This document shows, one piece after another, positions 1 to 64,000 of a DNA stretch of 64,000 nucleotides. The notes beneath the pieces were generated by a model that was given only the letters and a program-made list of their open reading frames with translations, was not told the origin of the DNA and made no database searches. Source of the DNA: Nitzschia sp. pyKryTriq1 (lineage: Eukaryota; Bacillariophyta; Bacillariophyceae; Bacillariales; Bacillariaceae); the NCBI GenBank assembly GCA_956465555.1, contig OY101115.1, forward strand, positions 4,316,120 to 4,380,119, in the 5' to 3' direction. The position numbers and the translations under genes were made by a program. The first letter of the stretch is position 1, and the number at the start of each line of letters is the position of its first letter.

Positions 1-152
1 TCATTCAGAAACACGTTCCGTCATTCCTGGTCTCCTTTGGGCTCATCATGTTATCCGCCATTCCCGTGGAGCGATATTTTATCAAGAGTTGGTTGGAAGC
101 TGGTATGATCGAAGCCTCTTCCCAGCTTTTCCCTCACGTCACCTGCCGGTAG
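1..152 (+). CDS. C-terminal end of an unidentified, possibly membrane, protein (partial)
   Basis: The window opens inside a reading frame (codons beginning at base 3) that stays open for 49 codons and ends in TAG at 150-152. The translation has a hydrophobic stretch (FLVSFGLIMLSAIPV) followed by a polar tail, which would fit the last membrane segment of a transporter or similar protein. I do not recognise the family. The other two forward frames are also open for part of this stretch, so coding status rests only on the composition of this short peptide. The gene would point towards the F-box gene on the opposite strand, 134 bp away. Confidence 0.3.
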   Translation, partial: IQKHVPSFLVSFGLIMLSAIPVERYFIKSWLEAGMIEASSQLFPHVTCR

Positions 153-286
153 TAGTAAATGTCGTTTGGTGATTTGCCGCTAAAGAATCCAACTACGAGC
201 ACAACAAGACTTTCGCAGTCGTCGTGCTTATTTAAAATAAACAAATGCTAGCTACCGTATACGCAAGTCCACGGTTTTCTTATACA

Positions 287-1732
287 TCATCCGAGATACT
301 CATTCGAAATGGTGACCAGCGGATGCTCCACTGTCATGGGACGATTCTTGTAGCATTCATTTGCGAGTACCATCATCCATCCTGACACGGCATCTGGTGC
401 CGGATCTGGATGAAACCCGGGCTCTTCCTCATCCAATGTCCTACTACTAGTAATCCAAGGGGGTATCGTGAACCAAATGTGAAAACGTTCATTGTTGGCG
501 ATAAAATGCCGCCCTTCTTCTAAAAGTTGCCACGTGGGAGAAATAGCAAAATGGGGACTTTGGAATCGCAGCAAAATCATTGGTGGAATCATCACATCCG
601 TTTGGACTCGATCACGTCCTCGAAAGGCTGGACCGAGTGGACCGAATTGATGATATCGAGTCTCAATGACAAACGTCTCCCGTTGTTCTCGTTGCCCCTC
701 ATCCGATCTTTCCACCAACCTCCTCTCGTTTTGCAGGCTGACAAGATCGCTCACAACCCGAGTGATTTCATCAACCACCGATGTACCCGTCGCCAAAAAG
801 CAATAGTGGGGGTGTATGTATTCGACATTTTGTGGCTCTGTCCGACCAAGTATTCCATGAAGAGGCGACACCAATTTGTACAACGCCAATTGTCGGCGTG
901 TCATGGGAAATGTTCTCAAAAGTGTAGAGTGTAGAAAGACCCACCGTCGATACCAGTGAACCGGGCCCTCGTCCTTGTGTAAAGGATCTATTAAGTCTTG
1001 AGTCCATGTATAGTGATTCGTCTTACCCTCTACGATACCGGCTACCGAGTGAGCCATCAAGAAGTAGGCAATCAGAACGTCACCAATGTAATTTTCCAGT
1101 GTTGTAGTGACGGAAAGAGGCGCGTTGGCAGCAAAGCCACGATCAGCCAATGGAGGATGACACTCGACAGTCGAATTCGCTAGCAACCGTTCATGAATTC
1201 GATGCGCTTTGGATACCGACTGCAGCTCCTGTAGACACGCTTGGAAATTGTTGGTGGAGATTCCTTGTTCAGATATCAGTTGTAGATCCTCTTGCTGCAA
1301 ATCCAGCAAGAGCCATCGCACGTCATCATTGGAGGGATGAGACATGGGAAGGGCTCTGTACAAAGCCTGTATTCTTTCGACGATCGACGGCAACACATGC
1401 CATTGATTCTTGTCGCCGTTGATTGGTTGTAGGAGAACGTCGACATTCTTTTCCGTATCGATGGTCCTGCTGGACGACGACATCGACAGGGTTGGAATCT
1501 CTCGCACTGGCACTACGCGAGAAGGTTCCGAGAGCTGATACGCATGGCGGAATAAGAATTGTCGAGCGCGACGCCGCTTCAAGTGAGGCAAAATGTCTCG
1601 CAATAGCCCTTGTCGGGAAACCTGAGAGTACCGAAGACAGTCTCGCAGAGGCAAATACTCGAGCACATGGTTGCGAGTATCCGGCGAAAGGGCGGCAAGA
1701 GGCGAGGCCATCATCATCATCATCATCATCAT
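287..1732 (-). CDS. F-box domain protein
   Basis: A 481-residue protein. Residues about 10-55 fit an F-box: an LSPDTRNHVLEYLPLRDCLRYSQVS core followed by a basic stretch. F-box proteins bind Skp1 and act as substrate receptors of SCF ubiquitin ligases. The remaining 420 residues show no leucine-rich, WD40 or Kelch repeat that I can see, so the substrate-binding part is of unknown type. The start lies in a run of eight ATG codons (a CAT microsatellite on the plus strand); the codon before the run is TTG, so 1732 is the first ATG. Diatom genomes hold many single-exon F-box genes of this layout. The F-box call is moderate, the coding call high. Confidence 0.75.
   Translation of the reverse strand: MMMMMMMMASPLAALSPDTRNHVLEYLPLRDCLRYSQVSRQGLLRDILPHLKRRRARQFLFRHAYQLSEPSRVVPVREIPTLSMSSSSRTIDTEKNVDVLLQPINGDKNQWHVLPSIVERIQALYRALPMSHPSNDDVRWLLLDLQQEDLQLISEQGISTNNFQACLQELQSVSKAHRIHERLLANSTVECHPPLADRGFAANAPLSVTTTLENYIGDVLIAYFLMAHSVAGIVEGKTNHYTWTQDLIDPLHKDEGPVHWYRRWVFLHSTLLRTFPMTRRQLALYKLVSPLHGILGRTEPQNVEYIHPHYCFLATGTSVVDEITRVVSDLVSLQNERRLVERSDEGQREQRETFVIETRYHQFGPLGPAFRGRDRVQTDVMIPPMILLRFQSPHFAISPTWQLLEEGRHFIANNERFHIWFTIPPWITSSRTLDEEEPGFHPDPAPDAVSGWMMVLANECYKNRPMTVEHPLVTISNEYLG
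1709..1732. repeat. (CAT)8 microsatellite forming the start-codon cluster
   Basis: Eight CAT triplets in a row read as eight consecutive ATG codons at the 5' end of the F-box gene on the minus strand. Gain or loss of units would alter only the number of leading methionines, not the frame. Confidence 0.95.
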
Positions 1733-2533
1733 CAATCGCTGGTCGCGGTCAAAAATGCTTTGCAGTATGCAGAGCGGGCGTAGAAGTACGATACAGCATA
1801 CGAGTAAAACGCTGAATGGTCTGTAAGTGCCGTACAGTACTTGGTATTTACAGTATTACTTGGTACCGCAGGTACTGGTACAATACCGACCGGAGAGAGA
1901 GTTAAAACATTGGCTCCACCACCGCCATTGTCGTATGCGGCACTTTTCTTTTATATATTGAGTCATAGTTCTTACATTCACTCCAGTGAGTCGTAAAATT
2001 GGATCTTCGACTAAAATGATCGCATTCTTGCCAGTGATTTCTTATTTCTACAGGTACTACAGCACAACGTAGTAGGTGTACTGCGTAGCATAGTGCGGCG
2101 TCTCCTACTCGTACATTTTTTGCTGTGACCTCTTCTCACAGATAGAGTCAGTCATCACCAGGGTAAAGCTATTTCAGACTAATAGCGGAGCAGCTTTCAG
2201 TCTGAATAGTAATAGCCGGCGGGTTCATTCTGATCTGATAGAAGGAGCGCGTCTGTGTTCGACGGTGATTGATTTGCAAGAGGAAGAATGTATTTCTCAC
2301 GCATTATTATTATGCAGCCAGCGATGAGTTCGCATCCATGTTATTATTGTGTCGTTTTCAGACACCCATCACAGATAATGAGAACACGATGATACACATT
2401 TGAGCGCTGCTGCAGCTCTTCGTTCTCGAGCTTGTACAGTATTTGATCATATCGTGGTTACTGTACGAATACGATCATTGATCATCATTCATCAAAATAG
2501 GACAAAATACACCCTTCAAACTACGGAAGTAAA
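1733..2533. other. Intergenic, divergent promoter region
   Basis: About 800 bp between two divergently transcribed genes. It holds a GTAC-rich tract at about 1834-1888 (GGTACCGCAGGTACTGGTAC and neighbours) and otherwise no coding or RNA feature that I can support. Confidence 0.6.
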
Positions 2534-3388
2534 ATGGAAAAAACTGCTGATACTCTCACGACGGACCTTGCAGCGGTATGGACAGATGATTTATTTCCAT
2601 CCGACAAGTACGCCATTGCATTCTGGTTTGAGTGGTTTATGATTGCTTACGGGACCATTGTGTGTTTGGCTCCCGCAAAATTCCGCGTCTTCCTAGGATT
2701 CAAAACCGGATGGACCGAGACGAATCCCAAGGTCAGCATGGCTGTATTCGATTGGTTTCATCAACGCTCCTTCTTGGCGATGGTAACCCATGGGTTCTGT
2801 TGGATCCTTTTCGATTCCGTGGGGTTGAAGCCTACCGAAATATATGCTCTCGCTGGCCTTCCGTGGATTGTCATTTCCCTGCATTCTTTGCTCAACGAGA
2901 TCCCCAAAGAGATGAACACTTCGATCAGGCCCGACGCCCAAATCCTCACGATGATGTTGGTACTCGATTTTCTATTGTTCATTGGTTCGCCCCATCTTCT
3001 TTTGATCGAGAAGATCGTTAGCACTTTGACAATGATTGCTGGCTTGCAGCTGTACTTCGCACCAGCCTTGTCGGCCTCCGTCTACAAATTTCCTCAACAC
3101 CATGCCGAGCAGGCTATCATTGTCCAGCATATGAAATATTATGGCATTCAATTGATTGTCATGACAATCCTAGGAGGAACCCTGGTGTGGCAAGTGGGCG
3201 AGGAGGACACCGACAAGGAAGCTAGCCGTGCCGTTGTTCTCAATTCTTTGGCGGTGAGCTGGCTTGTGGATGTCATTTTGTACATCCCGATGCTCTCGAG
3301 TGCGAAGACGACGTTCACGAACATGAATCATATCTATGCGTGGATTGTGGTTACTGTAGCCGTAGCTTCGCTTCTCTTGACCTGGTAG
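2534..3388 (+). CDS. Multi-pass membrane protein, tandem paralog 1
   Basis: A 284-residue hydrophobic protein with about six or seven membrane segments, for example around residues 34-52, 78-98, 105-120, 135-155, 160-180, 205-222 and 265-283. It is clearly homologous over its full length to the next gene (4248-5096). Shared blocks include AFWxEWxxxAxG near residue 31, FDWxxxRxxLAxVTH near 74, SPHLLL near 153 and MxYYGxxxxVM near 195. I recognise no named family, and no catalytic motif is evident. There is no N-terminal signal peptide; the first 35 residues are polar. The ATG at 2534 is the first in frame and gives the same N-terminal layout as the paralog. Confidence 0.8.
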   Translation: MEKTADTLTTDLAAVWTDDLFPSDKYAIAFWFEWFMIAYGTIVCLAPAKFRVFLGFKTGWTETNPKVSMAVFDWFHQRSFLAMVTHGFCWILFDSVGLKPTEIYALAGLPWIVISLHSLLNEIPKEMNTSIRPDAQILTMMLVLDFLLFIGSPHLLLIEKIVSTLTMIAGLQLYFAPALSASVYKFPQHHAEQAIIVQHMKYYGIQLIVMTILGGTLVWQVGEEDTDKEASRAVVLNSLAVSWLVDVILYIPMLSSAKTTFTNMNHIYAWIVVTVAVASLLLTW

Positions 3389-4247
3389 AGAACAGGAGAT
3401 CAACAAAGGCTGCCGCTGGTGAGCTGGTTCAAAGTATAAGAAATAAGGAGAAGGCTCTATACTACCGGTAGTAGTAAATTCGGGTAGCGCAGCTCCTGTA
3501 AGATATACATGCAGAAACTTTATAGCAAGCATAAAGGTTATTACTCTTAGATAAAGTTCATCCTCCTCCTTCTGAACCAGAAACTCTCTCAGAGCAAATC
3601 CATACGGTACCGGTACGTATACTATACTCACAACCCAAATATTAGGAGAGACTTCGTTGAAAACCGACTTTTCGACCCGATGGATCGGCTCTTACTTTCT
3701 GTGGGTCTGTTGGGTCGAACACCAGAAGAAGCAAGAAGAATCATCGAAGCACGCATCACAGAGGCTATCATATTACTAGAAGATATTAATATTTCTCTTG
3801 CAGATAGATGGTACTGTAGGACAAAACAAAAAGCAAGTAGAGAAATAATAAGGACGACGACCCGAAACAAAGCTAACGCTCCGATGATAGTAGGCGAAAA
3901 CCTCTGACAAGACTATTTTAGCTGGGTGAGAATTATTGTAACGCTGCCGCTCTACTCTAGCTAATCTTGAGTTCCCATCACGATGAGAACCTGATGAGAA
4001 CACTTCAGAAAATTAACACGAATGAATGACTGAAAAGCCTCTTGCCATCAACTTTTCCCCGAATCCAAATCAGAGGATCTACTCGTACCTACCACTAGTA
4101 CTACCTGTAGTAGTTTGAGCTTCACAATGACAAGAACCGTGCGTGACTTAGTAGCTCTCGCAACCATTAAATTGACATTCTTCGAAATTGTTGAAAGCAA
4201 CCACAAACGCATTGAACTAAGACAGACAGCGATACCTCTCTTCAAAG
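3389..4247. other. Spacer between the two tandem membrane-protein genes
   Basis: About 860 bp. It contains a CTACCGGTAGTAGTAAAT-like word near 3464-3480, which resembles the sequence at 145-159. Short open frames here (for example 3680-3907) lack family features. No RNA gene seen. Confidence 0.55.
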
Positions 4248-5096
4248 ATGCAGGAAGAACCTCCGACCAATATCGACACTCCACAACATTCATGGATGGA
4301 CGTGATTCCTATCGATACGAAGTATAGCATTGCCTTTTGGTATGAATGTTATATCTTCGCCTTCTCTCTGTGGGCGTTTCTGGTACCACACAAGTACCGC
4401 CAGCTCGTCGGTTACAAGGCAGGATGGAATGAAATCACCCCCAAGATCAGTATGAGTCTCTTTGACTGGTATGCCTATCGTTGCGCTTTGGCATGGGTGA
4501 CCCATGCTTTGTACTGGCTGCTCTACGATGCTGTGGGAATGAAACCTACTTCAGCGTATGCGCTTGCCGGGATTCCCTTTGGTCTGGTTTCTCTCCATGC
4601 TATACTGAATGAGATACACAAAGAGAGCGGCTGCAGCAATCGACCCGATATCCAAGTCTTGATCATGGTCGCTACAAGGCTTTTCTTACTGTACACGAAC
4701 TCGCCCCATCTCTTGCTAGCTTCAAGGATCACGAATGCCTTGACAATCTTGGCCGGCTTGCAGCTCTACTTGGCTCCCTCTCTGGCTGCTTGGATTTACG
4801 GAATGCCCAGTCGCTTCGCTGAGGAAAATGTCGTTGTGTTTCATATGAACTACTATGGTTGGAGTGTCCTCGTAATGTCTGTCCTTGGAAGTGCTTTGCT
4901 TTGGCTCGATGAGGATCTTGACAGCGCAAAGGCACGTGAGTATATGCTTTTTGCCTTGGCCGCAAGCTGGCTGTTCAGTGTTGTCAGCTACGCCCCGATG
5001 CTACCCAAGGCGCTCGTCCTTGTCACCAACACGAACTTTGCTTTTTTCATGTTGACTCTCGCTCTCGGGGTTGGAGTCGCCTTGATGTTCTTGTAG
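4248..5096 (+). CDS. Multi-pass membrane protein, tandem paralog 2
   Basis: A 282-residue protein of the same unnamed family as the gene at 2534-3388, in the same orientation and without introns. It matches the neighbour from the region SIAFWYECYIFAF to the C terminus, with six or seven hydrophobic segments in the same places and conserved FDW, VTH, LAGxP, SPHLLL and NYYG words. The divergence (clearly homologous but far from identical) suggests an old tandem duplication with both copies kept. The acidic loop LDEDLDSAKAREY near residue 220 aligns with EEDTDKEASRA in copy 1. Function unknown; a transporter or enzyme of lipids is possible but not supported by any motif. Confidence 0.8.
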   Translation: MQEEPPTNIDTPQHSWMDVIPIDTKYSIAFWYECYIFAFSLWAFLVPHKYRQLVGYKAGWNEITPKISMSLFDWYAYRCALAWVTHALYWLLYDAVGMKPTSAYALAGIPFGLVSLHAILNEIHKESGCSNRPDIQVLIMVATRLFLLYTNSPHLLLASRITNALTILAGLQLYLAPSLAAWIYGMPSRFAEENVVVFHMNYYGWSVLVMSVLGSALLWLDEDLDSAKAREYMLFALAASWLFSVVSYAPMLPKALVLVTNTNFAFFMLTLALGVGVALMFL

Positions 5097-5671
5097 ATGA
5101 TCCCGGGATGTGATCATGCAAACAATGCAGAAGACTTTGTACATCAGTAGATACTTGCACACGAAGAGGGAGCAAGAGATCGTCTTGTCTGTAGGTAATT
5201 GTAGGACTGCACCAGACGGCCATTATTCATGTTGGTCGATTGTTCAAGAGAGTGATCGAGGAGTCGGTTCGATTGGAGGATCCTCGTACACTTTTGCAAT
5301 GAAACTAACTAATGTTGACAAACATCAATGCATAGCCAATCTCCCACAAAGAATAAACTCTAAACATTGCTGGTCGAGTCTAGTTTTGTCTGCCACTGCT
5401 GCTTGCACGATGTTATTGAGGAAGATTGAGACTGAGTTCCCTCCCCCCCCACAACAAGTCGTAGAGGCTCCTGCGTTCTTTGTACGTACTTTGAGGCCCC
5501 AAGGCATCTTCATCCACACGTGGAAGGGCGGTCTCCTAGCTCTTTGGGCAGTATTCGAACAGGAATTGGGGATCCGAGCTGGCTATTATTCGTATCAGCC
5601 TGGAGTATCAAAGAAGAATGAACCAACCAACGAATGAATGAACCAATGAATGAATGAATCATCGTCGTTCT
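5097..5671. other. Intergenic, convergent 3' region
   Basis: 575 bp between convergent genes. A frame of about 170 codons (5116-5637) is open here but has no recognisable domain and ends in simple AACC/GAAT repeats at about 5618-5658. I treat it as non-coding or 3' UTR. Confidence 0.5.
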
Positions 5672-6334
5672 TTATTCGGCTGTCTTGTCTCCCACCGTCC
5701 ATTTGGTCACTTGATCGTTGATATCGCAGATTCGCGCACTCGTCACGTCGATACAAAGAATGGCAATATCCTCACCGACGATGAACTGAGGATAATCGGG
5801 ATTGTGAGAAAGGTGCATCTGGCGGTAGTGTTCTGCCTTGGCGACATCTCGTTCCACAATCCGACAGTTGCCATTCAAAGTGATGGAATACAAACCAGCG
5901 CTACCGCTGTCCTGGCCGAAATCATGAACGAGGAGGGCCACTCCATTTTGATTTTGCAACATTTCGAACTTCTTCGTCTTCTTATTGGTGCTCATAATGA
6001 CAACTTCCCCGTCCTCCGGGTCGTTCAAATAGGTGAATCTCATGAGACTCAGATGGGAACTCCCCAGCTCCGAATCCACGGTCGAGAGGTAGGCGAGCCG
6101 ACACTTGGAGAGCATTCCACGGACGAGTTCCGGAAATGGCGGCTTGAGCTGAGAACCGCGACGGGCCATGCTTGATAACGAGTCATTGTGAGCCTGTTCT
6201 CGGCGTTTCGCTTCGGCGATTCCCTGGAAGTGAAAGTAGACAACCGGTGCCAAGACAAAGGCTGCGGTCGCGATCCAAGAGGCTGAATGATGATTGCTGC
6301 CGCAATTTGAATGATTATTTGGTTTCAATGTCAT
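5672..6334 (-). CDS. PNPOx-like FMN-binding split-barrel protein, membrane anchored
   Basis: A 220-residue protein. Residues about 20-36 (ASWIATAAFVLAPVVYF) form one membrane anchor or signal segment. Residues about 70-210 read as a pyridoxamine-5'-phosphate-oxidase-like split barrel: CRLAYLSTVD near 77, SHLSLMRFTY near 93, EVVIMSTNKKTKKFE near 111, then GVALLVHD and a C-terminal GEDIAILCIDV strand. This layout resembles the small fungal PNPOx-like proteins of the YLR456W/YPR172W type more than true pyridoxamine oxidase. Such proteins bind FMN, heme or F420; the actual substrate cannot be told. It overlaps no neighbour and converges with the membrane-protein pair. Confidence 0.75.
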   Translation of the reverse strand: MTLKPNNHSNCGSNHHSASWIATAAFVLAPVVYFHFQGIAEAKRREQAHNDSLSSMARRGSQLKPPFPELVRGMLSKCRLAYLSTVDSELGSSHLSLMRFTYLNDPEDGEVVIMSTNKKTKKFEMLQNQNGVALLVHDFGQDSGSAGLYSITLNGNCRIVERDVAKAEHYRQMHLSHNPDYPQFIVGEDIAILCIDVTSARICDINDQVTKWTVGDKTAE

Positions 6335-7109
6335 TGTACAAGTACAGTGTAGGTATGTTACGACCTATCTGTAGTAGCCGAGTATGGGATTGTTAGCTTC
6401 ATTAAGCTACCGATACTTTGAACTTGTACTGTGAGAGCACAAAAAGCACTGCACATCGCGGTACCGGTACAGTACCACGGATACCGGTATGTATCTATGG
6501 TAAACGTACTTATACTGGTACAGTACAGGTACAAGTACTCGTACAAGGGTAGACAAGTACAAGTACGGGTATGTTGTATCTCAATCTCTCCTCGCTCTCC
6601 CCTCGCAAAACGCCGTCTGGTGGAATGACGACGTGCACCAATCTTAGTCGAATGGTTCGAAATGATATTAAAACACTAAATAAGTACCTTTGAATGTCAA
6701 GTTGACTTTTGGAATTTGCCGATCCTTTTGCGAACTGCAAATGACTGCGACTTCAACCAGGCGAAGAATTATTGCGGACCGCCCCCGCCGGCCGTTGTCG
6801 GCAGTCGGCAAGCTGTTGTTTTTTCTCATGATGATGAACATGAACATCTAGACTGACTGTTTGGAGATCATGGTGTAAGATTACCAGTATGCTGATTGCA
6901 TTGCAGACATCAGCGAATAAAGAGGACCGTAGCTGTAGCGTAACTCTCTCTCTAGAGAGAGCTAATAGTAATAAACGAAGAAGTAGTTGAGAATTCGCAG
7001 CGGAGTCTACTAAAAGTACCAGTGTCTACTACCTAGCCGCAGGTTCTCGAAGGTGATCGAAGCAGTCAGGGAGCGAAACAAACGCCCCTTCTGCTGATCA
7101 ACAAACTTC
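6335..7109. other. Intergenic with GTAC-rich tract
   Basis: 775 bp between the PNPOx-like gene start and the FCP gene end. The first third is GTAC-rich (see 6459-6572). A CTCTCTCTCTAGAGAGAG palindrome sits near 6944-6961. No gene seen. Confidence 0.6.
6459..6572. repeat. Self-complementary GTAC/TACCGGTA tract
   Basis: A dense run of GGTACCGGTAC, GGTACAGTAC, ATACCGGTAT and CAAGTACAAGTAC words. Almost every word is its own reverse complement or nearly so. It lies upstream of the PNPOx-like gene on the minus strand. Confidence 0.8.
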
Positions 7110-7706
7110 TTAAGCAGAGGGGAAGAAGTCGGAGACGTTTCCGAGCTTGTCGTGGACCATAAGGGCCAACATACCCATTTGGGCGGCACGGCCTTGGTTC
7201 AACTCGATGGCACGCTTGGAAAGCTTGGTCTCCTCGTCGAAGGAGTCCCATCCGAGGTCGAAGGCGTCGTTACGGAAGTCACCAACGAACTCTCCTCCGG
7301 TGATGTCCTTCATGACGGCAAGCTCCAAGAATCCAACGAAAAGAAGGACTTGAAGAGCCCCGGCAACCGGGACAGCAAACGAGGCATCCCATCCGTATCC
7401 AAGATCAGAGAACTTGGTTCCATCGTAGGAGATGTCTCCGGGAAGGTAGATACCAGCGGCGTTGACCAAGTATCCAACAACACCAAGCATACAGATACGT
7501 CCGTGCTTGATCTCGACGTATCGGAGACGGTCGAACTTCTCTTGGTCACCATCGGCGACAAGTCCAAGAGGATCGAAGAATCCAAGAGGAGGCTGGGCAC
7601 CAAGCTCGTCCTCGAAGGCCTTCAAGGAGGTGGAGGTGGTGGCTTGCTTGGCAGGAGCGAAAGCAGCGGCGGTGGCGATAAGGGAGGCAAGGACGGCGGT
7701 CTTCAT
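7110..7706 (-). CDS. Fucoxanthin-chlorophyll a/c-binding protein (Lhcf-type FCP)
   Basis: A 198-residue light-harvesting antenna protein of the thylakoid membrane. The N terminus MKTAVLASLIATAAAFAPA is a signal peptide ending in the diatom AFAP plastid motif. Helix 1 carries EIKHGRICMLGVVGYL and helix 3 carries ELNQGRAAQMGMLALMVHD, the two generic LHC motifs whose Glu and Arg bind chlorophyll and pair across the helices. A middle helix lies at about residues 105-125. An upstream in-frame ATG at 7787 exists, but it would place 27 extra basic residues before the signal peptide, so I choose 7706. Length is typical for an Lhcf protein. No intron is needed. Confidence 0.95.
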   Translation of the reverse strand: MKTAVLASLIATAAAFAPAKQATTSTSLKAFEDELGAQPPLGFFDPLGLVADGDQEKFDRLRYVEIKHGRICMLGVVGYLVNAAGIYLPGDISYDGTKFSDLGYGWDASFAVPVAGALQVLLFVGFLELAVMKDITGGEFVGDFRNDAFDLGWDSFDEETKLSKRAIELNQGRAAQMGMLALMVHDKLGNVSDFFPSA

Positions 7707-9255
7707 TTTGATTGACTTGTTCAAGAATGTACTCGGACGAATTGTGAGCCTAACAAAAAACGACTTACTTCTTCTTGGCGATTGCATGCTGCTGCGGAGG
7801 AGCTTTACGATAGTTTATTCTCCTTCCTTTGTTGGATACACACTCAAGTTACGGATGGAAAGATACGGGGCCGGTTTGAGGCAACGATAGGGGAACCCGG
7901 TTGCTCGCTCCAGAATGTCTCTCAGTACTAGGAACTCGTAGGTTTCCTACGGTGCGGCAGGAATGTGCTTGAAGATACCCACTCCGATCCCGAGCAGATG
8001 GCGTTTAGAATTTCGGTCGAATGAATCAATCACGCGTACGGTACTATGGTATGATTCGGTACGTTATACCGTACCGGTACTGTAAAAGTCCCGAGCGCGG
8101 GCGGGCGGGGAGTGGGAGGAGAGACAGCCCCCGGCGCCCGCAGTACACGTACACGTACAGTACCTGGTAGCAACCGTACTCGTACAGCACGATGTGCAGG
8201 TAGTATTACCAGTACACTTACAGTACCGTACGGTAATACGAGTACGCCGCCCACCCCGCCGCCGATAACAATTCTCGACTAGTATGAATGAAACCGTCAT
8301 GAATGAGCGAAACCGTCTGCACGTCGTTTTGTGTCGGTCCGTACTGTACCAGGTACTGTACACGTGTACGAACCTGTCGTGAATTGGATTCGCGATGTAC
8401 AGAAACAGTCCCAAATGGAGATCCAATCGGATGAGTCTGCGATTCAATCGGACGGTAGTCTTGGAAGCGACGTTCCAGCGGAAACTATTGTTTACTATAC
8501 ATGAAGAATGAACAATACAATCCAACGATTGTGATTCCCTAAACGGAGCGAAAGACTACCATAACAGGAAAGGATGTGGGATAGAGATATAGACAGTTGG
8601 GAGCGAATATTAGTATCTTCATCGCGGAAGATATGATTAATTGGATTCGGCAGTTCCAAGACTGACCGGCGAGAGCAAAGATCCAATTCCAACAAACGGA
8701 GTTATCAAAGGTAGAATAACATTGTTATAATCTCGAGTTTGAGACGAAAGTTTACTTTACTTTACTTTACTTGAGAGAGGTTCGTGCATCGGAAGATCAG
8801 ACGAACTACTAGCAATACTACACGACACGGGACTGAAGAAGTAGTCCCACGAGTCATCAGTCAGCTGACGAAGAACAGACTACGGAGATTTCAACACGAA
8901 CCGGTATCAAAAAACAGGTCGGTGGGAGCAAAAATTAATACCATATTCGTACTGTAAAGCAAGACGAGAACTGTGATTTGCCCGTTTCGTTGCAAAACTC
9001 GCACCAAAACTCAACTCTCAGACAAGGAGAGCCAAAGAGTCATAATGTGGTTCCTTTTTCATCAGAGTGCGGAGACATTATTGAGAGCTGGCGGCTTGCG
9101 TTCGACGACTTGGTTATTACCAACTATTGCTATTTGTTGGAAGCCTCTCGCCTCTTACTTGCAATCGATCGGTGAGCGTGTGTTAACAACCTCAATCAAT
9201 CAATCAGTCAATCAGTCAATCAATCAAATTAATCTATCAAAGGAAAATCCTAAAA
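7707..9255. other. Long divergent intergenic region (FCP / GPCR)
   Basis: About 1.5 kb between two divergent genes. It holds the GTAC tract at 8035-8246, a second short one at about 8338-8368, a G/C-rich patch near 8094-8140, a TTTAC microsatellite at about 8752-8772 and a CAATCAAT/CAGT repeat at about 9191-9228. No convincing exon was found, but a 5' exon of the GPCR gene could be hidden here. Confidence 0.6.
8035..8246. repeat. Self-complementary GTAC tract
   Basis: Words such as TACCGTACCGGTAC, ACGTACACGTAC, GTACTCGTAC and CAGTACCGTACGGTA fill this stretch, broken by a short G/C-rich core near 8094-8140. The tract lies in the promoter region of the FCP gene. Confidence 0.8.
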
Positions 9256-11994
9256 ATGAGCCAATACGGCTATGATTATTACGACCTCCTCCGCGAATCT
9301 TTCGCATCGAGCAGCAATTTTACAGTCATCCCCTTGGTAGACAAGGATCAGCACGAGACTGAAATCTCTGGCTATCATGTCGGTCGGAATTTACACTGGC
9401 TGCCAGAGACTGACGAAATTCTGTGCCATATTCCCATCATCTTCCGTTGGAGCCAGGACCAGGATGATATCTCCAGCGAGGCGTACGGGGGGTCTGCCGC
9501 TGCTCTCTTGGCGATAAATCATTTCAATACGGGCAATAGTAGTATTGTCAACGAGCTGGAAAATATTCAGGAGAGATGCCCGATACGATTTACAACCGAG
9601 TTGATTGACTCCCGGTCCAGTGGTTCCGTGGCCATGCAATCGTTGACGAGACTTTTGACCAGAAGATCAGACGACTTTGAATCTCCTCAGCCATGCTCCC
9701 TGATTGGATCGAGTTTGAGTTCGACGACAAGATTGCTGGCCACTGTGACTGGCGTATACGACCTACCCCACGTGACTTCTTCGGCGTCGAGTGTGGAATT
9801 GGACGATGAAATTGAATACCCTCTGTTTGCTCGGACACATCCCTCCGATGCCAGTATGGCCCAACTGAGTATCAACTATTTATCGACCCAGCTTGGCGTG
9901 GAATATGCTGCTGTCTTGTATGTTGACAATACATTTGGAAATTCATACAACTCGGAATTACTCAAACAGGCTTCACTCTACAACATGACTATTGTGTCGG
10001 AAGGATTCCGATCTGGAGCCACGGATGAGGAAGTCAGTGCAGCACTCGAGCGACTCAAGAAAAGTGGGTATCGCTACGTCTTGGGAGTTTTCTTTTCTGG
10101 TGACTATGAGCGCATCATGACTCGTGCTATGGAATTGGAGATTGCAGGGCCGGATACCTTTTGGATGTTCAATGGGGCACTAGCATCCATGTTTATCAAC
10201 GGTCATCTCAGTGTTGAAAAAGACTCTCCACTGGCACAGGCAACATTCGGAACTGCTATACTATCGGACGAGGGAGGCCTTCCAGGGTTAGATCTTTATC
10301 ATGATCGATTTTTGACGCAATGGAGGGGCATTGGGGGGAACAAGGAATTGCTAGATTACATAAATGCCAAGCAACCCAAGTCGAGCACTCTGTCATTTGA
10401 CCGGACAAGCAGTTACTTCGAGTGGCTAGCTCCAAGTCATATTTCGGCGTTTAGTTATGACGCTGTTGTCGGACTCGGGCTTTCCGCGTGCAAGACGTAT
10501 GAGGAAAACAAGCAGCTGAATCCGGACGCGGGAATATTTTCAGGGCAGCAGCATCATGCGGAGTTCGTTAAAACAAGATTTAACGGTGCCAGTGGGGATG
10601 TCATAATTGGACCCGACTCCTTTTCTCGAAAAGCGAACTCTACCTACCATGTTGTCAGTAACATTCTGCCTCGCAGTGGATTGCCATCGACTAGCGCCAC
10701 AAACGAGAATTTTCAAGGTCAGCCGTGGATAGTCTTTGATACCTCCACCCTATCATGGCAACGTTATGACGAAATCAATGAATTTATATACTCGGGCGGA
10801 TCCGCCGTGCCACCCCAACAGATTCCAGCAGCGCAGATGGATTATTTAGAAGTTTCTCCCGCTGTTCGAGGAGTTTGCTTGACACTAGGAGGTCTAGCAA
10901 TGTTCTTGTCGATTTGTTTCTATGCATACTGCTGCGTTGTCCAACGAAACCATCGGGTAATTCGAGCCGCTCAGCCGTTGTTTTTGGGCTTGATTTGCTT
11001 GGGCTCTCTGATCTTGGCATCGTCCATCATTCCAGCTTCATTTGATGATACGGTTGTATCCGCAAGAGGAGCCGACGTGGCCTGTGTGGCAAAATTCTGG
11101 CTCTTTCCCATGGGATTCTGCCTCATATTCTCAGCCCTTTTCAGCAAATTGTGGAGAATCAATAAATTGCTATCCAATGCCATTACCTTTCAACGCATCC
11201 AAGTCACTGCATTTGATGTGATGATTCCTTTGATTGTCCTAATGGGGTCCAACGTGTTGGTGTTGACGCTATGGACAATACTGGATCCGCCCTATCTGGA
11301 ACGCGAGGTACTGGAAACGGATCAGTACGGAAGGCCATCCGAAACAAGGGGCTTTTGTTACTCGGATAATCAAGAGTACTTTTTGTATCCACTGGTGGCC
11401 ATCAACGGTGTTGCCCTGATACTCGCTCTGTGGCAAGCGTGGATTGGACGTGGCATCACAACCGAGTTTAGTGAATCCAAGTTCGTTGCCATGGCAACCG
11501 TTTGCATCTTTCAAGCCATATTCATGGGAGTCCCAATCATGATTATCGCTGATGACGACTCGACAGCTTACTTGTTCGTGTACACGACGATTGTGTCAGT
11601 TATTTGCTTTTCCATCCTATTATTGATATTCGTCCCGAAGATAATGGCAATTCGCTCCAACGATCCTGCATCGGCTCCATCCGTGTCGATAACGAATTCC
11701 AGTATGAGGGTTGGTGGCAAGAAAGTCAAACTCGGCGGCTCTTCGTCATTCAACAACACCGACACTGGCAACAACAACATTGGGCGAGTCTCCATGTCCG
11801 GAGAAGTGCAGTCTTCACAAGGCTTTGTCATCCCAGAAATGAGTCGAGGACAAAGCAATAGTTCCGACAATAACTCGAGGGGGAGAGAATCAAAGGAATC
11901 ATCATCCCAAGGGCGCCTCTCCTCTGTCGTAGAGGAAAGTGGCGAGTTGTCTACTACAAAGGACACTGGGGCTCTGCAGGTAGCAAGTCAGTAG
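9256..11994 (+). CDS. Class C G-protein-coupled receptor, GABA-B-receptor-like
   Basis: A 912-residue protein. Residues about 60-470 form an extracellular periplasmic-binding-like (ANF/Venus flytrap) ligand domain, with SAAALLAINHFN near 77, PCSLIGSSLSSTTRLLA near 146 and YAAVLYVDNTFGNSY near 218. Residues about 535-800 hold seven hydrophobic segments of the 7tm_3 type, with RAAQPLFLGLICLGSLILASS in the second and a Cys-containing extracellular loop. The tail (800-912) is Ser/Asn-rich and probably cytoplasmic. The family couples ligand binding to G proteins; the ligand here is unknown. Odd: no signal peptide precedes the ligand domain. The frame is open upstream only to 9187 with no earlier ATG, so a 5' exon may be missing from this model. 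Confidence 0.9.
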   Translation: MSQYGYDYYDLLRESFASSSNFTVIPLVDKDQHETEISGYHVGRNLHWLPETDEILCHIPIIFRWSQDQDDISSEAYGGSAAALLAINHFNTGNSSIVNELENIQERCPIRFTTELIDSRSSGSVAMQSLTRLLTRRSDDFESPQPCSLIGSSLSSTTRLLATVTGVYDLPHVTSSASSVELDDEIEYPLFARTHPSDASMAQLSINYLSTQLGVEYAAVLYVDNTFGNSYNSELLKQASLYNMTIVSEGFRSGATDEEVSAALERLKKSGYRYVLGVFFSGDYERIMTRAMELEIAGPDTFWMFNGALASMFINGHLSVEKDSPLAQATFGTAILSDEGGLPGLDLYHDRFLTQWRGIGGNKELLDYINAKQPKSSTLSFDRTSSYFEWLAPSHISAFSYDAVVGLGLSACKTYEENKQLNPDAGIFSGQQHHAEFVKTRFNGASGDVIIGPDSFSRKANSTYHVVSNILPRSGLPSTSATNENFQGQPWIVFDTSTLSWQRYDEINEFIYSGGSAVPPQQIPAAQMDYLEVSPAVRGVCLTLGGLAMFLSICFYAYCCVVQRNHRVIRAAQPLFLGLICLGSLILASSIIPASFDDTVVSARGADVACVAKFWLFPMGFCLIFSALFSKLWRINKLLSNAITFQRIQVTAFDVMIPLIVLMGSNVLVLTLWTILDPPYLEREVLETDQYGRPSETRGFCYSDNQEYFLYPLVAINGVALILALWQAWIGRGITTEFSESKFVAMATVCIFQAIFMGVPIMIIADDDSTAYLFVYTTIVSVICFSILLLIFVPKIMAIRSNDPASAPSVSITNSSMRVGGKKVKLGGSSSFNNTDTGNNNIGRVSMSGEVQSSQGFVIPEMSRGQSNSSDNNSRGRESKESSSQGRLSSVVEESGELSTTKDTGALQVASQ

Positions 11995-12376
11995 CACAAC
12001 TCTAGACTACTTAAGCAATCAGTAACATTGACATGTTTCTATATAAAAGAGCAGATTTGCGTTGTAGCTCTTGTCTGTGATCATGTTGTAATGCAGGAGT
12101 AATCCATAAATAAAAATGAAATGGTGCTACTTTGGAGCCAACCCTTTTGCTGTCATACTTTGTCATTCTTCTTTGCTCGTAGGGTTGCGAACTCTGTGCA
12201 TCATTCTATGTTCTGCTTGTCTCTTTCACACTGACTCTTTCTGTACATATGATGATGATGCTTTCCGCATCCGAAACTACTGTAGTTTCTAGTTGCGGAT
12301 CGCCTGCAATTCAAATGGCTAGAAAGAAATGATGGGAGTGTCGTCTCTTCAATCGTGCATGCTCGCATTCATTCCT
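11995..12376. other. Convergent 3' intergenic region
   Basis: 382 bp. An AATAAA-like poly(A) signal occurs in CCATAAATAAAAATG near 12105-12118 for the GPCR gene. Nothing else seen. Confidence 0.5.
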
Positions 12377-13411
12377 TTAGAATGAAAGATTGTCCACCTT
12401 TTCCTTGACTTCTCGAATGGGCGCGATGAAGTTGGAGTCCATCGCACTGCTCATGCTGTCCTTGGCTCCTTGAATGGGCGTAAGGAAATTGGTATCGACC
12501 GCACTAGCCACACTTTCTTTGGCTCCTTGAATCGGTGCGACTACATTCGCGTCTACGGCACTGAGCAGACTTTGCTTGGCTTCCTGGATAGGCGCCACGA
12601 AAGTAGTGTCTACCGTCCGCGAGAGTGATTCCGTCGCTTGGTGCATGGGCTGCACAATGGTGGAATCCGTGGCTTGATGAAAGGCTTCACTCCACTGGTC
12701 CACATAGGGAGCAGCCACAACAGCCACCTCGGATCTCGCCTCTTCAACATAGGGTGCCGCAAACTCGGAAACCTCATGGGAGGCATCTTGGATCACAGGA
12801 ATTGCCGCTTGCACGCCTGACACTAGGGCTTTGGCAATGATCGGCACTACCACCTGGAGTCCCTCCCAGGCTGCCACTATCAGCGTTCCGATGAGCGCCA
12901 TCAATGCCGATAGCATCTTGAAGAGTTCTTTGGCAAACTCATCGCTCAAAGCACCCGCTGCAGAGGAGGCCACGTCTCCCACAGCCATGAGCAAGGTGGA
13001 TGTCACAGTGTACACCACGGCGAGTCCTGCTGCAATCATGCCACCTTTGACGACAAGTTCGACCCAGACCGGAGATGATAATTCCTCCTCACTGGTGCCA
13101 CCTACTACTGATTTTGAGGTGGTGGAGGTCATCTCGTCTGAATTGTTGTTGCTGTTGTTGTTATCCGCCGAAGACGAGACGCCGAGCTTCGTGATACTGC
13201 GACCGGTACAGGTAGCACTTCTCCGGGAGCAGGTAGAGGTCGAGGATGACGACGACGACACCATAGCATCCGCATGATGACAGCAGCGAGACGATGATGC
13301 TAGTAGAATGGGTGCTTGAAAGGCAGTGGTCGGTCGCAGGACGGCAACCATCACGCCAAGGAGAAGCATCATCATCTCCAAAACGGAAATTCTGCTGGTA
13401 TTCATCATCAT
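12377..13411 (-). CDS. Plastid-targeted membrane protein with C-terminal 19-residue repeats
   Basis: A 344-residue protein of unknown function. I start it at 13411 because the following residues form a signal peptide ending in TAFQAP, a diatom plastid-targeting motif; the upstream in-frame extension to 13648 begins with TTG. Residues about 90-100 are Asn/Ser-rich. Two hydrophobic segments follow (near 120-145 and 160-205), then paired SEFAAPYVEEARSEVAVVAAPYV words, then five 19-residue repeats with the core VDxNFxAPIQxAKxSxxSA (about 12385-12672 on the plus strand). The repeats look amphipathic and may form helices on a membrane surface. The gene converges with the GPCR gene. Confidence 0.7.
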   Translation of the reverse strand: MMMNTSRISVLEMMMLLLGVMVAVLRPTTAFQAPILLASSSRCCHHADAMVSSSSSSTSTCSRRSATCTGRSITKLGVSSSADNNNSNNNSDEMTSTTSKSVVGGTSEEELSSPVWVELVVKGGMIAAGLAVVYTVTSTLLMAVGDVASSAAGALSDEFAKELFKMLSALMALIGTLIVAAWEGLQVVVPIIAKALVSGVQAAIPVIQDASHEVSEFAAPYVEEARSEVAVVAAPYVDQWSEAFHQATDSTIVQPMHQATESLSRTVDTTFVAPIQEAKQSLLSAVDANVVAPIQGAKESVASAVDTNFLTPIQGAKDSMSSAMDSNFIAPIREVKEKVDNLSF

Positions 13412-14407
13412 TATGATCAAAAGAAGTATGTATTCACTCGTAGAATACAGACGGACGTTGACTGTTTGGAAAACTGAAATTGAGGGAGCAGTGCAAGAGC
13501 AGGCACATACAAGCAACAGCACAAAGATGTTGATGATGATATTATGATGAACGTATTGGTTCGTACCGGTACCAGGTACTGGTAGTCTTCCAGTAGTCGA
13601 GAGGATAATGAGAGTATTACTGTAGCAATGCAATGACCCAAGATCCAATCAAAAGAAATCCTTCGAGCAAAAGACACGGGTTTTTGAAAGTTCTCATGAT
13701 GCCGAACATATGCTGGTCTGTCCATCGATCACCAGCACACTACTTTCCATCTTCATCTTTGACCTTGCTTTGACGGGCACAACAACAATGGACACAGACA
13801 AACATACTTACAGATAACATACAGTAGTTAGTGCGCCGCTGACGTAAGTGTCTGATGAATTGTGACGTGTCGGGAAGTTTTTCCGAAGATGGAACAGTGG
13901 TGGAATGCCGCAGAATACTTCCACAGAATGGAATGTCATAGAATCTCCGTCTGCGGTCCCGCGTTCACATGGACTGCCTGTCGTGTCATTCTGCTGGAAG
14001 TCTTCGCAGTGGACTGTTCTGGCGGCGGTTACTACCGGCACAGTACTACCCTCGGTAGCAGTAGTACTGGTAGCTACTACTAGTAGTAGTAGTGCAGTAG
14101 TAGAGAACTCTATCATTAATCAGCACGTTGAACGGTATGATACAGTATCTGGAGCTGCTACAGAAAACTACTACAGCTGGTTTTGTCCTCAAGATTAGTA
14201 GTAGTAGCTACTACCGGTAGTAGAGTTGCCACTATCTCTAGTTGCTCTCGAGCGTCAAGGTAGTAGTTAAATTCGACACTGCACTCCTTTTTCGCTACGC
14301 TTTACTACGATATACTACTGAATATAGACTACTCTACTAGTAGTAGAGTAGAGCAGAGCAGAGCAGAGTAGCAAAGCAAAAGTAGCGTAGCGTGGCTGGT
14401 CTAGCAA
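13412..14407. other. Intergenic with TAGTAG/CTACTA repeats
   Basis: About 1 kb upstream of the plastid repeat-protein gene and downstream of the first HSF gene. It contains a GTACCGGTACCAGGTACTGG word at about 13564-13583 and the TAG-rich block at 14031-14399. One minus-strand frame (13808-14116) begins like a signal peptide but I do not call it. Confidence 0.55.
14031..14399. repeat. TAG/CTA trinucleotide block with palindromes
   Basis: Degenerate TAGTAGTAG and CTACTACTA runs, including CTACTACCGGTAGTAG and a perfect palindrome at 14329-14351 with arms CTACTCTACT around AGT. The same palindrome recurs at 28129-28151. A GCAGA/GTAGA run follows at 14345-14375. Confidence 0.75.
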
Positions 14408-15405
14408 TCATGAGCATGTACACTGGCAACCTTGTAACGATCCATCATTTTGGTAGTTGTTGAAAAACCCCGTAATCGTTTCCATCGACAAGGGTTCTGT
14501 CAGCCAAGGATCCGCACCGCAATTCGGTAATCGATCATCCCTCAAGGGAGTCGGTTCAATGATAAGTTCGTGTTCGGCCATGGGTGTTGGGGCAATCGTA
14601 TAATCAATTGGGAAGTTGTACCTCTGGCTGTCGAATAACGAGGAGCCATTGTATTGCGTCGTCACGCCGCCCTCCTCCTCGGTGCAAAATGCCTCAAACA
14701 AACCCTGCCATCCCGGTGCATCATCGCACATGATATCTGTGATCGGAACCAGAGATTTTAATGAAGAAGAACAGGGAGGAGCATTGGACTGTGTTGAGGG
14801 GGAATACTTGTTTTTTCGCATTGGAAAGTCGAGGGTTTGGGAGGTTCTTTCGAAGTGGGACAGGGGCTCTGCAATTGTTGGAAGTCGTCGTTGAGCCGCT
14901 GCCAGGACAAATGATTTAACTGGAAGCATGAATCTTTCAGGCGAACAATAGCGACTCATAGAATCGCAAAGTGATCTGTTTCCTCGGATAAAGTATGGGT
15001 GTGCCCAGCCTCCCTTGTATGGTCCTTTTAGGATGCGCACCCAGTGCCACATATTTCTGTATAGGAAGAACACGAGAGAAAAACATCAGAGAGAAAAACG
15101 TCACAAACAAACATCCAGAGTCAGAAACGAAAACGAAACGCAGTTTCTTCGCGAATCCAATGGACGTACAATTGGCGTTCAAATGATCGATACTTAGTTT
15201 GGCTAAGTCCAAAGCTAGGGAGAATCTTTAGAAGTCGATCGGGGTCATGCACCATGATCGCAGATCCATTTGGAACCCAACAGACAATATCGGACAGTCC
15301 CTTTTGCTCTGCGAAAGTGATGAGATCCCAGAGCTTTCCGGGGAATTGGTCAAGGGCAGAGCCTCGACCTGGAAGAGTTTTGTTTGTCTTCGGTTGCGAT
15401 CCCAT
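14408..15405 (-). CDS. Heat shock transcription factor (HSF), paralog A
   Basis: Two exons, complement(14408..15056, 15170..15405), encode 294 residues. The HSF DNA-binding domain spans about residues 20-115: FPGKLWDLITFAEQKGLSDI, then VPNGSAIMVHDPDRL, then LSQTKYRSFERQLNMWHW, then GGWAHPYFIRGN. The 113-bp intron splits the codon for Leu in RQLNMW; its donor is GTACGT and its acceptor ACAG, and removal restores the exact motif seen in paralog B. HSFs bind nGAAn repeats; diatoms have a greatly expanded HSF family. The C-terminal half is divergent, without a clear HR-A/B heptad repeat, and ends in a Cys-rich GCQCTC tail. Confidence 0.9.
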
Positions 15406-16323
15406 GGCTATCGCTGCACCGTTGTGCTGTATCGTTTTCTAAATTTGTGGTGGTCTCCTGTTTTGTGAGTGGTGATTATTGCCATAGACCATACCGGTAG
15501 TACGAAGTACCGCTTCTGGTAGTAGTTGTGAGTTGCGCGAGAGTCGGCGAAGCCCGAGGAACAAAGAATTCGGATAAATACATCATATTATCCCCGTCGC
15601 TCGAAAATTCACGAAAGAAAGATGACTACTGTACTGTACCTCGACCCATCACCACGTAGCTCGTAGTAGGGATTACACCGACCTTGTCTTTCCTGCATGC
15701 AGCTTCGAAAATGATCAGACACAAATAATGAGATGCGCCATTCTTCCTGATGATGGGCGTGGTGGGTAAAAATAATTTGAGCTGGTTGACTTTGCCACGC
15801 GGGCTTTGTAGCAATAACAATAATAATGGAGAAGATTTTTTCGTCTGCATTTTTTTTATAATTGGGTGGTCGATGGAGTCAGTCAGTCATCAGTTTTGCT
15901 AGACTAGCTAGTACCGGTGGTTGCGAACAGAGTTGTCCGAATCTAGTAGCTCTAGTCTGCTGGTACGACTCCAGGTAATTGGAGAACGGGAGGAGCGAAG
16001 GTATATGCATATTCGTACACATTGCTCCTCTAAGGTAGAACATTTATCAATTGGATATGCGGTGGTTTCTAATGATTCTAACCCGCTACCATGGAGATCA
16101 TCTATGATGTGGCCGGTTAACGCCCCCCGTTGAAGCCACGAGCGACACAGGTGGCTGCCTGTTCCACTGTTGTGCACCAGAGGGCTTGTATATACATCGA
16201 AGGCCAGTCCAGGACATTGTCGCAAGACGTTATTGACCGATACCCTTCCATAGCAGTAGTACTATGTCTCTCCGTCTCCTCACGTAGAGTAGATACTTGT
16301 AGCAAGACTTGTTCCAAGAAAGA
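15406..16323. other. Spacer between the two HSF genes
   Basis: 918 bp. I see AT-rich and ACTACCGGTAG words but no gene, RNA or clear heat-shock element array. Confidence 0.55.
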
Positions 16324-17079
16324 CTAGAAAATGGCGTCGAATGCCTCGGCGGACAGTGGCTCCAACAATTGATTCATGCCAGCATGTTCCGGTATCGGGG
16401 TGGGTTCGTACATTTGTCCCGATTGAGGAAACGATAACGGGTCGAAAGGTTCTTCAATGAAATGCAACAACTGTCTTTCAAGGAGACTTGAATCTTCATC
16501 ACAGGTAGTTGTAGGAAGGGGCTCCCAGTCATCCTCGGCAACCTTCATTGGCGTTGAGCGAAGCTTGCAAGTATTCAGTGGTTCCATGCTGGGAACAATG
16601 TCATTATTTATTCTGATCAAAGGGAAGTCGATCTTTTCACTCTCCTTGATTGGAGTAGCGCTCATGTTGGTAGTAGTTTGCATCACATTCGGAGAATTCA
16701 TAAGGACCTGAAGAATGGATAATTTTGGAATACCATGTCGGCTCATGAAACTACAAAGGACTTTGTTCCCTCGGATAAAGTACGGGTGGATCCACCCTCC
16801 CTTGAAGGGTCCGTCGAGAATGCGCTCCCAGTGCCACATGTTTAGCTGCCGTTGAAACGAGCGATACTTCGTTTGGCTGAATCCGAAATGCGGAAGGATT
16901 TGCAACAGTTTTTCAGGATCGTGTACCAAGATCGCTCTTCCATTCTGAACCCAAGAAATAACATTGTCAAGTCCCTCCCGTTCGGTAAAGGTCATGAGAT
17001 CATGAAGCTTTCCTGGAAACTGAGCGCTTGCCGCTCCGCGGGCAGGGTTTTGGAGTCCGTTTCTCGGTGCTGAGCCCAT
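16324..17079 (-). CDS. Heat shock transcription factor (HSF), paralog B
   Basis: A single-exon 251-residue HSF, same strand and about 0.9 kb upstream of paralog A. The DNA-binding domain (about 20-115) reads FPGKLHDLMTFTEREGLDNV, VQNGRAILVHDPEKLLQILP, SQTKYRSFQRQLNMWHW and GGWIHPYFIRGN. At the position where paralog A has an intron (within RQLNMW) the coding sequence here is continuous. Outside the DNA-binding domain the two share short words: MSR near 120 and, at the C terminus, PTPxxEH and EPLSxE. This supports a tandem duplication. Nuclear transcription factor; targets cannot be inferred. Confidence 0.92.
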   Translation of the reverse strand: MGSAPRNGLQNPARGAASAQFPGKLHDLMTFTEREGLDNVISWVQNGRAILVHDPEKLLQILPHFGFSQTKYRSFQRQLNMWHWERILDGPFKGGWIHPYFIRGNKVLCSFMSRHGIPKLSILQVLMNSPNVMQTTTNMSATPIKESEKIDFPLIRINNDIVPSMEPLNTCKLRSTPMKVAEDDWEPLPTTTCDEDSSLLERQLLHFIEEPFDPLSFPQSGQMYEPTPIPEHAGMNQLLEPLSAEAFDAIF

Positions 17080-17975
17080 TGTGTCTGTGATGATTGAAGC
17101 TGGTTGGCAGTTGTTGACTGATAATCGATTGTCGGTATTTGGTCGACGAGTGTCACGGTATGTGGATATTGTGAGATGTGATCTGATGAGATGCTTTGCT
17201 TTGAGTTTTTTTTTGTGAGCTCGTCACTGACGATCTGCGATTTTTCTTCTTCATGCGCTGGCGGCAGCCGCCACCCAGGTTACCAAAATAGCCTCATATC
17301 GTGGTAGGGAACTCTTCCTCGGAACAATTTCAATACCGCAAAGATCATCTGTCTTATATACGCAACTCTTTCGTATAAATACTACCACTCTCGGCGCGGT
17401 GGAACTTGAAACGGCACACTGTGCCAAGACGTTATGGATCCCTTTAAAAATACTAATTGCCTGGTGAGTAGATGTCCGATAACAGCTTTTAGGTCCTCCG
17501 CAACTCCGCGTTATCGGTAGCGCTTCGTCTCTGCGTTCGGTCCGAGCGAGTGAGAACGCCAGCGTGGCGGCGGGTGGCGGTGTGCAAGTACACGTACCAG
17601 TACCGGTTGTTCAACCAGTTATCCTTTGTTCAACTGTTCTCTTGTTGTTCGGAGTGCAGTTTTACAGTAGTCCGTGTGCCAGCGTGGTGCATGTTCTCTA
17701 CCACACCGGTCACCGCGTACAACCTGTATTGTAAGGCCGAAAAGGAATCGGGAATCTGGAATTTTGTGACGAGGGGCGGACGAGAGGGCACGAAGAAAAA
17801 AAGAATGATGCCAACAATAAGCGAAGCCCGCAAAAGCGAAAGGTGAAGGAGAGAAAGGAGAAGGATCAACGGAGCGACGATGGCGAGAGCCTCTTTCCCG
17901 GCCCTTTGGGCGTGGACCTTTAGACTACACTACATGATCTTGTACTGGTACACTACGAGTACCCTTGCTTTGAAG
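17080..17975. other. Divergent promoter region (HSF-B / pyruvate carrier)
   Basis: About 900 bp between divergent genes, with a GTACACGTACCAGTACCGG word near 17586-17604 and an inverted GCTGGCGGCAGCCGCC patch near 17260. No gene seen. Confidence 0.55.
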
Positions 17976-19035
17976 ATGCTCGTGTTCTCAATCGCCTCGT
18001 CATCGCGAGCAATCTCCAGCTCATCGCTGCGAATATCCAAGTCGGCAATTAGACGACGATGGCAATCGTCGACTCCTCCTCCAACGACCAAGGAGGTCGA
18101 GAATGGGGTTTCCAGCAAGAAATCGTTCTGGACAAACGCCGAGGTATGACTTGCGATTGCGGCTTTCCTCTTATAGAGGACTCACTCCTTGACTGGCGGA
18201 CTCATTCACTCCTGACGAGCCTCACCTTTTCCGTGTCTTTGCTCGACTAGACTTGGGGCTTCATGTCCGCAATGGCAGGATGGACAATGTCTATAGCTGC
18301 AATTTCAGACGCGGTCAGTAAAGGACCCGAAGTGATTTCCTTGCCCATGACATCCGTCCTTGTTCTTTATTCTTCGCTTTTTCTGAGGTGGTCGTTCGCG
18401 GTGAAACCACAGAATTTGTTCCTGTACGTAGTAAGCACATTGATTGTTCGTATAGTTTGATAGAAACCGACAAGCTTCAGGCATCAGGGTACACTCACGT
18501 TTGCCATCCCATGAAACATAGAGGCGCTTGTCACTTTACAAATATCTGTGCACAACTCAACCAAGGGCGGCGGGCAATCGAATACAAACTGGAGAACAAT
18601 CTGCGCAATGAAGTCGATGATACAGCTCAGAAGGTTGGGGTGGTAGTCGCTGTCATGGGAGGAGCCATTCTTGGAGGGCCAGTTGTTCAAGCAGCATTGA
18701 TTCGACAAAATCTTGGAAGAGTGTCGGCTATCGCTGCCGCCGATGCGGGACCGTTTACGATACATTTTTGGGCCCCAATGTCAAAATGGTTGCTCAGTGG
18801 CGCGTCACTCTTGGATTACAAACGGCCCACCGATAAAATTTCCATTTCTCAGTACTCATCTCTGACACTCTGTGGTCTTATACATTCATGGTACGCACTT
18901 CTCGTCACTCCAGTCAATTACATGTTATGTAGCGTCAATGTGGCGCTACTGCTGAGCAGTGGCTGGCATCTGGGTCGTAAAATCCATGCGGACTACTTCA
19001 AGAATGAAAAGATTGAAGATACAAACGCTGATTAG
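17976..19035 (+). CDS. Fused mitochondrial pyruvate carrier: MPC1-like plus MPC2-like domains in one chain
   Basis: Three exons, join(17976..18143, 18251..18423, 18522..19035), encode 284 residues. Introns are GTATGA...CTAG and GTACGT...ATAG. Residues 1-35 are Ser/Arg-rich and fit a mitochondrial presequence. Residues about 49-135 match MPC1: WGFMSAMAGW, EVISLPMTSVLVLYS, FLRWSFAVKPQNLFL, then GACHFTNICAQLNQG across the second splice junction. Residues about 192-275 match MPC2: IHFWAPMSKWLL, DYKRPTDKISISQY, LVTPVNYMLCSVN and SGWHLGRK. Between them lies a hydrophobic segment (about 152-174, VGVVVAVMGGAILGGPVV). MPC1 and MPC2 normally form a heterodimer that imports pyruvate across the inner membrane; here both would be one polypeptide. 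An earlier ATG at 17880 would precede the presequence with unrelated residues. Confidence 0.82.
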
Positions 19036-19336
19036 ATCTTTGCCTAGCCTTCGAATGGAACTAGCAGAGGAAACCAGCAGTTACGTTACTGATCTTTTCT
19101 TCACTTTCACCATCGGAACAATGATGAAAGATAGGATAGCGATCAAAAAGTAGGAAAGAAGACACATGTTTTTTAAAAGTTGCTAAGTACGAAAAGTAGC
19201 GGGAAATCTTTTCGCCCATGTCACATTCAAGCAACGCTTGTATACTGTAGTATTCCTATAATTAATATAATAGTACTGACGACTGACGAGAAGTGTGGGC
19301 CTCTCTGTTGAAGCAAGTGGCTATTTACAACTAATC

Positions 19337-19603
19337 TGGAATCCAATAAAGATACCCACTTGATTGTTGCAATAGTCCACTGCGATCTGATATTTCATGC
19401 AAATCGGATTATTAAATTTTTATGTTCCTATCCGATGATATCTTCCTTGTTTCACGTTTCACTTGTTTCTTCTCCAAATAATGGTTGGTCGATAGACAAT
19501 ATCTTTCTTTCTTACGTTGATGTCTCATACCACCATAGATCATATGTATGTATACTGCCTTCATACCTTGGTATGGTCGGTGTCCGACCAGTTTACTCAA
19601 CAC
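19337..19603 (-). repeat. Direct repeat at the distal end of the copia element
   Basis: 267 bp, matching 20638-20904 with an offset of 1301 bp. The outer end on the minus strand reads GTGTTGAGTAAACTGG, with the TGTTG start common in copia LTRs. Confidence 0.85.
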
Positions 19604-20637
19604 ACTCCTGTGGGATGGGCTTCAACATCTAGTCCTTCAGCCCCAGGATAGCCCTACGGAACTTGTGGAACGCAGCTCCTTGTAGAGGCTTAGTAAAAAA
19701 ATCAGCAGTCATTTCAGTGGTGGGACAGTACTCCACAGTCACGTCCCCATTGGCGATCCTATCCGCCACGAAGTAGTACCTGATATCGATGTGTCGGGTT
19801 CTCTTACTGCTTGATGCCAGCCCGTTCTTTTCCAGTAGCATGGCGCTCTGGTTGTCTTGATACACTGTGCTTGGGCCAACGTCATACCCTTGCTCCAGCA
19901 TGAAGTTTTTAGTCCAAATGACTTGTCCGAGCACATCGTCAACGCCCACTAGTTCAGCTTCAGTGGAACTCTTGGTGTTCAACTTTTGTCGAATCGAGGT
20001 TGAGTATGCCGAACCCGTACCTAGAGACATCGTACCACCTGTGTGGCTTTTCATATCGTGGTGCACTGCAAAGGCTCCATCTATCCACCATTTGATGATC
20101 AAGGCTTTGTTAGCTGATAGTCTCAGTACTAAATCGAGCGACCCATCCAAATATCTCATTGTACGTGACAGCTTCTTCCAATCATCTTCGTCTGGTTCCT
20201 TCACCCGAGTGCTTAGATACGCAACTGCTGTCTGGATATCGGGTCTCCCACGTTTGCAGAGGAATAGTAGCTTCGCAGTTATGTGGTGGTACTGGTTTCC
20301 CATTTCGGTGGGTAGCTTCGGGCAGTCCTTGTTCACGGTGAAAAGGTGGTTCCCAGCTGGGGTGGCTGAATTGCCGCGCATACAATCGGGGGCCTCGTCG
20401 AGCATCTTGGTGATGTAGTCCCTCATGTCGATCGATACGAAACCGTCTTCGGTGTAGTCAATAACCATTCCGAGGTAAGGATGTCTCTTCCCGAATGTGA
20501 CTTGTATTGGAGCTTCCTTCCCATATACGTCATTGAGTTTCTTCAGTAAGCCTTTGACCACACTCAGTTCCATGTGCGAGATCTTCAAGTCATCCACGTG
20601 CCAAAGGACAGTAATTTGCTTTCCGTTCACCACTTTG

Positions 20638-20904
20638 TGGAATCCAATAAAGATACCCACTTGATTGTTGCAATAGTCCACTGCGATCTGATATTTCATG
20701 CAAATCGGATTATTAAATTTTTATGTTCCTATCCGATGATATCTTCCTTGTTTCACGTTTCACTTGTTTCTTCTCCAAATAATGGTTGGTCGATAGACAA
20801 TATCTTTCTTTCTTACGTTGATGTCTCATACCACCATAGATCATATGTATGTATACTGCCTTCATACCTTGGTATGGTCGGTGTCCGACCAGTTTACTCA
20901 ACAC
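20638..20904 (-). repeat. Direct repeat at the proximal end of the copia element
   Basis: 267 bp, same sequence and orientation as 19337-19603. It runs directly into the reverse-transcriptase part of the element. Confidence 0.85.
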
Positions 20905-21046
20905 TCTCATGATGAGTTTTTTACCAGCTACTGTAGCTTTTCCATCCAATTCCAACATCAAGCACCATTCAACGCAATAACAACGAACAACGAGATAACC
21001 TACCTTTGTGGCACTTCAAGTTTCAATGGTTTGATATGAATAAGGA

Positions 21047-22315
21047 ATGATGATACATGCGCCAAATCGTCAAAGTCACAAGGAGCCGACGAGAGCGACC
21101 TCGGCTATTCTTTTTCGACGGCATGGGACAAGAATCATCATCGCTTCTATTCTCCTGGCAACGCCCGTGCTGGTACAAGTAGTCTCGGTTCCTTCAGCAC
21201 TCCCGAACCATGTCTTTCCATACAACATATTCTCCGCCAGCCTTGTGATAAAGGACTCCGGGAAAAATCAGTCTCGCTGTGCCTTGGATGCGCCAGGTTC
21301 TTTTGATTTTGATCTACGGAGGTTTCGACTACAGAATGACGATCATCAGAGCACTCCTGGCGCTCCGAAAAGGAAAGCATCCACGGCAACACAAACACAA
21401 CTCCCGTGCCCCTGGGTCGATTATGCCGCACGTATATTGCGAACAAAAGAAAAGTTTCTTACTACAGAAGAGAAACACGAGAAACAACGACTTATTAGCG
21501 ATAAACCTCGCAACGTCTTGTTGGTCGGGGACTCTCAGGAACGAAATATCGTGGAGCATCTGTGTAAATCTTCCAGAGATGCCGAGCTTCGCGTCGTACG
21601 TCCCCGATGGACAGACATTGGTTCACCTACCATCATACGCAGCACGACCAGCGATAAATCTGACAATTTGCTAGTTTGCACCATCGGTAACTTGACCGTC
21701 GCCAACTTTTTTCATTTCGGGCTGATCGGTCATCATCGCTTGGCGGATAACCACGTATCCTTCAAAGACGACGAGCCCACAAAGACTGATCGAATCCAAA
21801 GGATGCTCCCCTACTTTGTGAGAGATGCATTTGCTAGTTCACTCGACAAAATCCAACTGAATGCGATCGTTTTGAATTCCGGGCTGTGGGACCTTCTGGC
21901 TATTGCGACCCACGAAAGTTGGAGGGAGGAATTGAGCACGCTGCTATCGAACAGAAATTGGGGTGAGCAAGTCTACAATTTGACAGAAACTATACGAAAC
22001 ATCCTCCCAACTTCTGAGATAATTTGGAGAAACATGCCAGATGTTGTCGAAGAGAGAACCAAACATCGGGACATTATCCAGGTAGGAGCGTTGACTAATC
22101 CGTTCACTTCGAAGCATGTAGAGTGGATGAACCATGTGGGCACTGTCACTGCAAAAGACCTAGGGTTGCCTATTCTTGACTGGCGAGGATCACTTGTTCA
22201 GGGAGAATTAGAGCTATTGACTGATTGGGATGGATTCCATATTCGGAAAGCAGGCCTTGATGTGTACATCAACCGAATTCTTAATTTTATCATGGCTTCT
22301 GATGTTGGGGTGTAG
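21047..22315 (+). CDS. SGNH / PC-esterase-like type II membrane protein
   Basis: A 422-residue single-exon protein. Residues about 29-47 (RIIIASILLATPVLVQVV) form one signal anchor after a basic N terminus, giving type II (Golgi-like) topology. The lumenal part carries VLLVGDSQERN near 156 (the GDS motif with the nucleophilic Ser), VLNSGLWDLLA near 275 and DWDGFHIRKAG near 397 (the DxxH motif). This trio is typical of the PC-esterase/TBL/NXPE group of the SGNH fold, which moves or removes acyl groups on glycans. The substrate is unknown. The first of two adjacent ATG codons is used. It converges with the ankyrin-like gene, leaving only 38 bp. Confidence 0.6.
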   Translation: MMIHAPNRQSHKEPTRATSAILFRRHGTRIIIASILLATPVLVQVVSVPSALPNHVFPYNIFSASLVIKDSGKNQSRCALDAPGSFDFDLRRFRLQNDDHQSTPGAPKRKASTATQTQLPCPWVDYAARILRTKEKFLTTEEKHEKQRLISDKPRNVLLVGDSQERNIVEHLCKSSRDAELRVVRPRWTDIGSPTIIRSTTSDKSDNLLVCTIGNLTVANFFHFGLIGHHRLADNHVSFKDDEPTKTDRIQRMLPYFVRDAFASSLDKIQLNAIVLNSGLWDLLAIATHESWREELSTLLSNRNWGEQVYNLTETIRNILPTSEIIWRNMPDVVEERTKHRDIIQVGALTNPFTSKHVEWMNHVGTVTAKDLGLPILDWRGSLVQGELELLTDWDGFHIRKAGLDVYINRILNFIMASDVGV

Positions 22316-22353
22316 TAGTAGGTGGAATTCCTTTGGCATGCCGACAAGAAGAG

Positions 22354-23931
22354 CTAAACAACAACGACTTCACGAAGGACTTGAGGTGATGCCCTCAGAA
22401 AGAAGAATATATCCGAAAGGTGATCGAGGTCTCGTTGAAGTGGTTGGCGGCTAGTGGTGGCGAGGGTTTGCTTTCGCCGGTTCTTCTGGGTGCTGGTGGT
22501 GGATGCTTTTGGGTCTTCGTGTACTACTTGTTGTTCCAGTGAGTGATTTGTGGGCGTAGGTACCTCGCTCGATAAAAGAGCCGCAAGCTGAAACGGAAAA
22601 AGGCATGTCCAAGGATCTTGAATAGCGGCTGCTTCGGGAAAGAGTTTCCACAAATTATGAATTTCCTTCGCCCGACTAGGATAATTGTCAATAGCAATGT
22701 GCAATGGAAGACGCCCAGTATTTGTGCTCGCCGTCGATACCGTCTCCGGCACTGCGTCCAGCAACGGTTTCAGCACGTCCTCCCAAGGCTTTTTCGTTTC
22801 GAGCGCTACATGTAGCGGTAAATTCCCCTCTTCGTTGGCTGTCACAGCGCTCTGCTCGTGTCGGCGAAGAATAGTCTCGGTCATCAATCGTCCCTCGAGC
22901 ATAGCGGATTGTGCAAAAACATGCGTCGCATTGGACAAATAGTGTAATAGCGTGTTACCACGCTTATCTATCGCCCCAGATAAGTCTGGAATTCGAGATA
23001 GCAAGTAGGAAACCAAGGAAAGGGAATGTTTGTCACCCAAAAAGTGAGCACAGCCGAACACTGCTTGAAGCAAGCGGACGCAATACTCATGCTCGGAGTC
23101 CCCATCGAACAACAAATCACCATCTTCCTCTACTCTATCCTCCACCATTGAAGCAATGCAGTCTCCATATTCCCCCTCCCAATCAAACTCTTCTTCCAAT
23201 GGACTAATACCGGTACCGCTTGTTGCTCCGTTGCGACTCGGGCTTTCGCTGGCGGCAAGCTCGCCCTTTTTAATTTGGAGAGCCTGGTGCGTCTGTAGCA
23301 GCATGTACTCCAGTTCTCCCGGAATCTCCTCGTCACCACCTTCCAGATACACAAACGATAATTCTTGATTTGCGACATAAAATAGAGGGACTCGATGCCG
23401 CTTTTTGCTGGGTATCAACAGGGATTCTTTGCTAGTATCATATTGTACCAAGAGTAGAATCACATCGTCGTTGGCTTGTTGCTTGATCGCTTGTAGGATC
23501 GGTGTGTCGCCTGTTTTACTATCGACAAGGTACAGGGACTGACGAGTGGTATCGTGCATGAGCAAGCATTCCAAAATGGCGGGAGAGGCTTGACGGTCCA
23601 AGGCAATCGAAAGAGGAGAGCGAAAGGAGAAGGAAAGAGGACTTCCCGAAAGTAAATGCGGGCAGGCCTCCAAAACACACTCCAGCAAATCCACGGGGAC
23701 GGGAGGAGTTAAATGGACGCTGTCACACAGGGCGTGAAGTAACGTGGTCGAATGTCGTTTCTTGCGACCGCCGCTATTACTTATGTTGCCAGTCGGCCGG
23801 TGTTCGACTATCGCACGTCGCAGCTCCACATCATCGAGTCCCAGAAACCTCGTACGAAACTTTTTCCATGCGGCATTTCGAATGTATCCATCTAACTCAT
23901 TTCGGATGGCTCGGATGTTGTACTTGTTCAT
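22354..23931 (-). CDS. Ankyrin-repeat-like protein
   Basis: A 525-residue protein with scattered ankyrin-like units: SPLSIALDRQASPAILECLL near 105, GDTPILQAIKQQANDDVILLL near 141, GNTLLHYLSN near 323, GNLPLHVALETKKPWEDVLK near 366 and GRLPLHIAIDNYPSRAKEI near 404. The spacing is irregular and the units are degenerate, as in the large diatom ankyrin families. There are no membrane segments. Such proteins serve as binding scaffolds; no partner can be named. The region just upstream of the start codon is a tandem duplication (23933-24256). Confidence 0.72.
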   Translation of the reverse strand: MNKYNIRAIRNELDGYIRNAAWKKFRTRFLGLDDVELRRAIVEHRPTGNISNSGGRKKRHSTTLLHALCDSVHLTPPVPVDLLECVLEACPHLLSGSPLSFSFRSPLSIALDRQASPAILECLLMHDTTRQSLYLVDSKTGDTPILQAIKQQANDDVILLLVQYDTSKESLLIPSKKRHRVPLFYVANQELSFVYLEGGDEEIPGELEYMLLQTHQALQIKKGELAASESPSRNGATSGTGISPLEEEFDWEGEYGDCIASMVEDRVEEDGDLLFDGDSEHEYCVRLLQAVFGCAHFLGDKHSLSLVSYLLSRIPDLSGAIDKRGNTLLHYLSNATHVFAQSAMLEGRLMTETILRRHEQSAVTANEEGNLPLHVALETKKPWEDVLKPLLDAVPETVSTASTNTGRLPLHIAIDNYPSRAKEIHNLWKLFPEAAAIQDPWTCLFPFQLAALLSSEVPTPTNHSLEQQVVHEDPKASTTSTQKNRRKQTLATTSRQPLQRDLDHLSDIFFFLRASPQVLREVVVV

Positions 23932-23932
23932 A

Positions 23933-24256
23933 GCACTGTCCTCTGGGTGATTGTGTTGTGCTTGTTGTGCTTGCTACCGGTATGATACAGGTAGTTTTGA
24001 ACTGAAGTACAGTAGAGTGCATGTACAATCTACTCGCACCGGCGATAGCTGATAGCTGAGACAACGAGAAACGAGAGAAAAAGCTACTGTACATGCACTG
24101 TCCTCTGGGTGATTGTGTTGTGCTTGTTGTGCTTGCTACCGGTATGATACAGGTAGTTTTGAACTAAAGTACAGTAGAGTGCATGTACAATCTACTCGCA
24201 CCGGCGATAGCTGATAGCTGAGACAACGAGAAACGAGAGAAAAAGCTACTGTAATA
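23933..24256. repeat. Two tandem copies of a 162-bp unit at the ankyrin gene promoter
   Basis: Copy 1 (23933-24094) and copy 2 (24095-24256) align with an offset of 162 bp over about 159 bp. I see one clear difference (GAACTGAAG against GAACTAAAG). The unit contains a TACCGGTA word, GATAGCTGATAGCTGAG and a CAACGAGAAACGAGAGAAAAAG stretch. Copy 1 starts one base upstream of the ankyrin-like gene start codon, so its 5' UTR and core promoter are duplicated. Confidence 0.9.
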
Positions 24257-24591
24257 TTATCGCATATAGTCTTTGCCATCATGGGGGTTGAAAAGGTCGA
24301 ACGGGTCGAACGTTGGTGTGCGACATCAGGTTGTTGCACTGTAGCGGTGTCTCGATCTCTCTTCATGTTCAATTCTTTGAAACGAGGGATGGAAACCGAA
24401 ACCAAGAAAGAACCTACTCGTACTCATCAACGCTGACGCAGCTACACACTTTATTGTTATACCTAGATCATCATGGCAGCACTCCAGAATCCAGTCCAAA
24501 GAAGAAAACAACAAGACGAGTCCACTAGCACCACTGCGGTAGCTGGCAGCTCGTTCGTCGGCGTTACAAAGCTTCATTTTATAAAGCACTA
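24257..24591. other. Intergenic
   Basis: 335 bp downstream of the D-serine dehydratase-like gene and upstream of the duplicated promoter. Nothing recognisable. Confidence 0.5.
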
Positions 24592-25740
24592 CTAGTTCTT
24601 CATTCGCTCCAGATGTTCCATTTCAGTCGTCAAATATCCCTTGTACTTCAAAATGTCTGCCGTCATACAAGAGTGCACGGGCAAGACAAACAGCAAATCT
24701 CCAACTCGGTAGTTGTGCCAAACATTTGCCGGTACGACGACTTTGCCATGCTCTTGAGAGACACCCTTCAAGTACATTCCTTCCACAATGTTCTCCCATT
24801 CCAAGCCATGAGGTGTTTTCCTCGCAACGACCCGACCAAAGATGGTCCCTTCTGGTTGTCCACCGAGTCGATCCTTAGAGAAGTGCACACCGCCCCCATA
24901 CAAGATGAGCTCATGACGTTGCGGATGCTTGGCAACAATCGGACAAGCCATTACCACCGCAATATCCTCATGCTTACATGATCCAATCGAGGCTTGCTCC
25001 AGATCGTAAAAGACAAAATTCCCAGGGCGCATCTCGTCGAATCCTTCGAATTCCGAGGCTGGCAGAATGGAACACGAAGGGGTATCCCCCACACTCAACT
25101 GAAGATTGGGAAATTCTGTCATGTACCGCTCTTTAAGCTGAATCAATAGACGTTTCGAATCACGATGAATCTTCAAAACTTGTTGCATTTCATGACAGTC
25201 GTAGGTGTGACCGGCATGGGTCAAGAATCCTTGAAACTGCATCACCTTGCTTTTTCGGAGCAGATCGAGTACTGGCTGTATCCGATCAAAATCTTCTGCT
25301 GGAATCCCCGTTCGTCCATACCCAACGTCGATCTTGATCCAAACGCCTATTATTATCGAGTGTTGAAGGCGTTGCTCCAAAAACTCGACGGCGTCCACAT
25401 TTTCGACGACAATATTCAGCGAAGGTATCTTGCCGGCCAAGCGATTGATGGTATCGATTTCCAAAATGTTGACAGGAAAAGCCACGGTGATATCATCCCA
25501 CTCATCACAAAAATACTCAGCCATGCTAAGACTGCTGACGGTAATTGCCTGGACACCTCCTTCTGCACGCATCCATCGGGCAATTTCGAGACACGCATGG
25601 GTCTTGCAATGGGGTCGTAATCTTGCCTTGGCTTGACGGGCCTTTTCGGCCATGCGGCGGATGTTGGCCAAGCATTTCGACTTGTCCAATACCAATGTGG
25701 GAGTCGTAATAGTCGGGACTGAAGACTGAGGAGGGGTCAT
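24592..25740 (-). CDS. D-serine dehydratase / D-threonine aldolase-like PLP enzyme
   Basis: A 382-residue fold-type III PLP enzyme with an alanine-racemase N-terminal barrel followed by the D-serine-dehydratase-like C-terminal domain. Lys46 in LRPHCKTHAC is the likely PLP lysine. KIDVGYGRTG near 148, GFLTHAGHTYDC near 190, and SVGDTPSC near 231 line the cofactor site. His356 and Cys358 in VLPVHSCMTAD match the zinc ligands of eukaryotic D-serine dehydratase. It would convert D-serine to pyruvate and ammonia, or cleave D-threonine-like beta-hydroxy amino acids; sequence alone does not decide. No targeting peptide, so probably cytosolic. Length is normal for the family. Confidence 0.88.
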   Translation of the reverse strand: MTPPQSSVPTITTPTLVLDKSKCLANIRRMAEKARQAKARLRPHCKTHACLEIARWMRAEGGVQAITVSSLSMAEYFCDEWDDITVAFPVNILEIDTINRLAGKIPSLNIVVENVDAVEFLEQRLQHSIIIGVWIKIDVGYGRTGIPAEDFDRIQPVLDLLRKSKVMQFQGFLTHAGHTYDCHEMQQVLKIHRDSKRLLIQLKERYMTEFPNLQLSVGDTPSCSILPASEFEGFDEMRPGNFVFYDLEQASIGSCKHEDIAVVMACPIVAKHPQRHELILYGGGVHFSKDRLGGQPEGTIFGRVVARKTPHGLEWENIVEGMYLKGVSQEHGKVVVPANVWHNYRVGDLLFVLPVHSCMTADILKYKGYLTTEMEHLERMKN

Positions 25741-26469
25741 GGTGAATGAATTCTAGCCTGACCTCAGAATTAATAGACTCACTCCTCCTCCTCCTCCTCC
25801 TCCTCCTCTACTCGTATCGGTAGCAGATATTAGTGTGATGAAGTTTTGTTGTCTGTTACAGTTGCCCGTTAAGGCTGAAGGCTCGGGGCGACATTTGGAT
25901 TTCGCACCGCCAATAGATACGGTACGGTACGTCTATGAGTACCGTACAGGTACATACTCTGGTACAGGGTATTACTCGTACTATCGGTATGCAGGAAGAG
26001 CGTGGAGCTCTGCTCTTGGTCTGTGCTGTTCAATGTTCAATCATGATGATGATGTCAGCAGAATAATCCCTTGAATCATCATCGAATCAAACCGAACCAA
26101 TCGATTTTCGCGGTCTCGGAGGGCGCGCGCTGCCGCGCCACTACGGTACAATAAGTACTCGTACTGTACCGGTACAGTACCTGGTACAGTACCTATGGTA
26201 CTTGTACCCGCAGTACGCTGCTGCGGTAGTACAACGTTATAGATCTCATCGCTATCATTATGTCGTCTACTACTCTACTACCGGTACCGGTAGAGTAGTG
26301 GAAAGAGGGACGGCTTGTACTAAAGGTGCTCGATCCAACAGTAGAGTGAGTCCATGCTGGAGTACTAGTTGATAGCTACTTTTACAAGTAGAAGAAGGAG
26401 TAGGACGATCCCTTGACCAATTCTATTCTAGTTGAAAGTTATACGTTAAGAACAATCATAGCTCATTCC
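25741..26469. other. Intergenic with CTC microsatellite and GTAC tracts
   Basis: 729 bp. A (CTC)n run lies at about 25781-25808 next to the dehydratase promoter. GTAC words fill about 25916-25985, and a further tract is at 26143-26294. A short GGGCGCGCGCTGCCGCGCC patch sits near 26124. No gene seen. Confidence 0.6.
26143..26294. repeat. Self-complementary GTAC/TACCGGTA tract
   Basis: Includes GTACTGTACCGGTACAGTAC and CTACTACCGGTACCGGTAG, both nearly perfect palindromes. Confidence 0.8.
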
Positions 26470-27378
26470 TCAAGCTGCTGCAGCGACCGCCGAATCACGC
26501 AATATCAGCCGAGATGCATTCCGGATAAAACCTTCCAACTCGCCCGTTACGTCCGGCTCGCCATTCGTCTCCATGGCCAAAAACAACGACGATAGTAGGT
26601 TCTGGAAATACTTATCAGCCCTTTTCTTCTGGTTCAGCTGCTTGTAGATTTGGCCACAGTTATTCACCAAGGCCAATATATTAACAGTATGTAGAGCGCA
26701 ATCTCCGATCTTTTGTAGGTCAAAACTAAGTTGGTACAGTCGAAGTGCTACCAGCAAACGGGGTTTGCTGCTCACGAGCCTGGACTTCCTTTCTTTCATA
26801 GCTTGTAAATGATGTGAAAGAGCTAGGTTGTAGACGACCAAGATATTCAGCGAGTCTTGGTCCAACGTTTCGTCAACCGGTAGACCGGTGGAAGGGATAG
26901 GATGCCGGTAGATAAAGTCGCTGTCTTCTGACGATGATTCTTCATCAGCATCACACGTTGTAGGTGTTGAATTTTTGTTGATGATTTGTTTCCTGATTTT
27001 CGGTAAAGGGATCGAGGACGACTTTGCTCCAGAGTCCAGAGAGCTACGCCGCGAAGGTCCGTGTTGCATGTTGGTGCTTTCTTCCTTCCGAGAGCAATCC
27101 GCCTCCCCGCCCTCGTCCTCCTGAATGGCTTCTAATCTTGCCAGTCCCTCTGACAAAATGGAGATGGATTCTTCGAATCGTCCAATCTCAATCAGTAGGA
27201 CAGCAAGATCGTTCATTGCAATGACAGATTCCATTTTGCGGGGTTGGAGTGTAGCTAAAAAGTTGCCTGCAAATGCAATTCTGTTGGTTGACACCTTTTG
27301 CGATTGTTTATTGTGAGTGTCGCCGTTGTCTAAGAAAAAAGTGTTGTTGTTGTGCGACGACGCATGCAGGCAGGCCAT
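26470..27378 (-). CDS. TPR-like helical repeat protein of unknown function
   Basis: A 302-residue protein with TPR-like helices: MNDLAVLLIEIGRFEESISI near 54, then SLNILVVYNLALSHHLQA near 178, LVALRLYQLSFDLQ near 206, and ALVNNCGQIYKQLNQKKRA near 231. The middle (about 90-160) is Ser/Glu-rich and probably disordered. The alternation NLAVLL-G-F-EA and NLALSHH-LYQLS is typical of a large diatom family of uncharacterised TPR proteins. No signal peptide or membrane segment. It may serve as a protein-binding scaffold. The ATG at 27378 is the first in frame; Met49 in KMESVIAMNDLAV is an alternative start. Confidence 0.65.
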   Translation of the reverse strand: MACLHASSHNNNTFFLDNGDTHNKQSQKVSTNRIAFAGNFLATLQPRKMESVIAMNDLAVLLIEIGRFEESISILSEGLARLEAIQEDEGGEADCSRKEESTNMQHGPSRRSSLDSGAKSSSIPLPKIRKQIINKNSTPTTCDADEESSSEDSDFIYRHPIPSTGLPVDETLDQDSLNILVVYNLALSHHLQAMKERKSRLVSSKPRLLVALRLYQLSFDLQKIGDCALHTVNILALVNNCGQIYKQLNQKKRADKYFQNLLSSLFLAMETNGEPDVTGELEGFIRNASRLILRDSAVAAAA

Positions 27379-28765
27379 TCAGTCTACGAATACCGGTACT
27401 GTACCGGTACCGGTACTTTCTCTCTCTAGCTACTAGTAGTAGGGCCTATTTATTACCCCGCCTCAAGCAGGTCCCCGCTGACATCTGGTAGTGTTGGATT
27501 ATGCAAACTTGTACAGTACTCGTACGTACTTCGTAATAATGCTTGTTGTCTGGTATCCTTTTGTGTCTTTCGGCAGACCTTTCCGCCGCTGTCCCTAATC
27601 ATAGGTGGAACTGCGTCCAACCAATGGTCGACTCATTCACTCTACCGGTAGTCTACTTTACTAGGTACCGTGCTTTTCGGTAAAAAAACCACACTGCCGG
27701 TACTGTGCCTAGTCTACTTTTTACGTACCGGTATTTATCGCGATCCATTTTGTTCCTCCGAACGATGTTATTACCTGTCCTCGAAGACACATACCGGTAC
27801 AGTACGAGTACAGTAATCGTACCGGTACTTGTACTACACGCACACGGTTCGAGAAAAAAGGGGTAGAAATTCAAAATTTTGTTCATTCGCTTGCGCTAAA
27901 AATTGTGGATGATGATGATGATTCTTCATTGCACTCTGTCCAAGATGTCAAAGAGAGACAGAGAGCCCAGCACGAGTAGTTAACAGTACTGGTACTGTAC
28001 CAGTACTTGTACAGTACTCATACTGGGTACTGATACCATACAAGGTACTGTAACAGTCTCATACTGCCTCTCTGACCACTACCAGTACTGTACTTGTATA
28101 AATATTGTACTACGGTACTACTCGTTAGCTACTCTACTAGTAGTAGAGTAGCTCTCTCTAGAGTAGAGCAGAGTGACGGAATGTGTTTTTCCTCGTGCAG
28201 GGGTAGTAGAGAGCTCAATTCAGAGTCTAACAGGACCGCTTAGTGCACTCCTGAGGGCCGAGCGAGCATTATTGTTGGGCAAGCAAGCAGGAGTCAAAGC
28301 AAAGTCGAGTGCTTCTTGCACGGTATGGTACTCCACTTTCAGGGCCATTGCCTCTCGAATATCAACGAACACTACCGGCACCGGTAGCCGTGAACTGCAG
28401 GCAAACTAATAGTTAGACTTGTCATGGACGTGGCTACTCACTCTCAACGGACATGATGTCAATGCACTTCGAACTATACTCTCTACGAGTACTGTAGCCA
28501 GTAAACGAGTAGGGACCCTGCAGAGCAACAAAGAGCAGACACGTCTTGGCTCCCCTTACACAGTCCAATAGAACTATAAACAGTAAGCAAGTATGTGTGC
28601 ATTCCTGGACCCCGAATTAAATTACCACGGCTACCCAGATTTCCCGGGCTTCTGATAACGAAGAATTAACATTTTTTCCCGTTTGACACGTCTGCCTACT
28701 GCATGTGAGGGGGGAAAATCGATTCCGAGTAGCTGGCACTCCTCGCCCTCGCATTCAGGCTATTA
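27379..28765. other. Long intergenic region rich in GTAC palindromes
   Basis: About 1.4 kb upstream of the TPR-like gene and downstream of the F-box/WD40 gene. Most of 27390-28155 consists of GTAC/TACCGGTA words; the remainder is unremarkable. No gene seen. Confidence 0.65.
27390..28155. repeat. Clusters of GTAC/TACCGGTA palindromic words
   Basis: Clusters at about 27391-27416 (TACCGGTACTGTACCGGTAC), 27512-27530, 27644-27735, 27790-27836 and 27985-28120. At 28129-28151 is a perfect palindrome with arms CTACTCTACT around AGT, the same as at 14329-14351. Confidence 0.8.
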
Positions 28766-30055
28766 TTATGTATTGTCGTCGTCGGAATGATCATGATGGA
28801 GCTGGAACAATCGGACCAGATTCTGCTTTCTCGAAATGGCTCCTATCCGTGTCCTGCTAATAGCACCGAGGGTTCGAGAGTTTGGACAGATGGAAATAGC
28901 ATGAAGTGAAACAGCAGATTCATCATGAAAGGTGGACAAGAGTTTGCCATCTTGCACGCGCCATATTTTGATGGATTGGAAATCATCCACACTGGCAACT
29001 TTGGATCCGTCCTCGGAAAAGGCAATCTCATGTGGATAAGCATTCAAGAACCGTCGGCTTTGAATGTTGTTGGTCCTTCTTCGTTTGCATTCCGAAGTGG
29101 CACTCCAGATGTTGAACGATTCTGGTTGATACACCGACGCTGCGACAAAGCCACCGTTGTTGGATTCCGACAACACATTATGAAATCCGCCTCGCTTGGT
29201 TTCATAAGTGGAATCTTCTAGGTTCCAAACTCGGACACAATTGGAATTGTGATTATCGTCGTCGGACACGGCAGCTGCCAGAGTCCGGCCATCTTTTGCG
29301 ATTTCCATGGTGGAGACGCGTGACAAGGGACCCAACAGGGTCTGAACTAGACTACCCGTAGCGAGATTCCAGAATTTGATGGTTTCCGACGAATGATGGG
29401 CGGCAATGATCATGGTATCATCAGGTGAAAATCGTAGACAACTTACATTGGAGGAATGGAATTTCCGTGGCTCACCCTGAACCTCGATCATCGCTCTCGC
29501 TCTCGCACTAGTCTTTGACAACAACGAAGATGAGGACGATGCAGCGGCTGCTGCTGATGACATTGCTGTGCTGGTTGTCGGCGTGACGACGACGAGGTTC
29601 CAAATAAGTATGGTATGATCCGTCGATGCCGACGCCAGCAGATGATGATTATCCGACTGTTGCTGTTGTTGTCTTCCTCCAAAGACAACCGAATGAACGG
29701 CCTCCTCTGGCCAGTGACCTTCCAGTGGCGTTTGCTCTCCCTGTTTCAAATGCCACAATCTCACTCTTCCGTCGGAACAGCCACAAGCGACCGACATGCC
29801 CGAACTCGAGAACGCAAAACTTTTCATTCGACAGAGATGGTTCTTCGCAACTAGGCGATCGGGCCATGGTGGAAGGATGGTGTTCTTGTCATTGTTATTG
29901 ATGCTGATGTTGTTTGTGAACGATAATGATTCATGGAATGCTTTGCAAGTGGATGACAGTCGGTCAAAGGAACGCCGGTCGAGCAACGGCAGAATGTTGG
30001 TCAACAAAATGTCGGAAGGAAGTTCCACGCCATGGTAGGAACGAAGCATCATCAT
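28766..30055 (-). CDS. F-box / WD40 repeat protein
   Basis: A 429-residue protein. An F-box lies at about residues 10-50 (LPSDILLTNILPLLDRRSFDRLSSTCKAF). WD40-like blades follow: FSSSGMSVACGCSDGRVRLWHL near 82, LLASASTDHTILIWNL near 138, LRFSPDDTMIIAAHHSSETIKFWNL near 206, DGRTLAAAVSDDDN to CVRVWNL near 252, and FSEDGSKVASVDDFQSIKIW near 345. A Ser/Ala homopolymer stretch interrupts the propeller near 165-180. This F-box plus propeller layout is that of Fbw-type substrate receptors of SCF ubiquitin ligases. The start has three ATG codons in a row. The substrate is unknown. Confidence 0.82.
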   Translation of the reverse strand: MMMLRSYHGVELPSDILLTNILPLLDRRSFDRLSSTCKAFHESLSFTNNISINNNDKNTILPPWPDRLVAKNHLCRMKSFAFSSSGMSVACGCSDGRVRLWHLKQGEQTPLEGHWPEEAVHSVVFGGRQQQQQSDNHHLLASASTDHTILIWNLVVVTPTTSTAMSSAAAAASSSSSLLSKTSARARAMIEVQGEPRKFHSSNVSCLRFSPDDTMIIAAHHSSETIKFWNLATGSLVQTLLGPLSRVSTMEIAKDGRTLAAAVSDDDNHNSNCVRVWNLEDSTYETKRGGFHNVLSESNNGGFVAASVYQPESFNIWSATSECKRRRTNNIQSRRFLNAYPHEIAFSEDGSKVASVDDFQSIKIWRVQDGKLLSTFHDESAVSLHAISICPNSRTLGAISRTRIGAISRKQNLVRLFQLHHDHSDDDNT

Positions 30056-31124
30056 GGCATCGGAATGACAAGTAGTAGAAGTAGAAGTACAAGTACGTTT
30101 ATCTCAACCACTCACAATACATACCGGTACAGCAACAAACAATTGCGAATGAACGCAACGAGAAGATGGTTGAAATTGAAATTGATGAATGACGAAAGAA
30201 GAAAACAAGATCGTCGTATCTTTCAATTATTTCCATTGGCTACTGTCGAGAGAACAGAACAGAACAGAACTTTCAGTTTGAGCACTCTACGAGTACTGTA
30301 AAGGAAGTGCTGGCTAGCTGGCCTGGGATGACGTAGGTGCGATTTTGACCACTTGGATCGTATTATAATTTTCAGGTGCGCAGACCGCGCAGAGCCCATC
30401 AGACACCATCATCATCGATCATTATTCAAGTCATCAGACAGACAGATGCGACCAATTCGATTCGATTCCAAGGTATGGGTACCAACCTACATAGTGTCTA
30501 CATAGATATGTATCATAACTATTTCTTTTCATGTTCGTAAGCGAAAGAACTGCCGAACCGAACGAACTCTGTTCGTTGTTCTCCGATCCTGATTCCTTCT
30601 TCATCAAGCAAGTCGCCTCTGAGTTGGCAGCCCGAAGAAGATGGGCGAAAAGAGAAAATGCGAATGAAATAATGGAGAAGAAAGGATCGCATCGATCGGC
30701 ATGCGCATGCAGGCAGGCGGCAGAGAGGAGAAAATGAGAAGCGACTCCGCCCTTTTACGGTACCAGGCAGGTGCCACTTCGCTATCAACTTTTTGAGAAG
30801 GGTCCCTTGACGACTCCTCTTCTTGGGCAACCAATTTGGTTTGAAAACTAACAGTAGAAGCTAATAGAAAGGTAGCATGTGTTGTAGCCGTAAATAGCGT
30901 GGCTAAATTAGAAAACTAGTAGTAAACTATCGACAAATCAATCGAGAGACGGATCGAGGAGATATATATGTACAAGCTCGTTTCCGTCTTCGTCAAAATG
31001 TAAATCGAAAGCCAACTGCAGCAGGTAGTATACAAAACAGCGCAGGAGGCGAAAGAAGGTCTTTCGCTTTGTGTTGTTTCCTCTCCCAGGTAGAAACAAT
31101 ATGTGCATGAGAGTGTGGGGAGGA
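30056..31124. other. Intergenic
   Basis: About 1.07 kb. It has an (ACAGA)n-like GAACAGAACAGAACAGAAC run near 30252-30270 and a GCATGCGCATGCAGGCAGGC patch near 30699. Open frames here start at non-ATG codons and lack features. Confidence 0.5.
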
Positions 31125-31478
31125 TTAACATAGCGAACCGTTCGAGCCGCGTCGTTTTTGAAACGAACCGAGCGACATAAGATCAAAAGATTCATTGGAT
31201 CGAGACAAGCCTTGGCATCGTCGTTTTGAGGGCTGGGTGAATTCCTCTTCATCGCCGTCGAAGTTCCATTCGATGGAAGGGAAGGCAATAGACTCCTCCA
31301 CTTGATTGGCGGCGTCCTCAAAGTCGGCCATGCCGAACGATCCGAGAGTAGATCGTGATCGCTTCATTGCGTTAGCTTGGATCATGGGCTTTTCCGTTGA
31401 GATAACATGGTTGGGAACAAATGTAAGAGCCTTTTGGAGGGCTTCAGTAGCTGGAGATTGGGGTTTGCAGGTAGACAT
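31125..31478 (-). CDS. Small basic-acidic protein of unknown function
   Basis: A 117-residue protein if started at the ATG at 31478 (MSTCKPQ); an upstream ATG at 31568 would add 30 residues rich in hydrophobics that do not look like a signal peptide. It contains a KRSRST word near 39, an acidic FDGDEEEF stretch near 75, a PSKRRCQ basic word near 84 that could be a nuclear localisation signal, and a Ser-rich SFQKRRGSNGSL tail that looks like a basophilic-kinase site. No domain recognised. Coding status rests on composition and on the lack of stops. Confidence 0.5.
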   Translation of the reverse strand: MSTCKPQSPATEALQKALTFVPNHVISTEKPMIQANAMKRSRSTLGSFGMADFEDAANQVEESIAFPSIEWNFDGDEEEFTQPSKRRCQGLSRSNESFDLMSLGSFQKRRGSNGSLC

Positions 31479-32476
31479 GGTAGTTTGTGTGTAAAAAATT
31501 GACAAGTTGGAAATTATGGGAACAGGACGGGTGAGATCGTTGGAGATGGATCGGACTGCATGAGGCATGAGGAGGCAGATAGTAGAGCAAGATGTTCTCT
31601 GCCGAACCTAATGTCAGCAATTCGTTAAGTAATTGTCGACGACAGCGCAAAAATCCCTGAGGTGGCAGTGATTTGGAATGAGGTTGATCGCTTTCCGAAT
31701 CCAAGGAACCGAAAAATACTGAGGTGGCAACAAAATAGGATCAGCAAGAGGCCTTCTTTGACTATTTGAAAGCTAAATTATTTGAAGCAAACCAGTCCTT
31801 GTTCCTCAAGGAAACAACGATCAGGGGAAGAACATGGCACCGTTCGCGTCGGTTCCCCACAGGTTCCACAATCAGAACAGTGATGCGAAGTTCGCTGGCA
31901 AACCAGGCTATCCTTCCTTTATCATAAGTCAAGAATGTTCTCTCGATTGAACTTGCAATGATCGGTCTGGGGCACAAGACACCTTGAAGAAGGGCCATAA
32001 AAAAGAATGGTGAATAAACGGTGGTAAATGCCACTGGTCTAGTTATCTGGGACTATCTGTGCTGACGAAAAAACAAGCTAAATATTTCGCATATGCTTGG
32101 CGCTACTGATGAATGATTGTCGTGGTTTGAGAGTGGCTTGCTACTGTACATACATCATACCAGTACTTTACTGTACTCGTACCGTTACAGTCTGTAGCTC
32201 AAGCCGGTTACGCACACAGGACAGGCAGGCACAGTTAGTACTTAGTACGAGTGTGCACTTCACACTAACTACCGGTATGCCTCTATGCAAGCTATCATGA
32301 GTTACAAGAAGGAAAATCTATAGATTGGAATGCGAAGCAATAGTCCCTCTCTTGTAGAGAAGTGATAGCAAAACAATAACGCCGCTCGATATTGAATTTT
32401 TGCAACTACTCGACAGAGCACCAGTGGTTGTCCATCAGTTCCTCCACCAGTACTAGGACAGGTACTTCTGCTACCG
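31479..32476. other. Intergenic
   Basis: About 1 kb. A minus-strand open frame of about 90 codons (31762-32034) lacks an ATG start and a recognisable domain. A short GTAC tract lies near 32140-32185. Nothing else seen. Confidence 0.5.
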
Positions 32477-33700
32477 TCAGCACGAGTTGTATGCCTCCAG
32501 GAGTGCCCCGTGTAACTCGGATGTAGCAGCTCCCAAGACACCATTGGACGTCAGTTTCGCGCCTTCCGAAAAATCTAAAGGATTCCCTGATGCATCAGAT
32601 ATACATCCCCCTACTTCTTGTAGCACAAGTACACCCGGTGCAACATCCCATATCCAGTCTCGATGTTCGGACTTTGGGAGTCGGACGTAGAACTCGGCGT
32701 CACCCCGTGCTACAACGCCATACTTTGCTTGACTGTCCATCCGGATAGAATGAAGTATTTCGCCACTAGAATCATGACCCCCGTGAAGTACCTTTGCCAT
32801 GGCTTTGCATCTGCCAACTGGATCTGCAAAGCCCTGCTCCACACCAACGCAGAATCTAGCCTTGGTAGCGTCGTTGATCGTATTCGGGTTTCCCCTTGGC
32901 AAAAGGATTGGTGGACGGCTTCCTGGGATAATTGGGAGCTGATAGCACCCCTGCCCACGCAGAGCTACGAAGATGCATCCAATGTTCGAATCATCGCTTG
33001 CCGAGGATGGAAGATTCGGGCAGGCCAGAATTCCAATGTGAGGGACGCCGTCGTTCAGCAGACCAAGCGCGACACAGTACTGCTCCTTTCGTAAGAAGCC
33101 CTTGGTTCCATCAATAGGGTCTAGGCACCATACTCGGCCTCGCTGTTTGCCATCGTTTTCGACATCAAAAAAGGTCTGGCCCAAATCTATGCATTGTTTG
33201 AGTATATTTTCATCGTCGATTCCCGACGCGTGTCGGATCAGTTTTGTTGCTTCGGGGGTCAAGTTATCACTTCTCTCCTCCGCAAGGTACAAGTCATCTG
33301 GAAAGTTATGCTTCAGATGCTTCAAAATAACTGCTTGACTTGCGAAATCGGCAACCGTCACGGGCGACTCGTCCTGTTTCGTGATTGTGTTTTCAACGTT
33401 CTTATCCATCTGATCCTGTAATTTTGATGTGATGACACATGCTTTACGAACGGCATTCAATGCGACTTGAACTTGCGGGTCAAAATCATGCTCGTCGTTG
33501 ATAGTGGGCCTTGCTGGAAGCCGTGTAGATGAATGATACCGTGCCGCGTTTACCGCCGATGATGTATCAAGGCGACAAAAGGCTAAAGCACCAGACAGGG
33601 GCGCCAAAACATCGGTCCAGTGACATCTAGCGACAGTACGTGTAGCGAGAAGAATTGAGAAATTACGCAACGACCAGGGAAATGCTAGAGGGCGCCTCAT
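32477..33700 (-). CDS. 3'(2'),5'-bisphosphate nucleotidase / inositol phosphatase (HAL2/SAL1-like)
   Basis: A 407-residue member of the lithium-sensitive phosphatase family. Residues 1-60 are a likely organelle-targeting peptide (Arg/Ser/Ala-rich, no acidic residues up to Asp30). Catalytic motifs are SPVTVADFASQAV near 112, AEERSD near 140 (Glu141/142), LDPIDGTKGF at 193-202 (Asp194, Asp197) and DWIWDVAPGVLVLQEVGG near 348; these bind three metal ions. The long insert with QYCVALGLL and the overall length favour the HAL2/SAL1 group, which removes the 3' phosphate from PAP made during sulfation, over inositol monophosphatase. In plants SAL1 acts in chloroplast and mitochondria and controls PAP signalling. 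Confidence 0.9.
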   Translation of the reverse strand: MRRPLAFPWSLRNFSILLATRTVARCHWTDVLAPLSGALAFCRLDTSSAVNAARYHSSTRLPARPTINDEHDFDPQVQVALNAVRKACVITSKLQDQMDKNVENTITKQDESPVTVADFASQAVILKHLKHNFPDDLYLAEERSDNLTPEATKLIRHASGIDDENILKQCIDLGQTFFDVENDGKQRGRVWCLDPIDGTKGFLRKEQYCVALGLLNDGVPHIGILACPNLPSSASDDSNIGCIFVALRGQGCYQLPIIPGSRPPILLPRGNPNTINDATKARFCVGVEQGFADPVGRCKAMAKVLHGGHDSSGEILHSIRMDSQAKYGVVARGDAEFYVRLPKSEHRDWIWDVAPGVLVLQEVGGCISDASGNPLDFSEGAKLTSNGVLGAATSELHGALLEAYNSC

Positions 33701-34249
33701 TATATCTTCTGCTTTGCTGAAACCACAATGACAATGCCGAAGTAGACTTTAGACGTTCAATGACAGGTTAATGTGGTATGAGTACCGCCGGTACCGGGAT
33801 GTGGTTGTGACTTGTGACATCATGCTACTAGGGCCCTGGCATTATTTTTTGGCATCTTTCTTCTTTCGATTTACCCCCGGCCGCCGCGCGCGCGCCGCCC
33901 CCGCCCCCCCTGGCGGCCGACCGGCGCGAATAATGGTTATCGTATTACAGATTACACGGTATATATGTGCGGTTTGTTTGATTAAGACGACTGAAAACGA
34001 ACACCTCAGTGACGTATGTGGGATCAATCCGGTAATCCATGCGATCTTTGGCGTCGTAACGCAACTTCGCAAACTGATGAAACAGCAGTCAGCATCCCCT
34101 CCCATCAGCTACCATGACAACGCAGCCGGTCATCTGCCGTGGTGACTGCATCATCCAACGACACAGAGCGCCTCTCCGCTTCCCATTGCAATCCAGTCGG
34201 TTGTCATAATCGCTAGCTTCCAAAAAGACAAACAAGAAATAAAGTTAAA
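33701..34249. other. Divergent promoter region with a GC-rich island
   Basis: 549 bp between the divergent HAL2/SAL1-like gene and Psb27. Bases about 33874-33928 are almost pure G/C (CCGGCCGCCGCGCGCGCGCC and following), unlike the surroundings. A GCCGGTACCGGGA word lies near 33787. Confidence 0.6.
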
Positions 34250-34982
34250 ATGGTTAAAGTTCAGGTTGTCCTTACTCTCGCCACTTTGGCAGTGGCAAAT
34301 GCGTTCGCACCCCAGCAAATGCCCAGCAATGTACGTGATTTGTTGTGATGTTGTCGTCCGACCGACCACCAATATTCGCCGATTGGCCTTATTTCTCCGT
34401 GGGTCGCCCACAGTTTGATGATTTTTGACGAACCACGTGTCTCACATTTATTTCATCTCTTGTATCACTATGTTGCCGTTTGGTATTACTGCTTCCTGCA
34501 TGCTAAATAATTACTTCTAGGAGGCGCAAACGGCTCGCCGTGATTTCATCAAGACGGCGGCTGCCACTACCGCTGCCGTCGTTCTCGCTTCACCTACTGT
34601 GGCGTCGGCTGCTGTGGAAGTCCCCAATCCAGTCACCACCTATGATTTTCCCACCGATTGGGGCCTGTCGTTCAAGTACGATGAAGATGCCGCAAAGGTT
34701 CGCGAACACATGTTTTTGGCGACGACGCTTGGAAAGGGTGCCGACCGTATGGAAGATTTTGGAAAGAACATGAAGAAAGAGATGGTCGACTTTGTATCGT
34801 ACTACCGTCGATTCCCTAAGATTGCTGGAAAACCATCTTTCAGTACTCTCTACACCTCCATCAATGTTCTCGCTGGACATTACACCTCTTACGGATACAA
34901 ATACCCGCTCCCTGAGAAGAGGCGCAAGCGTTTGTACCAAGAGTATGCCGAGATCGAAAAGTCCCTGAAGCGTAGCCGTTAA
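34250..34982 (+). CDS. psb27: Photosystem II assembly protein Psb27, nuclear-encoded precursor
   Basis: Two exons, join(34250..34330, 34521..34982), encode 180 residues. The 190-bp intron has donor GTACGT and acceptor CTAG. Residues 1-21 (MVKVQVVLTLATLAVANAFAP) form a signal peptide ending in the diatom plastid motif AFAP. Residues 33-57 carry a twin-arginine lumen signal: RRDF, then a hydrophobic Ala/Val run, then an ASA cleavage site. The mature part fits Psb27: FVSYYRRFPKIAGKPSFST near 118, INVLAGHYTSYG near 143 and PLPEKRRKRLYQEYAEIEKSL near the end. Psb27 binds CP43 in PSII intermediates on the lumen side and keeps the manganese site open during assembly and repair. Confidence 0.93.
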
Positions 34983-35492
34983 GCACGAAATGATATTTGG
35001 TTGTGTTGGCTGCTTGTCGGTGTAGGGCTCTGACGAAACATGGACGCTACTTCTTCTAGAGACTAATGCTAGTAATATATGTTTCGCACTATTGATTTCT
35101 TGTTCTATTGGCAAGGGAGTAAGCGGCTTCGAAATCTCTTAGCCTCGATCATGCAAGTGTAATGGCATGCGCGGTAGTAGTGGCAGGGCAACCATATTCG
35201 TAGTATTAGCTAGACTGTAGCTCACATCTTCTGGTTGAAGGACTGAGTACGGTAGTACTGTAGGTACGCAAGGCGGTGCTAAACCTCCGTAGGGAATCTC
35301 CCTGAAGTTCTACTACTCGATCTACGAAGAATCGATGATGATTGGTCTAGTCGAGAGATAAGTAGTACGGTATGTACGAGTACTGGTTCGGAGTAGAAGT
35401 TAGACGCTGTGCGAGATTGATTGTATTGTTTAAGCTTATGGTCTACCCGGAGTAGTATAAAAAAAGAGAGCTCGGTATTACAAGACAACTCT
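34983..35492. other. Convergent 3' intergenic region
   Basis: 510 bp between Psb27 and the nucleotide-sugar transporter-like gene. Scattered GTAC and AGTAGTA words only. Confidence 0.5.
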
Positions 35493-36729
35493 TTACTTCC
35501 CTGACAGAGGTTGTTTCTTCCGGCCCGTATTGAGCTTTGCATAGGAATACAGAAAGCCTCCCGCCATGCTCACACAGATAAAGAACCATGTCTCTTTGGT
35601 GATGATATTGTCAAACAGGAAATATCCAAGGAACGCCACGGGAATCTTATTTATCGATCCGATAATGGCGTAGGTAGTGGGTCCAGTGACTGACACACAG
35701 TTCAAAGAAGCAAAGTTCAAGAAGAAGCCAACAAAACCTGCAAAGAAATTCTTGATGAAATAGTCCGGAGTGTGAATCGCTGGTGTCTTGGCCAAAACGT
35801 CTAGTTGGCCCATGAAATATGCGACAGGTAGGAGGAAAAACACACATAGAACATTGTTGTAGAACACCATCCCGAATTTGGAAAGCTTGACATTCTTCGT
35901 GGCAAACTTCATGTAAAGCACATAGCCCGAAGTAAATATGCAGTTCAAGGCCATCCAGAAAAGTCCAATCCACGATACCGTGATATCATTCCAAGCCGCA
36001 GCAATCGCACCTGTCAACATGATACCGAACGCCACCATCACCAATGACTCCGTGGTAGACCCAAAGAAATACCAATCACCAGCGGTAGTAATGATATTGG
36101 TTACATTCTTGAAAATTGTGACCATTGGGACTGAGTTAAATTGAAGCGCTGCCATTCCCGTGAACAGCATCATGCAGAAGAAAAGGTTGACCGGCGCCCA
36201 TTGCTTGGCGGTTGCGATATCAAAGCTTGGGTAATCCACCCACTTCATTTTCTTGCTAAACTCGACGCAAATGACAGCGACGATGGCCTGAATAACAACA
36301 AGAAGAACATTCAAATCAACATCAATCAAGTGGTTGTAACTGATGAATCAATCAAGAAAGCAGTAGTCATTAGCGATGTTAGAAGTTTTCAATTGATACA
36401 CAAAACTGCGTGAAAAGCACATACCTTGAGGCCAAGCTTTTGTTTGTCAAGACCATCGAAACACTGCAGAAACTGTACAGCGTGCACGCTGAAAGGACCT
36501 TTCCGTTAGTCACGGCCTTGAGAGACAGCCAAGAGAATGTCGAAGATTGGCTCGAGCTTGACTCGGACGAACTAGAATCTTGAGAGCCTGTGGAAAGGAG
36601 AGGTCCAAGCTCCACATCTTTGAAAGATGCAGAAGTGTTCAAGTTTCGGCAGGAGTCATCACGTCTCTGTACAGGGGCAGTGCCTCTTGGCGACTCGGAG
36701 CCGTTCTCCTTTTGGGGTGTCGTACACAT
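35493..36729 (-). CDS. GDP-mannose transporter-like nucleotide-sugar transporter (DMT superfamily)
   Basis: Two exons, complement(35493..36339, 36425..36729), encode 383 residues. The 85-bp intron (donor GTATGT, acceptor TCAG) splits a Ser codon; its removal gives TNKSLASSYNHLIDVDLN, matching the TNK...FNMNF region of VRG4-type transporters. Residues 1-75 are a Ser-rich cytoplasmic tail. About ten hydrophobic segments follow. SVPMVTIFKNVTNIITTAGD near 175 and GSINKIPVAFLGYF near 330 correspond to the FKNLTN and GALNK motifs that bind GDP-mannose; here GALNK is GSINK. It would import GDP-mannose (or a related GDP-sugar) into the Golgi in exchange for GMP. Confidence 0.87.
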
Positions 36730-38018
36730 TGTTTGTTATTGTCGTTTTGTTGGATTGAGGAACGTGAACGAGAGAAGAAGTGCAACTGGCGATGCGATTG
36801 TTGAAACAGACAGTAGATTTCAAAAGGCGTCAACAAACAACAATGATAATCAATTTATTGCGTTGTTTGAGAAATTAACTGATGGAAGAAAGAATGATTC
36901 CAAAGTTTTTCTGGTGGCAATGCAATGCTTATGATGTGTTGTGATGAAATGAGATGAGATGAGATGATGAGAGCTCTACCCGGGTAAGACGGACCCGCTT
37001 CACGAACAAAAGAGAAGAAACACGCGAGAAGCAACTAACCCAATAAAATTTGAATTTCCGTCCACTGTATGCCACCACGCGTTGTTTGTCGCGAGACCGT
37101 TTTTCAGTTCCACGCTTTATTTGTGGCTGTTACAAATTCGACTTGGCTCTCTCTCCGCTGTAGGCTGTCGTTGATTTCGTACCGGGCGTGGCGAGCTCGA
37201 GATCAGACGCACTCGACGAACGCAATTTCCGTTGAGAGTCACGAGTTCCACAAAGTTCGTAGCTGCTATTGTGCCCCAATATTTGGTCAACCTTCATATA
37301 TGGATATCTTATATATTTACTATCGAAATTTCTATCGGCTCATCTTTCAACCACACAACGCATCACCTCATCATGTATCATCTTTATTTTAATTTTTAGT
37401 CGTTGTATTTGTAATAACGTAGTTACGGTAGATACATATATCAATAGCTATCCAGTGGTAGAATAGAATTAGAATGTGATGTGAGAAGCGAGAGCGGCGG
37501 CGAATGAATATCGCTTAGAATAGAAAGGCACAAAGTACAGTAGTCTACAGTAAGCAAAATTAATCGACAATGCGAGCAGGCAGCATCTGTACCTGGTACT
37601 GTACTGTGGTACCGGTACGTACGTTCCGGTACCGGGATGTACTACCGGTAGAATCATCATCATCAACCCATCATCGATCACGCACAAATAAATAAAAGAA
37701 GAATCATCATCATTATTATCGTAAATTCCAGCGCATCCGAAACGCAACACGCAAGATCCGAGCGCCGGCCGGTGTGATGTGATGGCATTTTCAATATTCC
37801 GTGAGAATGAGTTGGAGCTGTTGTTGTTGTGGAGAAGCGATCGGAGAAATACTACAATTATGAAGGCTGCTGTGTTCTACCGCTACTCAGCAAAACAAAT
37901 GTGGAATTTTGTTGCTGCTGATGCCAAATCAACAGACAGTCAGTTCCATTGTTTACAACTCAGTTGAATTCACAGTATTATTTGTTGTATAGTGTAAATA
38001 CGATTGGAGTGTTGTGAT
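36730..38018. other. Divergent intergenic region
   Basis: About 1.3 kb. It has a GAGATGAGATGAGATGATGAGA run near 36950-36971, a GTAC tract at about 37590-37650 (GTGGTACCGGTACGTACG) and an ATCATCATCATTATTATC run near 37703. No gene seen. Confidence 0.55.
37590..37650. repeat. Self-complementary GTAC/TACCGGTA tract
   Basis: GTACCTGGTACTGTACTG, GGTACCGGTACGTACG, TTCCGGTACCGGGA and CTACCGGTAG in succession. Confidence 0.8.
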
Positions 38019-39288
38019 ATGCGAATGTTGGGTTGTAGCGGAAACAGCACAGCAGCAGATAGCTGCAATCATGGGATGATTCGATCCAACAAGAGAAGTA
38101 TGAACGATCTTAAGCTGTTTGCTGAAGACGATGATGTTACCATGAGCACGCTTGATGATTCAGAACAGTTCATGGCGCTCGATGAGCAGGGCAGTTCTTT
38201 CTTGTTTGGAGGCAACGAAACTGCCCATTGCCTTCAGCGGGAGCTCAAGAGACTGCCGATGGCGATCCAAGAGAAGGTCGGCCAAGATATGGTGGGAATA
38301 GTAGCGGACGATGGCACCACAATCACCCCAGAGAGCTTTGAGGTCTTTGAGACCGAGATTCAACAAATTCCAGAAAAGGCTGCTTACGATATGGCTGTGA
38401 AAATTTCTCCAGACTACGTCCAGAGCAATCGGTTCAGATTGATGTTTCTGAGGGCATGCCAAGGGGATGCGAAGAAGGCGGCGAAGCGGATCACTCGACA
38501 TTTCAGCACAAAACTCAACCTATTTGGTTCGGAAAAACTTGTCAAAGATATTGAGTTGTCGGACTTGGATGAGTACGATATGGAGGCGCTACAGTCGGGA
38601 GGTTTTCAAGTACTTCCCAAGCGGGATCTTGCTGGTAGAAACGTCCTGTTTGGAAGATACACTGCGATGAAATACCGTGAGATCAAAAATATGGTAAGTT
38701 CATAATACCCCGCCGAATATCATATTGCAAAGATTACTACTCTGGAAAAACCTAGTACTGACTTGTTGATTCTTCGATTAGCTACGGGCTCTATGGTACA
38801 TCTGGATGTCAATGCTTGAGGACGAAGTGAATCAAGTAAAGGGAGTGGTTGCAATAGGATATGAACTCTTTCGAGTACCTCTACAGCGCTTTGATCACAA
38901 TAACATTGCGGAAGACAGAGATTTTGAGATGTTTGGCGCAGAGGGAGGGTTCGATCGAGAACTCGCTCGAGAGATCATCCGTATTCCGCTGAGTGTACCA
39001 GCCAGACCTGTCGGCTACCATCTATGTTGCGACTCTCATCAGTGGGTTGGAATCCTGGAAATGATCATGGTTACCCTTTGCAAATTTGTTCGCCTCCGAA
39101 TGCGGATTCACAATGGTAGTGAACAGGAGTGCAAGTACGCTCTCTTGACTTCTGGAATGCCGGCAGAGTGTATACCTGTAGATAGTTGCGGTGACTTGGA
39201 TCTCACAAATCACAACGAGTGGATTTGGGAAAGAGAACGACTGGAAGAACTCCGACGTAGTACTACAGATGTGCTGTTGGTACGGTGA
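38019..39288 (+). CDS. CRAL-TRIO (Sec14)-like protein, tandem paralog 1
   Basis: Two exons, join(38019..38693, 38782..39288), encode about 393 residues; the intron is 88 bp with donor GTAAGT. The FLRACQGDAKKAAKRITRHF region near 145 resembles the CRAL-TRIO N-terminal helix (FLRA...KAA), and the GGFQVLPKRDLAGRNVLFG region near 195 resembles the start of the lipid-binding lobe (D..GRPV). The C-terminal half keeps FDRELAREIIRIPLSVPARP and CKFVRLRMRIHNGS words shared with paralog 2. Sec14-like proteins bind and move phosphoinositides or other lipids; the fit is partial and the lipid unknown. The longer frame from 38004 begins with TTG, so I use the ATG at 38019. Confidence 0.7.
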
Positions 39289-40264
39289 CGGTACTCTCTA
39301 GATTCGATGCATTTCAATCGTCCTTGGTTCTTTAACTTCTCTAGCACTATTTTTTAGCTCTAGCTCAGGCTAGTAAGCATCACAGAAGATGCATACGTCG
39401 TTAAAGGAGAGCTCCGTAGGAGGAGTATTATTTGAGAAGTAGACCCGCGTCGTGGTGAGTAGTGAAGTACTACTAGGATGACTCGCTCCCTAAAGGGGGC
39501 AGAACCTAAATAGTGGTAGTCTACTAGTAGGGACCTCTAGAGTGAGTATTCTGCAGAGAATCCAGAGAGATGAGGGAGGAGGAGTCCACCAAAGTCTCTA
39601 AAGTACAAGTAGTCTCTAGACGTGGAGAGAGGGGAGAGAGCGGGAGGAATCGCGGGAGGGACTGGAACGAAGTAGGACGTACTGTACCACCAGCACTCGT
39701 GGGTTTGTGATGTTATTAGACTACCGGTACCGGTACAGTACTATTCTATGATGAAAAAGTAGTGGCGAGAGAAAAAATAGAGGACAGAACCAAAATTCGC
39801 TTCATTTTAGTGCGATGCGGTGGTGTATTCGAATAGCGCTTTCAAATATGCCCCTTGGAGAAGGCGGTAGAACAGACCTGGTTTCCAATCAGAAACGACC
39901 AACGCGTGCTTTCATGTCGCAGTGCGATCGATATAGCGCGATGATTGATTACTCAAGGCCCTCTCGGGGTAGAGTGGCAACGGTACCGTAGAGTACAGGT
40001 AGTACTGTACCAGTACCAGGGTACCAGTACCGGTAGAGCTGGCGGCTCTTGTTGCAACTGTCCGTGCGTTTTGGTGGAGAAGGTTGCTCCAGGCAGATTG
40101 CAGATTGCATTTCGACTTTTGGCTATTATCACTTCATTGTGCCTGTGCCTGTACTTGGTTGTTGTAACAGTATCGGTACCGGAACTAGAGGTCATTTCTT
40201 CGACCATTCATTGGTGTTGAAAAAGGGGAAGGGTCAGTCAACTATAAGTATTTCAACAGCAACG
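39289..40264. other. Spacer between the CRAL-TRIO-like paralogs
   Basis: About 980 bp. GTAC tracts lie at about 39722-39742 and 39979-40036, the latter just upstream of paralog 2. A GAG-rich stretch (GTGGAGAGAGGGGAGAGAGC) is near 39619. No gene seen. Confidence 0.55.
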
Positions 40265-41467
40265 ATGAAGAGAATAAGGCTGTCTACTGGCAGCGAAATT
40301 TACCCGCCATCTGATGCAGCCTTCAGCAATCTGAGTGACGAGGACGAGGAACATGTTTCGGCTCGAGCTGCGTACTGCTTCGGCAGTGCGCAGGCTCCGA
40401 TGTGCCTTGCTCGTGAATTGCGTAAAATGCCCACCGCTCGTCAAGAGGAGGCAACGAAAGACGTTCTCGGTATTCCGCATCCGACGGGGATTTCACCCGA
40501 AATGATCGGAGAACTGTGGGAACACATTAACGAACTAGATGAAAAGCCGGCATGGGATCTTGCTGTGCAAATGGATCGAGGTTACGCCATGTCCCCGAAG
40601 CGTGCCATGTCGTTTCTGAGATCTGTGGAAGGAAAACCGAAACAAGCTGCCAAACGCTTGGCTCGCCATTTTCAGGTCAAGCTCGACTTGTTTGGCTCGG
40701 AAAAGCTTGTCAAGGATATTGAACTGTCGGACTTTGACGAATACGATATGGAGGCTCTGTATTCGGGGGGCTTTCAGGTACTTCCCAAAAAGGATCGTGC
40801 CGGTCGACCCATTCTTTTTGGAAGATACACGCTCATGAAATACCGAGAGGTCAAGAACATGGTGAGTCGTCGTCAGTTGTCTTCTTGATGCTCCTCGCAT
40901 CAGCAGAGGGTCCAACAATACAGCTCATTGAACGTTATTTATGAATTCCTTCTCTCGACGACTGACTCACTCGTTGCTTTACTATCATAGGTCCGCGTCT
41001 TGTGGTACATGTGGAATTCGATGGTAGAGGAAGAAGCCCATCAGATTTCCGGTGTCGTCGCCGTTGGGTTCGAGAATGGAAAACTTCCACTTGAGCGCTT
41101 CGAGAACGAAGACGACTCCATGTTTGACGTTCACGCCGCCGACGGGGGTTTCGATCGTGACTTGGCTAGAGAAATCCTTAAAATACCCTTATCCGTGCCC
41201 ATCCGTCCCATGGGGTACCACATTTCGAGCGACAGCACCCAATGGCAAGCCATTTTCGACATGGTGATGGTGACGATTTGCAAATTTGTCCGTATCCGCT
41301 TACGATTTCATTATGGGACACAGCAGGAGACCGCCTATGCCATGATGACACATGGTATTCCCGTCGATTCTTTCCCCATCACACCATCGGGAGACGTCGA
41401 TCTGACGGATCACTACGCTTGGATTGAACAACGGCGTGAGCTAGAACAACAGAGGAGATTGCTGTAA
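40265..41467 (+). CDS. CRAL-TRIO (Sec14)-like protein, tandem paralog 2
   Basis: Two exons, join(40265..40861, 40991..41467), encode 357 residues; the intron is 129 bp with donor GTGAGT. It is highly similar to paralog 1 over RHFQVKLDLFGSEKLVKDIE, DEYDMEALYSGGFQVLPKKD and the C-terminal FDRDLAREILKIPLSVP region. The intron falls at the same codon boundary (after KNM, before VRVLWY / LRALWY), so it predates the duplication. The N termini differ and are acidic in both (SNLSDEDEEH here). Probably cytosolic; no signal or membrane segment. Lipid ligand unknown. Confidence 0.72.
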
Positions 41468-41738
41468 CAACAAAAACAGAGTTGAGTCCGATTCATTCCG
41501 CTTGTGAGGAATACATTTTTAACGCGCATCACTGCTACCATCACCACCATGCTAATAATAATATAATAGGAGTAATATCAGTCACCGCATGATTGAAGAC
41601 TACAGTTGACCATATTCTACGTGTAAGAGGCTCCATCTTCTATGGAATATCACCACTAGCTAAGATTGTGTTCTGTTCGGGGGCATTGCAAATGATGAAG
41701 AGTCAAGCATTGATCGACCATTAGGTTTACTATTTGAC

Positions 41739-44700
41739 CTACATGTCACCTTTGGGTCTTCGTTTGCGAGGAGGTGTCTTCCTTGATGACGAGCGCCCAC
41801 CCGACAAAGTAGGTTCCTCTACTTCGTCTTGCTGTCTTCGCTCCTTTGTCTTCCGGGCACGTTCATAGCGACTGGGAGGTACTATCGACTCCCCCACACC
41901 ATTGTGCAGTGTCCAAAGCCAATTCTTGTACAAATTGAGCCTCCAGTCGCTTTCTTGTTTCACTGTGGGAGCCCAGTCGTCGCCCAGAATGCGCAAACGC
42001 AGCTCCGCCTCGCTTCGAAGCAAATCTCGAAAGGTTCCCATATCCATCCATATGGGAGAATTCGGATCTGGGGGGTCAGGAAGTGCATCCTGTTCTCGCC
42101 TGTTTGGGATTGTGCGAGCATTGTAGATTCGTTTCGGGGACCCATCTTCATTGATTTTGTCTCGACGTGATCGTCGTCGACCCTCGGAATCGTCCTCTTC
42201 GACCTTCCTGCTACTTCGAGACCGCTTACCATCTCGCGAGTCTTCCAAGGTGCCTGCAGCCGAAGACTTGGGACGTCGAATAACGGCATCGTCTTCTTCC
42301 CTGCTTTGGCGACGTGAAGCTCTTCCGGTTCTTTTCTCATTAGACGATAGCTGAGGTTCGTTGGATTGCTTCTCTTTCGACATGGGTCGTTTCGGATCAC
42401 TAGTATTTTCCCTCGGCATCGCCTCATCGGTGATTCCATCCGTATCCACTTGTCTGGATCGGTAGGCGGCCTTCGTAGATTCGCTTTCAACTGTCTGGCG
42501 GCGTCTTCGTGCCATCTTTTCGGCTTCCACGCGTGTTTCCGCTTCTTCCAAAGTATCCACAAATTCAATTTCCGATTTTCCGCTGCTGATGGGGTCAGCA
42601 AGCTTCCACTGGGGCGGGATTCCCATACGGGGACGGGAAATTTGATCCGCCACAATGATAGCCAATGCTTCACCCTGTAATGCTTGTATCTCCTCCACCT
42701 GGTAACCTAGACGAGTCACATTCGCCAGCGGCACCAAAACTAGAGTCTTTCCAATGTCCTTGTACAAGATTACCCGTTCATCAGCCTCGTCCTCTTGATT
42801 ACCATCTTTCTTCGCTTTCATGTCCGATGGGTTGGTACTTGTTGTAGCAGTCACTGTTGGGCGTTTGTCGGCTGCAGCAGTAGGTATTCGTACCTTGTCT
42901 TGTTTTGTTTCAATGATTTTCGAATTGGATTCTCCGAGCCGGGTATTGTCCTGGTCCGGGATTTTGGGTGATTTTCCGTCGGCAGTAGGTACCTTTAGCG
43001 ATGAATCTTGAGTATCATCTTCGTCCTCGTCCTCAGTAGCTGCAACTGCCGGTGACTTGATGCTGCTGTTGTTGGTAGCGGATGAGCGGGACGTCGCTTT
43101 GGAAGAAAGCTCTGCACCGCTCGTTCGCTCCGTACTAGAAGACTCGTTCCTGTCGGGCACTTCTGCTTTACTTGAAGTCGCCGGTGGTTTGATTCGAGTG
43201 ACAGGAGGAAGAGTTCGTCCCACTGTCGAGGGCGTCGGTGGTGATCTCTTATTGAATGAACGTACGGGTTCTTGCTCTTGCAACTTTTGGATCCGTTCCT
43301 TGGCTTCAATCTCATTTGCTACGATTTGCACCATAGCTTGTCGTTGGTCGGAAGTACGGGTATTCGTAGGCCCCACTTTCCAGGGAGCGGGGAGACCTAG
43401 CGTGGCGCGGGGTCGTCGAATTTGGTCTTGGACGATAATAGCGACCGCATCGGGAAGCAATTCTGTGACTTCCCCTTCCAAATATCCCAAATTCGTCAAC
43501 ACGGATAGATTTACCATTTTCCAACCTTGTTTGGCCTCTCGGTACAAGATCGTCTTGTTGTTTGTCGATGACGATACCGACTCGTCTTTTGTACTACTTC
43601 GAGCAGTTGGGATATTGTTGGCTGATGTTGTACCACTGATGGTGACATTGGCAGTAGTACTTTTTGCGTTTTCTGCTGCGTTTGACTGCTGCTTTTCCAA
43701 GGAGGTTAATGGTTCCACCACACTTTGATTCTTCTTTTTGGCACTGTCGATTGCCACCCCAGCCGCACTTATGGGAGGCGATATTCTTGTCTTGTTAGTT
43801 AGGTTTGTAGTATTTAGACTTGATGGTGATGCTGACGCATCGCTCGACAAGTTCTTGGGATCGGGTGTTTTGGCAGTAATAATGGTATCGGAAGGAGTTG
43901 TCGTCGAGTTATTGGTAGTGGTGGTGGCGGCGGTGGTCGGGGTGGACAAGACGGTCGAGATGTTCATGGTCGAAGAAGATACAGTCGGCGCGATGGAAGA
44001 TTCATTCAACCCAACAATACTGGTCGGAGCTGTCTTGATTATTGTCGAAGAGTTGCTGACCTGTATTGTTTGGCCCCCGTTGGTATTGTTGACGATAGCA
44101 GGAGCGGTTTGATTCGTGTCGTCGATAGCAACTGTCATGGAAATGATAGCAGGCACTTTATCATTTTGATTTGCCGAGGAGTCTTTGTCGTCGGACGGAG
44201 GCGCTTTCAAGACACTGCTGCTAGTAGTGGAAGATGTTTTTTTGTTCCAAGAAGCAGAAAAAGCAGCCTCTTGGGACTGTATTTCTGGCCTCGATGATGA
44301 TTGCGGTGTGTCAGTAGTACTAGCCCCCGGATCATCCTCTGGTATTTGTTGCTGTTGCTGCTGTTGCAGCTGCTGTTTGGACTCTAACGTTTCGGTTGTT
44401 TCTTCAATATTATTTTCAACATTGTTTGAAAGGTCTTCGTCGTGATCTGGCAGGGCAACCGCCGGCCATTTGGAGTAAACCTCTTCTTCTCCCAGGATAT
44501 CTAGGACATACTCTTTGTACCACTCTGGATCCACTTTTCGGATCATTTCATGCAATGCCTTTCGTTGTTGCAGCGAATAGATATTATTTTTTTTGTTCTT
44601 GTTTTTGTTTTTGGTGCTTGTGGTCGTGGTCGTGGTTGCCGCCGCCGACGAGGAAGAGGAAGCTTGTACCGGTAGAGCTCGTACGCTTCCATTTCTCCTA

Positions 44701-44951
44701 TTGGCCGGTGATGCTGGAACATTGCTGGTTCCCCTCGTAGTACCAGTACTCGTAGCACCAAAGGGGGACGGCCGACCTACTCGATGAATGGTACAAGTAC
44801 TACTACTAGCAGACGACGACAGAAGGTATCCCCACGTACCCTGCCGTTCCCCAAGAAACGCCACGATCAGTGTCAGTATTGGTATTGTTCGAAGCAACCG
44901 AAACCAGCCGTCCATTCGAATTCTTCTTGTTCTTGTTCTTGCTGGATGCAT
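41739..44951 (-). CDS. 1070-residue low-complexity protein with two internal repeats
   Basis: Function unknown. Residues about 20-38 (LLRTIPILTLIVAFLGE) form a signal peptide or anchor after an Arg-rich start. Residues about 123-168 (QQRKALHEMIRKVDPEWYKE and WPAVALPDH) are ordered. Two related units of about 58 residues lie near 464-525 and 725-785: ILYREAKQGWKMVNLSVLTN with AIIVQDQIRRPR and APWKV, against ILYKDIGKTLVLVPLANVTR with AIIVADQISRPR and PQWKL. Residues about 955-1025 hold an ordered tail (MGTFRDLLRSEAELRLRILG). The rest is Ser/Thr/Asn/Gln-rich or highly charged and probably disordered. An internal ATG gives MDGWFRLLRTIPILTLIV as an alternative start closer to the hydrophobic segment. 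Confidence 0.72.
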   Translation of the reverse strand: MHPARTRTRRIRMDGWFRLLRTIPILTLIVAFLGERQGTWGYLLSSSASSSTCTIHRVGRPSPFGATSTGTTRGTSNVPASPANRRNGSVRALPVQASSSSSAAATTTTTTSTKNKNKNKKNNIYSLQQRKALHEMIRKVDPEWYKEYVLDILGEEEVYSKWPAVALPDHDEDLSNNVENNIEETTETLESKQQLQQQQQQQIPEDDPGASTTDTPQSSSRPEIQSQEAAFSASWNKKTSSTTSSSVLKAPPSDDKDSSANQNDKVPAIISMTVAIDDTNQTAPAIVNNTNGGQTIQVSNSSTIIKTAPTSIVGLNESSIAPTVSSSTMNISTVLSTPTTAATTTTNNSTTTPSDTIITAKTPDPKNLSSDASASPSSLNTTNLTNKTRISPPISAAGVAIDSAKKKNQSVVEPLTSLEKQQSNAAENAKSTTANVTISGTTSANNIPTARSSTKDESVSSSTNNKTILYREAKQGWKMVNLSVLTNLGYLEGEVTELLPDAVAIIVQDQIRRPRATLGLPAPWKVGPTNTRTSDQRQAMVQIVANEIEAKERIQKLQEQEPVRSFNKRSPPTPSTVGRTLPPVTRIKPPATSSKAEVPDRNESSSTERTSGAELSSKATSRSSATNNSSIKSPAVAATEDEDEDDTQDSSLKVPTADGKSPKIPDQDNTRLGESNSKIIETKQDKVRIPTAAADKRPTVTATTSTNPSDMKAKKDGNQEDEADERVILYKDIGKTLVLVPLANVTRLGYQVEEIQALQGEALAIIVADQISRPRMGIPPQWKLADPISSGKSEIEFVDTLEEAETRVEAEKMARRRRQTVESESTKAAYRSRQVDTDGITDEAMPRENTSDPKRPMSKEKQSNEPQLSSNEKRTGRASRRQSREEDDAVIRRPKSSAAGTLEDSRDGKRSRSSRKVEEDDSEGRRRSRRDKINEDGSPKRIYNARTIPNRREQDALPDPPDPNSPIWMDMGTFRDLLRSEAELRLRILGDDWAPTVKQESDWRLNLYKNWLWTLHNGVGESIVPPSRYERARKTKERRQQDEVEEPTLSGGRSSSRKTPPRKRRPKGDM

Positions 44952-45566
44952 TGTTGTTATTTTTGATTCTTGACAGGACTTCTACTAGGTGTTCCTGCTA
45001 CTGTAGTACCAATTATATAGTCTACTGCGACGACAGAGAAATAAAATGAATATCTGGCGCTGCTGAATTAGAATAAAAGAAAAGGTAATAATCTGCTCAG
45101 TGGACAGAACACCACAACAAGTTGGATTTGACAACAACAGTACCAGTACCAGTCGCTGTGTACCGGAACTGAAACTGTTCCAGGTGGAGCAACATGATGC
45201 AATCGAACGATTCGATTCTTTGTTCGATGCAAAATGTTGGATGCACGGCTTTTTTTGCTCAATTGAGGAGCACCCACAACTTATACTGGGCCCCCCCACA
45301 AAAATCCCCAAAAGGGACCCACTAAGTCTGTCCGTCAGCCGATGGCTACCGAGTTGACCGCACACAGAGTACAAGAAGAAGTAGCGCACCCGTCCCAAGC
45401 AACACCACAAACCGGTAGACTACAATAATACATACTACAGTAGTAGAGCTACTGTAGTACCAGAGAGCCTACTTACTACTTCACGGTTTGATGTTTGAGA
45501 TATTCGTACCTGCTACAGTACTACCTGCTACTCTAGAAATTGTTTGTTGCTGGATGATCATGAATT
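44952..45566. other. Intergenic upstream of the 1070-residue protein gene
   Basis: 615 bp with scattered CAGTACCAGTACCAG and CTACTGTAGTAC words. No gene seen. Confidence 0.5.
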
Positions 45567-46899
45567 GGCTACCCCCAACGAACGAAGGACAGACAAGAAG
45601 TCGAACGAACACCCAAACCTGAAACCGATACCAAGAGAGACGACCGATGGATCTCATAAGATCATCGAGTCAACTTCGGTATTGTACCCAAGGGTATCCC
45701 CGAGAGAGGACGATCTTGCTACGCAGATCCAAATCGATCAGGGGCATAGGCCAACGAATTATTTCACCAACACTACTATAACATCGGTCTACAGTGTCGG
45801 AGGAGTTGAGGGTTTGTTGGCGCCTGCGCCATGGCTACCCCCAACGAACGAAGGACAGACAAGAAGTCGAACGAACACCCAAACCTGAAACCGATACCAA
45901 GAGAGACGACCGATGGATCTCATAAGATCATCGAGTCAACTTCGGTATCGCAACTCCCAACTTCGGATTTCTAGATTAATTAGCTTTAAAAACCCGCCCG
46001 CCATCCCTTCACACCTTGACAAGGACGAGGCAAGGAGATGTACCCAAGGGTATCCCCGAGAGAGGACGATCTTGCTACGCAGATCGAAATCGATCAGGGG
46101 CATAGGCCAACGAATTATTTCACCAACACTACTATAACATCGGTCTACAGTGTCCGAGGAGTTGAGGGTTTGTTGGCGCCTGCGCCATGGCTACCCCCAA
46201 CGAACGAAGGACAGACAAGAAGTCGAACGAACACCCAAACCTGAAACCGATACCAAGAGAGACGACCGATGGATCTCATAAGATCATCGAGTCAACTTCG
46301 GTATCGCAACTCCCAACTTCGGATTTCTAGATTAATTAGCTTTAAAAACCCGCCCGCCATCCCTTCACACCTTGACAAGGACGAGGCAAGGAGATGTACC
46401 CAAGGGTATCCCCGAGAGAGGACGATCTTGCTACGCAGATCGAAATCGATCAGGGGCATAGGCCAACGAATTATTTCACCAACACTACTATAACATCGGT
46501 CTACAGTGTCCGAGGAGTTGAGGGTTTGTTGGCGCCTGCGCCATGGCTACCCCCAACGAACGAAGGACAGACAAGAAGTCGAACGAACACCCAAACCTGA
46601 AACCGATACCAAGAGAGACGACCGATGGATCTCATAAGATCATCGAGTCAACTTCGGTATCGCAACTCCCAACTTCGGATTTCTAGATTAATTAGCTTTA
46701 AAAACCCGCCCGCCATCCCTTCACACCTTGACAAGGACGAGGCAAGGAGATGTACCCAAGGGTATCCCCGAGAGAGGACGATCTTGCTACGCAGATCGAA
46801 ATCGATCAGGGGCATAGGCCAACGAATTATTTCACCAACACTACTATAACATCGGTCTACAGTGTCCGAGGAGTTGAGGGTTTGTTGGCGCCTGCGCCA
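45567..46899. repeat. 356-bp tandem satellite, about 3.75 copies
   Basis: Units start with GGCTACCCCCAACGAACGAA at 45567, 45833, 46189 and 46545. The first unit is 266 bp because about 90 bp present in the others (the CGCAACTCCCAACTTCGG to AGGAGATG part) is absent; the next two are 356 bp and almost identical; the last stops at GCGCCTGCGCCA. Because 356 is not a multiple of three, reading frames do not carry through, so the array is non-coding. It lies between the divergent 1070-residue protein gene and the glycosyltransferase gene. Confidence 0.92.
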
Positions 46900-47097
46900 C
46901 GGAAGGTAGTGTCGGCGAAACTGAAGTCGAATGGGTCCGCCAGCAGCTGAACTGAATTGGATTACTTCGACTTGAGAGTTGAGTTACCAAAAAAAAAACC
47001 GTGAAAGGAAAATTCCAAATGACCATGACGCGTCCGCTAATACTCCATCACGCACCGCATCCCTTCATTGCTTCACTATCTTTCACTATTCTCGGCG

Positions 47098-48324
47098 ATG
47101 GTGTCGACGAGGAAAAGGTTGTTGGGCTTCTCCTTGCGGCTTGTGATACCTATCGCTGTCCTCTTGTCGGTTTCTATTCTTCCTCCGTTGATAAAACATC
47201 ACACAGAGGTGGAGCTTCTTCTGGAGGAGCAAGTTTTGATAGAACCCATCCTCAATGCACCAGTACCAGTACCAGTACCAGTAGTATCCTCCGCACATGA
47301 TTCTGTTCACCGAGATGGTGGCTCCTCCCACCAACACACTTATACTTCCACCCCACCCCAGCTCCAGCAAGGGAACCACTACCTGCACTTGTCTTTGAAT
47401 GAAACCATTCGCATTCTCAAAGATCTTGGAGGGCACGACAGGTACGACGGTGGAGAGCTCCGATGTCACACATCACCCGACGCCTATTACCGAGAGCCGG
47501 AACTCTACTGGTACGACTACCGGCACTCTTCGTCCCGCGGTGCTTCTCATAATACGAATAGTAGTAACGCCACTCGACGTCTATTGATTGCTCAGTCGGC
47601 GGCGTTTGGAACCTACAGCCAGCTCCTGGACTTGACATCGCCCATCAACAAGGCGTATGCTCGAAGGTGGAAACACACCATGTTGATCGTTCAAGGAACC
47701 TTGGTGGTTCTCCAGGAAGAGATCAAGACAAACTGCACTCCTCCCGAGCATCGGTCGACCCACAACAAGATGCAGTTGCTCAAGTTGGCTACTCTTCGAC
47801 TTGGCGATCACTTTGACTACTTGCTGATTCTGGACGCCGATGCCATGATTTATGATTTTTCGGTCGATGTTAGCGACTTGATGCCCCCACGTGCCATGGT
47901 GGCTGCCAATCGCGTCATTGCCAAAAAGGGCGTCAAGAAACGTGCCACTTGGAAGATCAATGCGGGAGTGACATTGTGGAATTTACACCACCCCTATACC
48001 AAAGACGTTGTGGATGGGTGGACGAAAGCGGCAGTCGGATTTATGAATGGGCGGAACAACAATCAAGGCGACCAACTCTTTCTCTATCACGTCCTCAAAA
48101 GCAATGCATCCGTGGAAGCCAATGTCTATTCGTTGGGCAAAGAATTCAACTACAACAAGGCTACAGTCATTAAACATGTCAAACGACCAGAGATTACCTA
48201 CGAAATCGGCCACACGGCTCTGGACTCGAGATCGGAAATGATTCATAAATTCACCGAGGAAATTTGCCAGAAGTTTCCAGAGGATTGCCAAAACTTGGAC
48301 AAGACTATCTACAGTCAGAAGTAG
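47098..48324 (+). CDS. Golgi-type GT-A glycosyltransferase (GT34/GT77-like)
   Basis: A 408-residue type II membrane protein. Residues about 8-32 (LLGFSLRLVIPIAVLLSVSIL) form the signal anchor; residues 33-120 are a Pro/Val-rich stem. The catalytic part holds NKMQLLKLATLRLGDHFDYL near 228, the metal-binding DxD motif in ILDADAMIYDF near 251, INAGVTLWNLHHP near 291 and NNQGDQLFLYHVL near 322. These fit a GT-A nucleotide-sugar transferase of the GT34/GT77 kind; the donor sugar is unknown. The open frame begins at a TTG ten codons upstream; 47098 is the first ATG. It would act in the same compartment as the nucleotide-sugar transporter at 35493-36729. Confidence 0.75.
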   Translation: MVSTRKRLLGFSLRLVIPIAVLLSVSILPPLIKHHTEVELLLEEQVLIEPILNAPVPVPVPVVSSAHDSVHRDGGSSHQHTYTSTPPQLQQGNHYLHLSLNETIRILKDLGGHDRYDGGELRCHTSPDAYYREPELYWYDYRHSSSRGASHNTNSSNATRRLLIAQSAAFGTYSQLLDLTSPINKAYARRWKHTMLIVQGTLVVLQEEIKTNCTPPEHRSTHNKMQLLKLATLRLGDHFDYLLILDADAMIYDFSVDVSDLMPPRAMVAANRVIAKKGVKKRATWKINAGVTLWNLHHPYTKDVVDGWTKAAVGFMNGRNNNQGDQLFLYHVLKSNASVEANVYSLGKEFNYNKATVIKHVKRPEITYEIGHTALDSRSEMIHKFTEEICQKFPEDCQNLDKTIYSQK

Positions 48325-48535
48325 TCTATACTAGTAGTAGCGGGAGGTAGGTCCCACTATTGTTTGTTTTATCATTACTATGATTTTGAATACAATTTTG
48401 AATATACACTGTAATGTACACTATGTACGAGTATTGACGTTTATTGCTGGTCACTGGCCATACATAGATTCCAAGTGCCCGCAGGACCGTTTGAGATTTT
48501 TTCATAGCTTGGTCCATCATTATTCAATTTATTTA

Positions 48536-51500
48536 TTAATATGCAGGCCGGACTGCCGGTGATTTCGTAGAAAGATCCACTCTCATTCCAAGCACAGCTG
48601 CAAGACTGCCAGGAGAGGGCTGACTGATGGTTGTTGTTGTTGTTGTTGTTGTTGTTGATGCTCCTCGTGATGCTGGCGAGTGGCTCGATTGCTTACTTTG
48701 ACGACTGCCACCGGAGCTTGTGATTATCGCTTCGAACAGATTTTTCTTTTTATTGCTGCTGGATGTAGGTGGTTGAACAGCTGCCTTTGAGAACACAGTC
48801 TTGAATAGATTCTTCCGAGGCATCGATGCTGGTTCGGCATTAATAGTCAGGATTGATTGAGTCATAGGGGAAGAATAAGTATTCATACGGATGCCCAGAG
48901 CCGCAGGAGCAGTATGGAGATGAGCTGTATCGAATAGATTCTTCGTGGGTCGAACCGCCGTCTCGGTTTGGCGTACCGGCGGAGCTTGCCTGTTCGGGTC
49001 GATCGTCATACCCAAAGCAGCAGCAAGGCTACCAGTTTGAGGTTGATGCTCGTTTTGGCGTACCGACGGAGCCCGTTTATTCGTGTCGATCGACATCCCC
49101 AACGCAGCAGCAAGGCTACCAGATTGCGGCTGGCAGGTTGTTAGACGATCAACGGAGGCGTTTTTGATCGGGGAACAGAACACGTCGGCGGCCCGACTGC
49201 CTGACTGAGCCTTAATTCTAGGGAGTTCTTCTTCGTCTTCTTCGCTGTCATCGTCACTTGATTCGGAGCTGCTTTCACTCGCGGAGTCTGATCCTTCACC
49301 TGCCACCTTGGCAGCTGCTACTTGCCTCACTGGAGGCGCACGCGACGACGGATCGATGGAAAGTCCTAATGCCTCGGCCAGACTACCAGCTTGAGGCTCG
49401 AATCGGGCCACATTGCCTCTTTCGATACCTTTGGACGCTTCTCTGCGGTTGGACTTCCCCCCTCGACTCGTGACAAACTGTTGCTGAGTTACGGTGTCAA
49501 GTCCGAGTGCATCTTCGGGCGAGCCGCCGTAGTGAATAGTCGGTCCTTGTGCCGAGCGGCCTATGTTAAGTCCAAGAGCCTCATCAAGGCTACCGGATTG
49601 CGGGTATGATTGGAGCCTTCCTTCAACGGGCAAGGAATGCACATCTTCTCTCAACTCGCGCTTTTCAGCTCTCGGAGGAGTTTGAAGCGAAGACACGACA
49701 TGGCTGACCATTGGAACGACATAACCCACGATTGGAACACGGGAGGATATTTCAACCACCAAACCAAAACCGGAAGCCAAGATGCCACGATCAGGCTGGG
49801 GGTCTGCCGTCTTGACTGATCGTATTGCTTGATCGACCTTCATCGGAGGTGCGTCGTGTCCAGTTTGTCGAATAGCCGCAGCCCGCGAAGACGGATCAAT
49901 CACAATGCCAAGAGCTTCCGCTAAGCTTCCAGGCTGGGGTTTGAAGCGTGGGGCATGATCTTCCTCGTCGCTGCTGCTGCAGTCATCTGATCCAGAGTCC
50001 GAATCCGAGTAAGAGTGCTCATCTGATAGTGTCTTCATAGGAGGCGCATCGTGTCCATTCTGCCGAATAGCGGCCGCTCGCGACGACGGATCAATCGCCA
50101 TACCAAGAGCTTCGGCCAAGCTTCCGGCCTGGGGTAGAAAACGGGGCCTTTGTTCTTCCTCATCGCTGTCGCTAGCATCTGATCCAGAGTCCGAATCCGA
50201 GTCAGAGTGCTCATCCGATAGATTTTTCATTGGAGGTGCATCATGTCCATTCTGCCGAATAGCTGCAGCTCGCGAAGACGGATCAATCGCCATACCAAGA
50301 GCTTCGGCCAAGCTTCCGGCCTGGGGTTGAAAACGGGGTCGTTCTACTTCCTTATAAATCTCACTGTCATCGGATCCAGAGTCAGAGTCAAAGTCAGAGT
50401 CACAATCGGAGTGCTCATCTGACAATGTTCTCATTGGAGGTGCATTGTTTCCAGTCTGTCGAATAGCGGCAGCCTTTAAAGTTGGATCAATAGCCATACC
50501 AAGAGCTTCGGCCAAGCTTCCGACCTGGGGTAGAAACCGTGGTCCTTGATCTTCCTCGTCGCTTCCGCTGTCGTCCGAGACGGAGTCGGATTCAGAGATA
50601 TCATCAGATAATTTCTTTGTCTGAGGCAAATCACGCCCCATCTGCCGGATTGCGGGAGCACGAGAGCTTGGATCGACCGCCATACCCAAAGCTGCAGCCA
50701 AGCTTCCGACTTGTGGTTGGAATTTTGGCGTTTCATTGGAAGTTCGAATGGGCGGTACAGGCTGACCAATATCACGAGGTTGGCGGATCGGGGGCGCGCG
50801 AGAGCTTGGATCAACCACCATGCCCAAAGCTGCAGCCAAGCTTCCGACTTGTGGTTGGAATTTTGGCGTTTCATTGGAAGTTCGAATGGGCGGTACAGGC
50901 TGACCAATATCACGAGGTTGGCGGATCGGGGGCGCGCGAGAGCTTGGATCAACCACCATGCCCAAAGCCGCAGCCAAGCTTCCGGCCTGCGGTTGGAATT
51001 TTGGCGTTTCATTGAAAGTTCGAATGGGCGGTACAGGCTGACCAATATCACGAGGTTGGCGAATCGGGGGCGCGCGAGAGCTTGGATCAACCACCATGCC
51101 CAAAGCTGCAGCCAAGCTTCCGACTTGTGGTTGGAATTTTGGCGTTTCATTGGAAGTTCGAATGGGCGGTACAGGCTGACCAATATCCCCTGTTTGGCGG
51201 ATCGGGGGCGCGCGAGAGCTTGGGTCAACCACCATGCCCAAAGCCGCAGCCAAGCTTCCGGCCTGCGGTTGGAATTTTGGCGTTTCATTGGAAGTTTGAA
51301 TTGGCGGTACAGGCTGAGTTTGGCGGATCGGGCGCGCGCGAGAGCTTGGATCAACCACCATGCCCAAAGCCGCAGCCAAGCTTCCGACTTGTGGTTGGAA
51401 TTTTGGCGTTTCATTGGAAGTTCGAATAGGCTGTGCTAGCTGACCAATATCACGAGTTTGTCGGACAGCAGGCGCACGTGAACTGGGATCGACCACCATT

Positions 51501-54500
51501 CCAAGTGCTTCTGCTAAGCTCCCAGGTTGAGCTTGAAAGCGAGTTTCTCGGTCCTCGTCTTCGCTATCGTTCTCACCCGAGGATGATTCGGAGGAGTCGC
51601 TATCAGATCGTGTCTTCGGTCCATTGTTTCCAACTTGTCGAATGGCCGGTGCTGTCCGCGATGGATCAACCCTCATTCCAAGAATAGCTGCAAGACTACC
51701 CGGTTGTGGCATAGAAGGCGCGTGCTTATTGGTATTGGATGGCATTCTGGACGTAGCTATAGCCATTGGGATTATCGCATCAGGTGGCGATTGGTTGGCT
51801 CGAATGGGCGGGGCTTTTGATGACGAGTCAATGCTCATTCCAAGCGCAAATGCCAGACTTCCAGGCTGAGGTTGATTGACCGCTTCAGAGAAACCAGTTG
51901 GCATGGCCCTGGGGGTGGAATTCGCCACAACGGCATCCAACAGACTCTTCTTTCCACTGCTCGGGGTATCAGTCTGCTGACGCACAGCTGGGGCACGCCT
52001 GTCCGAGTCGACTGACATTCCCAGTGCTGCTGCAAGGCTACCAGCTTGGGCTTGGTTTGGCGTCTTCTGGATGGACGACTTTGCCGCACTGGAAAACACG
52101 GTCTCGAACATATTCTTCTTCGCAACTTGCGGCGAATGGTTGGCTCGAATGGGCGGGGCTTTTGATGACGAGTCAACGCTCATTCCAAGCGCAAATGCCA
52201 GACTTCCAGGCTGAGGTTGATTGACCGCTTCAGAGAAACCAGTTGGCATGGCCCTGGGGGTGGAATTCGCCACAACGGCATCCAACAGACTCTTCTTTCC
52301 ACTGCTCGGGGTATCAGTCTGCTGACGCACAGCTGGGGCACGCCTGTCCGAGTCGACTGACATTCCCAGTGCTGCTGCAAGGCTACCAGCTTGGGCTTGG
52401 TTTGGCGTCTTCTGGATGGACGACTTTGCCGCACTGGAAAACACGGTCTCGAACATATTCTTCTTCGCAACATGCGGCGATTGGTTGGCTCGAATGGGCG
52501 GGGCTTTTGATGATGAGTCAACGCTCATTCCAAGCGCAAATGCCAGACTTCCAGGCTGAGGTTGATTGAGCGCTTCAGAGAAACCAGTTGGCATGGCCCT
52601 GGGGGTGGAATTCGCCACAACGGCATCCAACAGACTCTTCTTTCCACTGCTCGGGGTATCAGTCTGCTGACGCACAGCTGGGGCACGCCTGTCCGAGTCG
52701 ACTGACATTCCCAGTGCTGCTGCAAGGCTACCAGCTTGGGCTTGGTTTGGCGTCTTCTGGATGGACGACTTTGCCGCACTGGAAAACACGGTCTCGAACA
52801 TATTCTTCTTCGCAACATGCGGCGATTGGTTGGCTCGAATGGGCGGGGCTTTTGATGATGAGTCAACGCTCATTCCAAGCGCAAATGCCAGACTTCCAGG
52901 CTGAGGTTGATTGAGCGCTTCAGAGAAACCAGTTGGCATGGCCCTGGGGGTGGAATTCGCCACAACGGCATCCAACAGACTCTTCTTTCCACTGCTCGGG
53001 GTATCAGTCTGCTGACGCACAGCTGGGGCACGCCTGTCTGAGTCGACTGACATTCCCAGTGCTGCTGCAAGGCTACCAGCTTGGGCTTGGTTTGGCGTCT
53101 TCTGGATGGACGACTTTGCCGCATTGGAAAACACGGTCTCGAACATATTCTTCTTCGCAACATGCGGCGATTGGTTGGCTCGAATGGGCGGGGCTTTTGA
53201 TGACGAGTCAACGCTCATTCCAAGCGCAAATGCCAGACTTCCAGGCTGAGGTTGATTGACCGCTTCAGAGAAACCAGTTGGCATGGCCCTGGGGGTGGAA
53301 TTCGCCACAACGGCATCCAACAGACTCTTCTTTCCACTGCTCGGGGTATCAGTCTGCTGACGCACAGCTGGGGCACGCCTGTCCGAGTCGACTGACATTC
53401 CCAGTGCTGCTGCAAGGCTACCAGCTTGGGCTTGGTTTGGCGTCTTCTGGATGGACGACTTTGCCGCACTGGAAAACACGGTCTCGAACATATTCTTCTT
53501 CGCAACATGCGGCGATTGGTTGGCTCGAATGGGCGGGGCTTTTGATGACGAGTCAACGCTCATTCCAAGCGCAAATGCCAGACTTCCAGGCTGAGGTGCA
53601 TCATTGAGATCGGAAAAGTTAGTCAGTTTTGTTTTTGGGTTAACATTATTCACCATGGCATCCAACAGACTCTTCTTTCCATGATTTGGGGTTTCTGCTT
53701 GCAGGCGAACTGGGTGAGCATGTTTGTTGGCGTCCACCGACATTCCCAGTGCTGCTGCAAGGCTACCTGCCTGGGCATGATGAGCTGTTTGGGACCTAGG
53801 AGCCTCTTCTACAGTTTGACGGACTGTGGGAGCATGTTTGTTAGAGTCCACCGACATTCCCAAAGCTGCTGCGAGGCTACCAGCCTCGGCCTGATGATAT
53901 GTCTGTTGGCTTGATGATTTTGCTGCGCTTGCAAACACGGTCTCGAACATGTTTTGCTTTGGTAATAATGGTGACTGGCTGGCTCGGATAGGAGGAGCAT
54001 GCGATGTCGGGTCGACAGCCATACCAAGGGCTGCAGCCAAGCTTCCAACCTGTGGCTGGGCAGTGTTATCGATACGCTGTTCCCCTGCTTGGTAGATGCC
54101 ACTATTAGGTACTGCTGATGGCGTAGCCCTCTGGACCCTCTTTTCATCTTGCTTGACTCCAAAGAAGGAAGCAGGTAGACCAAGTGTATCTGCAAGATAT
54201 TCCATCTGGGCAGTCTCGTCAGCCGGGGCTTCTGCTCTAGTGGACATTTTCCCGTCTCGCTGTTTGTCAGGCTTAATACCAGTTTTGACTCCCATGATCT
54301 TGGCAAGGTTGGACTCATCGACGCCAAGCTCCTTATTTGCGGACTTGATAGCCTTGGCCTTGATGCGTTCAAGTCGTGACATCGCCCTTTCTTTGTCTGC
54401 CCGTTTCTCTTCTTTGGTCACGGGTTGTGGTTTGAAGGTACGTTCTCGAACTGGAGCTGCCGAAGATGAGGGATCAATCGACATTCCAAGAGCTGAGGCC

Positions 54501-56443
54501 AAGGAATGATGTTTCGGCGCGATTGAGGGAGCAACATTGTCTTCTTCCATTTCTTCTCCTTCTGATTCCGTCTCATTGTCTTCGACCTTGACATTCTTGA
54601 TGACTTCCTGGAATAGCTTCCTGGAACCCGTGGAGCAAACGGATCCAGCACTTGATGGGATCGGTTCAGCTCCTGCCGGTTTAGACTTGGGTGATGGCGT
54701 TGTATTGACTCCGAAAAAAGATGCGGGTAGGCCAAGAGTTTCTGCAAGATATTGCATCTGAGCGGCTTCGTCGATTGATGGTTCCATGTTGGAGGCTTGT
54801 GCCTTGCTGTTTTTAACCAGGGGGTTTCCTGATTTACCAGCTGAATTCACACCCATAAGATTCGCCAGTCTGGACTCATCGACGCCAAGCTCCTTGTTGG
54901 CAGATTTGATAGCCTTGGCTTTGATACGTTCAAGTCGCGTCATCGCTCTTTCTTTATCTGCTCGCTTTTCTTCCTTCGTCATCGGCTGAGGCTTGAAGGT
55001 TCGAATTGGAGGCGCTTTAGGACTAGGATCGACCATCATTCCAAGGGCGGAAGCCAAGGAACTTGGTTGTGGGGCAACGGAAGAGGATTCGCTTTCCCCC
55101 TCGCTTTCCGCCCCAGCAGATTCTGTCTCGTCCTTATCTTCAACCCGCACTTTTTTCATGGCTTCCTCGAACAGTGACCTGCTGCTGGGGGAGGAAGCGT
55201 GGGAACCAACACTTGGACGCTTCTCTTGATTCGCTGCAGTAGGCTTGGGGGGTGTCGCCTTGACGCCAAACATGGATGGCGGCAAACCAAGCGACTCGGC
55301 TAGATACGTCATCTGCGCTTCCTCGTTCCTTCCATTAACAGCTATTTGCATTGCTTGATTCTTCTGTGGCATGCCCTCGGCTGGAGTGGTAGGCTCCGAA
55401 GCATTTCGCATCCCCATGACCGACGAAAGGTTTCCTCCATCCATTCCAAATTCTTTCGTCGCCGACTTGATCGCCTTGGCCTTGATTCGCTCCAGTCGAT
55501 TCATCGCCTTTTCTTTCTCAGCCATCTTGGCCGCCCAGGTGGGATCGACCGGCGGTAGTGGTGCGGTCTCGGGGGTCCTCTCGGCGGGGGCGACCTTGGA
55601 GGATCGACGCTTGGAGGATGATTTGCCCGACGACTTTTTCCCTGGCTCCCGGCGACTCGGTTTATTCTTTTGTCGGGAAGAAGAAGAGCTCGAGTGTCGA
55701 GAGACTGACAAGGAGGATCGACGCTGAGATATTCCTCCCCCCCCTCCTCCTGATGACTTGCTCGATTTCGAAGATTTCTCTGCGAAGAAAGACGCGGGAA
55801 GCCCGAGTGTTTGAGCCAACATTTGAATGTCTTCGTCTTGACCATCATAATCCGCACCAGCAACATCTGCGGACTTGCTCCTACGAACCCCTCGTTGCCT
55901 CTCACGGTTATTTCTATTCTTATTCCCGGCTGCACCTGATGATGATGGCGGCTTACCTGCAGACATAGACATGACGGCCCGAGCCTTGATCTCTTCCATC
56001 CGCGAGAGCGATTCTTCTTTTCGTCCCGACGAGGAGGTCATCTTGTTGCTTTTTCGACCCCTTTCTACCTCGTATGGATTCTTGTTCATCTCGTACGTAT
56101 AGAAGCGAGACTGCTCTCCTGGCCGGTCAATACTGGAGTGATCAGATGTGATTTCAGCAGTAGTCGGCGTATCATCGGTCGCCCGGCCCTTTCCATAGGG
56201 GGGCGTTTGTTGATGTTGTTGTTGCATCATCATCATGCCGGGTAGCATGTCTTCTTCGATGGAACTGACGCCAGAAAGGTCACCGCTACTAGTAGAATGA
56301 CCACTCGGATCGGTGAAGGAGGGAGTGCTGTCGTTGCGGTTGGCAGAGTTTAAACCGCCCCCCATACCGGCACCACCCTGCATCATCTTCATGCGGTCTC
56401 CCAGGGATAAACCTGGCGCTGCTCTCCCAGCATAGAACGCCAT
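48536..56443 (-). CDS. Giant 2635-residue repeat protein built on a GSLAxALGM motif
   Basis: One uninterrupted frame of 7.9 kb. I count about 33 copies of a roughly 24-residue motif, QxGSLAxALGMxVDxxxxAPxxR, from near residue 455 to the C terminus. The N-terminal part (about 130-830) instead carries four copies of RLERIKAKAIKSAxKE and four of LAxTLGLPASFFG, in alternation. Between motifs lie disordered spacers, some strongly acidic (SDSDSGSDDSEI-like, 1930-2160). Residues about 945-1531 are five near-identical 115-residue blocks, and 1664-1914 are 46-residue blocks. There is no signal peptide, membrane segment or enzyme motif. It may be a scaffold with many equivalent peptide docking sites. 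The first ATG of the frame is used. Confidence 0.8.
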   Translation of the reverse strand: MAFYAGRAAPGLSLGDRMKMMQGGAGMGGGLNSANRNDSTPSFTDPSGHSTSSGDLSGVSSIEEDMLPGMMMMQQQHQQTPPYGKGRATDDTPTTAEITSDHSSIDRPGEQSRFYTYEMNKNPYEVERGRKSNKMTSSSGRKEESLSRMEEIKARAVMSMSAGKPPSSSGAAGNKNRNNRERQRGVRRSKSADVAGADYDGQDEDIQMLAQTLGLPASFFAEKSSKSSKSSGGGGGGISQRRSSLSVSRHSSSSSSRQKNKPSRREPGKKSSGKSSSKRRSSKVAPAERTPETAPLPPVDPTWAAKMAEKEKAMNRLERIKAKAIKSATKEFGMDGGNLSSVMGMRNASEPTTPAEGMPQKNQAMQIAVNGRNEEAQMTYLAESLGLPPSMFGVKATPPKPTAANQEKRPSVGSHASSPSSRSLFEEAMKKVRVEDKDETESAGAESEGESESSSVAPQPSSLASALGMMVDPSPKAPPIRTFKPQPMTKEEKRADKERAMTRLERIKAKAIKSANKELGVDESRLANLMGVNSAGKSGNPLVKNSKAQASNMEPSIDEAAQMQYLAETLGLPASFFGVNTTPSPKSKPAGAEPIPSSAGSVCSTGSRKLFQEVIKNVKVEDNETESEGEEMEEDNVAPSIAPKHHSLASALGMSIDPSSSAAPVRERTFKPQPVTKEEKRADKERAMSRLERIKAKAIKSANKELGVDESNLAKIMGVKTGIKPDKQRDGKMSTRAEAPADETAQMEYLADTLGLPASFFGVKQDEKRVQRATPSAVPNSGIYQAGEQRIDNTAQPQVGSLAAALGMAVDPTSHAPPIRASQSPLLPKQNMFETVFASAAKSSSQQTYHQAEAGSLAAALGMSVDSNKHAPTVRQTVEEAPRSQTAHHAQAGSLAAALGMSVDANKHAHPVRLQAETPNHGKKSLLDAMVNNVNPKTKLTNFSDLNDAPQPGSLAFALGMSVDSSSKAPPIRANQSPHVAKKNMFETVFSSAAKSSIQKTPNQAQAGSLAAALGMSVDSDRRAPAVRQQTDTPSSGKKSLLDAVVANSTPRAMPTGFSEAVNQPQPGSLAFALGMSVDSSSKAPPIRANQSPHVAKKNMFETVFSNAAKSSIQKTPNQAQAGSLAAALGMSVDSDRRAPAVRQQTDTPSSGKKSLLDAVVANSTPRAMPTGFSEALNQPQPGSLAFALGMSVDSSSKAPPIRANQSPHVAKKNMFETVFSSAAKSSIQKTPNQAQAGSLAAALGMSVDSDRRAPAVRQQTDTPSSGKKSLLDAVVANSTPRAMPTGFSEALNQPQPGSLAFALGMSVDSSSKAPPIRANQSPHVAKKNMFETVFSSAAKSSIQKTPNQAQAGSLAAALGMSVDSDRRAPAVRQQTDTPSSGKKSLLDAVVANSTPRAMPTGFSEAVNQPQPGSLAFALGMSVDSSSKAPPIRANHSPQVAKKNMFETVFSSAAKSSIQKTPNQAQAGSLAAALGMSVDSDRRAPAVRQQTDTPSSGKKSLLDAVVANSTPRAMPTGFSEAVNQPQPGSLAFALGMSIDSSSKAPPIRANQSPPDAIIPMAIATSRMPSNTNKHAPSMPQPGSLAAILGMRVDPSRTAPAIRQVGNNGPKTRSDSDSSESSSGENDSEDEDRETRFQAQPGSLAEALGMVVDPSSRAPAVRQTRDIGQLAQPIRTSNETPKFQPQVGSLAAALGMVVDPSSRARPIRQTQPVPPIQTSNETPKFQPQAGSLAAALGMVVDPSSRAPPIRQTGDIGQPVPPIRTSNETPKFQPQVGSLAAALGMVVDPSSRAPPIRQPRDIGQPVPPIRTFNETPKFQPQAGSLAAALGMVVDPSSRAPPIRQPRDIGQPVPPIRTSNETPKFQPQVGSLAAALGMVVDPSSRAPPIRQPRDIGQPVPPIRTSNETPKFQPQVGSLAAALGMAVDPSSRAPAIRQMGRDLPQTKKLSDDISESDSVSDDSGSDEEDQGPRFLPQVGSLAEALGMAIDPTLKAAAIRQTGNNAPPMRTLSDEHSDCDSDFDSDSGSDDSEIYKEVERPRFQPQAGSLAEALGMAIDPSSRAAAIRQNGHDAPPMKNLSDEHSDSDSDSGSDASDSDEEEQRPRFLPQAGSLAEALGMAIDPSSRAAAIRQNGHDAPPMKTLSDEHSYSDSDSGSDDCSSSDEEDHAPRFKPQPGSLAEALGIVIDPSSRAAAIRQTGHDAPPMKVDQAIRSVKTADPQPDRGILASGFGLVVEISSRVPIVGYVVPMVSHVVSSLQTPPRAEKRELREDVHSLPVEGRLQSYPQSGSLDEALGLNIGRSAQGPTIHYGGSPEDALGLDTVTQQQFVTSRGGKSNRREASKGIERGNVARFEPQAGSLAEALGLSIDPSSRAPPVRQVAAAKVAGEGSDSASESSSESSDDDSEEDEEELPRIKAQSGSRAADVFCSPIKNASVDRLTTCQPQSGSLAAALGMSIDTNKRAPSVRQNEHQPQTGSLAAALGMTIDPNRQAPPVRQTETAVRPTKNLFDTAHLHTAPAALGIRMNTYSSPMTQSILTINAEPASMPRKNLFKTVFSKAAVQPPTSSSNKKKNLFEAIITSSGGSRQSKQSSHSPASRGASTTTTTTTTTISQPSPGSLAAVLGMRVDLSTKSPAVRPAY
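50700..51420. repeat. 138-bp coding tandem repeat (46 residues per unit)
   Basis: About five units inside the giant repeat gene. The AGCTTCCGACTTGTGGTTGG word recurs at about 50701 and 50838, and variants continue at 138-bp steps; one unit is shortened (near 51310). Confidence 0.85.
51843..53607. repeat. 345-bp coding tandem repeat (115 residues per unit), five copies
   Basis: Near-identical 345-bp units with anchors (GCAAATGCCAGACTTCCAGG) at about 51847, 52192, 52537, 52882, 53227 and 53572. Differences between units are a handful of single bases, such as CCGAG/CTGAG and GATTGACC/GATTGAGC. The period is a multiple of three, so the frame is kept. Confidence 0.95.
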
Positions 56444-57953
56444 CGTCTTGGATTGTTCTAGTTTTTAGAAGAGAAAATAGGTTGATGCCTTGTTTGTGTC
56501 ATGGCAGGTACATTGAAAAGGGCGCGCCTCGGTCTCGACGATTTTGATTTCGGGGTCCGATTTCGGATCGGCGATCGACGCGACGGATGCACGTTCCTTG
56601 CCTTTTATTGATGCGCCGTTGATGCTCAACGTCCGAGACGAAATAAAAGATCCGTCCCTCAACGCTCCACACTCCGATATTATAGCCCGATAATGACCGG
56701 AACAGATAGGTGGGAAGATCCGGTGTCATGGGCTATAATAATTTCAAAGAAGATCGAATTTCATTGGCAGAAAGACGTCTCACTCTGCATACGTCAGAGA
56801 CTTTTAGAGATGGTTTGGGCCTTTTTACACCCAAGCACGCATGCAGACTGATGGAATCATCATCATTGGAACACCTTCTTCGACATCGGCTACCGGTATG
56901 CTGTGGACAAGCGGCGCTCGCTATTGTACCTGTAGGTCTACCGTACATACTGTACCGGCACATCGGATGCTTTTGATTGCCTCGAATAAATAATGATTCG
57001 TCATCGTCCTTCTACTAACTGTACCTGTATCTTGACAAAGGAGGTAATAATAAATACGATGTACCTGCTGCTGAACAGCTTCAATAATGACTCCACTAAG
57101 TATTATTTATAGTACTACTACTTGTTGTAGTACCAGTACTCGTACCAGTACCGGTACTACTCGTATGTGCCGGTAGGTGAATTCAGCCTCGCTTCCTCAC
57201 CACCACGGTTCGCGGGATGAAGGCATGAGGCATCTCATGGATCACCACCCAGTATATATCCAGAATGACCGGGGAAATCTTGTTGTCCATCATGCATGAT
57301 CGTCATCGATCATCTACCATTTCCGTCTTTCTTCTTCATCCCTCCTCCCTACTACTCGTACTATGCCTTCCCCCCACCAGTGTGCGTCATCCTCACTTTG
57401 AACGAGGAGGTAGCTTTCTATTCTGTAACAATACTCTCAAAATTTAATCAACTGAATTGCTAGTATAGAGTAGCCAGGGCATCATTGTTTCCTTTTGCGG
57501 CTGAGAGATGCTGCTACTCACTTTCTTGGTCGTCAAAACAGCTGTTTGACTGGGTCATTTGGTCCAGGGTGCTGGTGATGGTGTGTTCTGGATCCTCGTT
57601 TTCTTAGTTTTTCTTCAGTCACCGCCACGACGACTAGTACTATGGCTTCAGACTTTGGCAAATCCTTGCGGAACCGCCAACACATTAGTCTATCTAATAC
57701 ACTACTCTCTCTCTCTCTCTCTCTAGCAGAGACTACCTAATAACAACCTACCGGTACCTGGTGCAGTAACAGTCTACCCGCCTACTGGAAACATGTTCTC
57801 GAGACTGATACTTCTTTGGAGGAAGAGGGAGAAGGAGACAAACTTAGTAGTAAATCTCTATCGACGCTTCGGTAGCGACGACGAGCCTTCCGACTTAACT
57901 TGAAGCGATTGAAATAATTCCTCCGATGATGACGTACATTGTATGCTGTTTCA
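56444..57953. other. Intergenic upstream of the giant repeat gene
   Basis: About 1.5 kb. It has GTAC words at about 57125-57168 (CCAGTACCGGTACTAC), a CT microsatellite at about 57706-57724 and no convincing exon. Confidence 0.55.
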
Positions 57954-59415
57954 TCATGATCGTCGCCTTGATCCTGTTCTGACAGTACCAGTAGTACGTG
58001 TACCACGGTGTCCTTGTTTGGTGCTGTTGGTGTTGGTGTTGGTGTTGCTTCCACTACAACCAGAAGTATTAGGTTCTATGTCTGGCATTTCCGTCCGCGT
58101 TTCTTCGCCCTCACTATCAATGTGAACGGACCAGCTTTTTTGAGCGTCCATGGCGTAGTTGGCGCATTCTATGTGCATAAGTCAGCATCAGTCAGTATAG
58201 TAGTATGGACAGATCGAGGTACAGTAGAAACAACAACAGGAAATAAGTAATGTGAGGATAGGATACGCAGGACAACAACAACACAACTGGGCAAGACAAT
58301 CCCATGAGTATCCACCGTTCGCCTTATTACTTACGGTCCGCAATAGCATTGTCTTTGCGATAGACGTGTTGCAGAGAATAGTCCAGAGTAATATTATGAT
58401 TCTTGTGGCAAAGCTCTCGAATCTTGTGCATCCATTCTTGTGCGCATTGATAATTCGGACGGAGACTGTCTCCGACTTTGTATGCTCCTTTCATTTGTTG
58501 AATGACCAAGTTGGAATCTCCTTGAATCGTCAAGTGGACTACTTTTACGTTGTTGTTGTTGTTGTTGCTGTTGTTGCTCGTCCTTTTGTTTTCATGACTA
58601 TCAATGCTCGTATCAATCATCCAACAGGAAAGTTTCTCAAAGACGCATTCCAAACCCACAATCAATCCCCAATATTCCGCCTGATTATTCGTTTGTTTAC
58701 CACGAAGAAATCGCATGAGTCTCGTTTTGGATCGAGTCTTCAAGATTTTGTTGTTGTTGTTGTTGTTGTTGTTGTTGGAACTACTACGTGTAGTATCAGC
58801 ACTACTCGATGTACCGGTAGTTGGCGGTGGTGCTGCCGCCTCTGCTGCCATGACACGGACACTCACTACTTCGGCACCACTCCCCGCCAAACCTGGATTC
58901 CCACGTGATCCTCCATCAAAACTGAGCAACAAGGACAAATCCGCGTGTGTTATTGTTGCGTCTGTTGATGATGATTCCGTGAGTGTTGTCATACGTGTAC
59001 TACTAGCGGCAGCAACCCTGGGCCGTTTCTTGGCGGGAGGAGGAACACAATATGAAGGCGACGTCTCCTCCTCCGCTTGGTGAGATATTGAGCGCTTGGA
59101 ACTGTTCCGTATTGATGGGAGAGCCTCAGATGACAACTCATTCCATGATGGCGATGGTGATGATTTGCTAGTATAGCGGTGTTTCTGAAGAAAGGCTTGG
59201 GCATCATTCTTCGCTGGAAAACACTTGTAAATAGCTCCACTGAATCCTTTGACTTGTCGTTCACACTCAGACCACGAGTCAAAGATACCGACGGTACGTC
59301 CAATGGCCACGGCATAGTACTTGGATTTGGATTTGGACTTGGTGTTGCTTGTTTTTGCCATATTACTATTCGTAGCTGTAAGTGTACATCGTTGTCGCCG
59401 TTCCTTTTCCGTCAT
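57954..59415 (-). CDS. Ribonuclease H1
   Basis: Two exons, complement(57954..58168, 58335..59415), encode 431 residues; the 166-bp intron has donor GTAAGT and acceptor ATAG. Residues about 32-78 (KYYAVAIGRTVGIFDSWSEC to DAQAFLQKH) are the RNase H1 hybrid-binding domain. The catalytic domain has Asp167 in LSFDGGSRGNPG, Glu247 in NNQAEYWGLIVGLE, Asp300 in IQGDSNLVIQQMKG and Asp360 in RKDNAIAD; the splice gives ADQCANYAMDAQ, the family's expected AD..AN.AMD. It cuts RNA in RNA-DNA hybrids in nucleus or organelle. Odd: asparagine runs interrupt the catalytic domain at about 214-222 and 281-289. The C-terminal tail is Asn/Thr- and Arg-rich. Confidence 0.9.
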
Positions 59416-59914
59416 TGTGGATCATCTATTCTATCGTACAAAGTATCGCACCGATACCGGTAGCGTATTACCGTAAATAGCTAGTCAGGCGCCCCTTCAA
59501 TCCCAAAATTTTCCCCCAAGGCTGCGCAGATACACGCGTGTGGGCAGCGGCCCCACCATCGCGCTCCAAAGCCAATCCGATCGCCCCCCTTTCGAGGGCA
59601 CTATAGGGGACTCGAAAGGGGGGCGGTTTGACGAAGATCCTTTTTGTGTGCGTTGGATATTACAGTATGTATACTCGTACCAGGTACAGTTTCATGCTGG
59701 ATGTTGGGAAACTTCTCAACGGTTCAACACAACATTTCGTATGAGCAATAGTACGAATACTGTACAACACTGAATACCCGGATACTGTATCATACGGTAC
59801 AACAAGGAGATAGCCCTATTCATTTCGTTGCTTTATCATATTCTTCCGATAGATACTTTTACTCCTACCAGTACTACTACTACTATCAATCAATTCATTG
59901 GTGGGATTATCCTC
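59416..59914. other. Divergent promoter region with a perfect hairpin
   Basis: 499 bp between RNase H1 and the GT8-like gene. It holds the inverted repeat at 59582-59625 and short GTAC words near 59670-59690 and 59785-59800. Confidence 0.6.
59582..59625. repeat. Perfect 15-bp inverted repeat (hairpin)
   Basis: Left arm CGCCCCCCTTTCGAG (59582-59596) and right arm CTCGAAAGGGGGGCG (59611-59625) are exact reverse complements, separated by a 14-base loop. There is no T-run after it that would suggest a simple terminator. Confidence 0.9.
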
Positions 59915-61282
59915 ATGGCCATCATGGTGGTGGATAATCGTCATGGCTCCAATAGGAGAAGCAACAATACATCGTCCAAGAAGAACAGCTTGTTTTGTGC
60001 TCTCTTTGCGACGTCGGTCTTCCTGAGTGCTTGGAATCTTCTCAGGATGACGGGCACCGGTGGTGTGCTCATCGCCTTCTACAAGACGCAGGCTTTGATC
60101 AACGACAATGGTCTCTTCGCTACTAACAAGAATAAGAATAAGAATACCATGCACGTTCTTTTGGCACTGTCCGGCAAACACGTGGGGTTCTTTCGAGAAG
60201 TAGATGTCTTACTCAAAAGTCTCTTGTTGAATGCACCCGATGATCCAACTTCTTCTTTGGAGATTCACATAGTTGCTGATGGTCCAGCCTATGCCATGTT
60301 GGAGCAACTTTTATATTCTGATAACGATACGGAGGGTAACAATCAAAAGCAGCAGCAGCAGCAGCAGAACAACAAAGGATCATTTTCTACGAATCTTCAT
60401 CGATGGAGGTCGAAGAATCCAGTGGTGGTTCGAACGTATAATTGTCAACCGCTCATTCCTCGATGGGAAGAAAAGATTCGTGAGTTGTACCGTCGGGGTG
60501 GGATGGATAGTGAAAGCACGAATTATGATTTGGAGTTTCATACTATTGGAGCATGGTTCCGTCTTTTTGTGCATGAAGTAATTCCCCTGTTAAAGAATGA
60601 TGATGATACTCCTGACGCGACTATCGAGAATATCCTGTTTATGGACTCTGATGTGGTTCTTTTGGCCAATCTTCAAGATTTGTGGAATCAATACGATCAT
60701 GCTCCTGCTGATGATTCTGATTCCTTGCCGACCTCATCGTCAACGTCATCCTCATCCTCACGCTACTATTTCCAGTGGGGTGCCTCCCAGTGTTCTGGAT
60801 TTATGGTCTTGAACGTTCCGAAAGTAGAAGAAATGTGGAAGATTGTCGATTCCTATGGACTGAGCAAGGCACAGCAACACATCGCTGACTCTACCAAGGG
60901 GGATCAATTTTTTCTTCGTACCTTCCAACTGGCCCAACCCGACAAGGTGGGATGGTTGCCAGACCGGTGGGACAACAACCTGGCCGACGGAATGTGGAAA
61001 TGGAGAAAAAATCTCGTCGAGCAACGACCGCAGATTGGGTACATTCATTTCAATGGCGGAGGCAAAAGTCAAGAGGCTTGGTTTTTGAAGAATGATACCG
61101 ATCCAACAATACTCTATGACAATGAGTGGGTGACGGACAGGGACACGGCAAATACTTTTGGGATTGTGGACTATTACATTCGGCTTCCGTGGAAATGGGC
61201 CCGCTACTTTGCCGAGGCCAAGATACCGAAGTGGAGCAACGGAACTCTCATTGAAATTCATTACAATCGAAGCCTTTCATAA
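59915..61282 (+). CDS. GT8-like glycosyltransferase, type II membrane protein
   Basis: A 455-residue protein. Residues about 27-46 (CALFATSVFLSAWNLLRM) form a signal anchor after a basic Asn/Ser-rich tail. The catalytic part has MHVLLALSGKHVGFFREVDV near 78, the DxD motif in ILFMDSDVVLLANLQDLW near 239, CSGFMVLNVPKVEEMW near 290, KGDQFFLRTFQL near 325 and GYIHFNGGGKS near 372. This order is that of GT8 retaining transferases, close to the xylosyl/glucosyl groups. Poly-Gln (near 150-156) and poly-Ser inserts interrupt loops. The frame runs upstream to a TTG; 59915 is the first ATG. The donor sugar is not known. Probably Golgi. Confidence 0.8.
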   Translation: MAIMVVDNRHGSNRRSNNTSSKKNSLFCALFATSVFLSAWNLLRMTGTGGVLIAFYKTQALINDNGLFATNKNKNKNTMHVLLALSGKHVGFFREVDVLLKSLLLNAPDDPTSSLEIHIVADGPAYAMLEQLLYSDNDTEGNNQKQQQQQQNNKGSFSTNLHRWRSKNPVVVRTYNCQPLIPRWEEKIRELYRRGGMDSESTNYDLEFHTIGAWFRLFVHEVIPLLKNDDDTPDATIENILFMDSDVVLLANLQDLWNQYDHAPADDSDSLPTSSSTSSSSSRYYFQWGASQCSGFMVLNVPKVEEMWKIVDSYGLSKAQQHIADSTKGDQFFLRTFQLAQPDKVGWLPDRWDNNLADGMWKWRKNLVEQRPQIGYIHFNGGGKSQEAWFLKNDTDPTILYDNEWVTDRDTANTFGIVDYYIRLPWKWARYFAEAKIPKWSNGTLIEIHYNRSLS

Positions 61283-61677
61283 TCATTATCATAATCATCC
61301 TTCGAAAGATGTGTGACGTCATATTTGACTTCAATGGGGGGGGCGGGCGGCGGGCTGACGACGAATCTCCTTCACCCCACGTACAGTACCGGTAGACGTG
61401 CGTACCGTACCAGGTACCGGTAGGATCAAATTCAGATCCGTTTTCTTCGTACAGTAAAGCATGCATATCCCTCAAATATTTATTATGCCCTATTCCGAAA
61501 CCACGGTAACTCGTACCGTACCGTAGTAGAAAATGTTCAAAGATTCGTCTGAATTAAAGACAACAGCACACAACACACAACACACAATTCTTCTGAGAGG
61601 TGAAACTGCACACAGCACATTCATAATAGTGAAACACTCTCACTTCTCTACTGTTGGATACTGTGCATTCTTTTACC
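61283..61677. other. Intergenic
   Basis: 395 bp with a G/C-rich GGGGGGGGCGGGCGGCGGGC patch near 61336 and a GTAC tract at about 61381-61423 (CGTACCGTACCAGGTACCGG). No gene seen. Confidence 0.55.
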
Positions 61678-64000
61678 ATGAAGGTACGCATACGAATACG
61701 ACGATAGAATGCAATGACTAATGATGAGGAGCCGTCAAATCGATATTGATAGTAATGGAGAGCGCACACTCACACTTTCTTTCCACCACTCGCCGACGTG
61801 TTGTTGCTGCTGCTGCTGCTGCTGCCACCATTTCAATTTCGTGTTGTTGTGAGCGAGTAGATTCAAAACAAGTATCTCTCCGTCATTTCCGCCTCGTTGG
61901 CGGCTTCTGTCGCGGTCGGACAGTCACCGTCCTCGGTGTTCTTGCAGATCCTTCATAGTTCCGACAACGAGTCTTCCTTTCAGGACCCCAACACGCTCGA
62001 AGAAAAAGTCATTCATTACAGTGCTCTTGTCAATGGGTTGCAACAATTGGCGGCCTCGGAAGGAATTCCCTCTCTGCATATGACGGCTGGCGATCATTCG
62101 ATCCCAGGACCCTTCTATCGAGCTTCGTCGGAAGTACAAGCCTATGGACACAATGGCTTGGCAGATATCGCCATTTATAATGCCTTTCCCAACTTGGCAA
62201 ACGGTTTTGGCAATCACGAATTTGATGGCGGTATTAATGACCTCGCCTATATGATCAATGCCGCTAACTATCCCATGATCGCAGTCAATCTGGACTTTTC
62301 CAACGTGCAACTAGAACCTGATACTCCTGCCATTGAGATCGGCGTGGATGCCAGTCCCTGCACCGAAAATGCGGGCAAGGTCGTCAAGTCTTGCTACATC
62401 ATGTCCGCGGCCGAGGGCAACAACTTGACGGTCGGGATCATCGGTCGGGCTCCCTTTGACTTTTTCGAGGTTATTGAAGATCCAGAAACCAATCATCCAG
62501 GCCTGGACTTTGTGGGGGGACGTGATCCCGACACTAACGAATCTCTCGAGTCAGCACTTCCCATGGTCTTGGAACAAGTCGATCTCTTGACGGCTCAAGG
62601 TGCTGCAATCATTGTTTTGCTGGACCACGCTCAAGATTTCACGGGAGATCCCTTGTCGCTCGAATTGCTCCGGGGTGTCGACGTGATCATTTCGGCAGGA
62701 TCTACGGGATTCATGGCAGGCGAGACCAACGGTCCCTTTAACTATCTCCGTGAAGACGAAATCGGAGTGACAGCGGCCTATCCTTTTGTTGGTCAAGACA
62801 GTGAAGGCAAGACAGTCCTGGTTGTCAATACAGATCAACTCTATTCTTACATTGGACATTTGATTGTGGAATTCGATGATGCGGGAGACGTCATTGGTTA
62901 CGATGATATGCGCAGTGGTCCGATTGCTACTACTCCTGAAGCGGTCGAACTCCTCCGGGTGGAGCTTGGTATCGATGAGCTTACACCGCAACCCGAGGTG
63001 AGCGAAGTCGTGGACCTCCTTCAAGCCTCTCCTTCCATCACTAGTGGATTTGAAGTCGTTGGTTCTACCGTGTTTCCGCTCAATGGAGAACGTGCCAATG
63101 TTCGTGGCCGAGAAACTAACTTGGGTCGCGTGGCAGCGGACTCGACCCTGTGGGAAGCCCAAATGTTTGCCACCGACAACAACCTCCCACCTGTCGATGT
63201 CGCCTTGAAGAATGGTGGAGGAATCCGTGATACCATTGCTGGTCCTTCGATTACTCGCTTTACCATCGAGGCAGCTCTGGCCTTTGACAACAAACTGGCC
63301 CTTATCGAGTTGACCGCGGGTCAACTCCTGGCTACCATGGAGAATGCCGTAAGCCGTGTCCCCTTTACGGATGGCCGCTTTCCCCAAGTCGCGGGCATGT
63401 ATCTCCAATTTGATACTGTCATGCCCGGCGTCGAAGGCGCCGAAAGTATGGACACTCCGGTGCGCGTCAAGAATTTGAACGTGACCCGTGCCGATGGTAC
63501 TGAAGACGTGTTGGTGATGAACTCTGTGGCGCAAGGAGATCTCAATCGAACCTTTGTCATGGCCACTAACAGTTTCTTGTTGACGGGAGGAGATGGCTAT
63601 ATCAGTTTGACAGTCGGTACTCCATTGGGCGAGACCGAACTGGGAGAACAACAAATTTTGGAGAACTATATTGTGGACGCACTCGGTGGAGAAGTAAATA
63701 TGGTAGATCCACCGGTGGATCCTCGAGTGGAATTTGCATGTCTCAACCTTGTCGATGCCTTACCAATGGATCAATTTGAAATTCTGCATGAACTCGTCGT
63801 TGCCGCTGGACTGGAAGATGCAATTGACGTTCCGGGACCCATCACGTTGTTTGCTCCCACGGATGCGGCTTTTCTCGCTCTCCCGGATGGAACACTGGAC
63901 GCTCTTAAGGCCGATCCCGAGGCTCTTATTGGTGTGCTTACCTACCATGTGGCCGGTGGCTTGATCCTTTCGTCCGACCTCGAAGATGGCCAGGCAGTGA
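61678..64000 (+). CDS. 5'-nucleotidase with C-terminal fasciclin (FAS1) domain (3' end outside the window)
   Basis: One frame is open from 61861 to the window end (about 713 codons). No ATG fits its start, so I propose a 6-base first exon, ATGAAG at 61678-61683, with donor GTACGC and acceptor AGTAG before 61861; this yields the signal peptide MKIQNKYLSVISASLAASVA. The metallophosphatase domain shows LQILHSSDNESS near 28, MTAGDHSIPGPF, NGFGNHEFDGGIND near 120 and ISAGSTGFMAGETNG. The 5'-nucleotidase C-terminal domain shows KNGGGIRDTIAG near 452 and NSFLLTGGDGYISL. From about 638 a FAS1 domain begins (LFAPTDAAFLALPDG). It would release phosphate from nucleotides outside the cell or in a vesicle. 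The usual Asp-x-His of the first motif is Asp-x-Glu here. Confidence 0.83.

What the first reader, a model, noticed from the sequence alone, without database searches (positions are those of the whole stretch)
17976..19035. Single-chain mitochondrial pyruvate carrier: MPC1 - linker helix - MPC2
The spliced gene reads as an MPC1-like domain (through NLFLGACHFTN across intron 2), a segment of about 23 hydrophobic residues (152-174), then an MPC2-like domain (IHFWAPMSKW, TPVNYMLCSVN). MPC normally works as a heterodimer of separate MPC1 and MPC2, each a three-helix protein related in fold to SemiSWEET. Joining two parallel three-helix units needs an odd number of linking helices, and exactly one is visible. 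This is the 3+1+3 design by which SWEET sugar transporters are built from two SemiSWEET halves. A fixed 1:1 carrier would need no subunit assembly and would prevent homodimers. I know of no described natural fusion of this kind.
Basis: partly seen in the sequence, partly recalled or inferred. Interest (0 to 1): 0.88.

Follow-up and report, generated by a model that had tools for sequence, protein, structure and literature searches.

The report
Fused pyruvate carrier in an alga
One gene, probably from a diatom, joins the two halves of the mitochondrial pyruvate carrier into a single protein; the join is real in the sequence, but this kind of fusion has already been reported in diatoms.

Summary
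The three-exon gene at 17976-19035 (+) encodes 284 residues with two Pfam MPC matches. Half 1 is MPC1-like: 61.2 bits to MPC1 against 15.4 to the best MPC2 chain. Half 2 is MPC2-like: 52.0 against 22.7. The join lies inside one uninterrupted exon (18522-19035); no in-frame GT-AG intron of 40 nt or more fits within the linker. The 23-residue uncharged stretch 152-174 may be a seventh membrane helix, but only hydropathy says so, with mixed results; the one structure prediction run was uninformative (pLDDT 40).

The novelty claim fails. Traller et al. 2016 report a fused single gene for MPC1 and MPC2 in Cyclotella cryptica and other diatoms (PMC5124317). Medrano-Soto et al. 2020 describe 7-helix MPC proteins in 3+1+3 arrangement, one with an MPC1-like and an MPC2-like half (PMC7176098).

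Of 12 human cavity residues, 7 are kept, including the essential His and Lys; W82 is His and F71 is Trp. The passages I read do not mention such changes; I ran no search for them.

Verdict: real, of a known kind, function untested.

The parts
17976..18143 (+). Exon 1: N-terminal Ser/Arg-rich stretch that looks by eye like a mitochondrial presequence (start codon uncertain; in-frame ATGs at 17880 and 17934 too)
   Evidence: presequence reading by eye, no predictor run
18144..18250 (+). Intron 1, GT-AG, 107 nt
18251..18423 (+). Exon 2: helices 1 and 2 of the MPC1-like half
18424..18521 (+). Intron 2, GT-AG, 98 nt
18522..19035 (+). Exon 3: helix 3 of the MPC1-like half, linker, whole MPC2-like half, stop
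18634..18702 (+). Linker residues 152-174, 23 residues without charge, candidate seventh membrane helix
   Evidence: no in-frame GT-AG intron of 40 nt or more with both ends in 18589-18759
18742..19020 (+). MPC2-like half, residues 188-280
   Evidence: stretch 185-280; 188-256

Best explanation
This is a natural single-chain mitochondrial pyruvate carrier: an MPC1 unit and an MPC2 unit joined by one linking helix (3+1+3) in the mitochondrial inner membrane. Shown by sequence: one open frame with two MPC domains, each half closer to its own MPC type, and 7 of 12 human cavity residues kept, among them the two essential ones. Inferred: the linker runs from matrix to intermembrane space so that both halves sit parallel; the halves form one central cavity and move pyruvate with a proton by alternating access, using His118 (human MPC1L H86) and Lys202 (human MPC2 K49). 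It most likely arose by fusion of an existing MPC1 gene and an existing MPC2 gene, not by recent duplication of one of them.
For: Two PF03650 stretches, 161.6 bits for the whole chain and 76.6 and 90.0 for the halves, cut-off 27. Half 1 to MPC1: 61.2 bits, 36 of 78 aligned identical; half 2 to MPC2: 52.0 bits, 30 of 68 identical. BLASTP finds no match between the two halves. The join is inside one exon; no in-frame GT-AG intron of 40 nt or more has both ends in 18589-18759, and the linker region scores best as coding in this frame of the six (0.341 bits per codon; next 0.164). Residues 152-174 carry no K, R, D or E and hold the highest Kyte-Doolittle 19-mer of the protein (1.90). The His, Lys, Asn, Tyr and Phe equivalent to H86, K49, N100, Y64 and F68 are kept (against PMC12007569). 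Published precedents.
Against: On the Wimley-White octanol scale no 19-mer of the linker is favourable (best +0.26; +1.40 at the Kyte-Doolittle peak), and 1806 of 20000 shuffles of the 52-residue linker region reach its hydropathy peak. The scales also miss accepted MPC helices here (helix 3 of half 1: best Kyte-Doolittle 0.42, octanol +1.64), so hydropathy is a poor judge either way. AlphaFold on exon 3 alone gave pLDDT 40 and no helix at the linker, which is uninformative. 5 of 12 cavity residues differ (S35, L38, F71, T78, W82), and so do the residues linked to H1 bending: MPC1L G31, P32, G37 and MPC2 G51, G56 (roles). Exon 1 scores higher as coding in two other frames. No transcript, protein or transport data.
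Confidence: 0.8

Rival explanations
1. Two proteins are made from this locus: the chain is cut, or translation starts again before the MPC2 half (for example at the Met in VAVMGGAILGG), so an ordinary heterodimer forms.
For: An in-frame Met lies inside the linker and is followed by two Arg and no acidic residue before residue 188 (sequence).
Against: The frame is continuous, without a stop or an in-frame intron within the linker, and the linker codons score as coding. Published fused MPC genes or proteins share the arrangement, though those reports are also predictions.
Confidence: 0.07
2. It is a single chain, but the linker is a surface or re-entrant segment in place of the MPC2 N-terminal amphipathic helix, not a membrane-spanning helix.
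For: Rich in Gly, unfavourable on the octanol scale. Arg39 of the human MPC2 helix-turn-helix network is Phe here (network in PMC12007569).
Against: 23 uncharged residues. Parallel three-helix protomers with their ends on opposite sides need an odd number of crossings (topology from PMC12007569).
Confidence: 0.12
3. The protein is a single-chain member of the family but not an importer of pyruvate: it exports pyruvate from mitochondria or carries another small acid, because diatom mitochondria are thought to run the lower half of glycolysis themselves.
For: Traller et al. suggest export in diatoms (PMC5124317). 5 of 12 cavity residues are altered.
Against: The equivalents of H86 and K49, essential for pyruvate binding in human MPC, are kept. 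Nothing in the sequence shows direction.
Confidence: 0.15

Closest known systems
Fused MPC1/MPC2 gene of Cyclotella cryptica (g13004.t1) and other diatoms (Traller et al. 2016, PMC5124317)
   Same: One gene holding both MPC1 and MPC2, in diatoms (section read)
7-TMS MPC proteins such as C5K6B0, TC 2.A.105.1.8 (Medrano-Soto et al. 2020, PMC7176098)
   Same: MPC1-like TMS 1-3, one central TMS, MPC2-like TMS 5-7 (section read)
   Different: The authors prefer duplication of a 4-TMS precursor and leave fusion open; here the halves fit fusion better. The organism of C5K6B0 is Perkinsus marinus by recall, not stated in the passage
MPC1/MPC2 and MPC1L/MPC2 heterodimers (PDB 8yw6, 9mnw, 9giv; human by recall and PMC12007569)
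   Same: Same family; 36 of 78 (MPC1), 31 of 74 (MPC1L) and 30 of 68 (MPC2) aligned residues identical; essential His and Lys kept
   Different: Two separate chains there; 5 of 12 cavity residues differ here
SWEET sugar transporters
   Same: Two three-helix bundles joined by one helix; same Pfam clan as MPC (CL0141, PMC7176098)
   Different: Different Pfam family; the Pfam scan at E up to 1 lists MPC only

Membership tests
Mitochondrial pyruvate carrier (PF03650) | Match above the Pfam gathering score | tested here: met
   161.6 bits, cut-off 27; two stretches
Mitochondrial pyruvate carrier (PF03650) | Binding-site His of MPC1 and Lys of MPC2 | tested here: met
   His118 and Lys202 (residues from PMC12007569)
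Mitochondrial pyruvate carrier (PF03650) | The 12 cavity residues of human MPC1L/MPC2 | tested here: inconclusive
   7 of 12 kept (Y64, F68, L82, H86; K49, L96, N100); 5 changed (S35, L38, F71; T78, W82)
Mitochondrial pyruvate carrier (PF03650) | pH-driven pyruvate transport across the inner membrane | not testable with these tools
   needs an assay
Fused single-chain MPC1-MPC2 | Both types in one open frame, MPC1 first | tested here: met
   (genomic sequence, no cDNA)
Fused single-chain MPC1-MPC2 | One membrane helix between the halves (3+1+3) | tested here: inconclusive
   hydropathy mixed; structure prediction uninformative
SWEET (PF03083) | Match to the SWEET profile | tested here: not met
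   Pfam scan at E up to 1 lists only PF03650

The most novel reading that the evidence does not exclude
A single-chain MPC whose cavity was remodelled: the large aromatic residue moved from the MPC2 side (W82 to His) to the MPC1 side (F71 to Trp), giving changed inhibitor sensitivity and perhaps pyruvate export, suited to mitochondria that run the lower half of glycolysis.
Probability: 0.15. Interest if true: 0.5.

Novelty: already known. Interest (0 to 1): 0.25.

Why it matters
A natural single-chain MPC would fix the 1:1 make-up and the parallel arrangement of the two halves, and could be a convenient protein for structure and transport work. The two reports of fused MPCs that I read (one section each) are short bioinformatic notes. 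I saw no functional study of a fused MPC in the listings (20 of 95 papers listed; 4 of 4; 12 of 12; 25 of 64; 0 found; 15 of 401; 15 of 752; 4 of 4; 4 of 5). That library holds only open-licence PMC papers, so one may exist.

Tried and rejected
Whole-genome search for separate MPC1 and MPC2 genes: no genome is held. In the 64 kb window, tblastn with the two halves found no other MPC-like place (best other matches E 1.4 for half 1 and 0.18 for half 2). Relatives in viral contigs and genome contigs with the exon 3 protein: 9 and 43 pattern matches, none confirmed. AlphaFold on exon 3 alone, one sequence: mean pLDDT 40.0, pTM 0.24, so no fold search was run. NCBIfam: two matches at E 0.06, far below their cut-offs. 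Recent duplication of one half was rejected: no BLASTP match between the halves, and each is far closer to its own type. An intron with both ends within the linker was rejected; introns that begin before it or end beyond it were not enumerated.

The coding score is not uniformly favourable. Exon 1 scores 0.066 in the gene's frame and higher in two others (0.187 and, on the other strand, 0.338). Exon 2, exon 3 and the MPC2 half score best in the gene's frame (0.142, 0.138, 0.017).

Full report
Gene. Three exons, 17976-18143, 18251-18423 and 18522-19035 on the + strand, join into 284 codons and a stop. Of 88 open GT-AG combinations found within the ranges searched, two keep NLFLGACHFTN, and only one of these also keeps helix 1. 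The introns are 107 and 98 nt. The start codon is open: in-frame ATGs lie at 17880, 17934 and 17976. The first has A at -3 and G at +4; the last has A at -3 and gives an N-terminus that looks by eye like a mitochondrial presequence. No targeting predictor was available.

Domains. Pfam MPC (PF03650) matches in two stretches of the whole protein (161.6 bits; cut-off 27); the halves alone score 76.6 and 90.0 bits. Against chains of solved structures, half 1 scores 61.2 bits with MPC1 and 15.4 with the best MPC2 chain. Half 2 scores 52.0 bits with MPC2 and 22.7 with MPC1. The full chain shows the same order: MPC1 at 56-138, MPC2 at 188-256. Identities are 36 of 78 aligned to MPC1, 31 of 74 to MPC1L and 30 of 68 to MPC2. 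BLASTP finds no match between the two halves. This fits a fusion of two old genes better than a recent duplication.

Join. Exon 3 alone runs from the last helix of the MPC1 half through the linker to the end of the MPC2 half, so no splicing is needed to join the halves. No in-frame GT-AG intron of 40 nt or more has both ends in 18589-18759. The linker region's codon score is the best of six frames (0.341; next 0.164). Exon 2, exon 3 and the MPC2 half also score best in the gene's frame (0.142, 0.138, 0.017); exon 1 does not (0.066, with 0.187 and 0.338 in two other frames).

Linker. Residues 152-174 are 23 residues without any K, R, D or E, and hold the highest Kyte-Doolittle 19-mer of the protein (1.90). 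On the Wimley-White octanol scale the linker is unfavourable throughout (best +0.26, and +1.40 at the Kyte-Doolittle peak), and 1806 of 20000 shuffles of the 52-residue linker region reach its peak. The same measures also do poorly on accepted MPC helices here: helix 3 of half 1 reaches only 0.42 and +1.64, and helix 1 of half 2 only 0.59 and -0.24. AlphaFold on exon 3 alone was uninformative (pLDDT 40). One membrane helix is therefore likely but not shown. Topology favours it: in human MPC both protomers have three parallel membrane helices, N-termini in the intermembrane space and C-termini in the matrix (PMC12007569, passages, section). The same paper notes that older work proposed two helices for MPC1 and another orientation. 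Linking the end of one three-helix unit to the start of the next needs one crossing.

Cavity. PMC12007569 (section) names 12 cavity residues. Kept: MPC1L Y64, F68, L82, H86 and MPC2 K49, L96, N100 (7 of 12). Changed: MPC1L S35 to Gly66, L38 to Met69, F71 to Trp103; MPC2 T78 to Cys231 and W82 to His235. Also kept are the salt-bridge pair E51 and K66 and the cis-prolines P77 and P91 (roles). Also changed are residues tied to bending of helix 1 (MPC1L G31, P32, G37; MPC2 G51, G56; roles) and MPC2 R39 of the helix-turn-helix network. H86 and K49 are essential for pyruvate binding, and W82 stacks on inhibitors and lies with F68 around pyruvate. The chain should therefore bind pyruvate, perhaps with different inhibitor sensitivity. 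This is inference.

Literature. Traller et al. 2016 (PMC5124317, one section read in full) write that C. cryptica and other diatoms appear to have a fused single gene containing both MPC1 and MPC2, and suggest that it may export pyruvate. Medrano-Soto et al. 2020 (PMC7176098, one section read in full, and passages) describe several 7-TMS MPC proteins in 3+1+3 arrangement, with C5K6B0 having an MPC1-like and an MPC2-like half. A review cites that paper for 3+1+3 (PMC7407832, passages). Passages of PMC10909473 and PMC7699257 gave nothing on natural fusions.

Organism. Pfam finds a chlorophyll-binding protein and an HSF-type gene in the window, which fits a diatom by recall; the species was not established. 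Separate MPC genes elsewhere could not be sought; none other was found in the window.

Verdict. Interest is low to moderate. The altered cavity residues are the one point not mentioned in the passages I read; I ran no search for them.

Noticed in passing
window 18389-18391 and 18883-18885: Cavity residues that are Phe71 in MPC1L and Trp82 in MPC2 are Trp103 and His235 here; possibly a compensating swap (positions).
   Followed up: partly
window 17880-17976: Three in-frame ATGs; the upstream two would add a hydrophobic N-terminus before the presequence-like stretch, which could change targeting.
   Followed up: no
window 19629-20720 (-): Open frame about 600 bases downstream that reads by eye like the end of a copia-type retrotransposon polyprotein; no Pfam match at E 0.001.
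   Followed up: no
window 16324-17223 and 14408-15085 (-): HSF-type DNA-binding gene next to the MPC gene (PF00447), and a second frame that resembles part of it by eye though Pfam lists nothing at E 0.001.
   Followed up: no
window 9187-11994 (+): A 935-residue frame with a receptor ligand-binding region and a class C 7tm_3 domain (PF01094, PF00003), of interest in an alga.
   Followed up: no
window 48536-56464 (-): A 2642-residue open frame with many copies of a motif like GSLAAALGM; nature unknown.
   Followed up: no
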